Source of the DNA: Haloplanus rubicundus
Lineage (GTDB): Archaea > Halobacteriota > Halobacteria > Halobacteriales > Haloferacaceae
Length of the DNA stretch: 64,000 bases
Reading direction: 5' to 3'
NCBI RefSeq assembly: GCF_003342675.1
Contig: NZ_CP031148.1
Span: forward strand, 2,418,001-2,482,000
The notes under the pieces are model-generated. The model searched no databases. It was not told the origin of the DNA and saw nothing but the letters and a program-made list of their open reading frames with translations. The first letter of the stretch is position 1. Each line of letters starts with the position of its first letter. A program made the position numbers and the translations under genes. Of this stretch, positions 1 to 64,000 are shown piece by piece.

Positions 1-641
1 CCCTCGGCGGCGGCGAAGACCCGCTCGAAGCCGTTCGCCCACTCGGCGGCGTTGCCGTCGCGGTCGGCGCTCAACTCCATCACGTCCGCGAGCGTCAGTT
101 TCCGATCCCGGAGCGTCGGCACCGCGTCGGCGCCGCGGCGCACGTCCAGGTCGGGAACGTCCTCCGGCGGGTCGTCGACCGCCACGTCGACGTGTTCGAA
201 CGCGCGGTAGAAGCCGGCGGCGTCGTCGACGGTCGTCGCGGCGGTGATCGCCCGAAGGCCGTCGGGCGAGAGGCGATCCGTCGCCGCGGCGCGGACGAGG
301 GGGACGAGGAGGAGCAGACAGCCGAACTGCGTGTTGCCGCCCGACTGCTGGCTCATGCCCCGGACCGCGCGCTCGAAGGCGTCGCCGAGCGACGGTGGGT
401 CGTCGCCGACGGTCCCGGCCAGTTCCAGTCCCGGCCGCGCCCCCACCGCGCCGGTCAGGAAGTGTTCGAACCGCAGGTCGTCGTGGTCGCGGTGGCGGTC
501 CACGTTGCCCGGTTTGGGCGTGCTCGCCACCTCCAGCGTGAGCGCGAGTTCGGCGTGGTCGGGAGGCGACATGTGAGGGCGTGGGTGCGTCGGCGGGCGC
601 GGTGCGTCACCGCCCGAGGAGCGCGGCTCTTCCCCACTCAT
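1..641 (-). CDS. CitG/MdcB-like triphosphoribosyl-dephospho-CoA synthase family protein (partial)
   Basis: The 3' end runs off the left edge of the window. The N-terminal part carries the family signature STPKPGNVDRHRD, followed by a GGNTQFG segment, both typical of CitG/MdcB proteins, which make the phosphoribosyl-dephospho-CoA prosthetic group in bacteria. Haloarchaea lack citrate lyase as far as I know, so the true substrate is uncertain. Its place next to cofD and a dihydrouridine synthase suggests a cofactor-related role, which is inference. I chose the ATG at 641 because it forms an ATGA overlap with the upstream gene and has a GGAGG about 9 nt before it; an in-frame ATG at 572 is the alternative. 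Confidence 0.8.
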   Translation of the reverse strand, partial: MSGEEPRSSGGDAPRPPTHPRPHMSPPDHAELALTLEVASTPKPGNVDRHRDHDDLRFEHFLTGAVGARPGLELAGTVGDDPPSLGDAFERAVRGMSQQSGGNTQFGCLLLLVPLVRAAATDRLSPDGLRAITAATTVDDAAGFYRAFEHVDVAVDDPPEDVPDLDVRRGADAVPTLRDRKLTLADVMELSADRDGNAAEWANGFERVFAAAE

Positions 642-1396
642 CCCGGTACCTCCCCGTCGCGGCCGGCGTCCCGCCCGCGACGCTCCCAGTCCGCCACCGC
701 CCGGGCGACCCGTTCGAGGACCGCCGGGTCGTCGCTCGGGCGGCCGACGCTGACGCCGTCGGCGCCGTAGGCGAGGTACTCCCACGCAGTGGCCCGGTCG
801 CGGACGCCGTTGTTGGCGAGGACGAAGGCGTCGCTCGCGGCTGCGACGTCGGCGATCAGGGGTTCGGAGTCCATCGCGTCGACGTGGATCACGTCGGCGC
901 CCGCATCGGTCAGCGCGCGGGCCGTCGCCGGGAGGGCCACCCCGTCGACTTCGGCTCGCACCTTCACGCTCACCGTCGCGCCGGCGTCGACGGCCGCGGC
1001 GACGAAGGCGGCGAGGCGCTCGGTGTCGCGGAGCAACGTCTCGCCACAGCCGACGGCGCACAGTTCGTCCTGCCGGCAGTGGGCGTTGATCTCCAGAACG
1101 GCGTCGTGATCGGCACAGATCGACGCGGTCTCGCGGATCGGGGCGACAGTCGCGCTCCGGACGTTCATCCCGGCGCGGATCGGCGCGTCGTCGAGGGCGG
1201 CGAGCTGGGCGTCGACGAAGGCGAGCGGATCGTCGGGGAGGAACTCCTCGCGCCCGCGGGCGACGAGTTCGCGGGCGGCGCCCCGCGAGTCGGCGTCGAG
1301 TGCAATCCCCCCGAGGAGAGCGAGGTCGGCGTAGGGGGCACCGGCCCGCGCCCAGTCGGCGTCGGCGGCGCCGCTGAGGCTGGCGAGCGCGAGCAT
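638..1396 (-). CDS. tRNA-dihydrouridine synthase family protein
   Basis: A 252-residue TIM-barrel flavoprotein related to Dus/dihydroorotate dehydrogenase. Visible family marks are EINAHCRQDELCAVGCGE in the middle, the strand VSVKVRAEVDG (substrate/FMN-contacting Lys), and a C-terminal NNGVRD...YGADGVSVGRP phosphate-binding region. It is shorter than bacterial Dus proteins (about 320 residues) and lacks their C-terminal helical domain, as is usual for the archaeal form. The ATG at 1396 shares a base with the cofD stop, and its own stop overlaps the CitG-like start, so the three genes form one operon. The tRNA substrate position is unknown. Confidence 0.8.
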   Translation of the reverse strand: MLALASLSGAADADWARAGAPYADLALLGGIALDADSRGAARELVARGREEFLPDDPLAFVDAQLAALDDAPIRAGMNVRSATVAPIRETASICADHDAVLEINAHCRQDELCAVGCGETLLRDTERLAAFVAAAVDAGATVSVKVRAEVDGVALPATARALTDAGADVIHVDAMDSEPLIADVAAASDAFVLANNGVRDRATAWEYLAYGADGVSVGRPSDDPAVLERVARAVADWERRGRDAGRDGEVPG

Positions 1397-2424
1397 CAGG
1401 CCACCTCGAACGCGTCCGCGACGGCGCGGACGACTCGGCGAGCGTCGTCGGGGCCGTCGATCCGGGTGTCGGTGCGGACGATCGGGCGGTCGAGGTCGGT
1501 GCCGTCGTCGGCATCGAGGACGAACGCGTCGGCGAAGGGGTAGGCGTCGGCGACGCCGGCGGTCGAGGGGTCGAGGCCGACGCCGCGCATGAGGGCGGGG
1601 GCGGGGCCGGAGAAGGCTTCGTCCTCGACGAACGGCGAGACGGCGACGACGGGCGTCTCGGCGAGGGCGTCGTCGACGCCGGGGAGCGCGCGGATGGGGC
1701 CGACGCTCGTCACCGGGTTGGAGGGGCCGATGACGACCGGGGCGTCGAGGGCGTCGCGGACGGCCGGCGTCGACTCGGCTGTTCCCGAGCCGCGGAACTC
1801 CACGTCCTCGACGGTCGGGTCGGCACGGCGGGCGACCCAGTACTCCTGGAAGTGCATCGCGCCCTCCTCGGTGTGGACGATGGTGGCGACGGGGTCGTCG
1901 CTCATCGGGAGGAGTTCGGCGTCGAGGTCGAAGGCGTCGGCGAGGATGCGGGTCACCTCGGTGAGCGTTCGGCCCTCGTCGAGGAGGCTGGTGCGCGTGA
2001 CGTGGACGGCCCGGTCGCGGTCGCCGATCTCCATGAACTCCGCGACGCCGGAGAAGCGGCGCCAGCGGGCGATGCGTCGGCCCGCAGTCTGGCGGTCCGG
2101 GGGGAGATATCGCGGGCCACCGACGGCGTCGCCGTTCCCCCGAGACGCCCCCGACGCCTCGCCGATCCCGGCGGCCTCTGCGAGGCGGGCGAGTTCGTCG
2201 TGGGTCGCAGTCGTGTCGCCGTCGATCCCCCACCACGTCTCGCGGTCGAGGACGCCGCCGCCGGCAAAGAGGACGGTGTCGAGGTCGGGACAGACGAGGT
2301 GGCCGCCGAGTTCCACGTCGTCGCCGGTGTTGGCGACGACCGTGACCGCGGTCGGGTCGAACGCGGCGTCGACCCCGTCGAGGAGCTTCGGCGTCCCCGT
2401 CCCGCCGGCGAGGAACGTAACCAT
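1396..2424 (-). CDS. cofD: 2-phospho-L-lactate transferase CofD (F420 biosynthesis)
   Basis: Transfers the 2-phospholactyl (or related) moiety from the activated GDP derivative to Fo in coenzyme F420 synthesis, in the cytoplasm. The protein starts [17 protein letters not shown], the conserved nucleotide-binding opening of CofD, and continues with TGDDVELGG and the CPDLDTVLF region. At 342 residues it matches the family length. An open frame continues upstream to 2655, but the conserved N-terminus fixes the start at 2424. It is the first gene of the cofD-dus-citG-like minus-strand operon. Confidence 0.95.
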
Positions 2425-2530
2425 GCTCCGCGTAGCGGACGGGTGGATTTGTGCCTTTGGGAGCGGCGTGAGTGTGAGATGGGCACACGAGTCGCGAGCG
2501 TTTACACGCGTGGCACACCAACCGTCGGCT

Positions 2531-3274
2531 ATGAGCGGAATCGACGTCCTCCGAGCCGACGTAGCATTCGACGAACCGACGCTGGTCGAGGGGTTGCCGG
2601 GCGTCGGCCTGGTCGGGAAGCTCGCGGCCGACCACCTGGTCGAGACGTTCGACATGGTCCACTACGCCAACGTCCACTGCGAGGGGCTGCCGCCGGTGAC
2701 GACGTACGCGACCGGCGACCGGGAGCTGGCGACGCCGGTGCGGCTGTACGCCGACGCGGCGCGGGACCTGCTGGTCCTCCAGAGCGACGTGCCCGTCTCG
2801 CCGGGGGCGGCACTGGAGTTCGCGGACTGTCTGGGCGGCTGGAGCGTCGACGCCGAGGTGACGGCGCTCTACCTCAGTGGAATCGGGCGCGAACGCGAGG
2901 AGGGGGCGACGCCGGCACTCTACGGCGTCGGGACGGGCGACGGGGGCGAGCGGCTCGGCGCCGTCGACATCGATCCGCCGACGGAGCCGGGACTGATCAC
3001 GGGGCCGACCGGGGCGCTCCTGAATCACGCGCTCCACACCGACGCCACGGCCATGGGCCTCGTCGTCGAGGCGACGCCGCAGTTCCCGGACCCGGAGGCG
3101 GCGGCCCACCTCCTCGACGCCGGCATCGGACCGTTGCTCGACGCCGAGATTCCGGTCGCGGAACTCACCGAACACGCGGCTGAGATCCGGCAGGCGAAAC
3201 GGCGCCTCGCGGAGCGGATGCAGGGGGCCGAGGAGACGAGTTCGCAGGCGCGGCCCCTCGGCATGTATCAGTGA
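2531..3274 (+). CDS. PAC2 family protein (proteasome-assembly-chaperone-like)
   Basis: A 247-residue PAC2-fold protein. The opening [24 protein letters not shown] is the hallmark of the archaeal PAC2 / DUF75 family, related to eukaryotic 20S assembly chaperone PAC2. [14 protein letters not shown] and [17 protein letters not shown] follow, also typical, and the C-terminus is helical ([19 protein letters not shown]). The biochemical role in haloarchaea is not settled. The ATG at 2531 precedes the conserved N-terminus directly; it is transcribed away from cofD across a short shared promoter region. Confidence 0.88.
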
Positions 3275-3285
3275 CCGCGTTCTGC

Positions 3286-3298
3286 AAGTCTTAAGCAA
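3286..3298 (+). promoter_or_regulatory. grpE promoter (TATA box)
   Basis: The segment GTCTTAAGC centres about 27 bp before the grpE ATG at 3320, the distance expected for a leaderless haloarchaeal transcript. It lies between the PAC2 stop and grpE. Confidence 0.5.
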
Positions 3299-3319
3299 CC
3301 CGAGGCGTTTCCTTCGACC

Positions 3320-3922
3320 ATGCACGAGGATGCGGCCGAGGAGACGACGGACGTCCCCGAGGGAGCGGGCGCTGCCGGGGACGGGAGCGAGGCGGTCGAC
3401 CTCGCGGATCGGGTCGCAGAGTACGACGCCGAACTCGGCGCGGCCGTCGGGAATCTGGAGGACCGGATCGCGGAACTCGAAGCCGAACTGGCCGACGCCG
3501 AGGAGCACGCCGACGACCTCGAATCCAAACTGAAGCGCAAGCAGGCCGACTTCCAGAACTACAAGAAGCGCGCGAAAAAGCGTCAGGAGGAGATCAAAGA
3601 GCGGGCGACCGAGGACTTCCTCACCCGCCTGGTGCCGGTCCGCGACGACCTGGTGCGCGCGCTCGATCAGGACGAGGGCGTCGACATCCGCGACGGCGTC
3701 GAGTCGACGCTCGCGTCGTTCGATCAGGTGCTCGAAGAGGAGGGCGTGACACCGATCCAGCCCGACGCCGGCGACGAGGTGGATCCCACCCGTCATCAGG
3801 TGATGATGCGCGTCGAGAGCGACCAACCCGAAGGGACGGTCGTCGACGTCTACCGCCCCGGCTACGAGATGGCTGGGTCGGTCATCCAGGAGGCGCAGGT
3901 GACGGTCAGCGACGGGAGCTGA
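3320..3922 (+). CDS. grpE: Nucleotide exchange factor GrpE
   Basis: Co-chaperone that releases ADP from DnaK. A 200-residue protein with an acidic N-terminal extension, a long coiled coil (about residues 40-85, LEDRIAELEAELADAEEHADDL) and the conserved KRKQADFQNYKKRAKKRQEE motif. The beta-rich head follows, ending GYEMAGSVIQEAQVTVS. It is followed by dnaK and dnaJ in the same direction. Spacing to dnaK is 235 bp and contains a degenerate palindromic element and separate promoter sequences, so dnaK may be transcribed on its own. Confidence 0.96.
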   Translation: MHEDAAEETTDVPEGAGAAGDGSEAVDLADRVAEYDAELGAAVGNLEDRIAELEAELADAEEHADDLESKLKRKQADFQNYKKRAKKRQEEIKERATEDFLTRLVPVRDDLVRALDQDEGVDIRDGVESTLASFDQVLEEEGVTPIQPDAGDEVDPTRHQVMMRVESDQPEGTVVDVYRPGYEMAGSVIQEAQVTVSDGS

Positions 3923-4002
3923 TAGGGATTATGGGAAGTCGTCGGGGATTCTCGCCGGATCGTCCCGGCGAGCATCTCTGGACAGTGACGATACCCCCTG
4001 TG
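3920..4002. repeat. Palindromic intergenic element, copy A (degenerate)
   Basis: Begins with the grpE stop codon (TGATAGGGATTATGGGAAGTC) and ends CAGTGACGATACCCCCTGT. The left arm resembles copy C (CATACGGATTATTATAAGTC) and the right arm resembles copy E. The centre is a perfect 8-bp stem CTCGCCGG / CCGGCGAG with a 6-nt loop. It lacks the inner ACCGGTGG block of the better copies, so I regard it as a diverged member. Confidence 0.6.
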
Positions 4003-4116
4003 ACCGTCGCCGGAACGAATTGCAGTTCTATATAAACGTGACTGGTGTGAGTCGTTCACATGATTCCTAATCGCAAGACGGCGACCCACCGGATCGACCG
4101 GTCACCTCACCCCGTC

Positions 4117-4131
4117 TAGTAACCTTTAACC
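4117..4131 (+). promoter_or_regulatory. dnaK promoter (TATA-like box)
   Basis: AACCTTTAACCG centres about 30 bp upstream of the dnaK ATG at 4158. A stronger TATA sequence, TCTATATAAAC, lies at 4027-4037, about 125 bp upstream, and could give a second, longer-leader transcript. Two start sites would fit heat-shock control, but that is inference. Confidence 0.45.
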
Positions 4132-4157
4132 GACCAAAACCGGTAATCACGGACAAG

Positions 4158-6065
4158 ATGGCGAGCAACAAAATTCTGGGTATCGACCTCGGCACCACGA
4201 ACAGCGCGTTCGCGGTGATGGAGGGGGACGACCCCGAAATCATCGTCAACGGCGAGGGCGACCGAACCACGCCCTCGGTCGTCGCCTTCACCGACGACGA
4301 CGAACGGCTCGTCGGCAAGCCGGCGAAGAATCAGGCCGTCCAGAACCCCGAGCGCACGATCCAGTCGATCAAGCGCCACGTGGGTGAGGAGGGCTACACC
4401 GTCGACGTCGACGACGACGAGTACACGCCGGAGCAGATTTCGGCGATGATCCTCCAGAAGATCAAGCGGGACGCGGAGGAGTATCTCGGCGACGACGTGG
4501 AGAAAGCCGTCATCACGGTACCGGCGTACTTCAACGACCGTCAGCGGCAGGCGACGAAAGACGCCGGCGAGATCGCCGGTTTCGAGGTCGAGCGCATCGT
4601 CAACGAGCCGACGGCCGCCTCGATGGCCTACGGCCTCGACGACGAGTCCGACCAGACGGTCCTCGTCTTCGACCTCGGGGGCGGCACGTTCGACGTGAGC
4701 GTCCTCGACCTGGGTGGCGGCGTCTACGAAGTCGTCGCCACGAACGGGGACAACGACCTCGGGGGCGACGACTGGGACCAGGCGATCATCGACCACCTCG
4801 CCGAGGAGTTCGAGAGCGACCACGGCGTCGACCTCCGCGAGGACCGACAGGCGCTCCAGCGGCTGAAAGACGCCGCCGAGGAAGCCAAGGTCGAACTCTC
4901 CTCGCGCAAGGAGACGGACATCAACCTGCCCTTCATCACGGCGACGGACAGCGGTCCGATCCACCTCGAAACCTCCCTGACGCGGGCGAAGTTCGAGTCG
5001 CTGACGAGCGACCTGCTGGAACGCACGGTCGAACCGACGGAGCAGGCGCTCGCCGACGCCGGCTACTCGAAAGGCGACATCGACGAGGTGATCCTCGTCG
5101 GCGGGTCGACCCGAATGCCGCAGGTCCAGGCGAAAGTCGAGGAACTGGTCGGTCAGGAGCCGAAAAAGAACGTCAACCCGGACGAGGCCGTCGCGCTGGG
5201 CGCGGCGATCCAGGGCGGTGTCCTCGGCGGCGAAGTCGACGACATCGTCCTGCTGGACGTGACGCCCCTCTCGCTGGGGATCGAGGTCAAGGGCGGCCTG
5301 TTCGAGCGCCTGATCGAGAAGAACACCACGATCCCGACCGAGGAGTCGAAGATCTTCACCACCGCGGCGGACAACCAGACCTCGGTGCAGGTCCGGGTGT
5401 TCCAGGGGGAGCGCGAAATCGCGGAGGAGAACGAACTGCTCGGCGAGTTCCAACTGACGGGCATCCCGCCCGCGCCCGCCGGCACGCCCCAGATCGAAGT
5501 CGGGTTCAACATCGACGAGAACGGCATCGTCAACGTCGAAGCCGAGGACAAGGGGTCGGGCAACGCCGAGTCCATCACCATCGAGGGTGGCGCCGGCCTC
5601 TCCGACGAGGAGATCGAGCGGATGCAGGAGGAAGCCGAGGAGCACGCCGAGGAAGACGAGCAGCGCCGTGAACGGATCGAGGCGCGCAACGAGGCCGAGA
5701 GCGCGATCCAGCGGGCCGAAACGCTCCTCGAGGAGAACGAGGAGAACGTCGACGACGACCTGCAGGCGTCCATCGAGGACGCCATCGGCGACGTCGAGGA
5801 GACGCTCGAAGACGACGACGCGACGACGGAGGACCTGCAGGAGGTCACCGAGGCGCTCTCCGACGAACTCCAGGAGATCGGCAAGCAGATGTACCAGCAG
5901 CAGGCCCAGGCCGGCGCGGGCGGCGCGGGTGCCGACCCCGGCGGCATGGGTGGCATGGGCGGTATGGGTGGCGCCGGTCCGGGCGGTGCGGGCGCCGGCG
6001 CCGCCGACGGCGACGAGTACGTCGACGCCGACTTCGAGGAGAAAGACGACGAGGACGACGCCTAA
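4158..6065 (+). CDS. dnaK: Molecular chaperone DnaK (Hsp70)
   Basis: ATP-dependent Hsp70. The N-terminal actin-like ATPase holds [15 protein letters not shown] (phosphate 1, residues 5-19), [36 protein letters not shown] (phosphate 2) and [13 protein letters not shown] (adenosine motif). The substrate-binding domain begins about residue 355 ([16 protein letters not shown]). A highly acidic helical lid and a Gly/Met-rich tail ([11 protein letters not shown]) end in an acidic [13 protein letters not shown]. Length 635 is normal. Works with GrpE upstream and DnaJ downstream. Confidence 0.98.
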
Positions 6066-6112
6066 CCGCCGAGCCGCGTTTTTCAAATACGTAGCTTCAG
6101 TACATCACACAA

Positions 6113-7249
6113 ATGACGGAGGACTTCTACGACGTGCTCGGGGTGTCTCGGGACGCCGACGAGGACGAGATCAAACAGGCGTACCGAAAGAAGGCATCGG
6201 AGTACCATCCGGACGTGAGCGACGACTCCGACGCCGAGGAGAAGTTCAAGAAGGCCAAGAAGGCGAAGGAGATCCTTACGGACGAGGAGAAGCGGCAGGC
6301 GTACGACCGGATGGGCCACGAGCGCTTCGAGCAGGCCGAGAAGCGCGGCGGGTTCGACGGCGGTGCCGGCGGCGCGGGGGGCAACCCCTTCGGCGGCGGC
6401 GGTGCCGGCGGCTTCGGCGACATCTTCGAGCAGTTCTTCGGCGGCGGCGGCCGCGGCGGCAACCGCCCCCGACAGGGGCAGGACCTCCGCACGTCGCTCT
6501 CGCTGGACCTGGAGGAGGCGTTCGAGGGCGTCGAACGCGAGTTCACCGTCACCCGTCCGTCGCGGTGTTCGGACTGTGACGGCGCGGGCCACCCCCCGGA
6601 CGCCGACGAGCGGACGTGTCCCAACTGCGACGGCCAGGGGCAGGTGACTCAGGTCCAACAGACGCCGTTCGGGCGGATGCAACAGACGGGGACCTGCCGC
6701 CGGTGTGACGGCGAGGGAACCCTCTACAGCGAGACGTGTTCGACCTGTGGCGGCGAGGGGCAGGTGCGCGAGGAGTCGACGCTGACCGTCGACATCCCGG
6801 CCGGCATCCGCGACGGGCAGACCCTCCGGATGGAGGGCGAGGGGGCGCCGGGACCGAACCGCGGGCCGAACGGCGACCTGCTGATCGAGGTGTCGGTCGC
6901 GGACCACCCCGATTTCGACCGCGACGGCGACGACCTGCACTACCAGCATCCCATCTCTTTCCCGCAGGCGACGTTCGGCGACACGGTGGAGGTGCCGACC
7001 CTCGACGGCACCGTCGAGATGGACGTGCCCGCGGGCACCCAGAGCGGCGAAACTTTCCGCCTGCAGGGCAAGGGGATGCCACGCCTCCGCCGTCGCGGGC
7101 GGGGTGACCTCTTCGTGCAGGTGCAGGTCGTGACGCCGGACAGCCTGAACAAAGAGCAACGGGAAGCACTGGAGCGCTTCGCGGAGGCCGGCGGCGAGGA
7201 AGTCGACGTGAACGAGGGCTTCTTCGAGCGGATCAAGAGCAGTTTCTGA
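6113..7249 (+). CDS. dnaJ: Chaperone protein DnaJ (Hsp40)
   Basis: Type I J-protein that stimulates DnaK ATPase and delivers unfolded clients. J domain at residues 1-70 with the HPD triad at 32-34; a Gly/Phe-rich linker (about 80-120); four zinc-binding repeats CSDCDGAG, CPNCDGQG, CRRCDGEG and CSTCGGEG; and a C-terminal substrate-binding domain. 378 residues, complete. It follows dnaK by 47 bp. Its stop codon is the first three bases of palindromic element copy B. Confidence 0.98.
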   Translation: MTEDFYDVLGVSRDADEDEIKQAYRKKASEYHPDVSDDSDAEEKFKKAKKAKEILTDEEKRQAYDRMGHERFEQAEKRGGFDGGAGGAGGNPFGGGGAGGFGDIFEQFFGGGGRGGNRPRQGQDLRTSLSLDLEEAFEGVEREFTVTRPSRCSDCDGAGHPPDADERTCPNCDGQGQVTQVQQTPFGRMQQTGTCRRCDGEGTLYSETCSTCGGEGQVREESTLTVDIPAGIRDGQTLRMEGEGAPGPNRGPNGDLLIEVSVADHPDFDRDGDDLHYQHPISFPQATFGDTVEVPTLDGTVEMDVPAGTQSGETFRLQGKGMPRLRRRGRGDLFVQVQVVTPDSLNKEQREALERFAEAGGEEVDVNEGFFERIKSSF

Positions 7250-7330
7250 TACTGCCGGCTGTGAGTCAATCGAGATATCCGTCACCGCGGGGTGATAGAT
7301 ACCTTGAAACAGTTACAGCCGGCAGTATGA
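7247..7330. repeat. Palindromic intergenic element, copy B (dnaJ 3' end)
   Basis: Starts with the dnaJ stop (TGATACTGCCGGCTGTGAGT) and ends AACAGTTACAGCCGGCAGTATGA. The outer 14 bp (ATACTGCCGGCTGT) are a perfect inverted repeat, with an inner CACC/GGTG stem. Compared with the other copies both arms share the same altered bases (CTGCCGGC instead of CGGATTAT), so the pairing is kept although the sequence changed. Confidence 0.75.
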
Positions 7331-7334
7331 ACAG

Positions 7335-8069
7335 ATGCACGTCCTCGGCGACGTCGTCGCGCGCGACCGACGGAGCGACGAGGTGGCGCTTCGCGTCGAC
7401 GCGACGGGCCGGGAGTTCAGTTACCGGGACTTCTGCACCACCGCGTGGAAGGCGGGGCACGCGCTCAGCCACTGCGGCGTCCACGCGGGGGCACGGGTGG
7501 CGCTCGACCCCGATCCGGCGCCACAACCGCTCCTGACGCTGTTCGGGGCCGCGTGTCTCGGCGCGCGCGTGACGTTCGACACGGCGGCGGAGTCACGGGC
7601 CGTCCTCGTCCCCGCCGCCCGCGAGGGCGAGGTGGCGAGGCGGCCCGAGCGAAAAGTCGTCGTCTACGGCGACGCGCCCGACGATCCGGGGGTCGTCCAC
7701 TGGGAGCGGACGGTCTGGAGCGAGAACCCCGTCCGGCCACCGGGCGAGCGTGACGCCGAGGAAGTTGTCTTGGACGGCACGGAGCCACGCTCCGCGGGCA
7801 GTCGGCCAAGGGCCGACGACGTCGACGCGGCGACGTACACGCACCGCGAGGTGTTGGCGGCGGCGACGAGTGTCGCCGACGCGACGGGTATCGACTCCGG
7901 AACGTCGGTCGCGCTCCGGGCGCCCCTGACCGATCCGCGGGCGGTCGTCGCGGGCGTCGTGGCGCCGCTCGCGAGGGGTGGGACGGTCGTGCTCCCGGAC
8001 GGGGCGACGGACGCGGACGTGGTGGTCGGTGCGGACGGCGACGTTCGCCTCGACGACGTACCACTGTGA
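7335..8069 (+). CDS. Truncated AMP-dependent acyl-CoA synthetase-like protein
   Basis: 244 residues resembling only the N-terminal part of acyl/aryl-CoA synthetases: a YRDFCTTAWKAGHALSHCGVHAGARVAL segment, LLTLFGAACLGARVTF, then YTHREVLAAATSVADATG and RGGTVVLPDGA. The P-loop (TSGTTG.PKG) that normally precedes the THRE segment is missing, and so is the whole C-terminal catalytic domain, so adenylating activity is unlikely. The reading frame is clean and codon use looks normal, which suggests a retained non-catalytic protein rather than recent decay. The start is the ATG at 7335, just after palindrome copy B. Confidence 0.55.
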   Translation: MHVLGDVVARDRRSDEVALRVDATGREFSYRDFCTTAWKAGHALSHCGVHAGARVALDPDPAPQPLLTLFGAACLGARVTFDTAAESRAVLVPAAREGEVARRPERKVVVYGDAPDDPGVVHWERTVWSENPVRPPGERDAEEVVLDGTEPRSAGSRPRADDVDAATYTHREVLAAATSVADATGIDSGTSVALRAPLTDPRAVVAGVVAPLARGGTVVLPDGATDADVVVGADGDVRLDDVPL

Positions 8070-8144
8070 AGATACGTCACATCGACGATCCGTACGCCGA
8101 CTACGGACAGATTTATCAACGACCCTCATGATCCATGGGGACGT

Positions 8145-9545
8145 ATGACAGCCAGACAGCGCGTGCAGTCGTTCGGACGGTCGATGGCGGACTGGTCTGA
8201 AAAATGGGTTCCGAGCCCGTTCCTCTTCGCGGTGATCCTGACGCTCATCGCGTACGTCGCGGCGATTGTGCTCACTCCCGATGGGCCGTATCAGAACATC
8301 GTGAACTGGTACGACGGCTTCTGGACGCTGTTGACCTTCGCGATGCAGATGGTGCTCATCCTGGTGACGGGCTACGCCGTCGCGGACTCCGACTTCGTGA
8401 GCGGCTATCTGAACAAGCTCGCGTCGGTTCCGAACGACAACACACAGGCGGCGGCGCTCGTGGCTGCCATCTCGTTGATCTTCGGCTATCTCCACTGGGG
8501 CATCGGCCTCATCGTCGGTGCCATCTTCGCCATCTTCGTGGCACGGGCGGGCCACGAGCGGGGCAAGACGTTCCACTACCCCATCCTGTGTGCCGCGGGC
8601 TATACGAGCCAGACCATCTGGCACGTCGGCCCGTCGACGAGCGCGGGGCTACTCTCCGCGACGGACGGCCACCCCTTCCAGGACATCATCGGCATCGTCC
8701 CGCTGAACGAGAGCGTCTTCACCATCTACGCGTTCGGCATCGCCGTCCTCGTGTTCGTGACGGTGATTCCGGTGCTGGCCTTCCTCTCCCCCGACGAGGA
8801 GGACGCGACGGGCATCGACGAGTACGCCCCGAGCCTGCTGAAGGACGATCCGGAGGAGGCTATCTCGGACGGCGGGACGCCGACGGCGGGAGGCGTCGAG
8901 ATGAGCCGGTCGCCGGCCGACCGCCTCAACGACAGCCGGGCCGTCGCCTACATCATCGCCATCGGGATGTTGGTCTACGTCGTGCAGTACTTCATCAACG
9001 CCGGCGGCATCGGGGAGGCTCTCGACCTGAACGTCTTCAACTTCACGTTCATCGCACTCGGCCTCATCCTGCACAAGACGCCGGCGGCGTACATGGAGAC
9101 GATCCGTGACGCCACCGAGGGTGCGGCGGGCATCATCCTGCAGTTCCCCTTCTACGCGGGCATTCTGGGGATCATCAGCAACTCAGGCCTCTCGGACCTG
9201 ATCGCGGAGGGGCTGCTCGCGGTGGCGACGCCGCAGACGTTCCCGGTCGTCGCGTGGCTCCTCGGCGGCGTCATGAACCTGTTCGTCCCGAGCGGCGGCG
9301 GCGAGTGGGGCATCATCGGCGGCGTCGTCGGCAGCGCGGCGGTCGAACTCGGCGTCCCGCCGGGGAAGGCCATCGTCGCCTACGGTGTCGGCGACATGTG
9401 GACGAACATGTTCCAGCCGTTCTGGGCGATTCCGCTCCTCGGGCTGACCAAGGTTCGTGCCCGCGACATCCTCGGCTACACGATGATCGTCATGCTGGTG
9501 CTGTTCCCGGTGTTCGCCATCGGGCTGTACTTCCTGCCGTACTGA
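8145..9545 (+). CDS. AtoE-type short-chain fatty acid transporter
   Basis: 466-residue polytopic membrane protein with about 11-13 hydrophobic segments. Typical AtoE family sequences include VPSPFLFAVILTLIAY near the N-terminus, GYLHWGIGLIVGAIFA, SQTIWHVGPSTSAG and MNLFVPSGGGEWGIIGG, with the closing GDMWTNMFQPFWAIPLLGL. A soluble acidic loop sits about residues 225-260. The E. coli relative is linked to short-chain fatty acid uptake; the substrate here is inferred. A TATA-like AGATTTATC lies upstream at about 8110. It follows the truncated acyl-CoA synthetase-like gene, consistent with a fatty-acid theme. Confidence 0.85.
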   Translation: MTARQRVQSFGRSMADWSEKWVPSPFLFAVILTLIAYVAAIVLTPDGPYQNIVNWYDGFWTLLTFAMQMVLILVTGYAVADSDFVSGYLNKLASVPNDNTQAAALVAAISLIFGYLHWGIGLIVGAIFAIFVARAGHERGKTFHYPILCAAGYTSQTIWHVGPSTSAGLLSATDGHPFQDIIGIVPLNESVFTIYAFGIAVLVFVTVIPVLAFLSPDEEDATGIDEYAPSLLKDDPEEAISDGGTPTAGGVEMSRSPADRLNDSRAVAYIIAIGMLVYVVQYFINAGGIGEALDLNVFNFTFIALGLILHKTPAAYMETIRDATEGAAGIILQFPFYAGILGIISNSGLSDLIAEGLLAVATPQTFPVVAWLLGGVMNLFVPSGGGEWGIIGGVVGSAAVELGVPPGKAIVAYGVGDMWTNMFQPFWAIPLLGLTKVRARDILGYTMIVMLVLFPVFAIGLYFLPY

Positions 9546-9627
9546 AGCGATCACGGGAACGGTGCGGTCACCGTTCTTGCACCTTTTACGGCACGGCGAG
9601 CGCCCGGATCGACTCGTCGCGGCGGTG

Positions 9628-9713
9628 TCATACGGATTATTATAAGTCATCACCGGTGGGTCGGCGAGACGATCCGGCGATCCACCGGTGAATAGTTACA
9701 ATACTCCGTATCA
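9628..9713. repeat. Palindromic intergenic element, copy C
   Basis: Lies between the convergent transporter and CBS genes. Left arm TCATACGGATTATTATAAGT, right arm (reverse complement) TGATACGGAGTATTGTAACT; inner stem CACCGGTGG.TCG on both sides. The right end overlaps the stop codon of the CBS gene, giving TGATACGG as in the other copies. One of the two best-formed members. Confidence 0.85.
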
Positions 9714-10139
9714 CGCCTCCGGTTCGAACTCCCGGGACTGCGATTCGATGACCGTCGCCACGTCCTTCAGCATCTCCCCGAGGGTCGCGACCACGTCGTC
9801 GAGCGTCGCGATGCCGACGAGTCGGCCGTCGTCGTCGACGACCGGGATACGACGCACGCGACCCTCGGCCATCGTGGCGGGGAGGTCGACGGCGGTGGCG
9901 TCGCGGTGGATCGTCACCGGATCGGGCGTCATCACGTCCGCCGCGGTGAGCGTCGAGAGGTCGTCGTATCGCGCCACCGCGAGCGCGACGTCGCGGTCGG
10001 TGACGATGCCGACCGGACGGTCGTCCTCGGCGATCACGAGGTCACCGATCTCCTCGTCGAGCATTCGCTTGGCGAGTTCCGTAAGTGACGTGTCTCGTCG
10101 GGCGGTTACCACGTCGACGGCGAGGGTCTCGACTGGCAT
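9711..10139 (-). CDS. CBS domain protein
   Basis: 142 residues made almost entirely of two CBS domains (about residues 5-65 and 70-130), which bind adenine nucleotides and act as energy-sensing modules. Visible motifs are DLVIAEDDRPVGIVTDRDVA (first) and RIPVVDDDGRLVGIATLDDV (second). No other domain is present, so it is a stand-alone sensor with unknown partner. I chose ATG at 10139 because the TATA-like CATTATTG at about 10168 is 28 bp upstream; an in-frame ATG at 10160 is too close to that box. Confidence 0.9.
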   Translation of the reverse strand: MPVETLAVDVVTARRDTSLTELAKRMLDEEIGDLVIAEDDRPVGIVTDRDVALAVARYDDLSTLTAADVMTPDPVTIHRDATAVDLPATMAEGRVRRIPVVDDDGRLVGIATLDDVVATLGEMLKDVATVIESQSREFEPEA

Positions 10140-10216
10140 ACGCTCAAAATTCACTTCCATTGACAATAATGCCGCGGTGCTTACCAGCGAGTGAGAATCG
10201 AGTGGCGGCCCCGGCA

Positions 10217-10231
10217 AATCCTTTTTATTCC
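10217..10231 (+). promoter_or_regulatory. Promoter of the GNAT gene
   Basis: CCTTTTTATTCC lies 26 bp before the ATG at 10251, fitting a leaderless transcript. Confidence 0.5.
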
Positions 10232-10250
10232 GCGTCGACTACCTCGGGGC

Positions 10251-10835
10251 ATGTACGTCCGGGACGCCAAGAACCGAGACGAGGTCTGGTTGCTCGATCA
10301 CATCGAGGAGATGGCCCTGGACGACGCCGGCTTTCGATCTCGGGACTACGTCATCGCGGTCGACGAGGAGACGGACGAGCGGGCGGGGTTCGGCCGCGTT
10401 CGTATCCACAAGACCGACGACGGCGAGCTCTGTGAACTCACGGGGCTGGGCGTCCTCCCCGCGTGGCAGGGGCAGGGCGTCGGCGCGCACGTCGTCGAGC
10501 GGCTGATCGAGACGGCGAAGGCAGAGGGGTTCGAGACGGTGTACTCGCTGACCGACGAGCCGGCGTATCTGACGCAGTTCGGCTTCGAACCGCTCGAATC
10601 GAACGCGTTGCCGGAGAAGCTGCGCGAGCGACTGGCGACCAAACGGGAGACGATACAGCCCGACGCCGTCGCGACGAGCATCGGCGTCGACGACTTCGTC
10701 ATGCCGGATCGGTTGCGGGAGGCGTTCAAGAACGCAGCGCCACACGACCCGGACGAGGACTCGACGGCCGAGGCGGCCGAGGACTTCGGCATCGACCCCG
10801 ACAGCGCCACCTACAAGTACGACACCGGGCGCTAG
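10251..10835 (+). CDS. GNAT family N-acetyltransferase
   Basis: 194 residues. The GNAT fold occupies about residues 1-125, with the acetyl-CoA pyrophosphate loop GVLPAWQGQGVGAHVVERLI (Q/R-x-x-G-x-G) and the later YLTQFGFEPL segment typical of ArgA-like acetyltransferases. The remaining C-terminal ~70 residues are acidic and not recognisable. The substrate is unknown. It converges with the next gene; the two stop codons overlap (tag/cta at 10832-10835). Confidence 0.85.
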   Translation: MYVRDAKNRDEVWLLDHIEEMALDDAGFRSRDYVIAVDEETDERAGFGRVRIHKTDDGELCELTGLGVLPAWQGQGVGAHVVERLIETAKAEGFETVYSLTDEPAYLTQFGFEPLESNALPEKLRERLATKRETIQPDAVATSIGVDDFVMPDRLREAFKNAAPHDPDEDSTAEAAEDFGIDPDSATYKYDTGR

Positions 10836-11047
10836 GTCCGCTCGTCGAGGAAGTCGGTGCTGAACGCGAGCCACGCGAGTACCGTACAGAAGAGAATCGG
10901 CGGCAGGATGGCGAACGCCCAGAGCGGTTCGATCCCCCAGAAGAGGAGGAGGAGCACGTCGGCGAGGCCGAGCAACAGAAACGGCGTGACGGCCAGAAGC
11001 GCCCGTCGCCGGTTCGGTCCTGCGTCCTCGCTCCGGGAAAGCGACAT
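10832..11047 (-). CDS. Small two-helix membrane protein
   Basis: 71 residues: a short charged N-terminus (MSLSRSEDAGPNRRR), a hydrophobic segment ALLAVTPFLLLGLADVLLLLFW, a second segment WAFAILPPILFCTVLAWLAF and a charged tail TDFLDERT. No family is recognised; I infer two transmembrane helices with the tail on the same side as the N-terminus. The open frame continues upstream to 11440, but the upstream part is Arg/Pro-rich and shows no haloarchaeal protein character, so I place the start at 11047. The stop overlaps that of the GNAT gene. Confidence 0.65.
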   Translation of the reverse strand: MSLSRSEDAGPNRRRALLAVTPFLLLGLADVLLLLFWGIEPLWAFAILPPILFCTVLAWLAFSTDFLDERT

Positions 11048-11172
11048 ACTGGGGATCGGTGCTCCGGAAGCAAAAGCGCCCCGGGTCGCTGGCGGCGGCT
11101 GGGCAGTCGTAGGGCGACGATCCGTCCGGAGGACGCCCTCGCCACGGCGCGAGTCCGGCCGACGCGTCAGCG

Positions 11173-11400
11173 CTAGCGGCCGAGCAGGCGATAGCAAAGC
11201 GCCGCGCCGCCGAGCATCAGGAGACCGATCAGTCGGACGCGGCGAGTCGCCGCCGAGCGCGGGACGAATTCGACGGCGAGGAGGCGGTCGTATCCCCACT
11301 CGGCCGCCGTGAGCAGTCGATTCGGCACGAGCAGGTGGACGATACCGGCCAGCACGCCGAGCGCCGAGAGTCGTCGGACAAGCGTTCGATACGTTGGCAT
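11173..11400 (-). CDS. Small membrane protein
   Basis: 75 residues: basic N-terminus MPTYRTLVRRLSALGVLAGIVHLLVP with one hydrophobic segment, an amphipathic middle (NRLLTAAEWGYDRLLAVEF) and a second hydrophobic segment RLIGLLMLGGAALCYRLLG at the C-terminus. No function recognised. A TATA sequence (GTATACG) 27 bp upstream of the ATG at 11400, shared back-to-back with the cdd promoter, supports this start and argues that the gene is real. Confidence 0.65.
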   Translation of the reverse strand: MPTYRTLVRRLSALGVLAGIVHLLVPNRLLTAAEWGYDRLLAVEFVPRSAATRRVRLIGLLMLGGAALCYRLLGR

Positions 11401-11421
11401 CGGTCGACGTTGGGACCGGAG

Positions 11422-11456
11422 CGACGTATACGCCCGGCACGGGCGAGCGTATATGC
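11422..11456. promoter_or_regulatory. Back-to-back promoters (small membrane protein / cdd)
   Basis: Two TATA-like boxes, CGTATACGC on the minus side (about 11427) and GCGTATATGC on the plus side (about 11450), lie 27 bp from the ATG at 11400 and 29 bp from the GTG at 11479 respectively. The surrounding GCCCGGCACGGGCGAG is itself nearly palindromic. Confidence 0.55.
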
Positions 11457-11478
11457 CCGCCCCGACCGTAGGGCCGGC

Positions 11479-11898
11479 GTGACCGACGAACTCATCGAGG
11501 CGGCCCGTTCGGCCCTCGACGCGGCGTACGTTCCCTACTCCGACTACACCGTCGGAGCCGCGCTTCGAACCGCCGACGACACCGTCTTCACGGGCTGTAA
11601 CATCGAGAACGCCAACTACAGCAACAGCCTCCACGCGGAGGAAGTCGCTATCGCGGAGGCGGTGAAAAACGGCCACCGCGAGTTCGACCGTCTCGCCGTC
11701 TCCTCGGGTGTCCGTGACGGCGTCACTCCCTGTGGGATGTGCCGGCAGACGCTTGCGGAGTTCTGTGACGACGACCTCCCGGTCGTCTGTGACGACGGCG
11801 ACGAATCGACGACGACGTACACGCTCGGCGAACTCCTCCCCGCAACCATCGGCCCGGAGACATTAGAATCGGCCAAACATAGTAAGAAGACAGAATAA
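11479..11898 (+). CDS. cdd: Cytidine deaminase
   Basis: Hydrolytic deamination of (deoxy)cytidine to (deoxy)uridine. 139 residues, the size of the small tetrameric enzyme. Zinc site: His52-Ala-Glu54 (LHAEEVA) and PCGMCRQ with Cys85 and Cys88. The substrate-binding FTGCNIENANYSNSLHAEE segment is complete. The GTG start at 11479 is 29 bp from a TATA box, and the preceding frame to 11335 is not conserved-looking. It sits one gene before uridine phosphorylase, so the two form a pyrimidine-nucleoside salvage pair. Confidence 0.93.
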   Translation: MTDELIEAARSALDAAYVPYSDYTVGAALRTADDTVFTGCNIENANYSNSLHAEEVAIAEAVKNGHREFDRLAVSSGVRDGVTPCGMCRQTLAEFCDDDLPVVCDDGDESTTTYTLGELLPATIGPETLESAKHSKKTE

Positions 11899-12014
11899 GC
11901 AAAACGTATGCACAAATATGAAATTCTGAGATTTAGTAACATGCACAATAATGCTATATAGCGTGAAGAGTTCGGGAAAGATTTTTATAATAAGGCTGTC
12001 ATCGTACTAACGAG
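11899..12014 (+). promoter_or_regulatory. AT-rich intergenic region with promoter for the zinc-finger microprotein
   Basis: This ~115-bp stretch is far more AT-rich than its surroundings. GATTTTTATAATAAGG at about 11980-11994 is a strong TATA box about 27 bp before the start at 12015. Other A/T tracts (CACAAATATGAAATTC, GCTATATAGC) have no clear role. Confidence 0.5.
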
Positions 12015-12149
12015 ATGGCAGAACTCATGACCCCGACGACCGACCCGACGGAGCTCTCGACCTGTCCGTCCTGCGAGAGCGACGTGACCAACGTCCACGG
12101 TATCCACACCTGCTCTACCTGTAGCTGGGTCACGCCCGACTACCGGTAA
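12015..12149 (+). CDS. Zinc-finger microprotein (two CxxC)
   Basis: A 44-residue protein with two knuckles, CPSC (residues 18-21) and CSTC, spaced as a single zinc ribbon, and ending SWVTPDYR. The size and CxxC...CxxC layout match the family of haloarchaeal zinc-finger microproteins. The strong TATA box 27 bp upstream supports expression. It lies between cdd and the uridine phosphorylase gene, possibly cotranscribed with the latter (37-bp gap). Its binding partner is unknown. Confidence 0.75.
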   Translation: MAELMTPTTDPTELSTCPSCESDVTNVHGIHTCSTCSWVTPDYR

Positions 12150-12186
12150 CGCGACGATACTTTACGCTCCTCGCCGTAGGTCGCGC

Positions 12187-12993
12187 ATGGCCAGCGACGC
12201 GACCGACCGACAGTACCACCTCGACGTCGCCCCCGGCGACGTCGCCGACACCGTCCTCCTCCCCGGCGACCCGGAGCGTGTCGCCATCGTCACGGACCGC
12301 TGGGACGACGCCGAGACGGTGGCCGAACACCGCGAGTACCGGACGGCGACGGGCACCTACGAGGGCGCGCCGCTGTCGGTCACCTCGACGGGTATCGGCA
12401 GTCCGTCGGCGGCCATCGCCGTTGAGGAACTCGCGCGCGTCGGCGCGGAGACGTTCCTCCGCGTCGGCTCCTGTGGCGCGCTCCAGCCCGAGATGGACGT
12501 TGGTGACCTCGTCATCACCACCGGCGCGGTGAGAGGAGAGGGGACGAGCGAGGAGTACGTCCGCGAGGACTACCCCGCCGTCGCCGACCACGCGGTCGTC
12601 TCGGCGCTCGTCGCCGCCGCCGAACGCCTCGGCTACGACTACCACTGCGGCGTGACGATGAGTACCGACAGCTTCTACGCCGGCCAGGCTCGCGAGGGGT
12701 TCGAGGGGTTCGAGGCCGCCGGTAGCGACACGTTGCTCGACGACCTCCGGGCGGCGAACGTCAAGAACGTCGAGATGGAGGCGAGTTCGATCCTCACGCT
12801 CGCGAACCTGTACGGCCTCCGCGCCGGCGCGGTGTGTACCGTCTTCGCCAACCGCTCGACCGGCGAGTTCCGCACCGAAGGCGAGGGCCGGGCCGCCGAA
12901 GTCGGAAGCCTCGCGGCGGCGCTGCTCCACGAGATGGACGAGCGCCGAACGGAGGCGGGCGCCGACGCGTGGCACGCCGACCTCTCGCTGTAG
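12187..12993 (+). CDS. udp: Uridine phosphorylase
   Basis: Reversible phosphorolysis of uridine to uracil and ribose-1-phosphate. 268 residues of the PNP/UDP family: LLPGDPERVA (phosphate loop) near residue 25, STGIGSPSAAIAVEEL, FLRVGSCGALQ, the ribose-binding VEMEASSILTLANLYG near residue 200 and the late AGAVCTVFANR. The family includes nucleoside phosphorylases of other specificity, but the VGSCGALQ and MEASSI context with cdd nearby favours uridine. Confidence 0.87.
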   Translation: MASDATDRQYHLDVAPGDVADTVLLPGDPERVAIVTDRWDDAETVAEHREYRTATGTYEGAPLSVTSTGIGSPSAAIAVEELARVGAETFLRVGSCGALQPEMDVGDLVITTGAVRGEGTSEEYVREDYPAVADHAVVSALVAAAERLGYDYHCGVTMSTDSFYAGQAREGFEGFEAAGSDTLLDDLRAANVKNVEMEASSILTLANLYGLRAGAVCTVFANRSTGEFRTEGEGRAAEVGSLAAALLHEMDERRTEAGADAWHADLSL

Positions 12994-13059
12994 ACATCGA
13001 CGGTCGTCGACAGCAAGTTCGACAAACGGCCGATTCAGGCCGTCTCACGGGCGTTTCAA

Positions 13060-13072
13060 CACCCCTATAACG
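13060..13072 (+). promoter_or_regulatory. Promoter of the NDH-2-like gene
   Basis: ACCCCTATAACGG is centred 28 bp before the ATG at 13094, which is why that ATG is preferred over the in-frame GTG at 13085. Confidence 0.5.
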
Positions 13073-13093
13073 GACGACGGTCGAGTGGCGCGT

Positions 13094-14272
13094 ATGACTG
13101 CTCAGGTCGTCGTTCTCGGGTCCGGGTACGCGGGTGCGGGCGCCGTCAAACGGTTCGAAGACGTAAACGACGGCACCGCCGAACTGACCTGGATCTCCGA
13201 GCACGACTATCATCTCGTTCTCCACGAGTCTCACCGTGTCATTCGGGACACGAGCGTCGCGCCGAAGATCACGATTCCGGTCGACGAGATCAAATCCCCC
13301 GAGACGACGTTCCGGCAGGGCCGCGTCACGGGCGTCGACGTCGAGGATCGACGCGTCGAACTCGAATCCGGCGACGCCGTCGACTACGATTACCTCCTCG
13401 TCGCGCTCGGAAGCAGCACCGCCTTCTACGGGATCGAGGGGCTGGCGGAGTACGCCCACACCCTCAAAGGGCTAGACGACGCCCGCGAGATGCACGAAGA
13501 CGTGGCCGCGGCGGCCGCCGACGCCACCCGATCCGATCCGGCACAGGTCGTCGTCGGCGGCGCCGGCCTCTCCGGCATCCAGTCCGCCGGCGAAGTCGCC
13601 GCCTACCGCGACGAACACCGCGCCCCGATCGACGTGACGCTCGTCGAGGGGTTAGACGAGGTGTTCCCCGGCAACGACCCCGAACTCCAGGGGGCGCTCC
13701 GCAAGCATCTGGTGGAGGCCGGCGTCGACATCATGTGCGGCGAATTCGTCTCCATGGTCGACGAGGACACCATCTACGTCGGCGGCGGCGAGGACGAGGA
13801 GCCGACCGAACTCGACTACGACGTGTTCCTCTGGACCGGCGGCATCACGGGACAGCCGGAACTCGGGGACGCGAACATTGACAAGGACGACCGGAGCAAC
13901 CGGGTGTACGCCGATCAGGACTTCCGGACGAGCGACGAACGCGTCTTCGCCATCGGCGACACCGCCCTGATCGAGCAGGGTCCGGAAGAGTTCGCCCCGC
14001 CCACCGCCCAGGCCGCGTGGCAGGCCGCCGAAGTCGCCGGCGAGAACCTCTTCCGGGCCGCCAAGGGGCAGTCGCTCCGGACGTGGACCTACGACGACAA
14101 GGGGACGCTCGTCTCCGTCGGCGACGAGGCGGTCGCCCACGGGGTCGACGTACTGCCGATCAACACGTTCGGCGGCGTCGGCGCCGAGATGCTCAAGAAG
14201 TTCGTCGCCGCGCGCTGGATCGCCGACGTCTCCTCCATCGGCCGGGCCATCGACGCCTGGTCGGACATGTGA
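13094..14272 (+). CDS. NADH dehydrogenase-like FAD-dependent oxidoreductase (NDH-2 type)
   Basis: 392 residues of the two-dinucleotide-binding-domain flavoprotein family. FAD-binding VVVLGSGYAGAGAVKRF at the N-terminus, a second Rossmann motif VVVGGAGLSGIQSAGEVA near residue 155, and the FAD-contacting RVFAIGDTAL near residue 285. The C-terminus (SIGRAIDAWSDM) could be membrane-peripheral. The likely reaction is NADH:quinone reduction without proton pumping, but sulfide:quinone reductases share the fold; I do not see the paired catalytic cysteines of those. Confidence 0.8.
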   Translation: MTAQVVVLGSGYAGAGAVKRFEDVNDGTAELTWISEHDYHLVLHESHRVIRDTSVAPKITIPVDEIKSPETTFRQGRVTGVDVEDRRVELESGDAVDYDYLLVALGSSTAFYGIEGLAEYAHTLKGLDDAREMHEDVAAAAADATRSDPAQVVVGGAGLSGIQSAGEVAAYRDEHRAPIDVTLVEGLDEVFPGNDPELQGALRKHLVEAGVDIMCGEFVSMVDEDTIYVGGGEDEEPTELDYDVFLWTGGITGQPELGDANIDKDDRSNRVYADQDFRTSDERVFAIGDTALIEQGPEEFAPPTAQAAWQAAEVAGENLFRAAKGQSLRTWTYDDKGTLVSVGDEAVAHGVDVLPINTFGGVGAEMLKKFVAARWIADVSSIGRAIDAWSDM

Positions 14273-14419
14273 CAGGCGGCTAAAGAGCGCGGCGATTCCT
14301 CGCTGATGACGGTCGACGGACAGGAAGATCCGCGGAGCGACGCGTCGACGAGAAGAGACGAACGTGTGGGACGTCGATGAGGCGAGCGGTGACGCGACCC
14401 GGCCTCGCGGGGGCGTCCC

Positions 14420-14953
14420 TCAGTGCGCCGGCTCCTCCGCCGGCGCCCGCATGTCGTCGATGCGGAGGATGAGGATGTTGTCGGTGTCGTCCTTGCCGTC
14501 GACGGTGCCGTCGATGACGAGTTTCGACAGCGGCGTCGGGCCGACGCGCACGCTGTCGCCCTCGTGGAACTCGCGGACCGACCCCTGAACGTGAATCTCC
14601 GCCCGGCACAGGTCGGGGTGGTGGACCGAGGAGAGATCGATTTCGCCGACGTTCGCCGTGTCGACGGGTTCGCCGTTGTGGAGGAGGGGGACGGCCGCGG
14701 GTTCGTCCATCTGATCCACGTCGAGGGCCTCGTAGGCGTTCGCCGTCGGCTTGTAACCGCCCTTCGGTCCCGGTACGCCCTCGACGAGCTGGAGGGCTTT
14801 CAGGCTCTGCATCTGGTTGCGGATCGTCCCCGGATTCCGGTCGACTTCCGCCGCGATGTCCTCACCTTTCACCGCATCCTCGGTCTCGCGGTGGAGGTTG
14901 ATGAGGGCCGTGAGGATCGTCTTCTGACTCGACGTTAGTTCGATTGATGACAT
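14420..14953 (-). CDS. Winged-helix transcriptional regulator
   Basis: 177 residues. N-terminal winged helix (about 1-75): SSQKTILTALINLHRETEDAVKGEDIAAEVDRNPGTIRNQMQSLKALQLVEGVPGPKGGY has the helix-turn-helix DIAAEVDRNPGTIRNQ and a PKGGY wing, as in Rrf2/TrmB-like regulators. The C-terminal half (EIHVQGSVREFHEGDSVRVGPTP) looks like a small beta-barrel ligand domain. I see no Cys cluster for an iron-sulfur cofactor. A TATA box (GAATTTAATAAC, about 14980) lies 27 bp upstream. Target genes are unknown. Confidence 0.75.
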   Translation of the reverse strand: MSSIELTSSQKTILTALINLHRETEDAVKGEDIAAEVDRNPGTIRNQMQSLKALQLVEGVPGPKGGYKPTANAYEALDVDQMDEPAAVPLLHNGEPVDTANVGEIDLSSVHHPDLCRAEIHVQGSVREFHEGDSVRVGPTPLSKLVIDGTVDGKDDTDNILILRIDDMRAPAEEPAH

Positions 14954-15074
14954 ACTTCACGATTGGTCGCTCGCGTTATTAAATTCGATGGATGTTGCGA
15001 TCGGTTTCGAATTTCGGTTCGACCGTCGGTACGAAAGCGATACCGCTTTCCATTCGTCTGACGTGACGCCAATC

Positions 15075-15989
15075 ATGGAAGGGAAGCGCGCCCTCGTGAC
15101 GGGCGGTGCGGGGTTCATCGGCTCGAATCTGGCGAATCGACTGGCCGCCGACAACGAGGTCATCGCCCTCGACGACTGCCACCTCGGAACGCCCGAGAAC
15201 CTCACGGACGACGTGCAGTTCGTCGACGGGAGCGTCCTCGACGACGACCTGCCGACCGACGTGGACGCCCTCTTTCACCTCGCGGCCTACTCCTCGTACA
15301 CGATGGTCGAGGAGCACAAGCGGGAGGCCACGCGCGTCAACGTCGAGGGATTCGTCAACACGGTCGAACAGGCCCGAGAGGACGGCTGTGACACCGTCGT
15401 CTACGCCTCCACCTCCTCGATTTACGGCTCCCGGACCGACCCCTCACCCGAGGACATGCCCATCGAGGCCCGCACCTGCTACGAGGCGTCGAAACTCGCC
15501 CGCGAACGCTACGCCGAATACTTCGGCAACCACTACGACGTGACGCTCGCCGGCCTCCGATTCTTCTCGGTCTATCAGGGGTACGGTGGCGCCGAGGAGC
15601 ACAAGGGGGAGTACGCGAACACCGTCGCACAGTTCGCCGACGCCATCGCGAGCGGCGAGGCGCCGGTCCTGTTCGGCGACGGCACCCAGACGCGGGATTT
15701 CACCCACGTCGACGACGTGGTTCGGGCCATCGAACTCGCTGCCGACCACGAGCTGGAGGGCATCTACAACGTCGGCACCGGCGAGAGCTACGACTTCAAC
15801 ACGATGGTCGAGATGATCAACGACGAACTCGGCACCGATGTCGACCCCGAGTACGTCGAGAACCCCCTCGACGTGTACGTCCACGACACGATGGCCGACG
15901 CGACGAAACTCCGCGAGGCGACGGGGTGGGAACCGGACGTGGGGTTCGAGGAGGGCGTCGCGCGGGTGTGTGAACCGTATTTGGAGTGA
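15075..15989 (+). CDS. NAD-dependent epimerase/dehydratase (UDP-glucose 4-epimerase-like)
   Basis: 304-residue extended short-chain dehydrogenase. NAD-binding ALVTGGAGFIGSNL near residue 5, the active-site YxxxK in CYEASKLARE near residue 135, Ser in ASTSSIYGS, and the sugar-nucleotide-binding FGDGTQTRDFTHVDDVVRA. The fold acts on nucleotide-activated sugars, probably for surface glycans. The start MEGKRALVTGG is set by the fold; the frame continues upstream without homology. The last 13 codons plus stop are repeated twice more downstream in a 69-bp tandem repeat. Confidence 0.85.
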   Translation: MEGKRALVTGGAGFIGSNLANRLAADNEVIALDDCHLGTPENLTDDVQFVDGSVLDDDLPTDVDALFHLAAYSSYTMVEEHKREATRVNVEGFVNTVEQAREDGCDTVVYASTSSIYGSRTDPSPEDMPIEARTCYEASKLARERYAEYFGNHYDVTLAGLRFFSVYQGYGGAEEHKGEYANTVAQFADAIASGEAPVLFGDGTQTRDFTHVDDVVRAIELAADHELEGIYNVGTGESYDFNTMVEMINDELGTDVDPEYVENPLDVYVHDTMADATKLREATGWEPDVGFEEGVARVCEPYLE

Positions 15990-16127
15990 GGCTTCGAGCG
16001 CGAGGCCCGACGAGTCGAGGAGGGCGTCGCGCGGGTGTGCGAACCGTATTTGGAGTAGCCCTGCGAGCGCGAGGCCCGACGAGTCGAGGAGGGCGTCGCG
16101 CGGGTGTGTGAACCGTATTTGGAGTGA
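15949..16127 (+). repeat. 69-bp tandem repeat containing the 3' end of the epimerase gene
   Basis: The 39-bp core that encodes EEGVARVCEPYLE occurs three times, starting near 15949, 16018 and 16087, at an exact 69-bp period. The first copy is inside the gene; the two later ones are downstream. The spacer (GAGCGCGAGGCCCGACGAGTC) occurs twice. The three cores differ only at a TGT/TGC Cys codon and in the stop (TGA, TAG, TGA). The period is a multiple of three, so all copies keep the epimerase frame. Confidence 0.92.
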
Positions 16128-16181
16128 GTCGTCGCGCACCGCCGGGACTGCCTCTTTACGCGCTCCGCGCGAACGACCCGT

Positions 16182-17072
16182 ATGAACGACACCGTCCGCA
16201 TCGTCGGCGCCCCCACCGACTACGGCACGAACCGACGCGGCGTCGACATGGGACCCTCGGCGATTCGCTACGCCGACCTCGCCGCCGCGCTGTCCGCCAT
16301 CGGCCACACGCCACGGGATCACGGCGACCTACGGGTCGGGCGCGTCGAGAGCGACGACCCCGGCCGCGACGACGCGAAGTACCTCGCGGCCATCGAATCC
16401 GTCTGCACCCGCCTCGCCGACGACGTGAGCGACGCCCTCGCGGCGGGGGAGACGCCGCTCGTCCTCGGCGGCGACCACTCCGTCGCCATCGGGAGCGTCG
16501 TCGGATCGGCCCGCGACGCCGACGTCGGGGTGCTCTGGTTCGACGCCCACGGCGACCTGAACACGCCGGTGACGACGCCGAGCGGCAACGTCCACGGGAT
16601 GGCGCTGGCGGCGATTCTCGGCCTCGGCGAGTTCGCCGAGACGCCGTGGGCGAACGCCGCCGGCGTCGACCCCGAAACCGTCGCGCTCGTGGGCGTTCGT
16701 GACCTCGACCCCGGCGAGCGCGAGGCGATCCGTGAGCACGGCATCGCCGCGTTCTCCATCTCCGACATCGACGACCGTGGCATCACGGCCGTCGTCGCCG
16801 AGGCCCTCGACGCCGCCTGCGGTCGCGACGGCGTCCACGTCAGCCTCGATTTGGACTGGCTGGACCCCACCGAGGCCCCCGGCGTCGGGACCCCCGTCCG
16901 CGGCGGCGTCACCTACCGCGAGGCGCACGCGGCGCTCGAACGGGTCGCCGACGCGGCGGCGGTGCGGTCGCTCGAACTCGTGGAGGTGAATCCGATTCTC
17001 GACGATCACAACCGGACCGCGGAGTTGGCGGTCGAACTCGCCGCGAGCGCGCTGGGAAAACGGATCCTGTAG
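16182..17072 (+). CDS. Arginase / ureohydrolase family
   Basis: 296 residues of the dimanganese ureohydrolase fold. Metal-binding GGDHSVAIG (about residue 96), WFDAHGDLNTP (about 125) and SLDLDWLDP (about 225) are intact, and NVHGMALAAILG supplies the substrate loop. Likely hydrolyses arginine to ornithine and urea; agmatinases share these motifs, but RRGVDMGPSAIRYADL at the N-terminus and the overall pattern resemble arginase (RocF). It converges with gyrA, 6 bp from its stop. Confidence 0.85.
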   Translation: MNDTVRIVGAPTDYGTNRRGVDMGPSAIRYADLAAALSAIGHTPRDHGDLRVGRVESDDPGRDDAKYLAAIESVCTRLADDVSDALAAGETPLVLGGDHSVAIGSVVGSARDADVGVLWFDAHGDLNTPVTTPSGNVHGMALAAILGLGEFAETPWANAAGVDPETVALVGVRDLDPGEREAIREHGIAAFSISDIDDRGITAVVAEALDAACGRDGVHVSLDLDWLDPTEAPGVGTPVRGGVTYREAHAALERVADAAAVRSLELVEVNPILDDHNRTAELAVELAASALGKRIL

Positions 17073-17078
17073 GGCCGA

Positions 17079-21727
<4,649 letters not shown>

Positions 21728-21749
21728 TCGTGGCGGTAGAGGGCCACAG

Positions 21750-24152
21750 ATGACATCGTTCCAGTCGACGCTCGGCGAGGAGGGGGGCATCGCCGAGGAG
21801 CTGGCCGAGAACCAGCGGGCCATCTCCATCGCCGAGTTCTTCGAGAAGAACAAACACATGCTCGGCTTCGACTCCGGGGCCAGAGGGTTGGTTACCGCCG
21901 TCAAGGAGGCGGTGGACAACGCCCTCGACGCCACGGAGGAAGCCGGTATCGCCCCCGACATCTACGTCGAAATCGCCGAGGCGGGCGACTACTACAAACT
22001 GATCGTCGAGGACAACGGGCCGGGGATCACGAAAGAGCAGATTCCGCGCGTGTTCGGGAAACTGCTGTACGGCTCCCGATTTCACAGGCGAGAGCAAAAC
22101 CGCGGTCAGCAGGGGATCGGCATCTCCGCGGCCGTCCTCTACTCCCAGCTCACCTCCGGCAAACCCGCCAAGATCACCAGCCGCACGCAGGGCAGCGCCG
22201 ACGCCGAGTACTTCGAGTTGATCGTCGACACCGACGACAACGAGCCGGAGATCAGGGAGGAGAAGACGACCTCGTGGGACCGCCCCCACGGCACCCGGAT
22301 CGAGCTGGAGATGGAGGCGAACATGAGGGCGCGCAACCAGCTCCACGACTACATCAAGCACACGGCGGTCGTCAACCCGCACGCCCGCGTCGAGCTCCGG
22401 GAACCGGGACTGGACGAGCCGCTGAAGTTCGAGCGCGGCACCGACCAGTTGCCCGACGAGACGGAGGAGATTCGTCCCCACCCCCACGGCGTCGAACTCG
22501 GGACGCTCCTGAAGATGCTGGAGGCGACGGAGTCCTATTCGGTGTCGGGCTTCCTCCAGGGCGAGTTCACGCGCGTCGGCGGGAAGACGGCGACGAAGGT
22601 GTGTGACCGTTTCCGCGACGAACACTTCGGGCGCGAGATGGCGTGGGCGACACCCTCGCCCACCGACGAGGCGGACGTGGAGGACGCCGTCCTCGACGCC
22701 GTCGCCAACAAGAGCGCCGAGGCGACGGCGTGGTTCGCCGAGCGGGTGGCGGAGACGGCCGGCGACCGGGAGCACCTCGCCCACCACGAACTCGGCGAAA
22801 TCGTCGGCAACCTCGCGGACGCGGCCGAAGCGGAGTTCGACGAGACGTTCGGCACCACGGTCCGTGAGAACGCCGTCGAGGCGGTGTGGGGCGAACTCAC
22901 GCGCCCCGAACTGCTGACCGCGTCGCTGTACCAACGGATCGACGACGCGACCAGCACCCGGAAGGACGACGCGGCGGTGCAGGGGCTGGCCGAACGCCTC
23001 GCGGACAAGTTCGCGGCGGCCGACGATTCGCGCCACCGGGCGACCCGGGACGAACTCGTGACGTACGTCGACCGCTCCGCGGATCGGGTCGAGGAGGCCG
23101 CGGACGCGACGTTCGGCGAGACGGCCCGCGGGAACGTCGTCGAGGCGGTCTGGACGCACATGCGGACGGTGCCCGACGACCTTCCGCGGGTGCGGGCGAT
23201 TGCGGACGACCGCGACACCGCCTCCGAGTTACTGGAGGCGATGCGCGGGACGGATATCCTCGCGCCGCCGACGGACTGTCTCTCGCCGATCACCGCCGAC
23301 CTGGTCGAGGCCGGTCTCCGCAAGGAGTTCGACGCGGACTTCTACGCGGCGGCGACCCGTGACGCCGATGTCCACGGCGGCGACCCCTTCATCGTCGAGG
23401 CCGGCATCGCCTACGGCGGCGACCTGGAGAGCGAGGGGTCGGTCGACGTGATGCGCTTTGCCAACCGCGTCCCCCTCGTCTACCAGCGCGGGGCGTGTGC
23501 CATCACCGACGTGGTGAAAGGCATCGGCTGGCGCAACTACGGCCTGGATCAGCCGGGCGGCAGCGGCCTCCCCTCCGGGCCCGCGGTGATCATGGTCCAC
23601 ATCGCCTCGACGAACGTCCCCTTCACCAGCGAGTCGAAGGACGCGGTGGCGAACGTCCCCGAAATCGAGGACGAAGTCGAACTCGCCATCCGCGAAGCCG
23701 CGAGGGAATTGAAATCGTACCTCAACCGCCGGCGGTCGCTGGAGAAACGCCGGAAGAAACAGGACGTGCTCGGGCGGATTCTGCCGGAGATGGCCGATAA
23801 GCTCGCCGCGGTGACCGGTCGGGAGCGCCCGAACATCGACGGCGCGCTCGGCCGCATCATGAACAACGTGATCGTCGAGCGCACCGTCGAGGACGGGACG
23901 GTGACGCTCGCGGTGCAGAACCACTCGGATCGCACGGAAGCGCCCGAGGTGACCGATATCGTCACCGCGGAGCCGACGGCGGTGAGCGACGGCGCGTCGG
24001 TCGTCGACGTAGAGGGCGAGTGGTTCGTGCAGTGGTCCCCGTCGGTGTCGGCGGGCGAGACGGCGACACTCACCTACGAAGTGGGTGAGGAGGTGACCTT
24101 CGACGTCGACGTCGAGGGCGTCGAGAGCGAGAAACTCACGGTGAACGCATGA
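21750..24152 (+). CDS. top6B: DNA topoisomerase VI subunit B
   Basis: 800 residues. GHKL ATPase with [41 protein letters not shown] and [16 protein letters not shown]; a helix-two-turn-helix and transducer domain follow, including the ATP-switch [11 protein letters not shown] region. It is longer than the ~530-residue crenarchaeal form because of an insertion of acidic helical repeats (about residues 300-470), usual for haloarchaea, and a C-terminal Ig-like extension ([16 protein letters not shown]). Pairs with Top6A in an A2B2 type IIB topoisomerase. Confidence 0.97.
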
Positions 24153-25237
24153 GCACACAGGACGAACGCGCACGACAGCAGTTGATCGACCTCGCGGCGG
24201 AGTTCTACGACCAGTTCGCCCGCGGCGAAGTGCCGGAGATGACCCTCCCGACCCGGACGAAAAGCAACATCGAGTACGACGAGGAGAGCGGCGTGTGGGT
24301 GTACGGCGACCGCACCTCGACCCGCTCGGCCAACTCCGTGCGCGGCGCTCGGAAGCTCCTCAAGGCGACCTACACCATCGACTTCCTCGCCCGGCAGCTG
24401 GAGGAAGGGCGATCGTCGACGCTGCGTGAACTCTACTACCTCTCGGAGTCGTGGGACGCCGAGGAGGCGGCCTTCTCGGATCAGGACGAGTCCAACCAAC
24501 TGATCGAGGACCTCGAAATCGTCTCGGAGGTGACCCGGGAGGACTTCCACATGCGTCCGGAGGAGTCGGGGGCGACGCTGATGGGGCCGCTGGAGTTGCG
24601 AGAGCAGACCCGCCGCGGCGAACGCGAGATTCACTGTCAGGAGGACGTCGGCGAGGGCGGCTACCAGATTCCGAACAACCCCGACACCATCGACTTCCTG
24701 GATCACGACGTCGACTTCATCCTCTGTGTGGAGACGGGTGGGATGCGTGACCGCCTCGTCGAGAACGGCTTCGACACCGACTACAACGCCCTCGTCGTCC
24801 ACCTCAAAGGCCAGCCGGCGCGCGCGACCCGGCGGATCACCAAGCGCCTCCACGACGAACTCGGCCTCCCCGTCGTGGTCTTCACGGACGGCGACCCGTG
24901 GTCGTACCGCATCTACGGCTCCGTCGCGTACGGCTCGATCAAGAGCGCCCACCTCTCGGAGTATCTCGCGACGCCGGAAGCCGAGTTCGTCGGCATCCAA
25001 CCCGAGGACATCGTGGAGTACGACCTCCCGACCGATCCGCTCGCGGACTCGGACGTGAACGCCTTGGAGTCCGAACTGGAGGACCCACGCTTCATGACCG
25101 ACTACTGGGAGGAACAGATCGAACTCCAACTCGACATCGGCAAGAAGGCCGAACAGCAGGCGCTCGCCTCCCGTGGCCTGGACTTCGTCACCGACGAGTA
25201 CCTCCCGACCCGACTGGACGAGATGGGCGTCCTGTAG
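24149..25237 (+). CDS. top6A: DNA topoisomerase VI subunit A
   Basis: 362-residue Spo11-like subunit that makes the double-strand break. The catalytic tyrosine is in [12 protein letters not shown] (Tyr96/Tyr97). The TOPRIM domain carries the acidic residues in [15 protein letters not shown] and [21 protein letters not shown]. The start overlaps the top6B stop as ATGA, so the subunits are translationally coupled. Divergent gyrB-gyrA next door puts both type II topoisomerases of the cell in one 8-kb block. Confidence 0.97.
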
Positions 25238-25277
25238 CGACGGCGAGAATTATATCCTCGGCGAACGTATTGGATGT

Positions 25278-25802
25278 ATGACGTTCGAATTCGACATCGA
25301 GCGGCTACGCCACTTGCCCGAGACGCCGCTCAAGGCGCTTCGACGCTCGTTCTGGTGGGTCCGCAAGACGTTCTTCTCGAAACCAAAGCCCGAGAACCCG
25401 GCCGTCGTCGTCGCGATGGACGAACCCGAGGCGGAGGCGTTTCTCGGCGAGCGCTTCTTCGAGCCGGGGTGGGAGATGTCGTACAGTTACCGCAACGAGA
25501 TCGTGAACCTGCGGCGGGTGCGCTACGTGCGGGATCACCCGTCGGGGATGCACTGGTGGCAGACCCACATCCGGGGGTACAGCCACCCGGATGGCCTCGA
25601 ACTCGCGGCCCACTTCGAACCCGAACCCGCCGAACACCCGGACGCCCACGTCGACGGCGACTACATCGACGTGCCGCGGGGGAACGCGACGTTGGTCGAC
25701 ATCCTGGAGGAGGCGGGCGTCGACTTCCGGCGAATCGGCGACTGGGAGGACGCGGACGTCGACGCGGCGGCCGGCGGCACGACCGTCGACGTCGACGCCT
25801 GA
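25278..25802 (+). CDS. Conserved haloarchaeal hypothetical protein
   Basis: 174 residues, family not recognised. The N-terminus (IERLRHLPETPLKALRRSFWWVRKTFF) is basic and amphipathic, unusual for a halophile, and could touch membrane or nucleic acid. The middle (GWEMSYSYRNEIVNLRRVRYV) and MHWWQTHIRGYSHPDGLELAAHFEPEP are rich in aromatic and His residues. The C-terminus is acidic. A TATA box (GAATTATATCC, about 25249) lies 28 bp upstream of the ATG at 25278, so it has its own promoter after top6A. It converges with the MBL gene at a 4-bp gap. Confidence 0.7.
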   Translation: MTFEFDIERLRHLPETPLKALRRSFWWVRKTFFSKPKPENPAVVVAMDEPEAEAFLGERFFEPGWEMSYSYRNEIVNLRRVRYVRDHPSGMHWWQTHIRGYSHPDGLELAAHFEPEPAEHPDAHVDGDYIDVPRGNATLVDILEEAGVDFRRIGDWEDADVDAAAGGTTVDVDA

Positions 25803-25806
25803 CGCC

Positions 25807-26571
25807 TCAGTCCCACCCTTCGTCGAGGACGACGGGGACGCCGCGAGCGGCCACGTCGGCCGCGAACGCCCGCGAATCCGCCGCGAGAAACGACTGCGTG
25901 TCGTAGTGGATCGGACAGACGAGGTCCGGATCGAGTGCCTCGGCGAGGGCGGCCGCCTCGTGGCGGTCCATACACACCGATCCCGAGACGTTGGCGAGAA
26001 AGAGGGAGGCGTCGAGGTCGCGGTGCAGGGGCAACACGTCTGAGTCACCGGGCCAGAGGACCGAGACGCCGTCGACGACGAAGCGGTAGCCGACGCCGAA
26101 CCCCTCGGGGTGGACGACCGACCTGTCCGGCTTCGCGTGTGGCCCGTCGGGGTCGTTGTACGCGGGCAGGCTTCGGACGGTGACGCCCGCCGCCTCGACC
26201 GTCTCCCGCTCCCCGATCCGAATCAGATCGTAGCCCTCGTTCGCCGCGAGCGCTTCGGGCGACGGGGGACGACCCGCCCGTTCGGCGCCGACACCCTCGT
26301 AGACGACGAGCGTGGCGTCCGGCGCGGCGACCCGGCGAATCCCGTCGGGGTCGTAGTGGTGGTCGTGGGTGACGAGGACGGCGTCGCCGTCGCGGGCGTC
26401 GTAGGCCGGGCCGGCGGGATGTCGGGTGTCGAGGCCCTCGGGAGGCTGCCACTCGCCGGTCAGGACGCCGTAGCGGCCGGGATCGGTGTAGACGGTGGTT
26501 TCGGGCCCCGAGAGGCGGGTGGTCGCGTAGCCGAGCCAGCGGACGGTGAGGGTGTCGTGGCGGACAGTCAC
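25807..26571 (-). CDS. MBL-fold metal-dependent hydrolase (UlaG/RomA-like)
   Basis: 254 residues of the metallo-beta-lactamase fold. VLVTHDHHYDPDGIRRV carries the H-x-H-x-D zinc motif, LWPGDSD gives the bridging Asp, and CPIHYDTQ the last His; LTVRWLGYATTRLSGPETTVYTDPG is the typical UlaG-like N-terminus. The substrate is unknown. I chose the GTG at 26571 because a TATA-like box (CATTTGTAC, about 26600) is about 28 bp upstream; an ATG at 26598 lies inside that box. Confidence 0.8.
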   Translation of the reverse strand: MTVRHDTLTVRWLGYATTRLSGPETTVYTDPGRYGVLTGEWQPPEGLDTRHPAGPAYDARDGDAVLVTHDHHYDPDGIRRVAAPDATLVVYEGVGAERAGRPPSPEALAANEGYDLIRIGERETVEAAGVTVRSLPAYNDPDGPHAKPDRSVVHPEGFGVGYRFVVDGVSVLWPGDSDVLPLHRDLDASLFLANVSGSVCMDRHEAAALAEALDPDLVCPIHYDTQSFLAADSRAFAADVAARGVPVVLDEGWD

Positions 26572-26679
26572 GTGTCGGCGGAGGCGACGCGCGTACAAAT
26601 GTGCGGCGCCGTTCGCCGACGGCGGTGGCGGTGGACGTGGCGCCGAAAAATCACGGAGGGGTAAACGGACGACTCGGGC

Positions 26680-28269
26680 TTACTCCGCGTCGTCGTCGAC
26701 TTGGTCGCTGACGCCTTCGTTGTTCATGCCGCTGCCGTCGTTGTGCCGGCACTGCTCGGTGTAGAAGCCGAGGTCGAACTCGACGGAGTCGGACTGAATC
26801 TCGTTGCCGTGGTCGACGGGCACCCACCACGCGAAGGCGGCGCTGAAGTCGGTCTCGCCGCGGAAACAGGCGGTGGGGAAGGAGCCGGCGGACTCGCCGC
26901 CGACCTCGGGGTTGCGGTAGTAGGTGTCGAGAACGTCGCCACCACCCGTCGTCCCGCGGCCGGCCGCCATCGCGAGGACGACGGCATCGTCGCCGAACGT
27001 CTCGCTCAGATCCGAGGTCGGCCCGCCGTTACCGATGTTGTTCCCTCCGTTCGAGAGGTTCATCCAGTTGAAGCCGGCGTTGTTGTCGGGGTTGCCCGCG
27101 ACCTCCCGGTGGACGTTCCGGGTCTTCCACATCTCATCGGCGGGCGCACCGTCGTTCGAGGCGCGGTAGACGACGTTCCGCGTTCCGTCGGCCTCCTCGA
27201 TGAGCAGGTACACCTCGTCTGGCGCCGAGTTGCCATTGTTGGCCCCCCCGTAGTATTCGTAGGTGAGCGTGGTCGTCGGATTCGTGGGATCGTCCGTGAG
27301 TTCGCCGAGCGTCGGTTCGCCGGGGAGGGAGACGCCGGTCGTCACGTAGTCGGCGGTCGTTGCCCCGTCGGAAGTTGCGTGGGCGACCTTGCCGCCCCCA
27401 CCGGCCGGATCGGCGGTGAGCTCCACGTCTGCGTCGTAGTTGCCGTCGCCGCTGAAGTCGAATCGTGTGACTCCCGTACGAGTGAAGTCCACCGGGGTGA
27501 TATCGGACGCGGCGACGTTCGTGCCGTCAATCCGCACGCCGTTCCCGCTGTTCAGATCGTCGAGGACGCTCCCGAGGCTCCCGAACAGGATCGGACTCTC
27601 GCCACCGTCCTGGTAGTTGTCGCCGTCGTCCAGCCACACCGCGGCCTGCACTACGTCCAGCAGTTCGACGCCTTCGCCCTCGTCCGGGTCGTCCGCCTCG
27701 GGTTCCGTGGTACCGTTTTCGTCGGCGGTGTAGCCGTCGGGGTTGTTGATCCAGACGTAGCCGGGGTTCGTACAGAGTTCGAGGTCGAAGGTGACCTCAC
27801 CGAAGTCACCAGGCTTCACGTCGCCGAGCGAGATGAGTGCGCTCTCCCCGTCCGCGTTGGTAGCGGCCTCGATGCCGTCACAGCCGCCGTTGTCGAGCGA
27901 ACTCGTTTCGGTGTTGTCGAGGAATGCGTCGACTTCCCCGTCCGGGACGGAGATGAGCCACGCATCGTTCGTCGGGAGGCCGGTGTGTCCCGATTCCAGA
28001 TCTGACACACCACCGGTTTCGCCGGCGGCGCCGTCGTACATGTTCACCTCGCTGATCCCCGTGCCCTCGTCGTCGCTCCAGTCCGAGTAATGCACCGAAT
28101 ACCCGACCCCCAGATCCAGCGTCCCCGCGGTCAACTGGTTGTTCTCGAACGTCTCCTGATCGCTGAAGTACGCGCTCGTCCCGAGACCCGCGCCCGCGGA
28201 AGCGACGCCGATGGTACCGAGTGCGGCGAGCGCCTTCCGACGGGACAGGTTGAATTTGTCTTCGCTCAT
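26680..28269 (-). CDS. SipW-dependent-type secreted protein, unusually long
   Basis: 529 residues. The N-terminus RRKALAALGTIGVASAGAGLGTSAYFSDQET is the SipW-dependent signal peptide seen on TasA-like cargo, and the C-terminus FAWWVPVDHGNEIQSDSVEFDLGFYTEQCRHND is the usual end of the haloarchaeal family. Ordinary members are about 200-220 residues by my recollection; here an Asn/Gly/Thr-rich segment of about 280 residues is inserted (roughly 215-470). It is predicted exported and cell-surface attached. No SipW-type signal peptidase gene is in this window. The translation start follows a structured leader. Confidence 0.8.
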   Translation of the reverse strand: MSEDKFNLSRRKALAALGTIGVASAGAGLGTSAYFSDQETFENNQLTAGTLDLGVGYSVHYSDWSDDEGTGISEVNMYDGAAGETGGVSDLESGHTGLPTNDAWLISVPDGEVDAFLDNTETSSLDNGGCDGIEAATNADGESALISLGDVKPGDFGEVTFDLELCTNPGYVWINNPDGYTADENGTTEPEADDPDEGEGVELLDVVQAAVWLDDGDNYQDGGESPILFGSLGSVLDDLNSGNGVRIDGTNVAASDITPVDFTRTGVTRFDFSGDGNYDADVELTADPAGGGGKVAHATSDGATTADYVTTGVSLPGEPTLGELTDDPTNPTTTLTYEYYGGANNGNSAPDEVYLLIEEADGTRNVVYRASNDGAPADEMWKTRNVHREVAGNPDNNAGFNWMNLSNGGNNIGNGGPTSDLSETFGDDAVVLAMAAGRGTTGGGDVLDTYYRNPEVGGESAGSFPTACFRGETDFSAAFAWWVPVDHGNEIQSDSVEFDLGFYTEQCRHNDGSGMNNEGVSDQVDDDAE

Positions 28270-28779
28270 AGTTGTGTTCCCCCTCGCGGGGACGCCCACC
28301 GACGGAGTCGAACCGTCGCTGTACGGAATCGCCGTACGCCGTGTGGGTGCTCGCTCTCCATCCGGTCGGAGGAAGAGACGACACCCGATTAGCTATTGAG
28401 CCGTTAATCGCGCCAAGGCAGTCGTTAGCGCGACTAACCCAGAATTAATAGTTGTTCAATTGATGTATGGTCGACCCTGCGCGGCGCTCGACGTGGCAAT
28501 CCGCTCGCCTGGGGACCGATGGTGGTCGACCGAGTTGGTGTAAATACACATACACTTAGCGGTGCGGCGGCGTCACCCGACGGTTGCGATCGACGGGCAC
28601 ACCGCGTGGGCGACGCGCGGGTAGCAGGCGCGGGCGAGGGGCCCGCCGGTCGTCTCCGTGTCGCTCCCGTCCGCGTCGTCGCGCCGACCGGAGGTGGTCG
28701 CTCGTATCGTTGTCGGGCGGGGCGAATCCAGTACGCGTCGGTTTCGACCCGTTAACGCTCCGTTAATTGGGACTGCCGT
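28270..28779. other. 510-bp gene-free region with structured leader upstream of the SipW-type gene
   Basis: On the minus strand, TATTAATTCT (about 28446) is a possible TATA box, giving a leader of about 150 nt. That leader holds three hairpins: GTACGG-AATCG-CCGTAC in plus orientation (28321-28337), CGACGG-AGTCGAA-CCGTCG (28300-28318) and CCCC-TCGC-GGGG (28280-28291). GTGTAAATACACATACAC at about 28537 may be a further promoter. The rest (28560-28779) shows no credible coding frame on either strand. Confidence 0.5.
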
Positions 28780-30435
28780 TCAACTCCGCTCCCCGACCAG
28801 CCGCTCCACCCGCTCCAGCGAGTCCGCCTCCGCCGGCGTCTTGTCCTCCCGGACCGCGACGAATCGCGGAAACCGGAGCGCGTAGCCCGACCCGTAGGTC
28901 GGCGACGCCTGAATCTCCTCGTAGCCCACCTCGAAGACGACCCGTGGCTCGATGTCCACCTCGGTCCCCTCCTGCTCCCGGATCAGGGGTTCGAGGCGGT
29001 CGCTCAGCTCGGCCAGTCGCTCGTCCGTGATGCCCGTCGCCACCTTGCCGATGGTGGCGAACTCGCCGTTCCCGACCCGGGCCGACAGCAGGAAGGTGCC
29101 GAGGTGGTTGGCCCGACGCCCTTCCCCCCACTCCGCACCCGTGACCACGAGATCCAGCGTCTCCACGTCCGGCTTGCGTTTCAGCCAGTTCTGCCCCCGC
29201 TTGCCCGGCGTGTAGGTCGAGTCGGGGTTCTTGAGCATGATCCCCTCGTGGCCCGCGTCGAGGGCGGCGGCCTCGTGGTCGGCGATGGCCTCGGCATCGT
29301 CGACGACGGAGAGCGGTGAGAGACCGTCCGAGAGCACGTCGGCCAGCCGCTCGCGCCGGTCGAGCAGCGGCGCGTCGAGCAGGTCCGTCCCGTCGACGTG
29401 GAGGCAGTCGAACGCGCGGAACTCGACCGTAACCTCCTCGCGCATCCGTGCCACGTCGTGTTTGCGCCGGAACCGCCGGAGCACCTCCTGGAAGGGGAGC
29501 GGGTCGCCCGCGTCGTCGACGGCGAGCGCCTCGCCGTCGAGGATGACGGGCACGTCGATCCCGGCGACGAACTCGACGATCTCCGGCAGGGCGTCGGTCA
29601 CGTCCTCTAGGTTCCGGGAGAACACGCGGGTGTCGCCCGCCGGGTCGTGGTGGACCTGCACCCGCGCGCCGTCGAATTTGGTCTCGACGGCGACCGACTC
29701 CCAGGCGTCGAGGGCGTCGACCGCCGTGCCGGCCTGTGCGAGCATCGCGCTCACCGGCCGACCGACGACGAGTTCGGCCGCGTCGAGCCCCGCGACTCCC
29801 TCGTCGCGGGCGCGGACGGCGACCGCACCGCAGTCGTTCTCCACCTGCAGGGCGCGTTCGACGGCCGCGACCGGCACGTCGAACGCCTCGGCGATGGCGT
29901 CGCGGACGATACCCTCACCGACGCCGATCCGCATCTCCGAGAGGACGAGCCGCGCCAGATAGCGCGCCGAGAGCGAATCGGCCCGGTTGAACAGGCCGAA
30001 GAGGACCTCCACCTTGTGGTCGTGGCTGCCGGCGCCGTCGGCGGCGGCGAGGTCACGGAGTCGAGAGTCCACCGCAGAGACGGTCAGCGGCTCGGGATCG
30101 GCGGCGCCGAACGCGGCGAGTCCCTGCTGGCCGTCGAGGTCGAGCGACTCGGCGACGGCACCGATTTCGCCGGCGTCGGCGAGTCGGTCGGCCACGTCGT
30201 CGGCGGTGACGTTCGGCCCGGCGGCGCGGGCGAGCGCCTCGTGACAGAGCGAGGGCCCCACGTCGAGGGTCGTGGAGTCCCACGCGGGGACGACGCGTCC
30301 GAGCAACAGGCGGGCGACGACCGGGAGGTCGGCGCCGGCGTCGACGAACAGGTCCGCGACCAGCGACGTGACTTCGAGGTCGGCGGGTTCGGCCTCGATG
30401 GCGGCGACGCGGTCGGCGAAGTCGGCGAAGTCCAT
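28780..30435 (-). CDS. ligA: ATP-dependent DNA ligase
   Basis: 551 residues, full archaeal/eukaryal ligase I layout: N-terminal helical DNA-binding domain (1-220), adenylation domain with the nucleotidyl-lysine Lys253 in ETKFDGARVQVH, motif III/IIIa (VILDGEALA, VEFRAFDCLHV), motif IV EGIMLKNPDS, motif V WLKRKPD and C-terminal OB fold ending RFPRFVAVREDK. Seals nicks in replication and repair. The start at 30435 is 27 bp from a TATA-like CCTTAACC; the longer frame to 30519 runs past that box. Confidence 0.97.
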   Translation of the reverse strand: MDFADFADRVAAIEAEPADLEVTSLVADLFVDAGADLPVVARLLLGRVVPAWDSTTLDVGPSLCHEALARAAGPNVTADDVADRLADAGEIGAVAESLDLDGQQGLAAFGAADPEPLTVSAVDSRLRDLAAADGAGSHDHKVEVLFGLFNRADSLSARYLARLVLSEMRIGVGEGIVRDAIAEAFDVPVAAVERALQVENDCGAVAVRARDEGVAGLDAAELVVGRPVSAMLAQAGTAVDALDAWESVAVETKFDGARVQVHHDPAGDTRVFSRNLEDVTDALPEIVEFVAGIDVPVILDGEALAVDDAGDPLPFQEVLRRFRRKHDVARMREEVTVEFRAFDCLHVDGTDLLDAPLLDRRERLADVLSDGLSPLSVVDDAEAIADHEAAALDAGHEGIMLKNPDSTYTPGKRGQNWLKRKPDVETLDLVVTGAEWGEGRRANHLGTFLLSARVGNGEFATIGKVATGITDERLAELSDRLEPLIREQEGTEVDIEPRVVFEVGYEEIQASPTYGSGYALRFPRFVAVREDKTPAEADSLERVERLVGERS

Positions 30436-30527
30436 CGATCCGAGATCCGTCCGCGGGGGGGTTAAGGACGACGGGTTGGGATCGCCCGAGACACCGGATT
30501 CAAGACGCTGAGCGTTCACGGGGGGGT

Positions 30528-32069
30528 ATGGACAGCGACCTGGCGGCGCAGGTTCGGGACGTACTCGACGTCGACGTCTCGGAGTTTCGGGCGCAGGCGC
30601 AGGCCGACGCGGAGGTGGTCAAAAGCGAACTCAGGGACGGCACGTTCGACAACCACCGGTCGATCATCGGACTGGAGTACGAGTTCTACGCCGTCGCCGA
30701 CGGCCGGTGGCGACAGGAGAGCGAAGGCGGCGAGACGGGCGCGGAGCTCGTCCGCGTCCCGCGTCGCCTCCTCGAACTCATCCGCTTCGAGAAGGAACTC
30801 GGCCTCCACAACGCCGAGATGACGACGAGTCCCCAGCCGTTGAACGCCGACGGCCTCCGGGCGCAGGCCGCCGGCGTCCGCTCGCACCTCTCCTCGGCGC
30901 TTCAGACGACGCGCATCGAGGGAATGCGCCTCGTCAGCGACGGCATCTGGACCATCCCGCCGTCGGGCGAGACGGCGCGTGGCTACCTGACCGACAGCGT
31001 CGAGGACGGGGGCGTCCGCATCGCCACCAACATGACCGACGCCGTGCGGTATCACGCGATGGCCAACGGGCCGAACACGCCGACGCCCTTTACCGTCGAC
31101 GCGCCACACGTCACCCTCGAAGCCGACACGGTGATGCCCGAGAGCCTCATCACGTCGATCCAGCCTCACTATCAGGTGCCCCACGCCTCCGACCTGCCGA
31201 CCTACCACAACTACGCCCTCCGGGTCGCCGGCCCGCTGCTCGCACTCGGCGTCAACTCTCCCTTCTTCCCGGCGGATCTCTACGACGACGGCGTCGACCC
31301 CGAGGCGGTCGTCGACGACGCTCGCGCCGAGAACCGCATCCACGTCTTCGAATCCGTCCTCAACAACGAGAACGCCCGGAAGGTGCGATTCCCCGAAGAC
31401 TTGGACACCGTCGAGGAGGCGGTCGACCGCGTCGCCAACGACCCGACGGTCGTCCCCATGCCAGTCGAGCGTGGCGACCGCTTCGACGACCAGTTCGCCA
31501 CGCTCCGGCGCAAGCACGGCACCTTCTGGCGGTGGGTTCGCCCCGTCTTCGACGGCGCCGACCGTTCCTCGGCCAACGCCCGCATCGAGTTCCGCCCCAT
31601 CGCCGCCCAGCCGACCGTCCGCGATTCGATGGCCTTCATGGCGACGTTCGCCGGGCTGATGGAGAGTCTCCACCGGAACGAGCATCCGGTGATCGGACAG
31701 GACTGGGGCGTCGCCCGCGAGAACTTCTACGCGGCCGCCCACGGGGGACTCGCGACCGAGCAACGCTGGATCACCAACAGCGGCGAGGAGACGACCGATA
31801 CCGAACGCCTGTACGACGACATCTTCTCGCACGCCGTCGACGGCCTCCGGAGCGCGGGCTGTACGGAGGCGGACGCGGAGTCGTACGTCGCCCCGCTCAA
31901 AGCGCGCGTCGAATCGGGCGTCACGCCGGCCGGGTGGAAGCGGAACCGGGTGCGGGCGCGCGTCGAGGACGGCGAGTCGCTGGAGACGGCGATTCCAGCG
32001 ATGCAGCGGGCGTACGTGGACAAACAGACCGAGACGCTGCTCGACGGGACGTTCACCGAGTGGTGGTGA
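30528..32069 (+). CDS. GCS2-like carboxylate-amine ligase family protein
   Basis: 513 residues of the GCS2-type glutamate-cysteine ligase superfamily. IIGLEYEFYAVADGRW resembles the ATP/Mg-binding GxExE entrance, LGLHNAEMTTSPQPLNADGL the E-x-x-T/S-x-P motif, and ANARIEFRPIAAQPTVRDSMAFMA the later active-site strand. It is longer than the ~360-residue haloarchaeal gamma-glutamylcysteine synthetase, so I do not equate it with GshA; the substrate is open. It is transcribed divergently from ligA and ends just before palindrome copy D. Confidence 0.72.
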   Translation: MDSDLAAQVRDVLDVDVSEFRAQAQADAEVVKSELRDGTFDNHRSIIGLEYEFYAVADGRWRQESEGGETGAELVRVPRRLLELIRFEKELGLHNAEMTTSPQPLNADGLRAQAAGVRSHLSSALQTTRIEGMRLVSDGIWTIPPSGETARGYLTDSVEDGGVRIATNMTDAVRYHAMANGPNTPTPFTVDAPHVTLEADTVMPESLITSIQPHYQVPHASDLPTYHNYALRVAGPLLALGVNSPFFPADLYDDGVDPEAVVDDARAENRIHVFESVLNNENARKVRFPEDLDTVEEAVDRVANDPTVVPMPVERGDRFDDQFATLRRKHGTFWRWVRPVFDGADRSSANARIEFRPIAAQPTVRDSMAFMATFAGLMESLHRNEHPVIGQDWGVARENFYAAAHGGLATEQRWITNSGEETTDTERLYDDIFSHAVDGLRSAGCTEADAESYVAPLKARVESGVTPAGWKRNRVRARVEDGESLETAIPAMQRAYVDKQTETLLDGTFTEWW

Positions 32070-32072
32070 GCG

Positions 32073-32158
32073 TTATACGGTTTCTTGTAAGTCAGTACCG
32101 GTGGGTCGCCGAGACAGTCCAGCGAACCACCGGTACACAGGTACAATAATCCGTATCA
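32073..32158. repeat. Palindromic intergenic element, copy D
   Basis: Occupies the whole gap between the convergent GCS2-like and psmB genes. Left arm TTATACGGTTTCTTGTAAGT, right arm (reverse complement) TGATACGGATTATTGTACCT; inner stem GTACCGGTGG.TCGC. The right arm includes the psmB stop codon. With copy C this is the most complete member. Confidence 0.85.
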
Positions 32159-32893
32159 GAGAAGCGACTCGAACTCCTTGTGTTTCGTGATGTCGACGCC
32201 CTCGTCGGTGACGACGGCGACGTTGATCCCGTTACCGGAGGCCAGGTCGCGCTCGACGGCGCTCTGGATGGCGTGGGCGGCGACCGACTTGGCCTCGTCC
32301 ATCGTCAGGTCGTTCTCGTACTCCTGTTCGAGGACACCGAGGGCGTACTGACTGCCCGACCCGGAGACGGCGTAGTCCTCTTCCATCATGCCGCCGAGGG
32401 GGTCGAGGCTGTAGACGTGGGCGCCGTCCTCGTCGACGCCGCCGAGGAGCGGCGAGACGATGAAGAAGGCACCGGAGCGGAGGAAGTTGCTCGTGAGCGT
32501 CGAAAGCGCCTCCATGCTCATGTCCTTGCCCCGTCGGGTCTCGTAGAGGCTCGTCTCCGAGCGGAGCGACCGGATGAGCGACTGGGCGGCCGACACCGAT
32601 CCGGCGATGGTGAGCGCGCCGGTCGGGTGGATCTGTTCGACCTTCTGGACGTCCTTGCTGGAGACCATCCGGCCCGCGCTCGCACGCATGTCCGTCGCCA
32701 TCACGACGCCGTGCTCCGTCGAGAGCCCGACGGTCGTCGTGCCGGTTTTCAGTTCCTTGTCCTCGTCGCCCGCCGCGGCGAGGCGCTCGTCGGTGTCGGT
32801 GAACTCGCCGATTTCGGGCCCGAACACCGGGCGGTCGTTCCCGTCGAGACGGTCTTGCGTCCGTGAAAAGTCCTGATTCGTCGGGGTACGCAT
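32156..32893 (-). CDS. psmB: 20S proteasome beta subunit
   Basis: 245 residues. A propeptide of 51 residues ends LKTG, after which autocleavage exposes Thr52 of TTTVGLST, the N-terminal nucleophile. Conserved Asp and Lys follow (MATDMRASAG and DVQKVEQIHPTGALTIAGS), and SGSGSQYALGVLE is the late catalytic motif. Assembles with alpha rings. Start at ATG 32893; CATTTATCAG about 27 bp upstream is a good TATA box. A PAC2-family protein lies in the same window but about 29 kb away. Confidence 0.97.
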   Translation of the reverse strand: MRTPTNQDFSRTQDRLDGNDRPVFGPEIGEFTDTDERLAAAGDEDKELKTGTTTVGLSTEHGVVMATDMRASAGRMVSSKDVQKVEQIHPTGALTIAGSVSAAQSLIRSLRSETSLYETRRGKDMSMEALSTLTSNFLRSGAFFIVSPLLGGVDEDGAHVYSLDPLGGMMEEDYAVSGSGSQYALGVLEQEYENDLTMDEAKSVAAHAIQSAVERDLASGNGINVAVVTDEGVDITKHKEFESLL

Positions 32894-32934
32894 CACCCGT
32901 CCTTGCGGGGGCGCGCTGATAAATGCAACCCTTC

Positions 32935-33105
32935 CTACCGACGGACACCGTCGTACGCCCGTCCCGCCGCCGCCACCAGCTCGCCGACCGGCACCGTCAC
33001 GCCGAGACGGCGGGCGAGCAGGGCCAGCGGCATCAGGGCGATGCCGACGGCCAGGGTGATCTGATACGCCGCGAACGCGCCAACGCGATACAGTGGTTCG
33101 AACAT
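32935..33105 (-). CDS. Small hydrophobic protein (56 aa)
   Basis: A 56-residue open frame: MFEPLYRVGAFAAYQITLAV, then a hydrophobic helix (GIALMPLALLARRLGV), then VPVGELVAAAGRAYDGVRR. One or two membrane-embedded helices are likely. No function recognised. A strong TATA sequence (TTTATATACTC, about 33135) lies 30 bp upstream of the ATG at 33105, which is the main reason I call it real. Its 3' end runs into the psmB promoter. Confidence 0.65.
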   Translation of the reverse strand: MFEPLYRVGAFAAYQITLAVGIALMPLALLARRLGVTVPVGELVAAAGRAYDGVRR

Positions 33106-33348
33106 CTGCGTAGCCTCCGACGAGCGACGCGAGTATATAAATTAATCGGCTCTCGTTCGCTCCGCACCCCGGCGCAGTCCATCGATTACGTCGAACGCCG
33201 ACGTCCGGCCGGTGCGGGTGACGCGAGCCGTCAAGATGGCGCGATAACCCGCGTGCGGTACCGCCGTCTCATCCATAAGTTATGCGTGTCATCGAGACGG
33301 CGTACGCGGTGGGAAACCCTGATACGTCGGCTCTCCCTACCCCGTCCC

Positions 33349-33786
33349 ATGTCGAACTGGACCGACCGAATCGTCGGCGACCGGATGGCCGTCGACCGGG
33401 AGTTCAACGCTCGGGTCCGCGAGTCGGAGTTCTCGAACCAGGAGTGGGGGTTGATCATGACCGCCGTCGAGTTCGAGATCGAACACGCCGACGATCCGGA
33501 CCGAGCGCGGGTCGTCGCCGACACAGAGAGCCTCCCACAGATGATGCCCGAACTGGAGAAGGTCCAACAGGGAATGCCCGGCGGGGCGGGTGGCCAACGA
33601 CGGGCGGACAGCGGCACCGGCGTCCTCGACGCTATCCGCGGCGCCCTCGGGATGGGCGACGACGACGACGAGCAACGGCTCGACGCCGCCGAACGACTCG
33701 TCGGCGAGTACGCCGACGCGCTCCAGGCGCGACTGGAGGAGAAAGGGAAGTGGGAGGGCGTTCGCGAGGCGTACGCCGAGAATTAG
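33349..33786 (+). CDS. DUF5799-like haloarchaeal protein
   Basis: 145 residues: SNWTDRIVGDRMAVDREFNARV, SEFSNQEWGLIMTAVEFEIEHADDPDRARVVADT, then a Gly/acidic linker (GMPGGAGGQRRADSG and GMGDDDDEQ) and a helical C-terminus. The N-terminal motif matches, from memory, the haloarchaeal family DUF5799; function unknown. The 240 bp upstream contains no clear TATA at the usual distance. The frame continues far upstream without homology, so I use the ATG at 33349. Its stop overlaps that of the next, convergent, gene. Confidence 0.72.
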   Translation: MSNWTDRIVGDRMAVDREFNARVRESEFSNQEWGLIMTAVEFEIEHADDPDRARVVADTESLPQMMPELEKVQQGMPGGAGGQRRADSGTGVLDAIRGALGMGDDDDEQRLDAAERLVGEYADALQARLEEKGKWEGVREAYAEN

Positions 33787-33932
33787 ACTTCGTCGCCGGT
33801 CCGGAACAGCGTCAGCTCCTCCGCCTCGTAGATGTTGATCAGTTCGGTGATGATCTCGTCGTACTCCTCGTCTTCCTGTCGAAGCCCGTCGAGCCGTTCG
33901 ACCGTCTCGCTGTCGAGGTGAATCTGGGGCAT
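33783..33932 (-). CDS. DUF7557-like small protein
   Basis: 49 residues: MPQIHLDSETVERLDGLRQ, then EDEEYDEIITELINIYEAEEL. The beginning looks like a ribbon (beta strand PQIHLD) followed by two helices, a layout close to ribbon-helix-helix antitoxin-like proteins. Matches from memory the haloarchaeal DUF7557 family. A paralogue of the same length (49 aa) is at 57193-57342. The stop (tta) overlaps the tag of the convergent gene at 33783-33786. Confidence 0.72.
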   Translation of the reverse strand: MPQIHLDSETVERLDGLRQEDEEYDEIITELINIYEAEELTLFRTGDEV

Positions 33933-33982
33933 GGGTGGGAACCGAGGCGGTCCCCGCTTAAATTATCGTCGCCGTCTTCCCG

Positions 33983-34963
33983 CTACGACAGGCGGTCGAC
34001 GACCGCGTCCGCCACCGCGTCGGTCGTCGCCTCCCCGCCGAGGTCGGGCGTCCGCGGCCCCTCGGCGAGCGTAGTCTCGACGGCCGTCCGCACGGCCGCT
34101 GCCTCGTCGTCGTAGTCGAGGAAGTCGAGCAGCATCGCCGCCGAGAGAATCGTCGCCGTCGGGTTGGCGACGCCTTCACCCGCGATGTCCGGCGCACAGC
34201 CGTGGACCGGCTCGAAGATGCCCCGCTCGGAGCCGACGTTCGCGCTCGGCAGGAGGCCGAGGCCGCCGACCAGCCCCGCGGCCAAGTCCGAGAGGACGTC
34301 GCCCGCCAGATTGGGACAGACGATCACGTCGTAGTCCGTCGGGTCCATCGCCAGCCCCGTCGCCATCGCGTCCATGTACGCGTCGTCGACGGCGACGCCG
34401 CGCTCGTCGGCCACCGCCCTGATCGTGTCGACGAACAGGCCGTCGGTCACGCGCATCACGTTGTTCTTGTGGGCGACCGTGAACCCGTCCAGCCCCTGCT
34501 CCGCGACGTACTCGCAGGCGAACTCGCCGAGGCGTCTGGACGCCGACCCCGTGACCAGCCGCGTCAACGTCGACACGTCCTCGGTCAGGCGGTCCTCGAT
34601 GCCGGCGTAGACGCCCTCGGTGTTCTCCCGCAGGATTACGAGGTCCGTCTCCGGCTGGACCGCGTCGACGCCGGGGTACGTCCGCGCCGGGCGGATGTTG
34701 ACGAAGGAGTCCACCGCGTCCCGCAGCGGTAGGATGACGTCCGCGGAGGTTTCGCCCGTCGCGCCGAACAGCGTCGCGTCGGCGTCCGTCACGGCCGCGA
34801 GCGTCTCCTCGGGCAGCGGTTCACCCGTCCGCTCCGCCACGGCGTCGCCCGCCTCGACGTGGACGTACTCGAAGTCCGCGACGGTGTCGAGGACGCGGAG
34901 CGTGGCGGGCACGACTTCGTGCCCGATGCCGTCGCCGGGAATGACCGCGATGGTCTCGCTCAT
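33983..34963 (-). CDS. leuB: 3-isopropylmalate dehydrogenase
   Basis: Third step of leucine synthesis: NAD-dependent oxidative decarboxylation of 3-isopropylmalate. 326 residues; [11 protein letters not shown] at the N-terminus, substrate Arg region [14 protein letters not shown], the Tyr-replaced/Lys motif [17 protein letters not shown], metal Asp residues in [19 protein letters not shown] and the cofactor loop [20 protein letters not shown]. Homoisocitrate and tartrate relatives share these motifs; the leu operon context settles the name. Start overlaps leuD stop (ATGA). Confidence 0.95.
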
Positions 34964-35610
34964 CGCGACCGCGAGTCGACGTACGGCAGGTTCGCCGCCG
35001 TCTCGTCGATGGCGTCCATGTTCGACCGGAGCAGGGCGACGGTGTCCCAGATGCCCTGCACCAGGGCCCCGTGCATCGCCTCGTCGATGTCGACGTCGAC
35101 GGTCTTGCCGTCGTAGGTGACCTGCTCGTCGACCACGTCGAGTTCGATCCCCGCCGACGGGTTCGCCTCGACGAACGACTGGAGCTCTTCGACCGTCTCC
35201 GGGTCCGTCGTCGCCGCCGGGATGCCCAGCGACTTGCAGTTGTCCGCGAAGATTTCCGCGAACGACTCGCCGACGATGGCCTCGACGCCCCAGCGGGCGA
35301 GCGCCCGCGGCGCGTGCTCCCGCGAGGAGCCACAGCCGAAGTTGTCGTTGACGACGAGCACGTTCGCGCCCTTGTACTCGTTGAAGGGGTGGTCGTTGAG
35401 TTCGCCGTCGTCGTCGCGCCGCGCGTCGTAGAAGGCGTACTGGTCCATCCCCTCCCACGTCGTCGTCTTGAGGAAGCGCGCCGGGATGATCTGGTCGGTG
35501 TCGATGTCGTCACCGCGGACGGGGACGCCGGTGCCGGCGACGCGTCGGACCTTCATCTCCTCGACACCGACGCCGTCCTCCCGAGGGCTCTTCGAACCCT
35601 CGTCGCTCAT
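34960..35610 (-). CDS. leuD: 3-isopropylmalate dehydratase small subunit
   Basis: 216 residues. Swivel domain of isopropylmalate isomerase, which with LeuC converts 2- to 3-isopropylmalate. The marks are [35 protein letters not shown] and the [20 protein letters not shown] region. The first ~25 residues ([18 protein letters not shown]) are an acidic extension; [10 protein letters not shown] could be the core start. The ATG at 35610 overlaps the leuC stop. Confidence 0.95.
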
Positions 35611-37025
35611 GCGTCCACCTCCATCTCCCGCACGTCCGCAACTTCGCCTTCCACCGCTGCGGCGGCGACCATCGCCGGACTCATCAGCACGGTCCGGCCG
35701 TCCTTGCTCCCCTGTCGACCCACGTAGTTGCGGTTCGACGAGGAGGCACACCGCTCGTCGCCCTCCAGGGAGTCGTCGTTCATCGCCAGACACATCGAAC
35801 AGCCCGCTTCACGCCACTCGAAGCCCGCCTCACGGAAGACGTCGTCGACGCCCTCCGCTTCGAGTGTCGACTTCACCGTCTGCGAGCCGGGCACCGCGAG
35901 CGCGCGCACGCTCGGATGGACCTCGCGGCCCTCCAGCACGGCGGCGGCCTCGCGGAAGTCGCTCGCGCGGCCGTTCGTACACGTCCCGAGGAAGGCCACG
36001 TCGATGGGGTAGCCCGCCATCGGCTCGCCGGGCGTGACGCCCGTGTGGTCCTGGGCGACGCGAGCGGCCTCGCGCTCACCCTCGGGGAGGTCCTCGGGCG
36101 CCGGTACCTGTTCGCTTATACCGACGGCCTGTCCGGGGTTCGTCCCCCAGGTGACCATCGGCTCCAGGTCGTCGGCGTCCAGGTGAACCACGTCGTCGTA
36201 CTCGGCGTCGGCGTCGCTCTTGATCGACTCCCAGTAGTCCTTGCGCTCCTCGAAGGCGTCGCCCTCGGGGGCGAACTCGCGGCCGCGCAGGAACTCGTAG
36301 GTGGTCTCGTCCGGGTTGATGTAGCCGGCGCGGGCGCCGCCCTCGATGGACATGTTACACACCGCGAGCCGTTCCTCCATCGAGAGGTCGTGCACCGCCT
36401 CGCCGCCGTACTCGTAGACGTAGCCGACGCCGCCGTCGACGCCGAGTTCGGCGATGATCTTCAGGATGAGGTCCTTCGAGTGGACCCCCTCGCCGAGCCG
36501 ACCGTCCACCTCGATGCGCCGCACCTCGGCCTTGTCGGCGGCGACACACTGCGAGGCCAGCACGTCCCGCACCTGACTCGTCCCGATGCCGAACGCGATG
36601 GACCCGAAGGCGCCGTGGGTGGCGGTGTGGGAGTCGCCACAGACGATGGTCATGCCCGGCTGGGTCAGGCCCAGTTCGGGCGCGACGACGTGGGTGATCC
36701 CCTGCTTCTCGGAGTCCAGCCCGTAGAACTGGATGCCCGTCTCCGACGTGTTGCGCTCCAGCGCCGTGAGCATTCCCTCGGCCGACTCGTCGGCCAGGGG
36801 GCGCTCGCGGCCCTCGGGGCGCGTCGGCACGATGTGATCCACCGTGGCGACGTTGCGCTCGGGGTACGGCACCTCGATACCGCGTTCACGGAGCTCCGAG
36901 AACGGCTGCGGGCTGGTCACCTCGTGGATCAGGTGGAGACCGATGAACAGCTGGTCCTGCCCGTTCGGCAGGTCGGCCACCTTGTGGCGGTCCCACACCT
37001 TGTCGTAGAGGGTGCGCTCACTCAT
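35607..37025 (-). CDS. leuC: 3-isopropylmalate dehydratase large subunit
   Basis: 472 residues, aconitase superfamily. 4Fe-4S ligands are in FLGTCTNGR and EAGCSMCLAMNDD; VVCGDSHTATHGAFGSIAFGIGTSQV and CASSSNRNYVGRQG complete the active site. The [4Fe-4S] cluster is labile, so this is the oxygen-sensitive step of the leu pathway. Start at 37025 lies 8 bp inside the end of the preceding small gene. Confidence 0.96.
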   Translation of the reverse strand: MSERTLYDKVWDRHKVADLPNGQDQLFIGLHLIHEVTSPQPFSELRERGIEVPYPERNVATVDHIVPTRPEGRERPLADESAEGMLTALERNTSETGIQFYGLDSEKQGITHVVAPELGLTQPGMTIVCGDSHTATHGAFGSIAFGIGTSQVRDVLASQCVAADKAEVRRIEVDGRLGEGVHSKDLILKIIAELGVDGGVGYVYEYGGEAVHDLSMEERLAVCNMSIEGGARAGYINPDETTYEFLRGREFAPEGDAFEERKDYWESIKSDADAEYDDVVHLDADDLEPMVTWGTNPGQAVGISEQVPAPEDLPEGEREAARVAQDHTGVTPGEPMAGYPIDVAFLGTCTNGRASDFREAAAVLEGREVHPSVRALAVPGSQTVKSTLEAEGVDDVFREAGFEWREAGCSMCLAMNDDSLEGDERCASSSNRNYVGRQGSKDGRTVLMSPAMVAAAAVEGEVADVREMEVDA

Positions 37026-37260
37026 CGTCGTCGGAGTCTACCGGTCGCGCGTCGTCGCCGCGCGACCAGACGTCGTTCGTCCCCTCGCCGTCCGCCGGCG
37101 TGTGGGATACGTCACGCATGCGTTCGCGGCCCTCGGCCTCGGCGTCCTCGCCGGCGCCGTCCGTGCGCAGTCCGTCGGCGTTCCGGCCCCGACGGTACGC
37201 GCCCGCGACGGCGCGTTGCGTGGGATGGCTGTGGTCCACCGACCCCATCCGATCAGTCAT
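37018..37260 (-). CDS. 80-aa hypothetical protein between ilvC and leuC
   Basis: 80 residues with no recognised fold, very hydrophilic and low-complexity: [32 protein letters not shown], then acidic [17 protein letters not shown]. It overlaps both neighbours by 8 bp (ilvC end and leuC start), which places it inside the operon rather than between transcripts. From memory an unnamed small gene occupies the same position in other haloarchaea. A coupling or regulatory role is possible but unsupported. Confidence 0.62.
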
Positions 37261-38290
37261 CGGCCGGAGCCTCTGCCTCCTCCTCGGCCTCCTCGGCCCA
37301 GGAGAACAGCGCACGCAGTCGCGCGCCGACTTCCTCGATGTCGTGGTTCCGGTCCTCGTCGTAGAGCTGCGTGTAGGAGGGGCGACCCGCCTGGTTCTCG
37401 AGGATCCACTCGCGGGCGAAGTCGCCGTTCTGGACCGCTTCGAGCGCCTCGTCCATGTTCTCGCGGACACCCTCGCCGACGATCTCCGGCCCCACCGCGA
37501 GGCCGCCGTACTCGGCGGTGTCGGACACGGAGTCCCACATCTCGGCCATCCCGCCCTCGTACATGAGGTCGACGATCAGCTTCATCTCGTTGAGACACTC
37601 GAAGTAGGCCATCTCCTCGCTGTAGCCCGCGTCGACCAGCGTCTCGTAGCCCTTCTTGATGAGCGACGTGATGCCGCCACAGAGGACGGCCTGCTCGCCG
37701 AAGAGGTCCGTCTCGACTTCCTCCTGGAACGTCGTCTCGACGACGCCAGCGCGGGTGCAGCCGAGCGCCTGGGCGTACGCCAGCGCCTCCGCCTTCGCTT
37801 CACCCGTCTCGTTCTGGTAGACCGCGAGGAGGGCGGGCGTGCCCGTGTTCTCCGTGTAGTTGCGCCGAAGGAGGTGGCCCGGCGTCTTCGGAGCGATCAT
37901 CGTCACGTCGACGCCCTCGGGCGGCTGAATCTGGTTGTAGTGGACGTTGAAGCCGTGGGCGAACTGGAGGGTGTCACCTTCCTCCAGCCCGTCGCTGATG
38001 GCCTCGAACACCGCCGGCTGGACGGTGTCGGGGACGAGCATCGAGACGATGTCCGCCTCCGCGGCGGCGTCGTCGGGCGTCGCGACACGCAGGCCGTCGT
38101 TTTCGGCCTGTTCCCACGAGTCGGAGGATTTCCGCAGCCCGACGACCACGTCGATCCCGCTGTCGTCGAGGTTCTGGGCGTGGGCGTGTCCCTGGCTGCC
38201 GTAGCCGAGGACGGCCACGGTCTTGCCGGCGATTGCGTCACTGTCCGCGTCGTCGTCGTAGTATACCGGAACGGTGAATTCGTCTGTCAT
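37253..38290 (-). CDS. ilvC: Ketol-acid reductoisomerase
   Basis: Second common step of Ile/Val synthesis. 345 residues, class I short form. NAD(P)-binding [20 protein letters not shown] (about residue 27), with [14 protein letters not shown] as the cofactor-specificity loop; [12 protein letters not shown] and [15 protein letters not shown]; Mg-binding acidic residues in [14 protein letters not shown] and the C-terminal knotted domain with [22 protein letters not shown]. Acidic tail [13 protein letters not shown]. Lies 7 bp after ilvN. Confidence 0.96.
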
Positions 38291-38297
38291 GGTTGTG

Positions 38298-38888
38298 TTA
38301 TGTCGTCTTGCGTGTGCCGCGTTCGAGCGCCGCCGTGCCGGTTCGGACGATCTCGTGGATGCCGAACCGGCCGAACGTCTCGACCGCAGCGTCGATTTTC
38401 TGCTCGCTGCCCGTGATCTCGACGGTGACCGACTCTTGGGAGACGTCGACGGTCTTGCCGTCGTACATCTCCGCCACGGCCCCGACCTGGTCGGGGGCGC
38501 TCCCGTCCACCTTGATCAGGGCGAGTTCGCGCCGGATGGCTTCGGGTTCGAGTTCGGTCACCGCGATGACCGGGACGAGCTTCTGTAGCTGTTTTTTCGC
38601 CTGTTCGATGCCCGGTTCGGGCTCCTCGATTTCGAGCGTGATCCGCGCTCGATCCGGATCGGTGGTCGGACCCACCGTGAGGCTTTCGATGTTAAACTGC
38701 CGGCGCCGGAAGAGCCCGGAGATGTTCGCCAACACGCCGGGCTCGTGTTTCACGAGCGCCGAGAGGACGGCGCGGCGGGCCTCCGGCTCCGCCTCGACTT
38801 CGGGGTCGATGCGGATGCCCTGCGAGTTGCGCCGCCCCTCGGGCGTCTCCCGCTCTTCCGGTGCAGGACCTTCCAGTCCGCCGCTCAT
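38298..38888 (-). CDS. ilvN: Acetolactate synthase small (regulatory) subunit
   Basis: 196 residues. An acidic, Pro/Glu-rich N-terminal extension is followed by the ACT domain ([33 protein letters not shown]) that binds valine for feedback inhibition, and then the C-terminal ALS-small domain ([13 protein letters not shown]...[20 protein letters not shown]). Start overlaps the ilvB stop (ATGA). Confidence 0.94.
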
Positions 38889-40675
38889 AGCTGATCCTCC
38901 GAGAGGGCGAACTTGTCGTTCGCGCCGCCGCTCGGCACCATCGGGTAGACGTTCTCCGCGGGATCGATGTGGAAGTCGATCACGGAGGGGCCGTCGTAGT
39001 CGAGCGCCTCCTCGACGGCGTCGGCCACCTCGTCGTAGTCGTCGACGCGCCAGCCGCGGGCGCCGAAGGCCTCCGCGAGCTTGTCGAACTCCGGAATCCA
39101 GCTGTAGCCGGCGGCCATGTGCCGCCCCTCGAAGAAGGCGTCCTGCCACTGGCGCACCATCCCGATGTACTCGTTGTTCAGGATGGCGACGGTGATGTCG
39201 AGGTTCTCGCGCACGGCGACCGACAGTTCCTCGACGGTCATCAGGAAGGAGCCGTCGCCGTCGATGCAGACGACTTCCTCGTCGTCGTCGGCCGCCAGCC
39301 GAGCCCCGATGGCCGCGGGCAGGCCGTAGCCCATCGTCCCGAGGCCGTGCGAGGAGATCCACTTCCGCGGGTCGCGGAACGTCCAGTACTGGGACGCCCA
39401 CATCTGGTGTTGCCCGACGCCCGAGGTGACGATGGCCTCGTCGCTCGTGGCCTCGTCCAGCGCCTCGACGACGAACTGCGGTTTGAGCGGTTCGTCGTCC
39501 GGCGCCGCGTAGTCCATCGGGTACTCCTCCTTCCACTGCTGGCACTGCTCGCGCCACTCGTCCACGTCGGGCACCGCCGTCAGCGCGTCGTCGAGCTGTT
39601 CGAGGACGCGCCCCGCGTCGCCGATCAGCGGGTAGTCGGCGTGGATGTTCTTGCTGATCTCCGCGGGGTCGATGTCGACGTGGACGATCTCCGCGCTCGG
39701 CGCGAACGTCTCGATGCCGCCCGTCAGGCGGTCGTCGAAGCGGGTGCCCACGGCGATCAGCAGGTCCGTGTGGTTGATCGCCATGTTGGCGTAGCCGGTG
39801 CCGTGCATGCCCGCCCACGACAGACAGAGGTCGTGGTCCTCGGGCATCGTGCCGATGCCGGGCATCGTCGTCACGACCGGAATCTCGTAGTCGACGGCGA
39901 ACTGCCGGGCCACGTCGGCCGCGTCGGCTTTCACCACGCCGCCGCCGAACAGGAGGAGCGGTTTCTCCGCCGCCTCGATGGTGCGGGCCGTCTCCTCGAC
40001 AGCCGCCTCGTCCGCCTCGTTCTGTGGCGTGTACGTCTCCGGCGTCTGGGGCATCCCCGGTTCGCGGTCCGTCTCGTCGTTGGTCACGTCCTTGGGGAGG
40101 TCGACCAGCGTCGGCCCCGGCCGGCCGGCCGACGCCAGCGCCACCGCCTCGCCGACGGTGTCACCGACCGTGTCCGCGTCGCTCGCGAAGTAGTTGTTCT
40201 TCGTGATCGGTGCGGTGATGCCCGTGGTGTCCGTCTCCTGGAAGGCGTCGCTCCCGACCATGTGCTGGGGCACCTGTCCGGTCAGCGCCACCACGGCGTC
40301 GGAGTCCATGTTGGCGTCGGCGAGACCCGTCACCAGGTTCGTCGCGCCGGGACCCGACGTGGCCAGACAGACGCCCGGCTCGCCGGACACCACGCTGAAC
40401 GCGTCGGCGGCGTGGGCCGCACCCTGTTCGTGGGCCATCATCACGTGCCGGATGTCGGAGTCCCAGAGGGCGTCGTACACCGGCATGATCGCCCCGCCCT
40501 GCACGCCGAACATCACCTCGATGCCGGCGTTCTCGAGGGCGCGCACCGTCGAGGTGGCGCCGGAGGTCACTTGCGTCGGCGTCGAATCCGGCGCGGCGCC
40601 CGTGTTCGAGCGCTTCGGATCGCTGGACTCGGTCGATTCCTCCGTCTCGGGTTGTGTGGTCGTTCGTTCGCTCAT
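38885..40675 (-). CDS. ilvB: Acetolactate synthase large (catalytic) subunit
   Basis: 596 residues, ThDP- and FAD-dependent. The catalytic glutamate is in MMAHEQGAAHAADAF, FAD/substrate residues in GSDAFQETDTTGIT, and the ThDP/Mg motif in CIDGDGSFLMTVEELSVAVRENLDITVAILNNE (GDG-x26-NN). First ~40 residues are a Ser/Thr/Glu-rich extension. The ATG at 40675 overlaps the stop of a 15-codon upstream frame (ATGA), and a structured leader with a 34-codon peptide precedes it. First structural gene of the ilv-leu operon. Confidence 0.96.
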   Translation of the reverse strand: MSERTTTQPETEESTESSDPKRSNTGAAPDSTPTQVTSGATSTVRALENAGIEVMFGVQGGAIMPVYDALWDSDIRHVMMAHEQGAAHAADAFSVVSGEPGVCLATSGPGATNLVTGLADANMDSDAVVALTGQVPQHMVGSDAFQETDTTGITAPITKNNYFASDADTVGDTVGEAVALASAGRPGPTLVDLPKDVTNDETDREPGMPQTPETYTPQNEADEAAVEETARTIEAAEKPLLLFGGGVVKADAADVARQFAVDYEIPVVTTMPGIGTMPEDHDLCLSWAGMHGTGYANMAINHTDLLIAVGTRFDDRLTGGIETFAPSAEIVHVDIDPAEISKNIHADYPLIGDAGRVLEQLDDALTAVPDVDEWREQCQQWKEEYPMDYAAPDDEPLKPQFVVEALDEATSDEAIVTSGVGQHQMWASQYWTFRDPRKWISSHGLGTMGYGLPAAIGARLAADDDEEVVCIDGDGSFLMTVEELSVAVRENLDITVAILNNEYIGMVRQWQDAFFEGRHMAAGYSWIPEFDKLAEAFGARGWRVDDYDEVADAVEEALDYDGPSVIDFHIDPAENVYPMVPSGGANDKFALSEDQL

Positions 40676-40719
40676 GGTCGTAAGCTGTCCGTCGGTGACT
40701 GTCGATGTGGATGGTTCAT
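40672..40719 (-). CDS. Upstream ORF 2 of the ilvB leader (15 codons)
   Basis: MNHPHRQSPTDSLRP, with a TGA that overlaps the ilvB ATG (ATGA). Such an overlap would couple ilvB translation to a short upstream peptide. There is no amino-acid bias for Ile, Leu or Val. Whether it is translated is unknown; it may be chance. Confidence 0.3.
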   Translation of the reverse strand: MNHPHRQSPTDSLRP

Positions 40720-40782
40720 GGTCGCTGTAGCGGTCTGACTCCCTGCGTACGGTACGGTCACGTCCGAGAAGGAAGGTGTGTG

Positions 40783-40800
40783 AGGGGCTATACAGCCCCT
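40783..40800 (-). promoter_or_regulatory. Hairpin in the ilvB leader (attenuator-like)
   Basis: Perfect inverted repeat AGGGGCT-GTAT-AGCCCCT (minus orientation). The 5' half encodes the end of the leader peptide and the stop TAG spans the loop and the start of the 3' half. A pyrimidine-rich stretch (ACACCTTCCTTCTC) follows downstream. A ribosome stalled at the Ile/Val codons would cover or free this stem. Confidence 0.6.
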
Positions 40801-40892
40801 ACAATCGGGCCGATCGAGCCGTCGGCGACGCACAGCCCACCCGCTGGGTCGGCACTCGCGGTCGGACTGCGGGCGGGATCGGACCCTCGCAT
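40788..40892 (-). CDS. Leader peptide of the ilvB operon (34 aa, Ile/Val-rich end)
   Basis: The 34-codon frame starts at ATG 40892, about 3 nt after the transcript start expected from a TATA box at about 40921, so it would be a leaderless message. The peptide reads MRGSDPARSPTASADPAGG, then LCVADGS and the ending IGPIVGAV. Two Ile and two Val codons lie in the last eight, including ATT, GTA and GTA, which are rare in such a GC-rich genome. It stops inside the loop of a perfect hairpin. The arrangement parallels bacterial ilv attenuator leader peptides. The sequence features are direct; the regulatory role is inference. Confidence 0.55.
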   Translation of the reverse strand: MRGSDPARSPTASADPAGGLCVADGSIGPIVGAV

Positions 40893-40915
40893 CGTACCAG
40901 GTGAGTGCCACTCCG

Positions 40916-40926
40916 CCGATATAACT
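40916..40926 (-). promoter_or_regulatory. ilvB operon promoter
   Basis: CAGTTATATCGG on the minus strand, TATA centre about 40921. It predicts a transcript start near 40895 and a leader of about 220 nt before ilvB. CTCCAC-CC-GTGGAG, further upstream at about 40982-40995, may be the leuA terminator. Confidence 0.55.
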
Positions 40927-41012
40927 GTTTCCGTCGCGGACGACGGATCGGGGCGGCCGTGCCGGGGAATCCACCCGCCGCTCCACGGGTGGAGCGAACG
41001 GGGGCGACCCCA

Positions 41013-42234
41013 TCAGGCCCGGACCTCCTCCTCCCGGGTGACGTTCTCCTCGCGGGCGAAGCGCCGGAGGTCGGCCATCGTCACGCGCTGTTTGTCGGCG
41101 CCGTAATCCTTGACCAGTCGCGTGACCGCACGGACTTCCGAGTCCGTCGGGTCGTAGCCGATCTCCTTCAGGCGCTTGCGCACCGAGTGAGTCCCCGTAT
41201 GCTTGCCGAGGACGAACTCGCGGGTCGCCCCGACCATCTCCGGCGTCATCACACCCGGCTCGAAGGTGTCCGAGTTCTCGATGACGCCCGCGGCGTGGAT
41301 GCCGCTCTCGTGGGAGAAGGCGTTGCGCCCCACGACGGGCTTGTTCGGCGGGTTGGGGATGTCGCTGTAGTCCTCGACCATCCGGGACAGCTCCGTGATG
41401 CGAGTCGTGTCGATGCCGGTGTCCACGTCGTAGAGCGCCTCGGAGGCCATGACGACCTCCTCGAAGGCGGCGTTGCCGGCGCGTTCGCCGATGCCGTTGA
41501 CCGACACCTGCGCCTGCGCCGCGCCCGCCTCGAAGCCGGCGATGGCGTTCGCCGTCGCCAGCCCGAAGTCGTCGTGGGCGTGGACGTCCACCTGCGCGTC
41601 GGTGTTCTCACGGACCATCCGCACCAGGTCCATGAAGCGCGTGGGCGTCGCCACCCCGCAGGTGTCCGGAATGTTGATCCAGTCCGTCCCCGCGTCGCTG
41701 ACCGCCTCCACCACCTCGACGAGGAAGTCGTCGTCGGTGCGGGTGGCGTCCATCGGCGAGAACATACACTCCACGCCCGCCTCCTTGACGCGCTCGACGC
41801 ACTTGACCGCGCGGTCGACCGCCTCCTCTCGCGAGGCGTGCATGGAATCCTGTAGCTGTACGTCGCTCGTACTCACGAAGACGTGGACCAGTTCCACGCC
41901 CGAGTCGAGCGCCGCCTCCACGTCCTTGTCGACGACGCGGGCGAGGCCACACACCGTCGTGTCGGTGGCGTTCGAGATGTCTCGAACGGCCTCGAACTCC
42001 GCGTCGGAGTTGACCGGGAACCCCGCCTCGATGACGTGGGTGCCCATCTCGTCAAGGACTGCGGCGATGTCGCGCTTCTCGTCGTAACTGAACGAGGTGC
42101 GTGGCGACTGCTCGCCATCTCGGAGCGTCGTGTCGAAAATTCGTACACCGTCAATTTCGCCGGTGCGGGCCAACGTGCCCTGGAAGAACTCGATCCGCCG
42201 GGGTATCCGACGAATCCTCCATGTCGTTAGACAT
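41013..42234 (-). CDS. leuA: 2-isopropylmalate synthase / (R)-citramalate synthase family, with a reading-frame break at the 5' end
   Basis: DRE-TIM metallolyase-fold condensing enzyme of leucine (or isoleucine) synthesis. VRIFDTTLRDGEQSPRTSF is the metal/acetyl-CoA signature, VDVHAHDDFGLATANAIAGF the metal His pair, and VNGIGERAGNAAFEEVVMA follows. About 386-400 residues; no C-terminal regulatory LeuA domain, so the short archaeal form. Conserved sequence upstream (RRIEFFQGTLARTGEIDG) shows the real protein begins near 42200, but that frame has no ATG or GTG downstream of the TATA box. The only well-placed ATG (42234) is one frame off; TTG at 42173 is the fallback start. See findings. Confidence 0.85.
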
Positions 42235-42258
42235 TGTATCCTATGGGAGGACGGCCTT

Positions 42259-42270
42259 CGTATATAAAGC
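42259..42270 (-). promoter_or_regulatory. leuA promoter
   Basis: GCTTTATATACG on the minus strand, an almost ideal TATA box. It predicts a transcript start near 42239, 5 nt before the out-of-frame ATG at 42234. Confidence 0.65.
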
Positions 42271-42422
42271 TGTCCCTGTCGCCCCGGCCGTCGGTGCGTC
42301 GACACGTTCACACGGCTCACGGTCACGTCCGGGGATTTTCCGGTATCGCCCGGCGGACGGGTCGGGCCGAATCGGCCGAAGGCAGCCGACCGAACGGAAC
42401 GGACAGCGACCGAGGGAACGGG

Positions 42423-42434
42423 CGCACATGTTCG
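42423..42434 (+). promoter_or_regulatory. Putative operator CGCACATGTTCG upstream of the cupin gene
   Basis: One mismatch from CGAACATGTTCG found upstream of the nitric oxide reductase gene. The following bases GGGCCAACC also resemble GGACCAACG after the nor copy. It ends 39 bp before the cupin ATG. Confidence 0.5.
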
Positions 42435-42472
42435 GGCCAACCCTTCCACGGCGTCGCCGCCCACGTCCACCC

Positions 42473-42847
42473 ATGCCCATCACCGACTTCGCCGCCGAAC
42501 GCGCCTACGACGACGAGACGTTCGCCGCCCACAAGGTGTTCAAGACCGACGACCTGCAGGTCGTCTGTGGCTACTTCGAGCCCGGGCAGTTCATCCCGGT
42601 CCACGCCCCGTCGAGCGCCCTCGTCGTCGCCGTCGAGTCCGGCACCGGCGTCGTCCGCGAGGGGGAGACGGACCACCGCGTCGAACCCGGCGACGTGGTG
42701 ACCGTCGCGGCGGACGAGGACCGTGGAATCAAGGCCGACGACGACTCGCGGCTGGAGGCCCTGCTCGTCACCGCACCGCCACCGACGGACGCCGAACACG
42801 AACCGGTCCGGGAGGGGCTTCGGAGGGGGGAGTTCGAGCCGTACTGA
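42473..42847 (+). CDS. Cupin domain protein
   Basis: 124 residues, a single small beta-barrel cupin. Motif 1 is around CGYFEPGQFIPVHAPSSALVVAVESGTGVV and motif 2 around HRVEPGDVVTVAADEDRGIKA. Only one metal-type His is visible in motif 1, so metal binding may be altered. Role unknown. It has a CGCACATGTTCG palindrome upstream shared with the nitric oxide reductase promoter, which suggests joint control under low oxygen or nitrosative stress (inference). Confidence 0.8.
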   Translation: MPITDFAAERAYDDETFAAHKVFKTDDLQVVCGYFEPGQFIPVHAPSSALVVAVESGTGVVREGETDHRVEPGDVVTVAADEDRGIKADDDSRLEALLVTAPPPTDAEHEPVREGLRRGEFEPY

Positions 42848-42889
42848 CGCGCCCGAACGCTTTTCTCCCGGCCGAGCGACCCTACGGCC

Positions 42890-43189
42890 ATGAGCGAGTT
42901 CGACCTCGACCTCCGGAACGCGGAGGAACAACTGGAGGACGGCGACGAGGACGGCGGGTCGGAGGTCGTCCTCGGGATTCTGGACGGCGGCACCGACCCC
43001 GACGAGTGGATCGGCGCCGTCGAGGACGGCAAGATACTCGTCTTGAACGTCGAGGGCGACCTGAACCGTCTCGCGGCCGGCTTCGCCCGCGAGATTCGCG
43101 ACGCCGGCGGGACCCTCATGCGCTTCCGGGGCTTCCTCGTCGTCACCCCGCCCGGCGTCGGCATCGACACCGACCGACTCTCGTCGTGA
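42890..43189 (+). CDS. DUF5779-like haloarchaeal protein
   Basis: 99 residues: SEFDLDLRNAEEQLEDGD, then VVLGILDGGTDPDEWIGAVEDGKILVLNVEGDLNRLAAGFAREIRDAGG and a conserved end RFRGFLVVTPPGVGIDTDRL. This matches from memory the haloarchaeal DUF5779 family. The alternating strand/helix pattern suggests a small alpha/beta domain. Function unknown. It lies 42 bp after the cupin gene and could be cotranscribed. Confidence 0.75.
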   Translation: MSEFDLDLRNAEEQLEDGDEDGGSEVVLGILDGGTDPDEWIGAVEDGKILVLNVEGDLNRLAAGFAREIRDAGGTLMRFRGFLVVTPPGVGIDTDRLSS

Positions 43190-43246
43190 GGGTCGTGGCC
43201 GGACGGCGCCGACCGACGGGGAGGCGCCGCCCGAACCCCGCGAGAC

Positions 43247-43957
43247 TCACGGCGATGGGATGAACGTCACCCAGTGGCCGTCGCCGTCGCGGACCCGAAC
43301 GCCGCCGTCGACGGACTCCCGGGCCGTCGTCCACTCGGAAACGGCGTCGGCGGCCGCCCCCGGGTCCGCCGTCTCGAACCCGACGTCGACGTGGACGCCG
43401 CCGCGGGCGTCCGCGAGGCCGAGCTGTGGCTCCCAGAGCTCCAGATCCATCGGGCCGCGGAGCCTGACCCGCCGGCGCGACGCCCCCCGATCAACCGGCT
43501 CGAACCCGAGCGCCGTGTACGTCGCCACCGCGGTGTCGAGATCCGCGACTTCGAGGACCACCTCGAAGATGCCGGTGGGGGCGGCCGCGTCCGGGGCCGC
43601 GCCGTCGGCGTCGGCGTCGCCCTCCTCGACCCCGACTTCGACACAGTTGCCGTCCGGATCGTAGACGTAGAGCGACCGGTAGCCGCCGAAGTCGACCTCC
43701 TCGGGGTCGAGGGCGGTCAGTCGCGCCCGCCACGCCGACAGCGTACCCGGCGCGGCCGCGAACGCGAAGTGGGTGTGCAGGCCGCCGCGCGGGACGCCGC
43801 TCGGGCGCCGCAGGCGGAGTTCGGTCCCGTCGACGGGGTATCGAACCTCGTCGTCCGTCCCGTGCGCGGCCGACAGGCCGAACCGGTCCTCGTAGAACGC
43901 CCGCGCGGCGTCGAGGTCCTTCGCTTCGAGGGCCAGGTGGGTGAGACGGGTGAGCAC
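43247..43957 (-). CDS. Double-VOC (glyoxalase/dioxygenase-fold) protein
   Basis: 236 residues with two vicinal-oxygen-chelate modules. First: LTRLTHLALEAKDLDAARAFYEDRFGLSAAH to SLYVYDPDGNCVEVGVEEGD. Second: GIFEVVLEVADLDTAVATYTALGFEPV to VRVRDGDGHWVTFIPSP. His8 and Glu near residue 108 could bind metal in the first module; the second lacks the usual His, so it may be structural. Reaction unknown. Confidence 0.8.
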   Translation of the reverse strand: MLTRLTHLALEAKDLDAARAFYEDRFGLSAAHGTDDEVRYPVDGTELRLRRPSGVPRGGLHTHFAFAAAPGTLSAWRARLTALDPEEVDFGGYRSLYVYDPDGNCVEVGVEEGDADADGAAPDAAAPTGIFEVVLEVADLDTAVATYTALGFEPVDRGASRRRVRLRGPMDLELWEPQLGLADARGGVHVDVGFETADPGAAADAVSEWTTARESVDGGVRVRDGDGHWVTFIPSP

Positions 43958-44058
43958 GGCGGACCTACGGGCCGTGGCCGATTAATCCTCCCGTCGGATC
44001 GCCCGCCTGCAGCCGACCGAATCGAGGGTTTATGCGCGTCCCGCTCCCACATCCGGGT

Positions 44059-44736
44059 ATGCCACTGAAGGGCGGTCGCGCGGCCCTGCGCGAAATCGAC
44101 CGCTGGGACGGCGGCGTCGGCTGGATCGCGTACCCCGACGAGCGGATGCAACGGGCGAGCCACGCCCTCGACACCGACGAGGGCGTCTGGGTCGTCGACC
44201 CGGTGGACGCGCCGGGCGTCGACGACCTGCTCGCGGAGTTGGGCGCGGTGGCCGGCGTCGTCCTCTGTCTCGACCGCCACAAGCGCGACGCCGCGGCCGT
44301 CGCGCGGCGCCACGACGTGCCCGTCTCCATCCCCGAGTGGATGGACGGCGTGGCGTCGAAACTCGACGCGCCGGTCGAGCGGGTCGGCCACCAACTCGGC
44401 GAGACTGACTACCGGGTCCGGCGGGTCCGCGACGCCTCGCTCCCGCCGTGGCAGGAGGCCGCACTCTACGACGGCGAGACCCTGCTCGTCGCCGAAGCGG
44501 TCGGCACCGCCTCCTTCTTTTGCGCCGGTGACGAACGCCTCGGCGTCCACCCGATGCTCCGACCGATCCCGCCCCGAGGCGCCCTCGGCGACCTGACGCC
44601 CGAGCGGATCCTCGTCGGGCACGGCGAGGGCGTCTTCGACGACGCGACGGCGGCGCTGCGGGACGCCCTCGACGGCGCCCGGCGGCGCCTCCCCGCCGCG
44701 TACGCGAAGATGGTCCGCGAGATGGTGGTCGGGTGA
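44059..44736 (+). CDS. Degenerate MBL-fold-like haloarchaeal protein
   Basis: 225 residues. The end ERILVGHGEGVFDDATAALRDALDGA resembles the last strand and His of MBL-fold hydrolases, and YPDERMQRASHALDTDEGVWVVDPVDAPGVDDLL their first strands. But where HxHxDH is expected the protein has LCLDRHKRDAAAVARRHDVP, so the usual zinc site is not complete. Probably a non-canonical or inactive member. Start at ATG 44059: a TATA-like GGTTTATGC about 27 bp upstream rules out the earlier in-frame ATG at 44032. Confidence 0.65.
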   Translation: MPLKGGRAALREIDRWDGGVGWIAYPDERMQRASHALDTDEGVWVVDPVDAPGVDDLLAELGAVAGVVLCLDRHKRDAAAVARRHDVPVSIPEWMDGVASKLDAPVERVGHQLGETDYRVRRVRDASLPPWQEAALYDGETLLVAEAVGTASFFCAGDERLGVHPMLRPIPPRGALGDLTPERILVGHGEGVFDDATAALRDALDGARRRLPAAYAKMVREMVVG

Positions 44737-44753
44737 GCCGGGGCGGGCGCTCG

Positions 44754-45215
44754 ATGGCACGGGACTCGGAGACGGACGACGGGGAGTCGACGGCGGCAGA
44801 GCGACCCGTCCACGCCACCCGCGGCCTCGTCGAGATGCTCCTCGAACGTGCGGCCGAGTCCGAGCCGTCCCGGGAGAACCTCGTCCTCGACGCGACGCCG
44901 GCCGCCGACTTCGAGACGGACCTCGGCGTCGACCCGTCGACGCCCGTCCTGAGTCACGTCTACTTCCCGATGGCCGGTCGGGCCGTCAGCGACGTGTTCG
45001 GCGTCGACCTCGGGACGCCCGCCGGTCGGGGACGCGCGCGCTTTCTCAGCCACCCGCAGGGACCCGCCGAACTCACCCGCCGTGACGACCTGGCGGGGGT
45101 CGTCCTCCTCGCGGTGCCGCCGTGGGAGGACCTCCTCGCGTTCGACCGCCGCGGCCGGCGCCTCCCGCTGACCGTCGTCGACGCCGAACCGCCCGCGGAG
45201 TCGCTGCCCGAGTGA
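44754..45215 (+). CDS. Conserved haloarchaeal hypothetical protein
   Basis: 153 residues; family not recognised. After an acidic, Ser/Thr-rich start comes HATRGLVEMLLERAAESEPSRENLVLDATPAADF and a proline-rich core LGVDPSTPVLSHVYFPMAGRAVSDVFGVDLGTPAGRGRARFLSHPQG, ending with hydrophobic [35 protein letters not shown]. It looks like a compact alpha/beta domain. An alternative GTG start at 44733 overlaps the preceding stop. It lies between the MBL-like gene and folD, all co-directional. Confidence 0.65.
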   Translation: MARDSETDDGESTAAERPVHATRGLVEMLLERAAESEPSRENLVLDATPAADFETDLGVDPSTPVLSHVYFPMAGRAVSDVFGVDLGTPAGRGRARFLSHPQGPAELTRRDDLAGVVLLAVPPWEDLLAFDRRGRRLPLTVVDAEPPAESLPE

Positions 45216-45258
45216 TCGCGGCCGAACCGTTTTGCGCCCGCCGCCCCTGAGGGCACCC

Positions 45259-46170
45259 GTGTCCGACCCCCGGCGACTGGACGGCGCCGAGCCCGCGGCC
45301 GCCGTCCGTGACGACGCTCTCGCCCGCCTCGACGACTGCCGCGAGGCCGGCGTCGACCCCTGTCTCGCGACGCTCTTGGTGAGCGACGACCCCGGCGCAC
45401 GGGCGTTCATGGACCGCAAGCACGACCTCTGTGGAGAGGTGGGGCTCGACACCCGCCGAATCGACCTGCCGGCGGACGCGCCCGCCGAACGGGTCTACCG
45501 GACCGTCGAGGAGCTCGGCGCGGACCCGGCGGTCACCGCGCTGTTCGTGCAGGTGCCGCTCCCGAGTCACGTCGACGAGGCGGCCGTTCGGGAGCGGGTG
45601 CCGCCCGAGAAGGACGTTGACTGTTTCGCCCACGCGAACGTCGGGCGACTGGTGGCCGGCGACCCGCGGATACGCCCGGTCACGGCCCTCGCCGTCGACC
45701 GACTGCTCTCGGCACACGGCGTCGAGGTGGCGGGGCGGGACGCCGTCGTCGTCGGGCGGACGACGGCCATCGGGACACCCATCGCGCACCTGTTGTGTCG
45801 GCGCGACGCGACGGTGACGGTCTGTCACTCGCAGACCAGGGATCTGGGAGCGAAGACGCGGGCGGCCGATCTGCTGGTCACCGCGGCGGGGACGCCGGGG
45901 CTGGTCGACGGGTCGATGGTTTCGGACGGGGTCGTTGTCGTGGACGTGAGCGCGAACCGGGTGGAGAGCGAGGCCTCGGGGGGTCGGTCGGCGGCCGACG
46001 ACGACGGCGAGACGGTCGTCGTCGGCGACGTGGACGCCGCGAGCGTCGGCGAGAAGGCGGCGGCGATGACGCCCGTCCCGGGTGGCGTGGGGCCGTTGAC
46101 GATGGCGTGTCTACTGCACAACGTCGCGGCGGTGAGCGCCGCGGGCGCCGACGCCGGTCAGTCCAGATAG
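45259..46170 (+). CDS. folD: Divergent FolD (methylenetetrahydrofolate dehydrogenase/cyclohydrolase) homologue
   Basis: 303 residues, the usual length. VPLPSHVDEAAVRERVPPEKDVDCFAHANVGRL and AVVVGRTTAIGTPIAHLLCRRDATVTVCHSQT (NADP site) are clearly FolD, as is TPVPGGVGPLTMACLLHN. The active-site Y-x3-K is altered: FMDRKHDL has the catalytic Lys but Phe in place of Tyr, and DVSANRVES replaces the normal DVGIN. It may therefore favour one of the two activities, or be a paralogue with another folate role. GTG start at 45259; it ends inside the next convergent gene by 13 bp. Confidence 0.82.
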   Translation: MSDPRRLDGAEPAAAVRDDALARLDDCREAGVDPCLATLLVSDDPGARAFMDRKHDLCGEVGLDTRRIDLPADAPAERVYRTVEELGADPAVTALFVQVPLPSHVDEAAVRERVPPEKDVDCFAHANVGRLVAGDPRIRPVTALAVDRLLSAHGVEVAGRDAVVVGRTTAIGTPIAHLLCRRDATVTVCHSQTRDLGAKTRAADLLVTAAGTPGLVDGSMVSDGVVVVDVSANRVESEASGGRSAADDDGETVVVGDVDAASVGEKAAAMTPVPGGVGPLTMACLLHNVAAVSAAGADAGQSR

Positions 46171-46367
46171 CCGAGATCGGTCAACTGCTCGGTGATCTCC
46201 TCGAACTCCGCCTCGGTCAGTTCCCCCTGGCGCTGGTACTGGATGACGATGCTCCGGAGGAGGAAGCGAACGAGATCGCTGGTGCTGGAGAAGCTGGTGC
46301 CCTCGATGGTCTCCTCGACGCGGTCGCCGAGTTCCTTCGGGATGGAAACCGTCGTGTACTCCGTCAT
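46158..46367 (-). CDS. Ribbon-helix-helix (CopG-like) DNA-binding protein
   Basis: 69 residues. MTEYTTVSIPKELGDRVEETIEG has the N-terminal beta strand of RHH proteins, and SFSSTSDLVRFLLRSIVIQYQRQ the two helices with the connecting turn. The C-terminal helix (LTEAEFEEITEQLTDLGYLD) is acidic. Could be an autoregulated repressor; no toxin partner is adjacent. Its stop lies within the folD 3' end. Confidence 0.82.
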   Translation of the reverse strand: MTEYTTVSIPKELGDRVEETIEGTSFSSTSDLVRFLLRSIVIQYQRQGELTEAEFEEITEQLTDLGYLD

Positions 46368-46451
46368 GGTGGGTCGGACGGGTGCCGGCGGGAAATACCC
46401 GTCGCGAGCGAATGGCGGTCGTTTTTAGTGGCTCGGTGACAACGCCCGGTA

Positions 46452-46778
46452 ATGGCAGCCAGGCCGCCACAGCAGGACTCGTCGTCACCGGACGCGGTCG
46501 AATTCGGCATCGCCGCGCTGGTCGGCCATCTGGACCACGCCGACCTCGAGTATCCGGCGACCAGCGACGAAATCGTCCGCGCGCTCGGCGACCCCGACAT
46601 CCCCTACGACGGCTCCGGGGGCAGCGTCGCGCTGTCGGAGGCCATGGAAGCGCTCCCGAAGCGGACGTTCGAGTCCGAATCCGAACTGCTCGACCTGCTC
46701 CACCCGGTGTTCGAGGAGTACCGCGTCTCCGCGAGCGGGAGCATCCTCGGCCGCATCCGATCGATGTTGCCCTTCTAA
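46452..46778 (+). CDS. DUF5789-like haloarchaeal protein
   Basis: 108 residues: a disordered start (MAARPPQQDSSSPDAVEFG), then LVGHLDHADLEYPATSDEIVRALGDPDIPYDG, ALSEAMEALPKRTFESESELLDLLHPVFEEYR and a basic end SASGSILGRIRSMLPF. The pattern 'YPAT..E' followed by 'F.S..EL' resembles what I remember of DUF5789, but I am not sure. Function unknown. The IS element inserts just downstream. Confidence 0.6.
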   Translation: MAARPPQQDSSSPDAVEFGIAALVGHLDHADLEYPATSDEIVRALGDPDIPYDGSGGSVALSEAMEALPKRTFESESELLDLLHPVFEEYRVSASGSILGRIRSMLPF

Positions 46779-46829
46779 ACGAAAAACAGCGCGAGTTCCC
46801 CGCCCCACCGTGGGCGGGGGTGAAGCGCG

Positions 46830-47237
46830 TCACTCTGGCGCGTGTTCCGTCCCTTCGATATATCGTTCAACCACCTCCTCCGATACCGCTCCTGCCGTCC
46901 CTACGTAGTACCCGACCTTCCAGAATCCGCCACCCCAGAAATACGACTCCCGGATATTTGGATACCGTTCCAGCAATTGCTTACCCGAATACGACTTGAA
47001 CTGCCGAGCGATGTTGGCTGGACTGTGCTTCGGGTCGCACTGGACGAACAGGTGTACGTGGTCGTCTGCAATCTCCAACGCCAGAATCTCGTGCCCGAAG
47101 TGGTCAGCAGTCTCATCAAACAACTCTCGCACATCGTCTTCAACCACGTTGAGAACCGGGTGGCGGTAATTGGGACATCAGACGAAGTGATTCTTGCAAG
47201 AACTAACCGAATGTGCATGACTGCGGCACTCCTCCAT
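46830..47237 (-). pseudogene. tnpA: IS200-type transposase TnpA, interrupted by TGA at codon 20
   Basis: HUH-type single-strand transposase. From ATG 47237 the frame reads MEECRSHAHSVSSCKNHFV, then TGA (47178-47180), then CPNYRHPVLNVVEDDVREL in the same frame. The family has a Trp here (FVWCPKYR), so TGG became TGA. Downstream parts are intact: ALEIADDHVHLFVQCDPKH with the HUH His pair and SYFWGGGFWKVGYYVGTAGAVSEEVVERYI with the catalytic Tyr. A restart at GTG 47147 would lose the first strand. The full frame would be 135 residues. Confidence 0.85.
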
Positions 47238-47281
47238 CTCGAATACTTATATTTATGACAATCTGGAACGATTGTCAAAGT

Positions 47282-48586
47282 ATGGGTGAGGAAGTCACGA
47301 AGACTATTCAGACGCGCCTCCACGTAGCGTCTGGTGAACAGTCGTGGCTTCACGACGCCCGCCTCGCCTCACGCGAGATATTCAACCAAACCATCCACCT
47401 CAAACAACAAGGGTACACGCGCACCGAGATACAGCGAGAGGTTGACCGCGACGACTTCGTGCGGAACAACAAATGTGCGGTCGTCGGAAAAGCCCTCCAA
47501 ACGTGGGAGTCCTACCAATCACTCAAAGAGTGGTGGGAGAATCAAGACGACCCTGATGGCGGCAAACCGACGCCGCCGAGTACCGACAAATCCAGTGCGT
47601 ATCCGCTCGTGATGGCTCACGCGGAGGGCTACCGCCTCACTGTGGACGACGACACCGAGCGCGTCCAAGTTCGCGTCAGCCCGAAACCCTACAAGAAGGT
47701 GACCGGACACCTGCGCGGCGAACCGGACGCAACCGACGAACTTCGAGACGCCCTCACGTCGGATGAGGTGGATGTGGGGCAGGCCGAACTTCTGTACCGT
47801 GATGGCGTGTACTACCTACACGTCACGGTTACACGCGAGTTCGACGTGCCCGAACCCGACACCGCTGATACTGTGATTGGAGTGGACATCAACGAGCGCA
47901 ACGTCGCACTCACCGCCCTCGACCGCGAGACGATGCGGACGAAGGGCACGCTCGTCCTCGACTACGGACGAGTGAAGCAGGAACGCCAACGCTACCACAC
48001 CATCACCACTCGCTGTCAGGAACACGGCAAGACGAGCATCCACCAGAAACTCGGTGACAAGGAAGAACGATTCACCGAGTGGGTACTTCATCGCCTTTCC
48101 CGTGCTGTCGTGGAGTTCGCAGAGCAGTTCTCGAACCCGGTCATCGTGTTCGAGGATATGAGCGGTGTCCGCGACGAAATTAAGTACGGGACGTATATGA
48201 ATCGGCGGTTGCATAAACTGCCGTTTCACAAGTTCGAGAAATTTGTCTCGTACAAGGCGACGTGGCGAGAAATTCCGACGGACACGGTGGACGCTTACTA
48301 CAACTCAAAGACGTGTTCGTGCTGTGGTGAGCGTGGGTATCGGCAGGGACGGCGGTTCCGGTGTACGAACGACGAGTGTGACGTGGTGCAAGACCACGCT
48401 GACCGGAATGCGTCAGTGAACATCGCGTGGCGCGAGAAGGCAAAACTCAACGGTAACACGACGAATTGCCGGACTCACAAAACCCAACCGCAGGTGCGGT
48501 CGGTGCGTCTGTCCGGGTCGGGGCGCGTAAGCCGCCCAACCTCATCCCGCTCGCTTGCCGAGCAGGGAGTGCTAGCGCACGGCTGA
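47282..48586 (+). CDS. tnpB: IS605-type TnpB (RNA-guided nuclease family)
   Basis: 434 residues. N-terminal TQTRLH-like strand and helical domain, then the RuvC fold: VIGVDINERNVALTALD (first Asp), VIVFEDMSGVRDEIKYG (Glu), zinc ribbon CSCCGERG...CTNDECD and last Asp in VQDHADRNASVNIAWR. All catalytic residues are present. TnpB proteins are known guide-RNA-directed DNA nucleases whose RNA comes from the element's right end, which here would overlap the tnpB 3' end. The frame extends upstream to GTG 47213, overlapping tnpA; ATG 47282 is preferred. The Ser/Arg-rich tail (SGSGRVSRPTSSRS) is non-conserved. Confidence 0.92.
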   Translation: MGEEVTKTIQTRLHVASGEQSWLHDARLASREIFNQTIHLKQQGYTRTEIQREVDRDDFVRNNKCAVVGKALQTWESYQSLKEWWENQDDPDGGKPTPPSTDKSSAYPLVMAHAEGYRLTVDDDTERVQVRVSPKPYKKVTGHLRGEPDATDELRDALTSDEVDVGQAELLYRDGVYYLHVTVTREFDVPEPDTADTVIGVDINERNVALTALDRETMRTKGTLVLDYGRVKQERQRYHTITTRCQEHGKTSIHQKLGDKEERFTEWVLHRLSRAVVEFAEQFSNPVIVFEDMSGVRDEIKYGTYMNRRLHKLPFHKFEKFVSYKATWREIPTDTVDAYYNSKTCSCCGERGYRQGRRFRCTNDECDVVQDHADRNASVNIAWREKAKLNGNTTNCRTHKTQPQVRSVRLSGSGRVSRPTSSRSLAEQGVLAHG

Positions 48587-48600
48587 GGGAACCAACAAAA

Positions 48601-48624
48601 GCCTCGGGCCACCGCGCCCGAGGC
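48601..48624. terminator. Bidirectional hairpin terminator between tnpB and the Bat-type regulator
   Basis: GCCTCGGGC-CACCGC-GCCCGAGGC, a 9-bp perfect stem with a 6-nt loop. It sits between convergent genes and is flanked by AACAAAA on one side and TTTA on the other. Confidence 0.6.
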
Positions 48625-48627
48625 GGT

Positions 48628-49290
48628 TTACACCGCCTGTGGCTGTTCGTCGAGCGTCACGTCGAGGCGCTCGGCGACGAACTCCTTGACGACCGTCTCC
48701 TCCGCACGGTGGAGCGTGACGCTCGCCGTCGACTTCGCGAGGTCCACCTCCTCGGCCAGTTCGGTCAGGGTACACTCCCGCGGCGTGTCGTAGTAGCCGA
48801 GTTCGGCGGCCGTCACGAGCAGGCGTCGCTGCTGATCGGTGAGCAACGTCGGCGTATCGACCGCGTCGTACACCCGATTGAGCGTGTACGACATGCCGAA
48901 CGCCTCCAGTTGCCGACCGAACTCGGAGAGGCGGTCCCGCGACGCCGTGAGTTCGATCACCGCCTTCCCGTCTCGGATGGTCAGCGGGAGTTCGATTGGA
49001 GCGCCCGACTCCTGAATCGACAGCAACAGGAGCGGCTCGCTCGTCTCGAACTGGACGACTGCGGTGTCCTCGGTTCGCTGCATCAGTTCGACGGCGGAGA
49101 TGCCCGCCCGGCCCTCGATGGCGTCGAGGACCGGCGGTATCGACTCGCCCTCGATTTCGAGCAGGCCGAACCCCGCGTCGCCGGACGGAACCGCCGAGAG
49201 CACCCGGAACGTCGTCGACGGAAACTCGCGTGACACCTCACCGATCCAGACGGCCTCGGGCAGGTCGATGGTGAGTTTTGCGTATGGCAT
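48628..49290 (-). CDS. Bat-type (HTH_10) transcriptional regulator
   Basis: 220 residues. C-terminal HTH_10 domain: LLTDQQRRLLVTAAELGYYDTPRECTLTELAEEVDLAKSTASVTLHRAEETVVKEFV, the bacterio-opsin-activator-type helix-turn-helix. The N-terminal ~150 residues are a beta-rich Bat/GAF-like sensor part. It has only one Cys (in PRECTL), so it lacks the Cys-rich iron-sulfur motif of NarO-type regulators; it may resemble DmsR-type regulators. Divergent from nor and flanked by two GAACATGTTC palindromes, so it probably controls nor and itself. Start at 49290; the frame to 49407 covers the operator. Confidence 0.85.
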   Translation of the reverse strand: MPYAKLTIDLPEAVWIGEVSREFPSTTFRVLSAVPSGDAGFGLLEIEGESIPPVLDAIEGRAGISAVELMQRTEDTAVVQFETSEPLLLLSIQESGAPIELPLTIRDGKAVIELTASRDRLSEFGRQLEAFGMSYTLNRVYDAVDTPTLLTDQQRRLLVTAAELGYYDTPRECTLTELAEEVDLAKSTASVTLHRAEETVVKEFVAERLDVTLDEQPQAV

Positions 49291-49336
49291 GGTCCCTCGT
49301 GTGAGCTGAGGACGTACACACCTACGGACATTTACC

Positions 49337-49348
49337 CGAACATGTTCT
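49337..49348. promoter_or_regulatory. Operator-like palindrome 1 (CGAACATGTTCT)
   Basis: Perfect 10-bp palindrome GAACATGTTC, 48 bp from the regulator ATG at 49290. The spacing to operator 2 is 53 bp, about five helical turns. Confidence 0.6.
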
Positions 49349-49389
49349 CCCGATCCACGGGGAGTGTCACCACGGACCGGGTGAGAGGT

Positions 49390-49401
49390 CGAACATGTTC
49401 G
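49390..49401. promoter_or_regulatory. Operator-like palindrome 2 (CGAACATGTTCG)
   Basis: Perfect 12-bp palindrome 42 bp before the nor ATG at 49443. A semi-palindromic CGAA...TTCG motif upstream of denitrification promoters has been described for the haloarchaeal NarO regulon, as I recall it. An ATG inside this palindrome (49395) is in frame with nor and could mislead start prediction. Confidence 0.65.
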
Positions 49402-49442
49402 GACCAACGTCCAACGGGATAGGAGGACGAGGAGCGAATGTC

Positions 49443-51737
49443 ATGCAAGTACGCAGACGCACGCTCGCGAAACTGTTGCTCGTCGTCTTCGTCGGCAACC
49501 TCGTGGTGATGGGGGCGGGCGCCTGGTACTCCTACCAGCAGGCCCCACCGATCCCGCAGGAGTTCGTCGGCCCGGACGGCGAGACGGTCGTAACGGACGA
49601 AGAGATACGCGAGGGCAAGACGGTGTTCCAGTCCGACGCCCTCATGAACCACGGCTCGATCCTCGGCAACGGCGCGTACTTCGGCAGCGACTACACCGCC
49701 GACGCCCTGGATCGGAAGGTGCAGTACATGCGGGCGTACTACGCGGAGGAGCGGTACGGAAGCGAGTACGACTCGCTCACCGGGGCCGAACAGGCCGCTG
49801 TCGACGACCTCGTCGAGTCGGACCTCGCCTCCACGGACACGACGGCCCTGGTCGAGTATTCGGCCGCCGAAGTGTACGCACACCAGCAGGTGCGCGAAGA
49901 CTACGTCGAGCGCTACCACGAGGGGAGTCGCGAACACGGCCTGCCGGCGGGGACCATCGAATCCGCCGACGAGGCCCGCCAGTTCGCCGACTTCGCGCTC
50001 TGGACGGCGTGGATCTCCCACACCGAGCGCCCGGGCACCGATCACACCTACACGAACGACTGGCCCTACGCCCCCATCGCGGGCAACGAACCCACGGCGG
50101 GGACGATGACCTGGAGCGTCATCGCCATGGTGTTGCTCGTCGCCGGAGCGGGCATCGGCGTCTGGCTCTACAAGTCGGTCGAGTTACCGGAGCCGGAGAC
50201 GACGGGCGTCTCGATTCCCCACCCCAGCGACATCGACCTCCTGCCGAGTCAGCGCGCGGCGACGCGCTTTATCCCAATCGGCGCCGCGCTCTTCCTCTCG
50301 CAGGTCCTGCTCGGTGGTCTGCTCGCACACTACTACATCGAGCGCGACGGCTTCTTCGGGATCGGTGAACTGCTCGGCGTCGACGTGTTGGGCCTGCTCC
50401 CCTTTGCCCTCGCGAAGACGTACCACCTCGACCTCGGCATCCTCTGGATTGCGACGCTGTGGCTCGCCGCGGGGCTCTTCCTGCCCCCCCTGTTGACGGG
50501 GACCGAGCCGTCGAACCAGAAGCGCTACGTCCACGTCCTGATCGGGGCGTTGCTCGTCGTGGTCGTGGGCGGCTTCGCCGGCATCTGGCTCGGTGCCAAC
50601 GGCTACATCGACGGTCCGCTCTGGTGGCTCATCGGCAACGAGGGGCTCGAATACCTAGAGGTCGGTAAGGTCTGGCAGTTCGGCCTGCTGGCCGGCTTCG
50701 TCTTCTGGGCTGGGCTCGTCGCCCGTGGGTTCAAGCCGCTACTGGACCGCGAGGAACCCTTCGGACTCGCCCACATGATCCTCTACGCCGGCGGCTCCAT
50801 CGCCCTGCTCTTCTCCGCCGGTCTCTTCTACACGCCCCAGACCAACATCGTCGTCACCGAGTTCTGGCGGTGGTGGGTGGTTCACATGTGGGTCGAGGGC
50901 GCCTTCGAGTTCTTCATCGTCGCTATCGTCGGCATCACGCTGGTGTCGATGAATCTGCTCAAACGCCGCTCCGCGGAGAAAGCGGTCATGTTCCAGGCGC
51001 TGTTCGTGATGGGTTCGGGCGTCATCGGCGTCTCTCACCACTACTGGTGGATCGGCCAGCCCGACGTGTGGATTCCCTTCGGCTCCGTCTTCTCGACGCT
51101 CGAACTCATCCCGCTCGTCCTCATCCTCTTCGAGGCGATCAACGAGTACCGCGCGCTCGCCACTGCCGGCGAATCCTTCCCGTACTCTCTGCCGTTCGCG
51201 TTCATCATCGCGTCCGGCTTCTGGAACTTCGTCGGCGCCGGCGTCCTCGGCTTCTTCATCAACCTCCCGATCATCAACTACTACGAGCACGGCACCTACC
51301 TGACGGTCGGCCACGCCCACGCGGCCATGTTCGGCGCCTTCGGCTTCCTCGCGCTCGGGATGGTCACCTACATGCTCCGCATCGCGGTCGATCCGGGGCA
51401 GTGGAACCCCAAGCGCCTGAAGTGGTCGTTCTGGCTCTGGAACGTCGGCCTCGCGGTGATGGTGTTCGGCTCCGTCCTGCCCGTGGGGTTCCTGCAGCTC
51501 GAAACCGCGTTCACCGCGAACTACGACGCCGCGCGCAGTCTGGTCTTCTACAACCGCGACCTGATCCAACTGCTGTTCTGGGCGCGCCTGCCCGGTGACA
51601 CCATGATCATCCTCGGTACTGCCGTCTTCGCCTACGACACGGTGCTACAGCGGTTCGCGCTCCGGGACACCTCGATTCCGTCCCGCGTGCCCGGATCGAG
51701 CATCATCTCCAGTCGCGTCCTCCCCGAGGACGACTGA
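49443..51737 (+). CDS. norZ: Quinol-dependent nitric oxide reductase (qNor)
   Basis: 764 residues, heme-copper superfamily. After one N-terminal helix (LLLVVFVGNLVVMGAGAW) comes an extracellular domain of ~210 residues with GKTVFQSDALMNHGSILGNGAYFGSDYTADAL, the usual qNor cytochrome-c-like region without heme c. Twelve or so further helices carry the His ligands in VVHMWVEGAFEFF, GVSHHYWWIG and VGHAHAAMFGAFG. Reduces NO to N2O with quinol, single-subunit. I place the start at 49443 (RBS-like GAGGAG 8 bp upstream) because the ATG at 49395 lies inside the operator. Confidence 0.93.
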   Translation: MQVRRRTLAKLLLVVFVGNLVVMGAGAWYSYQQAPPIPQEFVGPDGETVVTDEEIREGKTVFQSDALMNHGSILGNGAYFGSDYTADALDRKVQYMRAYYAEERYGSEYDSLTGAEQAAVDDLVESDLASTDTTALVEYSAAEVYAHQQVREDYVERYHEGSREHGLPAGTIESADEARQFADFALWTAWISHTERPGTDHTYTNDWPYAPIAGNEPTAGTMTWSVIAMVLLVAGAGIGVWLYKSVELPEPETTGVSIPHPSDIDLLPSQRAATRFIPIGAALFLSQVLLGGLLAHYYIERDGFFGIGELLGVDVLGLLPFALAKTYHLDLGILWIATLWLAAGLFLPPLLTGTEPSNQKRYVHVLIGALLVVVVGGFAGIWLGANGYIDGPLWWLIGNEGLEYLEVGKVWQFGLLAGFVFWAGLVARGFKPLLDREEPFGLAHMILYAGGSIALLFSAGLFYTPQTNIVVTEFWRWWVVHMWVEGAFEFFIVAIVGITLVSMNLLKRRSAEKAVMFQALFVMGSGVIGVSHHYWWIGQPDVWIPFGSVFSTLELIPLVLILFEAINEYRALATAGESFPYSLPFAFIIASGFWNFVGAGVLGFFINLPIINYYEHGTYLTVGHAHAAMFGAFGFLALGMVTYMLRIAVDPGQWNPKRLKWSFWLWNVGLAVMVFGSVLPVGFLQLETAFTANYDAARSLVFYNRDLIQLLFWARLPGDTMIILGTAVFAYDTVLQRFALRDTSIPSRVPGSSIISSRVLPEDD

Positions 51738-51832
51738 GCCGTCGGCGCCCGGGGAGGCGTCGCCCGCGGGTCGCCCTCACACACCGACCCGGAAACGAAC
51801 CGTTCACGTACCGGTACCGCCGACGACCCGAC

Positions 51833-53062
51833 GTGTTCGGATCGACGCTCGACGCCGTCCGGGGCTTTCGCCGCCCGGTCTACGCCGTCGCCGGCGGCCG
51901 CCTCATCAACGTCTTCGGCTCGGGGCTGGTCTACCCCTTCGCGACCATCCACTTCCACCTGCAGGTTGGCATCCCGCTCTCCGTCGTGGGCCTCGGCCTC
52001 CTCGCCAACAACGTCGCCACGGCGACGGGGACGGCGATCGGGGGCTACCTCGCCGACCGCTACGGCCGGCGACCGGTGATGGTCGGGTCGATGGCGCTGT
52101 CCGCGCTGACACTCGCCGCCTACGCCCTCGTCACCACCGGTACGGGCTTTATCGCCGTCGCGACGGCCGCCGGGCTGACGACGGGGCTGTACGCCCCGGC
52201 GAGTCAGGCCATGATCGCCGACCTGACCGACGCCGGCGAGCGTGAACGCGGCTACGGCCTGCTGAAAGTCGCCAGCAACGTCGGCTTCGGCTCCGGCTTC
52301 GTCGTCGGCGGCGTCCTCTACGAGTTCGCCTCGACCGCCGTCTTCGTCGCCGACGGCCTCACCTCCGCCGTCGTCGCGGCCGTCCTCCTCGTCGCCCTCC
52401 CGCGCGTCCACGACGGCCGCGCCGCCGCCACGCTCTCCGAGAGCGTCGGCGACTGGGGGCGGGCCATCACCCAGCGACGGCTCGTCGCCCTCGCCGGCCT
52501 CAACGTCGGCTTCGCGATCATGTACGCCCAGATGCAGGCGACGGTGCCCGTCGTCGCCAGCGAGACGCTCGGTCTCGACTCCGCACAGATCGGCACGCTC
52601 TACGTCCTCAACCCCCTCGTCCTCGTCGTCTTCCAGATGCCCGTCCTGAGCGCCGTCGGCGACTGGCGGCGCACCCGCGGCCTCGTCGCCTCCACGGCGT
52701 TCTGGGGGGTCAGCTTCCTCGCTATCGTCCTCGTCGACGCCGTGCCCACGCTCCTCGGCACGGGTCTCGTCGGCGCCTTCCTCGTCCTCCGAACCGTCGG
52801 CGAAGTCCTGCACTCGCCGCTGGTCACGTCGCTGGCGAGCGACCTCGGCCACGCCGACGAACGCGGCTCGCGGCTCTCCCTGATCGAAATCGCGAAGCGA
52901 CTCGGGATGGGCCTCGGCGCCGCCCTCGGCGGCGCCTTCTTCGACTACGGATTCGCGGCCCTGCTCTGGCCGGCCCTGATCGTCGGCTGTGCCGGCCTCG
53001 CGGTCGGCTTGCTCGCGCTCGAACGCCGGGTGTCGCCGGCGGAGAACGGCGTGAGCGGTTAG
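51833..53062 (+). CDS. MFS transporter
   Basis: 409 residues, 12 predicted membrane helices. GGYLADRYGRRPVMVGSMAL is the MFS motif A loop between helices 2 and 3; GLTTGLYAPASQAMIADLTDAGERERGYGLLKVASNVGFGSG covers helices 4-5; DERGSRLSLIEIAKRLGMGLGAALGG is the second-half counterpart. Probably a drug or solute exporter; substrate unknown. GTG start at 51833. Its stop overlaps the menE stop by 4 bp. Confidence 0.85.
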   Translation: MFGSTLDAVRGFRRPVYAVAGGRLINVFGSGLVYPFATIHFHLQVGIPLSVVGLGLLANNVATATGTAIGGYLADRYGRRPVMVGSMALSALTLAAYALVTTGTGFIAVATAAGLTTGLYAPASQAMIADLTDAGERERGYGLLKVASNVGFGSGFVVGGVLYEFASTAVFVADGLTSAVVAAVLLVALPRVHDGRAAATLSESVGDWGRAITQRRLVALAGLNVGFAIMYAQMQATVPVVASETLGLDSAQIGTLYVLNPLVLVVFQMPVLSAVGDWRRTRGLVASTAFWGVSFLAIVLVDAVPTLLGTGLVGAFLVLRTVGEVLHSPLVTSLASDLGHADERGSRLSLIEIAKRLGMGLGAALGGAFFDYGFAALLWPALIVGCAGLAVGLLALERRVSPAENGVSG

Positions 53063-54549
53063 GGGAGACGATCACGCACCGCGGCCCGGTCGACCGTTCC
53101 CGACGCCGTCCGCGGAATCGCGTCCACGAAGCGGATCGTCCGCGGGACCTTGTACCCCGCCAGCCGCGCCCGGCAGTGCTCGTCGAGCGCCGACGCCGCG
53201 GGGTCGGCACCCTCCCGGGGGACGACCAGCGCGGCCACGCGTTCGCCCCACTCCGCGTCCGGGACGCCGACGACGGCCGCATCCGCCACGTCGGGGTGGT
53301 CGCGGAGGGCGTCGACGACCTCGGCGGGCGCGACGTTCTCCCCGCCGGTGACGATCAGGTCGTCCGTGCGGCCGACGACCCAGAAGAGACCGTCCTCGCG
53401 GTAGCCCACGTCGCCGGTGCGGAGGCCCGCGTCGCCGAAGGCCGCGGCCGTCGCCTCGGCGTCGAGATAGCCCGGCGATACCGTCGGCCCCGAGACGACG
53501 AGTTCGCCCGTCTCGCCCGGCGGGCGTGCGTTCCCCTCGTCGTCGCGGACCGAGAGGTCGGTCCAGAACAGCGGCCGCCCGACGGTGCCCGGATGCGACG
53601 CCGCCTCCGCGGGCGTCGCCGTCGCGATCTGGGAGGCCGTCTCCGTCATGCCGTAGGTGGGAAAGACGGGCACCGAGCGCTCGACACACCGGTCGAGGAG
53701 GGTGCCGGTGGCGGGCGCCCCGCCGAGGAGGACCGTCCGGAGAGTCGGACAAATATCGCCCTCCGTCGCGTCGAGGAGACGGGAGAGCGTCGTCGGCACC
53801 AGCGACGTGGCCGTCACGTCGTAGCGCTCGAAGTCCGCCGCGACCGCCGCGGCGTCGAACGAGTCCCGGAGGACGACCGTCATGCCGTAGAGGGGCATCC
53901 GGAGGACGGGCGTGAGACCGCCGACGTGGTGGAGCGGGAGCGCGACGTGCCACGTCTCGTCCCGCCGCAGGCCGAGGCGGAAGACGGAGGCGACGGCGCT
54001 GGCGAGGACGTTCCGGAGCGTCAGCCGCACGCCCTTCGGGGCACCGGTCGTGCCCGAGGTGAAAGGTATCAGCAGCGTCGAGTCGAGCGCCCAATCGTGG
54101 GGGACGACCGCCTCGGGCGGGTGGGTGTCGAGAGCGGTCACCCGCTCGGCGTCGGCGTCGTCGACCGAGACGACGGGGACGGGCACGTCGCCGGCGGCCG
54201 CCGTCGCCGCGACGGCGTCGGCTTCCGTCGTCGCGTCACAGACGAGCGTCGTCACGTCCGCCCGTTCGATCCGGACCGCGAGTTCGTCGGGCGTCAGCCG
54301 CGCGCCGAGCGGAACAAGCGTGGCACCGAGGCGAACGGCGGCGTGGATCACCCGGACGGCCGCCGGCCGCGTCGGGAGGAGGGTGCCGAGGCGGTCGCCG
54401 GGGCGGACGCCGAGGGTCGCGAGACGACCCGCGGTCCGTTCGACGGCCGAATCGAGGTCGGCGACCGACCACCGCTCGTCCCGGTCGGCGTCGATCAGCG
54501 CCGTCGCCTCGGGCGTCACGGCGGCGCGGTCGGCGAGCGGGTCCCTCAT
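53059..54549 (-). CDS. menE: MenE-like O-succinylbenzoate-CoA ligase (A10 lysine replaced)
   Basis: 496 residues of the ANL adenylating family. P-loop PFTSGTTGAPKGVRLT (A3), YGMTETASQIA (A5), GELVVSGPTVSPGYLD, RTGDVGYREDGLFWVVGRTDDLIVTGGENVAPAEV (A7/A8). Total pattern most like MenE of menaquinone synthesis, but no other men gene is nearby, so an acyl-CoA ligase role is possible. The C-terminal A10 motif reads PRTASGTVDRAAV: the lysine that usually completes adenylation (SGK) is Thr. Start at 54549 by ATGA overlap with the methylmalonyl-CoA epimerase. Confidence 0.75.
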   Translation of the reverse strand: MRDPLADRAAVTPEATALIDADRDERWSVADLDSAVERTAGRLATLGVRPGDRLGTLLPTRPAAVRVIHAAVRLGATLVPLGARLTPDELAVRIERADVTTLVCDATTEADAVAATAAAGDVPVPVVSVDDADAERVTALDTHPPEAVVPHDWALDSTLLIPFTSGTTGAPKGVRLTLRNVLASAVASVFRLGLRRDETWHVALPLHHVGGLTPVLRMPLYGMTVVLRDSFDAAAVAADFERYDVTATSLVPTTLSRLLDATEGDICPTLRTVLLGGAPATGTLLDRCVERSVPVFPTYGMTETASQIATATPAEAASHPGTVGRPLFWTDLSVRDDEGNARPPGETGELVVSGPTVSPGYLDAEATAAAFGDAGLRTGDVGYREDGLFWVVGRTDDLIVTGGENVAPAEVVDALRDHPDVADAAVVGVPDAEWGERVAALVVPREGADPAASALDEHCRARLAGYKVPRTIRFVDAIPRTASGTVDRAAVRDRLP

Positions 54550-54932
54550 CGCTCGACGAACTCGACGAGGACGCCGCCGGTCGAACCGGGGTGCAGGAAG
54601 GCCACGTCGTGACCCCACGCGCCCGGCCGAGGAGTCTCGTCGACGAGTTCGACGCCGTGGTCCCGGGCCATCTCCAGCGCCGCCGCCACGTCCGGCGTCG
54701 CCAGGGCGACGTGGTGGATGCCCGGCCCCTCGCGGTCGAGATAGCTCGGGATCGGGCCCTCGTCGTCGAGCGGTTCGAGCAGTTCGACGTAGCCGTTGCC
54801 CAGATCGAGGAAGGTCACGTCGAGACCGTCGACCGTCTCCCGGTGGGCCACCGGCGCGTCCAGCAACGCGCCGAACAGGTCGGCCAGCGCGGCGGCGTCG
54901 CGCGTGGCGACGCCGATGTGATCGAAGCGCAT
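54546..54932 (-). CDS. mce: Methylmalonyl-CoA epimerase
   Basis: 128 residues, single VOC-type module duplicated within the chain. MRFDHIGVATRDAAALADLFGALLDAPVAHRETVDGLDVTFLDLGNGYVELLEP shows the first half with His5 and Glu; GIHHVALATPDVAAALEMARDHGVELVDETPRPGAWGHDVAFLHPGSTGGVLVEFVE shows His and the closing Glu. Interconverts (2S)/(2R)-methylmalonyl-CoA for the mutase, whose large subunit lies 4 kb away on the same strand. Overlaps menE by 4 bp. Confidence 0.92.
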   Translation of the reverse strand: MRFDHIGVATRDAAALADLFGALLDAPVAHRETVDGLDVTFLDLGNGYVELLEPLDDEGPIPSYLDREGPGIHHVALATPDVAAALEMARDHGVELVDETPRPGAWGHDVAFLHPGSTGGVLVEFVER

Positions 54933-54963
54933 ACCCGGAGTCCGGGGCGCACGGATAAAGAGC

Positions 54964-55263
54964 CTACTCGTCCTCGTTCTCGTCCTCGTCGTCCGCGAAC
55001 GGCGACTCCTCGACGGGGACGTAGTCGATCTTCCGCGCCCGGTCGGCCACGTCGTCCAGATAGTCGAGGGCGACGAGGTCGATGCCGCGTTCGTTGTAGG
55101 CCTTGAACCGGCCGTCGACGAAGCCGAGGTACTCGGTGTCACCGTCCAGCGGCTCGATTTCGAGGACCCACTCCGGGCCGTGCTCGTTCAGCCAACTCGC
55201 CAGCATACCGTCGGTGATGGTGTCCCGCTCCAGCTCGTCGCCGGAGGGTTCGGTCTTACTCAT
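54964..55263 (-). CDS. Conserved haloarchaeal hypothetical protein
   Basis: 99 residues, strongly acidic. DTITDGMLASWLNEHGPEWVLEIEPLDGDTEYLGFVDGRFKAYNERGIDLVALDYLDDVADRARKIDYV, then an acidic tail (DDEDENEDE). The region with alternating aromatic and hydrophobic residues suggests a small beta-rich domain. No family recognised. It is 31 bp upstream of mce on the same strand, so it may share its transcript. Confidence 0.65.
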   Translation of the reverse strand: MSKTEPSGDELERDTITDGMLASWLNEHGPEWVLEIEPLDGDTEYLGFVDGRFKAYNERGIDLVALDYLDDVADRARKIDYVPVEESPFADDEDENEDE

Positions 55264-55370
55264 CGTCCGGAGATAGAACGGGGATGACTAAACGTTGTTC
55301 CCCGTATCGACGACTGTCGACTCCCGTGGCGCGGGGGTCGTGAATCCGGGACTGCGCCGCCACCGTCGTC

Positions 55371-56606
55371 CTACGCCGGATCGAAGACCGTCTCGCCGTC
55401 GACCGCGTGCTCCGCGACGGCGTCGAGGTCGAGCGTCAGGCCGAGGCCGGGCGTCTCGGGGACGGCCATGCGCCCGTCCTCGATCAGGTCGTCCTCCTCG
55501 ACGAGGTCCGCCCACCAGCCGAGCTGGTAGCTGTGGAACTCGACGGCGAGGCTGTTCGGAATCGCGGCCGCGACCTGTGCGCTCGCCATCGTGCCGATGG
55601 GGGAGGAGACGTTGTGCATCGCGATGGGGATGTAGTAGAGGTCGGCGTGGGCGGCGATCTTCCGCGTCTCGCGCATCCCGCCGACCTTCGGGAGGTCGGG
55701 CGCGAGGATGTCGACCGCCTGCTCCTCGATCAGGCGGCGCTGGCCGTGGGCCCGATAGACGTTCTCGCCGACGGTGACGGGCGTCGTCGACGACCCCGTG
55801 ACCTCGCGTTGCACGTCGTGGTTCTCGGGGGGCACGGGGTCCTCGATCCACCACACGTCGTAGTCCTCGACCGCTTCGAGCAACTGCTTCGCGCTCCCGG
55901 CGGTGTAGGACCAGTGACAGTCGAAGGCCACGTCGGCGCGGTCGCCGACCGTCTCGCACACCTCACGGACGATGTCGACCTTGTGCTCGATCTCGGGGCC
56001 ACGCATGTGGCGGTTGGCGCGGTCCACCTCGTGGCCGGAAGGCACGTCGAGGTCGAACTTCAGCGCGTCGTAGCCGAGGTCCGAGACGACGCGCTCGGCC
56101 TCGCGGGCGTTCGATTCGGGTTCGGACTCGTCGCCCGCGTGGCAGTCGCAGTAGACCCGCACCGCGTCGCGGTACTTCCCGCCGAGTAGCTGGTAGGCGG
56201 GGAGTTCCAGAATCTTGCCGGCCACGTCGTGCAGGGCGATTTCGACCCCGGAGATGGCCGAGACCACCTTTCCCGAGATGGAGCCTTCCCCGGACATCTT
56301 CTGGATCAGGTGCTCGTACAGGCGGTCGATGTCGAGCGGGTTCTCCCCGATCAGGAACGGGGCCATCCGCTCGACGATTTCGGCGTCGCCGCCGCCCCAG
56401 TACGCCTCGCCGGTGCCGGCGAGGCCCGCGTCGGTGTAGACGCGGACGAGGAGCCACGGGTAGTTGCCGTCGACCATCGTCGTCTGTACGTCGGTGATCT
56501 CGACGTCCCGGGGACCCCGGTCGGCCGAGAGACCCATCGTCTCCGCCGAGAGGTCCCGCATCGTGTATTCGGCGTTCGGGTCGTGGAGGGTTCGGTAGTT
56601 CGGCAT
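55371..56606 (-). CDS. Enolase-superfamily sugar-acid dehydratase (D-gluconate/D-xylonate type)
   Basis: 411 residues. Family marks: PNYRTLHDPNAEYTMRDLSAETMG N-terminus of the haloarchaeal branch, YDALKFDLDVPSGHEVD (KxD-like catalytic Lys), DVAFDCHWSYTAGSAKQLLE (metal Asp), WIEDPVPPENHDVQ (metal Glu), VGENVYRAHGQRRL and MHNVSSPIGTMAS (catalytic His). Closest in my memory to haloarchaeal gluconate dehydratase of the semi-phosphorylative Entner-Doudoroff route; xylonate dehydratase is nearly indistinguishable by eye, so I give no symbol. Confidence 0.85.
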   Translation of the reverse strand: MPNYRTLHDPNAEYTMRDLSAETMGLSADRGPRDVEITDVQTTMVDGNYPWLLVRVYTDAGLAGTGEAYWGGGDAEIVERMAPFLIGENPLDIDRLYEHLIQKMSGEGSISGKVVSAISGVEIALHDVAGKILELPAYQLLGGKYRDAVRVYCDCHAGDESEPESNAREAERVVSDLGYDALKFDLDVPSGHEVDRANRHMRGPEIEHKVDIVREVCETVGDRADVAFDCHWSYTAGSAKQLLEAVEDYDVWWIEDPVPPENHDVQREVTGSSTTPVTVGENVYRAHGQRRLIEEQAVDILAPDLPKVGGMRETRKIAAHADLYYIPIAMHNVSSPIGTMASAQVAAAIPNSLAVEFHSYQLGWWADLVEEDDLIEDGRMAVPETPGLGLTLDLDAVAEHAVDGETVFDPA

Positions 56607-56683
56607 AGGAGGTGAGCACGCGCCAGGCACATGAGCGTTCTCCCGGCGTATCTTCAAGAGGGGCGCTCCCGTGGAGACGAATC

Positions 56684-57118
56684 ATGTACGACACCATCCT
56701 CGTGCCGACCGACGGGAGCGACGGGGCCACGGCCGCCGCCGCCCACGCCGTCGACCTCGCGAAGATACACGGCGCGACCGTCCACGCGCTCTACGTGGTC
56801 GACGTTCGTATGAGTCCGATCAGCGAGAACATGGACCACGACGAGGTGATCGAACTGGTCGACGAGTCGGGCGAGCGGCCGACGACCGCGGTGCTCGACC
56901 GGGCGGAGCGCGCGGGCGTCCCGACGGTCGAGGCGATTCGTCTCGGCGTTCCCCATCGGGTCATCCGGGAGTACGCCGAGGAGGAGGGCGTCGACCTCGT
57001 CGTGATGGGGACCCACGGCCGCACGGGCATCGAACACGCCCTCGTCGGGAGCGTCACCGAACGCGTCGTCCGGACCCTCGACGTGCCGGTCCTGACCGTC
57101 CACCCCGGGTCGGCGTGA
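56684..57118 (+). CDS. Universal stress protein (UspA family)
   Basis: 144 residues, single Usp domain. MYDTILVPTDGSDGATAAAAHAVDLAK at the start, and GVDLVVMGTHGRTGIEHALVGSVTERVVRTLDVPVLTV at the end with the ATP-binding G-x2-G-x9-G-S motif. A nucleotide-binding stress modulator, usually a dimer. Divergent from the dehydratase gene. The two-domain relative is at 57931-58761. Confidence 0.92.
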   Translation: MYDTILVPTDGSDGATAAAAHAVDLAKIHGATVHALYVVDVRMSPISENMDHDEVIELVDESGERPTTAVLDRAERAGVPTVEAIRLGVPHRVIREYAEEEGVDLVVMGTHGRTGIEHALVGSVTERVVRTLDVPVLTVHPGSA

Positions 57119-57192
57119 GACGGTGCGCCCACCCCGACGCGAGGTTATTTCCCCCGTGACGACGTGTATGGGGACGACGGAGACCCCCCACC

Positions 57193-57342
57193 ATGCCCCA
57201 CACGCTCGAAATCAGCGACGAACTCAAGCAACGGCTGGACAAGCATCTCGAGGAGGACGAGACCCACGAGGAGTTCATCGAGGAACTGGTCTCGATGTAC
57301 GAGACCGAGGGCGCGTTCCTGCAGGAAGGCTACTCGGAGTGA
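57193..57342 (+). CDS. DUF7557-like small protein (paralogue)
   Basis: 49 residues: MPHTLEISDELKQRLDKHLEE, then DETHEEFIEELVSMYETEGAFLQEGYSE. Same length and architecture as the protein at 33783-33932 (beta strand, then two helices with EEFIEELVSMYE against DEIITELINIYE). RHH-antitoxin-like appearance. The TATA-like GGTTATTTCC about 45 bp upstream is a weak promoter candidate. Its TGA opens palindrome copy E. Confidence 0.72.
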   Translation: MPHTLEISDELKQRLDKHLEEDETHEEFIEELVSMYETEGAFLQEGYSE

Positions 57343-57424
57343 GACGGTTTATCGTAGTCAGTACCGGTGAGTCGCCGGACCGTCTCGGCGACCACCGGTA
57401 AACAGTTACGATAAACCGTACGAG
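57340..57424. repeat. Palindromic intergenic element, copy E
   Basis: Begins with the stop codon of the preceding 49-aa gene: TGAGACGGTTTATCGTAGTC; right arm (reverse complement) CTCGTACGGTTTATCGTAAC. Inner stem GTACCGGTGAGTCGCCGGAC against GGTTTACCGGTGGTCGCCGA. Both arms share GGTTTATCGTA, a variant not seen in the other copies, so the arms co-vary. Confidence 0.82.
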
Positions 57425-57438
57425 ACGGGGCGCGCGGC

Positions 57439-57867
57439 TCACGTCCCCCGCGTGTCGTCCCACCCGCCGGCGTCGACGAGTTCGAAGAGCTTGCCCCAGT
57501 TCTCGTCGTCCTCGCTCTCGGGTAACTGATCGCGGAGCTGTCGGAAGTCCGAAGCGGGCACCTGCGTCGCCACGAGGTCGACGATTACCTGCGCGCGGTA
57601 CGCCGAGTCGCTCGGCTCGACGTTCTCGACGTCGCTGACGCGGGCGACGAACTCCGGCCAGTCGAACCGCTGTCCGTGGTCGTGGACGGCGCCGGTCAGA
57701 TACCAGCGAATCTCCATCGGGAGCGACGCGGCGAGGTCCTCGGCGGCACCGGCGGGAATCCGTTGCCCGAGGGTCATGAGCGTCGCTCGGATCGACCGGA
57801 CCGTCTCGCCGGTGCCGGGGAGTTCGAGGCGGTGCTGGATCGTCCCGGTGAACTCGTCGAAATTCAT
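57439..57867 (-). CDS. DUF2267 family protein
   Basis: 142 residues, all helical. MNFDEFTGTIQHRLELPGTGETVRSIRATLMTLGQRIPAGAAEDLAASLPMEIRWYL is the characteristic start of DUF2267, repeated more weakly in the second half (FDWPEFVARVSDVENVEPSDSAYRAQVIVDLVATQV). Function unknown; often near stress genes, here between Usp genes. An in-frame ATG at 57897 exists, but the family starts at MNFDEF. Confidence 0.85.
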   Translation of the reverse strand: MNFDEFTGTIQHRLELPGTGETVRSIRATLMTLGQRIPAGAAEDLAASLPMEIRWYLTGAVHDHGQRFDWPEFVARVSDVENVEPSDSAYRAQVIVDLVATQVPASDFRQLRDQLPESEDDENWGKLFELVDAGGWDDTRGT

Positions 57868-57930
57868 ACGAGAAATGTGTTTTCCGAGTGTCATCAATGA
57901 CGGCGCCCGTTCCTACGGCGTGAGAACGGG

Positions 57931-58761
57931 CTAGCGGCCGTCGGCGTCGTCGACCGTGAGGACGGGTCGGTCGGTGAGGCGGACGACGCGTTCGGTGACG
58001 CTCCCGAGGAGGTAGCGGTCGAAGCCGGTGCGGCCGTGGGTCCCCATCACGACGAGGGCCACGTCCTCCGCGTCCGCGTAGTCGGTGATCGCGCGGTACG
58101 GCGTCCCGCTCAGCACCGACGCACGGATGGTCGAGACGCCCGCGCGCTCCGCGCGCTCGACGACCGAGTCGAGCGCCCGCTGGCCCGCCCGCTGGAGTTC
58201 GTCGAAGACGGCGCCCGACCCGTCCATGGGGAGGACGCCGGCGTCGACGACGTGGACGACGTGGAGCGCCGCGTCGGTCGCCAGCGCGAGGTCGACGGCG
58301 TGGGCCGCCGCCGCCTCGGAACAGTCGCTCCCGTCGGTCGGCACGAGGATGGCGTCGAGGTTCCGGTCGACGACGGTGTCCTCGTGGACGGTGAGCACCG
58401 GTACCGACGACTCGCGGAGCGTCCGCTCGGCGACGCTGCCGAGGACGAACCGATCCAACCCGGTCCGGCCGTGGGTCCCCATGACGATACAGTCGGCGCC
58501 GTGTTCGTCGGCGTCGGCGAGGATGCGTCGGTGGACTGGTCCCTCGGCGTCGACGACGGCCGTGGTCGCCTCGACGTCGGCCGCGGCGGCCCGTTCGGCG
58601 ACGGCCGCCGTGGCCCGGTCGCCGTCGTCGGCGCCGTCGCCGTCGCGGACGTACAACCCGCGAACGTCGGCGCCGAACCTCTGGGCGAGGGTCACCGCCG
58701 CGTCGGCCGCAACCACCGCCACGTCGCTCCCGTCGGTCGGCACGAGGATGGTGTCGTACAT
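57931..58761 (-). CDS. Tandem universal stress protein (two Usp domains)
   Basis: 276 residues with two Usp domains: 1-135 (MYDTILVPTDGSDVAVVAADAAVTLAQ to GTHGRTGLDRFVLGSVAERTLRESSVPVLTV) and 140-276 (DAILVPTDGSDCSEAAAAHAVDLALATD to GTHGRTGFDRYLLGSVTERVVRLTDRPVLTV). Both keep the ATP-binding GTHGRTG...GSV loops. Together with the single-domain Usp at 56684 it makes three Usp modules within 2 kb. Partner proteins unknown. Confidence 0.92.
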   Translation of the reverse strand: MYDTILVPTDGSDVAVVAADAAVTLAQRFGADVRGLYVRDGDGADDGDRATAAVAERAAAADVEATTAVVDAEGPVHRRILADADEHGADCIVMGTHGRTGLDRFVLGSVAERTLRESSVPVLTVHEDTVVDRNLDAILVPTDGSDCSEAAAAHAVDLALATDAALHVVHVVDAGVLPMDGSGAVFDELQRAGQRALDSVVERAERAGVSTIRASVLSGTPYRAITDYADAEDVALVVMGTHGRTGFDRYLLGSVTERVVRLTDRPVLTVDDADGR

Positions 58762-58926
58762 CTCACTCGTCCAACTCGAACGGCAGGCGAATAAAACGCC
58801 GTGTCGCTCTCAGCCGGCGGGAACGCGACGACCCACTGACGATCGGACCCGTCCCGGAATCACCCTACGGGGCGATCCACCACAATCTATAAGAGATGGC
58901 GCTGAGTCAATATATAATGAAAGACC

Positions 58927-59082
58927 ATGAAAAACAATGGAGGGGAGGACTGCCCGCTGTGTGCCCGGGCCGTCGACTGCCGAACCGAACTCCGGATACA
59001 TCTGATGGTCGAACACCGGAAGAGCGCGCTGATCGACGAGTACGTCGACCGACTCGACCGGTCGGTCGTCGTCTCGCCCTGA
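58927..59082 (+). CDS. Small zinc-finger-like protein
   Basis: 51 residues: MKNNGGEDCPLCARAVDCRTELRIHLMVEHRKSALIDEYVDRLDRSVVVSP read in two parts shows CPLC near residue 9 and HLMVEH near residue 25, a C2H2-like finger, with an extra Cys between. An AT-rich stretch (AATCTATAAGAG, about 58888, and CAATATATAATG, about 58913) lies upstream; the former gives a short leader. The stop abuts that of the mutase gene. DNA or protein binding partner unknown. Confidence 0.68.
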   Translation: MKNNGGEDCPLCARAVDCRTELRIHLMVEHRKSALIDEYVDRLDRSVVVSP

Positions 59083-60759
59083 TCAGCGACCGGGCTGGTA
59101 CTCGCCGAACTCGTCGCGCAGGACGTTCGATATCTCGCCGACCGTCGCGTAGGCCTTGACCGCGTCGACGATTGGGGGCAACAGGTTGTCGTCGCCGCGG
59201 GCCGTCTCGCGGAGGGCCGCCAGCGCCGCGTCGACGGCTTCGTCGTCCCGCTCCGCCCGAACCGTCTCCAGTCGGTCGATCTGTCGGCGTTCGTCCTCCT
59301 CGGTTACCTCCTCTAAGTCGACTTCGGGCTCCTCCTCGACCCGATACTCGTTGACGCCGACGATGATCCGCTCGCCCTCCTCGATCTCCTGTTGCCGGTC
59401 GAACGCCACGTCCTGAATCTGTCCCTGCACCCACTGGGACTTCACGGCGTCGAGCATCCCGCCGCGTTCGTCGATTTCGTCGAGAACGTCGAACGCCTCC
59501 CGCTCCAACTCGTCCGTCAACGACTCGACGTAGTAACTGCCCGCGAGGGGGTCGATGGTGTCGGCCGCGCCGGACTCGTGGGCGAGGATCTGCTGGGTCC
59601 GGAGGGCGGTCCGGACGCTCTTTTCCGTCGGCAGGGAGAGCGCCTCGTCCTTACCGTTGGTGTGGAGGCTCTGCGTGCCGCCGAGCACGGCGGCGAGGGC
59701 CTGGTACGCCACCCGGACGACGTTGTTGTCGATCTGTTGGGCGGTGAGCGTCGACCCGCCGGTCTGGGTGTGGAACTTCAACTGCTTGGATTTCGGGTTC
59801 TCGGCGCCGAAGCGCTCCTCCATGATCGTCGCCCACATCCGCCGGGCCGCCCGGAACTTCGCCACCTCCTCGAAGATGTTGTTGTGGGCGTTGAAGAAAA
59901 AGGAGAGCTGTGGGGCGAACTCGTCGACGTCGAGGCCGGCGTCGAGGGCGGCGTTCACGTACTCGATGCCGTTGCCGAGGGTGAAGGCGATCTCCTGTGC
60001 GGCGGTCGAACCCGCTTCGCGGATGTGATAGCCCGAGATGGAGATGGTGTTGAACTTCGGCGTCTCCTCGGCACAGAACTCGAAGATGTCGGTGATCAGC
60101 CGCATGGAGGGTTCGGGCGGGTAGATGTAGAGGTTGCGCGCGATGTACTCCTTCATGATGTCGTTCTGGATGGTCCCGCGAAGCTCGGAGCGGGGGACGC
60201 CCTGCTGGTCGCCGATGGCGACGTACATCGCGAGTAACACGGCGGCGGGGGCGTTGATCGTCATGCTCGTCGACACCTCGTCGAGCGGGATGCCGTCGAA
60301 CACCGTCTCCATGTCCCGCAGGGAGTCGATGGCGACCCCGGACTTCCCGACTTCGCCGGCGGCCATCGTCGCGTCGGAGTCGTAGCCCATCTGCGTCGGC
60401 AGGTCGAAGGCCATCGAGAGGCCGGTCTGCCCCTGATCGAGCAGGTAGTTGAACCGCTCGTTGGTCTCGCTCGCCGTCCCCATGCCCGCGTACTGGCGCA
60501 TCGTCCACAGCCGGCCGCGGTGCATCGTCGAGTAGACGCCGCGAGTGTACGGCTCCTCGCCCGGGAAGCCGACGTCCTCGCGGTAGTCCAGGTCGGCCAC
60601 GTCCGCGGGGGTGTACAGCGGGTCGACTTCCTGGCCCCCGGTGTCGGTGGTGAACGTCTCCTTTCGCTCCCCGAACCGATCCACGGTCGGCCCGTACGTC
60701 TCGGCCTCCCACTCGGCCTTGGCCTCTCGGATCGCGTCGAGGTCCTCGGGGTCGAACAT
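59083..60759 (-). CDS. mutA: Methylmalonyl-CoA mutase large (catalytic) subunit
   Basis: 558 residues: TIM-barrel domain only, without the B12-binding domain, as in archaea where that domain is a separate small protein; I do not see it here. Marks: [30 protein letters not shown] (substrate Tyr and Arg region), [50 protein letters not shown] (His) and [16 protein letters not shown]. Isomerises methylmalonyl-CoA to succinyl-CoA in propionate use. TATA-like GGCTTAAGTCC at about 60785 is 27 bp upstream. Confidence 0.95.
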
Positions 60760-60879
60760 AGGCGGTCGGACGAGCGCCGCGGACTTAAGCCTTCGACGGT
60801 GGACCCGATTCCCCGACTCCGGGAATCAGATCGGGCAGTTATGTGCCGAGAACACCACTCTCCAAACGAGGTGAGCACG

Positions 60880-61233
60880 ATGCAACTACTCTCTACACTC
60901 GCCGAACTGCCCGTCGCACAGTGGGGACCCGGCCCTCACGGTCCTGGTCCACACGGCCCACACTGGGGCGGCGGCCCGATGGGACCGATGGGCCCCGCCG
61001 GCCCCGGTACGGGTGCCGTCGGACTCGGGTTCGGTGGCTGGTGGCTCGTGCTCCTGTTTGCCCTCCTCGTCGTCGGCGTCGTCGCCGCGGCGTTCTACCT
61101 GCAGTCCCGCGAGACGGGGCGCGACGGGGGCAAGACCGAGGACGGCGCCCTCGCCGTCCTCCGCGAGCGATACGCCGCCGGCGACGTCGACCAGGAGGAG
61201 TTCGAGCGGCGCCGGGACCGGCTGGCCGGGTGA
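60880..61233 (+). CDS. SHOCT-domain membrane protein
   Basis: 117 residues: a short amphipathic start (MQLLSTLAELPVAQW), a Gly/Pro/His-rich linker, one transmembrane helix (GLGFGGWWLVLLFALLVVGVVAAAFYLQ), and a SHOCT domain at the C-terminus (DGALAVLRERYAAGDVDQEEFERRRDRLAG). SHOCT domains are short oligomerisation modules of unknown role. Start at 60880 preceded by GAGGTG; an in-frame ATG at 60841 is the alternative. Confidence 0.82.
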   Translation: MQLLSTLAELPVAQWGPGPHGPGPHGPHWGGGPMGPMGPAGPGTGAVGLGFGGWWLVLLFALLVVGVVAAAFYLQSRETGRDGGKTEDGALAVLRERYAAGDVDQEEFERRRDRLAG

Positions 61234-61318
61234 GCGGAACCCGGCGACGACCGCCTCGTGACTCACGACGTTCTCTCTGAAACACACGATTCAAGAGGCC
61301 GCCGCCCGCCGTAGAGGT

Positions 61319-62089
61319 ATGTACATCGCCGACGAGACGTGGCCCGAACTGGGCGACTACTTCGCCGACGAGTCGCTGGCGCTCGTCCCCCTCGGCTCCA
61401 CCGAACAGCACGGACCCCACCTCCCCCTGGCGACCGATCACCTGATCGCCGAGGCGTTCGCCCGCGAGGCCGCCGACCGAACCGGCTACTGCTGTACCCC
61501 GACGATCAACGTCGGCGTCAGCCCGCACCACCGGCAGTTCCACGGCACGATGTGGGTCGACGCCCCGCAGTTCCGCGACTACGTCGAGTCGTTCACCCGC
61601 AACCTCGCGTACCACGGCATCGACCGCGTCATCTACGTCAACGCCCACGGCGGGAACGTCGACCACCTGCGCGAGGTGGGTCGGCGCCTCCGCGACGACG
61701 AGGTCATGTACGCCATCGAGTGGATGTGGGACGAGAGCATCCCCGAACTCGTCGACGACCTCTTCGCCCAGAACGGCCCTCACGGCGGTCCGAAGGAGAC
61801 GGCGATGATCCAGCATCTCCACCACCACCTCGTCCGCGACGACCAACTGGAGGCGGCCCGCGACGGCGGCGTGCCGGACGTGGAGGCCGCGGAGACGATC
61901 AAACACGGCTCGCGAACCTTCTACGACGCCGCCGACAACACCGGCAACGGCGTGCTCGGGGATCAGACCGACGCGACGGCCGAGAAGGGCGAACGGCTGT
62001 TCGAGGCGGCGACCGACCAACTCTGCCAGCTCTGTGACTGGTTGGACGACCAGCCGTTCGTGGATCTGCTGCCGAAAGAGCACGTGTAA
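61319..62089 (+). CDS. Creatininase-family amidohydrolase (possibly ArfB)
   Basis: 256 residues. Metal-binding PLGSTEQHGPHLPLATDHLIAEA is the creatininase signature; NVGVSPHHRQFHGTMWVDAP, VIYVNAHGGNVDHLRE and GGPKETAMIQHL complete the active site. In archaea a member (ArfB) deformylates the first riboflavin/F420 intermediate; this protein is of similar length, so that role is plausible but not shown by the sequence alone. No other riboflavin gene is adjacent. Confidence 0.8.
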   Translation: MYIADETWPELGDYFADESLALVPLGSTEQHGPHLPLATDHLIAEAFAREAADRTGYCCTPTINVGVSPHHRQFHGTMWVDAPQFRDYVESFTRNLAYHGIDRVIYVNAHGGNVDHLREVGRRLRDDEVMYAIEWMWDESIPELVDDLFAQNGPHGGPKETAMIQHLHHHLVRDDQLEAARDGGVPDVEAAETIKHGSRTFYDAADNTGNGVLGDQTDATAEKGERLFEAATDQLCQLCDWLDDQPFVDLLPKEHV

Positions 62090-62127
62090 GACGACGTACC
62101 TTTGACATCGGCGCCCGTACGGAACCC

Positions 62128-62643
62128 GTGTCCCTTCGCCAGCGAACCCACCGCTTGCCCCACGAGCGCCCCCGTCTCTCGCTCGTCCTCGCCGTTCTCG
62201 CCGTCGAACTCGTCGGTGCCGCGGGCGCCGTCTTCACCGCACAGGGCCTCGCGTCGTGGTACGGCACCCTCCAGCGCCCGGCACTCGCGCCGCCGAACTG
62301 GGTGTTCGGTCCGGTGTGGACGACGCTGTTCGCGCTCATGGGCGTCGCCGTCTGGCTGGTGTGGCGGCGACTCGATTCGCCGCGAACAGAGCGCCGTGCC
62401 CGCGTCGCCCTCGCCGTCTTCGCCGTCCATTTCCTCGCCAATCTCGGGTGGTCGGCGGCCTTCTTCGGGCTACGGTCCGTCGACTTCGGCCTGGCGGTCA
62501 TTCTCGTCCTCCTCGCACTAATCGCGCTCACGATTCGGACGTTCGACTGGGTGGACCGGCGCGCGGCGCTCCTGCTGGTGCCGTACCTGCTGTGGACGGC
62601 GTTCGCCGCGTATCTCAACTACCGCTTCTGGGTGTTGAACTAG
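62128..62643 (+). CDS. tspO: TspO/MBR family membrane protein
   Basis: 171 residues, five membrane helices. Tryptophan/proline marks are present: [40 protein letters not shown] is the conserved ligand-binding part, [13 protein letters not shown] and [20 protein letters not shown] the later helices. Bacterial relatives bind tetrapyrroles and respond to oxygen or light. GTG start at 62128. It follows the creatininase gene in the same direction (38 bp). Confidence 0.9.
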
Positions 62644-62699
62644 CCGGCCAACCGCTTCCCTTCGCCATCCTTTTGCCCACGCACACCCACCGACGAGCT

Positions 62700-63098
62700 A
62701 TGTTTGGTGGCGGCGGCATGAATCCGCGAAAGATGAAACAGATGATGAAACAGATGGGCATCGACGTGACCGAACTCGATGCCGAAGAGGTCGTCATTCG
62801 GACGGCCGACGAGGAACTCGTCTTCTCCGACGTGCAGGTGACGCGCATGGACGCACAGGGACAGGAGACCTACCAGGTCGTCGGCGAGCCCGAGGTTCAC
62901 GAGGCCGGCGGGTCGGCCGGCGTCGTCGAGGCGGGCGACGAGGACGAGACGGACGCCGAAACCGGCGGCGACGCGGCCATCCCCGAGGACGACGTGGAAC
63001 TCGTCGCGACCCGCGCCGGCGTGAGCAAGGGCGACGCGCGCGATGCGCTCGAAGCCGAGGACGGCGACCTGGCGGCGGCCATCGCCCGACTGGAGTGA
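62700..63098 (+). CDS. nac: Nascent polypeptide-associated complex protein (NAC)
   Basis: 132 residues. Basic/Met-rich start [27 protein letters not shown], the beta-barrel NAC domain ([38 protein letters not shown]), an acidic linker of about 35 residues and a C-terminal UBA domain ([34 protein letters not shown]). Binds nascent chains at the ribosome as a homodimer. Its TGA overlaps the GTG of trmI. Confidence 0.95.
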
Positions 63099-63817
63099 CG
63101 TTCTTACTGGTCCACGGCGACCGGGAGTATCTCCGGGCACCCGGCGAGGAACTCCAGACGGACCTCGGCGTGTTGACGGTCCCCGAGGACGCCGAACCCG
63201 GCGACCGACTGGAGACCCATCTCGGCGACGAGTTCGTCGTCCGCGAGCCGCGCGGCCCGGACCTGTTCGACCACTTCGAGCGCACGGGCGCGCCGATGAT
63301 GCCCCGCGACGTGGGATTGGTCGTCGGCTTCACCGGCGCCGCGGCGGGGGACCGCGTCCTCGACGCCGGCACCGGGACGGGCGTCCTCGCGGCCTACCTC
63401 GGTCGCATCGGTGCCGACGTAGTGACCTACGAACGCGACGCCGAGTTCGCCGAGGTGGCCCGCGAGAACATGCGCCTCGCGGGCGTCGAGGGGACCGTAG
63501 ACGTGCGGACCGGCGACGTGACCGACGACCTCGATTCCCTCGCCGGATTCGACCTCCTCACCCTCGACACCGAGGACGCCCCGGACGTCGTCCGCCGGGC
63601 GCCCGACGTCCTCGTCAGCGGCGGGTTCGTCGTCGTCTACTCGCCCTTCGTCGAGGGGTCGCGGGCGGCCGTCGAGGCCGCCGAGGACGCGGGGCTGACC
63701 GACGTGACGACCCACGAGACGATCCAGCGGTCGATGCAGTTCGACGACCGGGGGTCGCGGCCCGACACCCGCGGCGTCGGCCACACGGGCTATCTCACCG
63801 TCGCGCGGTGGGAGTGA
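63095..63817 (+). CDS. trmI: TrmI-type tRNA (adenine-N1) methyltransferase
   Basis: 240 residues. N-terminal beta-rich domain with the [19 protein letters not shown] pattern, then the SAM-dependent fold: [42 protein letters not shown] (motif I and acidic loop), [15 protein letters not shown] (post-I/II) and [17 protein letters not shown]. Archaeal TrmI methylates A57/A58 in the T-loop. GTG start at 63095 overlaps the nac stop, so the pair is one operon. Its TGA opens palindrome copy F. Confidence 0.88.
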
Positions 63818-63898
63818 TACGAATTACTGTAACTGACCGGTGAGTCGCCGGACTGCCTCGGCGACCCACCGGTACTGACGTACGAGAAACCGTATGAG
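63815..63898. repeat. Palindromic intergenic element, copy F
   Basis: Begins with the trmI stop (TGATACGAATTACTGTAACTG); right arm (reverse complement) CTCATACGGTTTCTCGTACG. Inner stem GACCGGTGAGTCGCCGGACT against GTACCGGTGGGTCGCCGAGG. A slightly diverged member. Confidence 0.8.
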
Positions 63899-63961
63899 CC
63901 GACTCCCACGCGCTGGAATCCCGACCGACGGTATAAGTGCGTGGCCGCCGAATCCACGGCC

Positions 63962-64000
63962 ATGAGTCGGGAGCGCGGCGCGGACATCGACGACGTGCGA
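63962..64000 (+). CDS. Start of an unidentified gene (runs off the right edge)
   Basis: ATG at 63962 with the first 13 codons MSRERGADIDDVR visible. A TATA-like CGGTATAAGTG at about 63930-63940 lies 27 bp upstream, so a start here is plausible. Too short for a product call. Confidence 0.5.
   Translation, partial: MSRERGADIDDVR

Follow-up and report, generated by a model that had tools for sequence, protein, structure and literature searches.

The dnaJ gene of Haloplanus rubicundus is followed directly by a palindrome, and the locus raises the question of what keeps the two arms of that palindrome alike. It lies in a 64,000-nucleotide stretch of DNA (hereafter the window, to which coordinates refer unless otherwise stated) that contains several related copies. 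A sequence-only reading of the window had noted that the arms of the copy next to dnaJ (copy B) differ from those of the other copies and yet match each other. It took this as compensating change, left by selection for pairing or by copying between arms, and as an argument for a functional hairpin in DNA or RNA.

Copy B occupies positions 7250-7327 of the plus strand (TACTGCCGGCTGT...ACAGCCGGCAGTA). It is about 78 bp long, devoid of coding capacity and flanked by two TGA triplets, at 7247-7249 and 7328-7330 (both on the plus strand). The left triplet is the stop codon of dnaJ (ORF 6113-7249), as indicated by the ORF table, the sequence and the empty site TTTCTGA in relatives, and the right triplet was assigned from the sequence and from the duplication statistics of 72 copies. 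The span noted earlier, 7247-7330, thus takes in both halves of a target duplication. The window reads ATACTGCCGGCTGT...ACAGCCGGCAGTAT from 7249 to 7328, with a terminal inverted repeat that is perfect over 14 bp, and the description of arms alike within the copy and different from those of other copies was therefore correct. The palindrome contains two short boxes on the plus strand. The left one, TGTGAGTC (7260-7267; consensus TGTAAGTC), covers the inner end of the outer stem and an unpaired GTC, and the right one, CAGTTACA (7310-7317), is identical to its consensus. Compared with dinucleotide shuffles, the predicted fold of copy B has a z score of -6.2 as DNA and -9.2 as RNA, equalled by none of 200 shuffles. 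Rfam searches gave no match above the gathering score, and a single sub-threshold chance match (plant MIR400) fell on a neighbouring copy. The gene located 3' of dnaJ (7335-8069) codes for 244 residues that match the start of AMP-binding enzymes (Pfam PF00501); given this short length, it may represent a relative that is truncated or of domain size. Further along the window, positions 15946-16152 hold three tandem 69-nt repeats, the second and third being 91% and 77% identical to the first.

The window lies on a 3.4-Mb chromosome, contig C2 of the H. rubicundus genome (G000). This genome harbours at least 91 distinct copies of such elements, a number that is a lower bound. They are 78-80 bp long, with ends of the form TAC...GTA, and most fall into two subfamilies. 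The pattern of subfamily 1, whose copies read ATACGG(T/A)TTA.TGTAAGTCA..ACCGGTGGTTCGCC..., has 81 matches genome-wide, with none for the reversed-pattern control, and a covariance model gave 147 strand-wise matches. That of subfamily 2, whose copies read ATACTGYCGGCTGTAAGTC.ATC.AGATATTCGCCACC..., was found at 19 places, again with no control match. Copy B belongs to subfamily 2. Its contrast with its neighbours is therefore one between subfamilies, not a case of compensated mutation within one of them, and on this point the earlier interpretation does not hold.

The other copies in the window belong to subfamily 1. Three of them (9630-9711, 32075-32156 and 63817-63896 with their flanking bases) have arms of the ATACGG(A/T)TT.(A/T)TGT type. 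The element at 9631-9710 (plus strand) has a duplicated TCA on either side (9628-9630 and 9711-9713); according to the ORF table, the right-hand triplet is the stop codon of a minus-strand CBS-domain gene (9711-10217). Copy C (32076-32155, plus strand) abuts a right TCA duplication at 32156-32158, where a coding-like ORF on the minus strand has its stop codon; this copy is shared with a sister species, where it has decayed. The element at 63818-63894 lies in the opposite orientation, on the minus strand, between TGA duplications at 63815-63817 and 63895-63897. The stop sites of these last two copies passed the coding-like test. Copy E (57343-57420, plus strand; GACGGTTTATCGTAGTC...ACAGTTACGATAAACCGTA) follows a TGA at 57340-57342, and within 57342-57421 GGTTTATCGTA is indeed present in both of its arms, as had been noted for this copy.

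A third, rarer type occurs at loci L060 and L075. In these and around position 745 of L041, the ends read (C)TATAGTAGCG and the inner stem CACACCTGATCGCA; the boundaries of these copies are uncertain and no clean TNA duplication was found around them. Locus L258 (G000:C2:2538000-2548000) contains five copies in approximately 5.5 kb, mostly between consecutive housekeeping genes (diphthamide synthesis, CetZ, histidine kinase, amidase). At L142, around 2055-2105, a shortened element has lost most of its inner stem and kept both outer arms and the boxes.

The hairpin element is mobile, as shown by a 3-bp TNA duplication, an empty site at dnaJ and a nested insertion with an empty counterpart. The middle base of the flanking TNA triplets is identical on both sides in 58 of 72 copies, compared with a mean of 26.6 and a maximum of 42 in 2000 permutations, and is complementary in two; the duplication is thus direct and exactly 3 bp long. 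In other genomes, the middle base is identical for 24 of 28 copies. Of the Haloplanus genomes searched, only H. rubicundus has the copy at dnaJ, and in the 11 others the site is empty. The sister species G260, for instance, reads TTTCTGA-TCACGGATGCACG, where H. rubicundus reads TTTCTGA-(78 nt)-TGA-ACAGATGCACG. In addition, a subfamily-2 copy is nested within a subfamily-1 copy at AAG-TCA, with TCA duplicated, and a sister species keeps the unoccupied element at that place. Conversely, a subfamily-1 copy interrupts the arm of a subfamily-2 element at TGA.

The duplicated triplet is often a stop codon. Using simple gene calls (open frame and GC3 bias), we found that for 47 of 72 copies it is the stop of a coding-like ORF, whereas stop codons make up 105 of the 817 non-coding (intergenic-or-stop) TNA sites at the same loci, i.e. 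12.9% expected. With the context matched (S-T-S-A-S), the figures are 35 of 47 copies versus 46 of 254 sites. The elements favour neither orientation with respect to the gene (22 left, 25 right). The proportion is lower in other genera, with 7 of 26 copies in genome G347 and 12 of 28 in a mixed set. Part of the enrichment may reflect the survival of harmless insertions. In the case of dnaJ, the element landed on the TGA stop codon and regenerated it.

Related elements are widespread in haloarchaea. The box pair TGTAAGTC...CAGTTACA, with the boxes approximately 40-45 bases apart, was detected in 48 of 392 Halobacteriales genomes, representing 23 genera, against a handful of control matches. Outside the order, 312 genomes of the phylum gave two matches, both AT-rich and with spacers that are not self-complementary. 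The boxes are unpaired and near-invariant across genera, and they are mismatched (GTC opposite CAG) in every genus; variant boxes, TGTAAATC and ATCGTTACA, were also found and are mismatched too. The inner stems differ wholly in sequence between genera and are still paired, and the outer arms fall into a few types common to several genera. No viral contig matched the strict element pattern, and BLAST searches of plasmids returned gene matches only. In genome G197, a subfamily with altered boxes, TGTAAATCA and AATCGTTACA (loci L266-L292), comprises many near-identical, presumably recent copies and is a good place to look for an active transposase.

We then asked whether the stems covary, using a home-made, R-scape-like test (tree, Fitch reconstruction, branch-wise reassignment of substitutions and a G statistic with average-product correction). 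Among the copies of this genome, the comparison that the sequence-only reading had proposed, no pair was significant when all pairs were tested one by one, either in subfamily 1 (38 sequences) or in subfamily 2 (16 sequences). Double changes that restore Watson-Crick pairs are nevertheless in excess, with 27 in subfamily 1 versus a null mean of 5.4 (maximum 12 in 500) and 10 in subfamily 2 versus a null mean of 1.8 (maximum 7). Among the 630 column pairs of a wider alignment, with 55 haloarchaeal sequences drawn from many genera, eight were significant, each of them a stem pair. Stem covariation is thus real and pairing is maintained. Because the compensated double changes sit at isolated single pairs, they do not separate arm exchange from selection. 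Pair-breaking changes showed no significant enrichment on terminal branches, and so selection on mobilisation alone is not demonstrated.

Copying between arms does occur: in about half of the copies, the loop has flipped with respect to the arms. Its two orientations with respect to the boxes are found in ratios of 20:13 in subfamily 1, 4:7 in G197 and 11:12 in G347; in subfamily 1 they are random with respect to the tree, and in another genus elements with opposite loops differ at 0 of 60 outer bases. Some insertions shared between species keep the same loop orientation, and at least one orthologous copy is inverted. Arm exchange can therefore take place in place, and transposition cannot be the sole source of loop inversion. 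Of the two processes originally proposed, both pairing and copying have thus found support, although not from copy B.

In-place constraint on resident copies is mixed. Copies shared between sister species are 0.63-1.00 identical, with local flanks at about 0.89-0.94 (flank values of 0.72-0.78 stem from gapped alignments). Some resident copies, at 0.95-1.00, equal or exceed their coding flanks (about 0.92-0.94), which could mean that the host uses them. One shared copy is only 0.80 identical in another sister species, and the pairing of copy C falls from 29 of 39 pairs to 20 of 38 in G260. At L260 (1951-2050 and 3651-3750) and L309, two shared copies are 100% identical between two Haloplanus species, as is the DNA immediately next to them, although most of the surrounding and intervening DNA has diverged; this reflects either strong constraint or recombination of short patches at the elements.

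We consider it probable (roughly 0.7) that copy B is a non-autonomous, fully palindromic foldback or MITE-like element, moved by a putative transposase acting in trans and kept palindromic by mobilisation of copies with matched arms together with arm exchange, and that its insertion at the dnaJ stop codon is tolerated. The putative transposase would recognise the outer arms and the asymmetric internal loop, possibly in a folded-out form (cruciform or single-stranded), and mobilisation would be restricted to copies whose arms match. Along with template switching from arm to arm, this would keep the arms alike and generate the covariation. Insertions at stop codons would survive because the protein is not altered, the dnaJ copy being one such case. 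We infer both the mobiliser and its requirement for a palindrome. A more specific version, in which an unlinked, host-encoded transposase reads the folded hairpin through its invariant loop and varying stems, makes the 3-bp duplication and prefers stop codons, with the flip-flop of the loop as the trace of a hairpin intermediate, is speculative and rather unlikely as a whole.

The main rival as regards the mobiliser is that the element is a classical MITE belonging to a known IS that duplicates TNA, and that the autonomous parent has been lost or resides in unsampled genomes. The terminal repeats, the direct duplication, the absence of coding capacity and the sharing of a few outer-arm types among genera, as expected for distinct transposases, are all compatible with it. 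However, searches for an autonomous transposon bearing these ends were negative in the genome of H. rubicundus, among the matches listed for the very rich genome G347 (first 100 places) and, using an arm pattern with alternative bases, in 27 genomes, and invariant inner boxes with a palindromic inner stem are unusual for MITEs. We thus regard this explanation as conceivable, while leaning against it. The arm pattern has 93 matches in the H. rubicundus genome (control 0). Four unpaired arms in this genome, considered as possible parent ends, all turned out to belong to damaged or shortened short elements; an inverted arm pair 1.9 kb apart in G347 is in fact two separate short elements; the 27 genomes yielded only short elements with variant boxes; and the genes in element-dense clusters are ordinary housekeeping genes. 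A single-strand element of the REP/RAYT or IS200/IS605 type, whose hairpin is read by a Y1 (HUH) transposase, would account for an invariant unpaired motif within a freely varying stem, which resembles DNA read by its structure, and Y1 transposases are present in 10 of 12 genomes tested. Nevertheless, none of the Y1 genes of H. rubicundus is near the elements, the Haloplanus genomes G394 and G397 have element matches and no Y1 gene, and Y1 transposition is not expected to produce a 3-bp target duplication. A Y1 partner is therefore highly improbable.

The other two rivals concern the palindrome itself. The arms might be alike solely through copying, by template switching or gene conversion and with no selection for pairing, in an otherwise ordinary MITE that polishes its own palindrome. 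The loop inversions prove arm exchange at a frequency that looks random, and compensated changes at single pairs are what conversion of one mismatch would give. Conversion tracts would, however, erase the GTC-CAG mismatch that the boxes maintain in every genus, and the inner stems still pair although their sequences have been replaced completely from genus to genus; we therefore find copying alone somewhat unlikely. Throughout this replacement, something preserves both the mismatch of the boxes and the match of the stems, and selection during mobilisation would be the simplest reading. Alternatively, the host might keep the hairpin as a functional 3'-UTR element that acts on transcript ends, RNA stability or translation near the stop codon. 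The position of 47 of 72 copies exactly on stop codons, the strong RNA fold and the high identity of several shared copies relative to their flanks would fit such a role. In contrast, the lack of orientation bias, the absence of the dnaJ copy from 11 of 11 relatives, the decay of copy C and the divergence of the shared copy at 0.80 make it improbable. A hairpin functional for the host, as originally proposed, is thus not established: the element is mobile, and one resident copy has lost pairing in a sister species.

The closest described elements are the small mobile repeats SMR-A and SMR-B of Haloquadratum walsbyi, whose mobilisation was called enigmatic (PMC3119063). Like the present elements, SMRs are haloarchaeal, very short (80-110 bp), bounded by terminal inverted repeats unrelated to transposons, without a known parent, and found inserted into other mobile elements (PMC3119063). 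They reportedly lack a target duplication (PMC3119063), whereas ours have a clear 3-bp TNA duplication. The elements share with MITEs (PMC10969869) their non-coding nature, terminal inverted repeats, target duplication and tens of copies; they differ in being palindromic over their entire length, with invariant boxes inside, and in that no autonomous partner with the same ends was found. By the definition of MITEs in PMC3119063, terminal inverted repeats, a length too short for a transposase and target duplication are all present, but the genomes searched contained no long element sharing these ends, as relatedness to a known transposon would require. REP/REPIN sequences and their TnpA-REP (RAYT) proteins (PMC8266576, PMC3733652) also involve many-copy palindromes, often just past stop codons; however, those palindromes are 20-40 bp long with a GTAG/CGTC tag, while our elements are about 80 bp, without the tag, with a true target duplication and without a linked Y1 gene. 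Finally, PATEs of Haloquadratum are likewise transposase-free haloarchaeal elements with palindromes, but have neither the terminal inverted repeats nor the duplication found here (PMC3119063). We found no paper describing the present group in the open-access literature.

These elements carry an enigmatic, SMR-like kind, so far described in Haloquadratum, into much of the order and give it a defined duplication and a defined target. With dozens of sequence families in more than 20 genera, they form a large natural data set that shows directly which part of a mobile hairpin is recognised, by separating what is fixed from what only needs to pair. They also imply that a hairpin just past a stop codon in haloarchaea may be an insertion, not a terminator.
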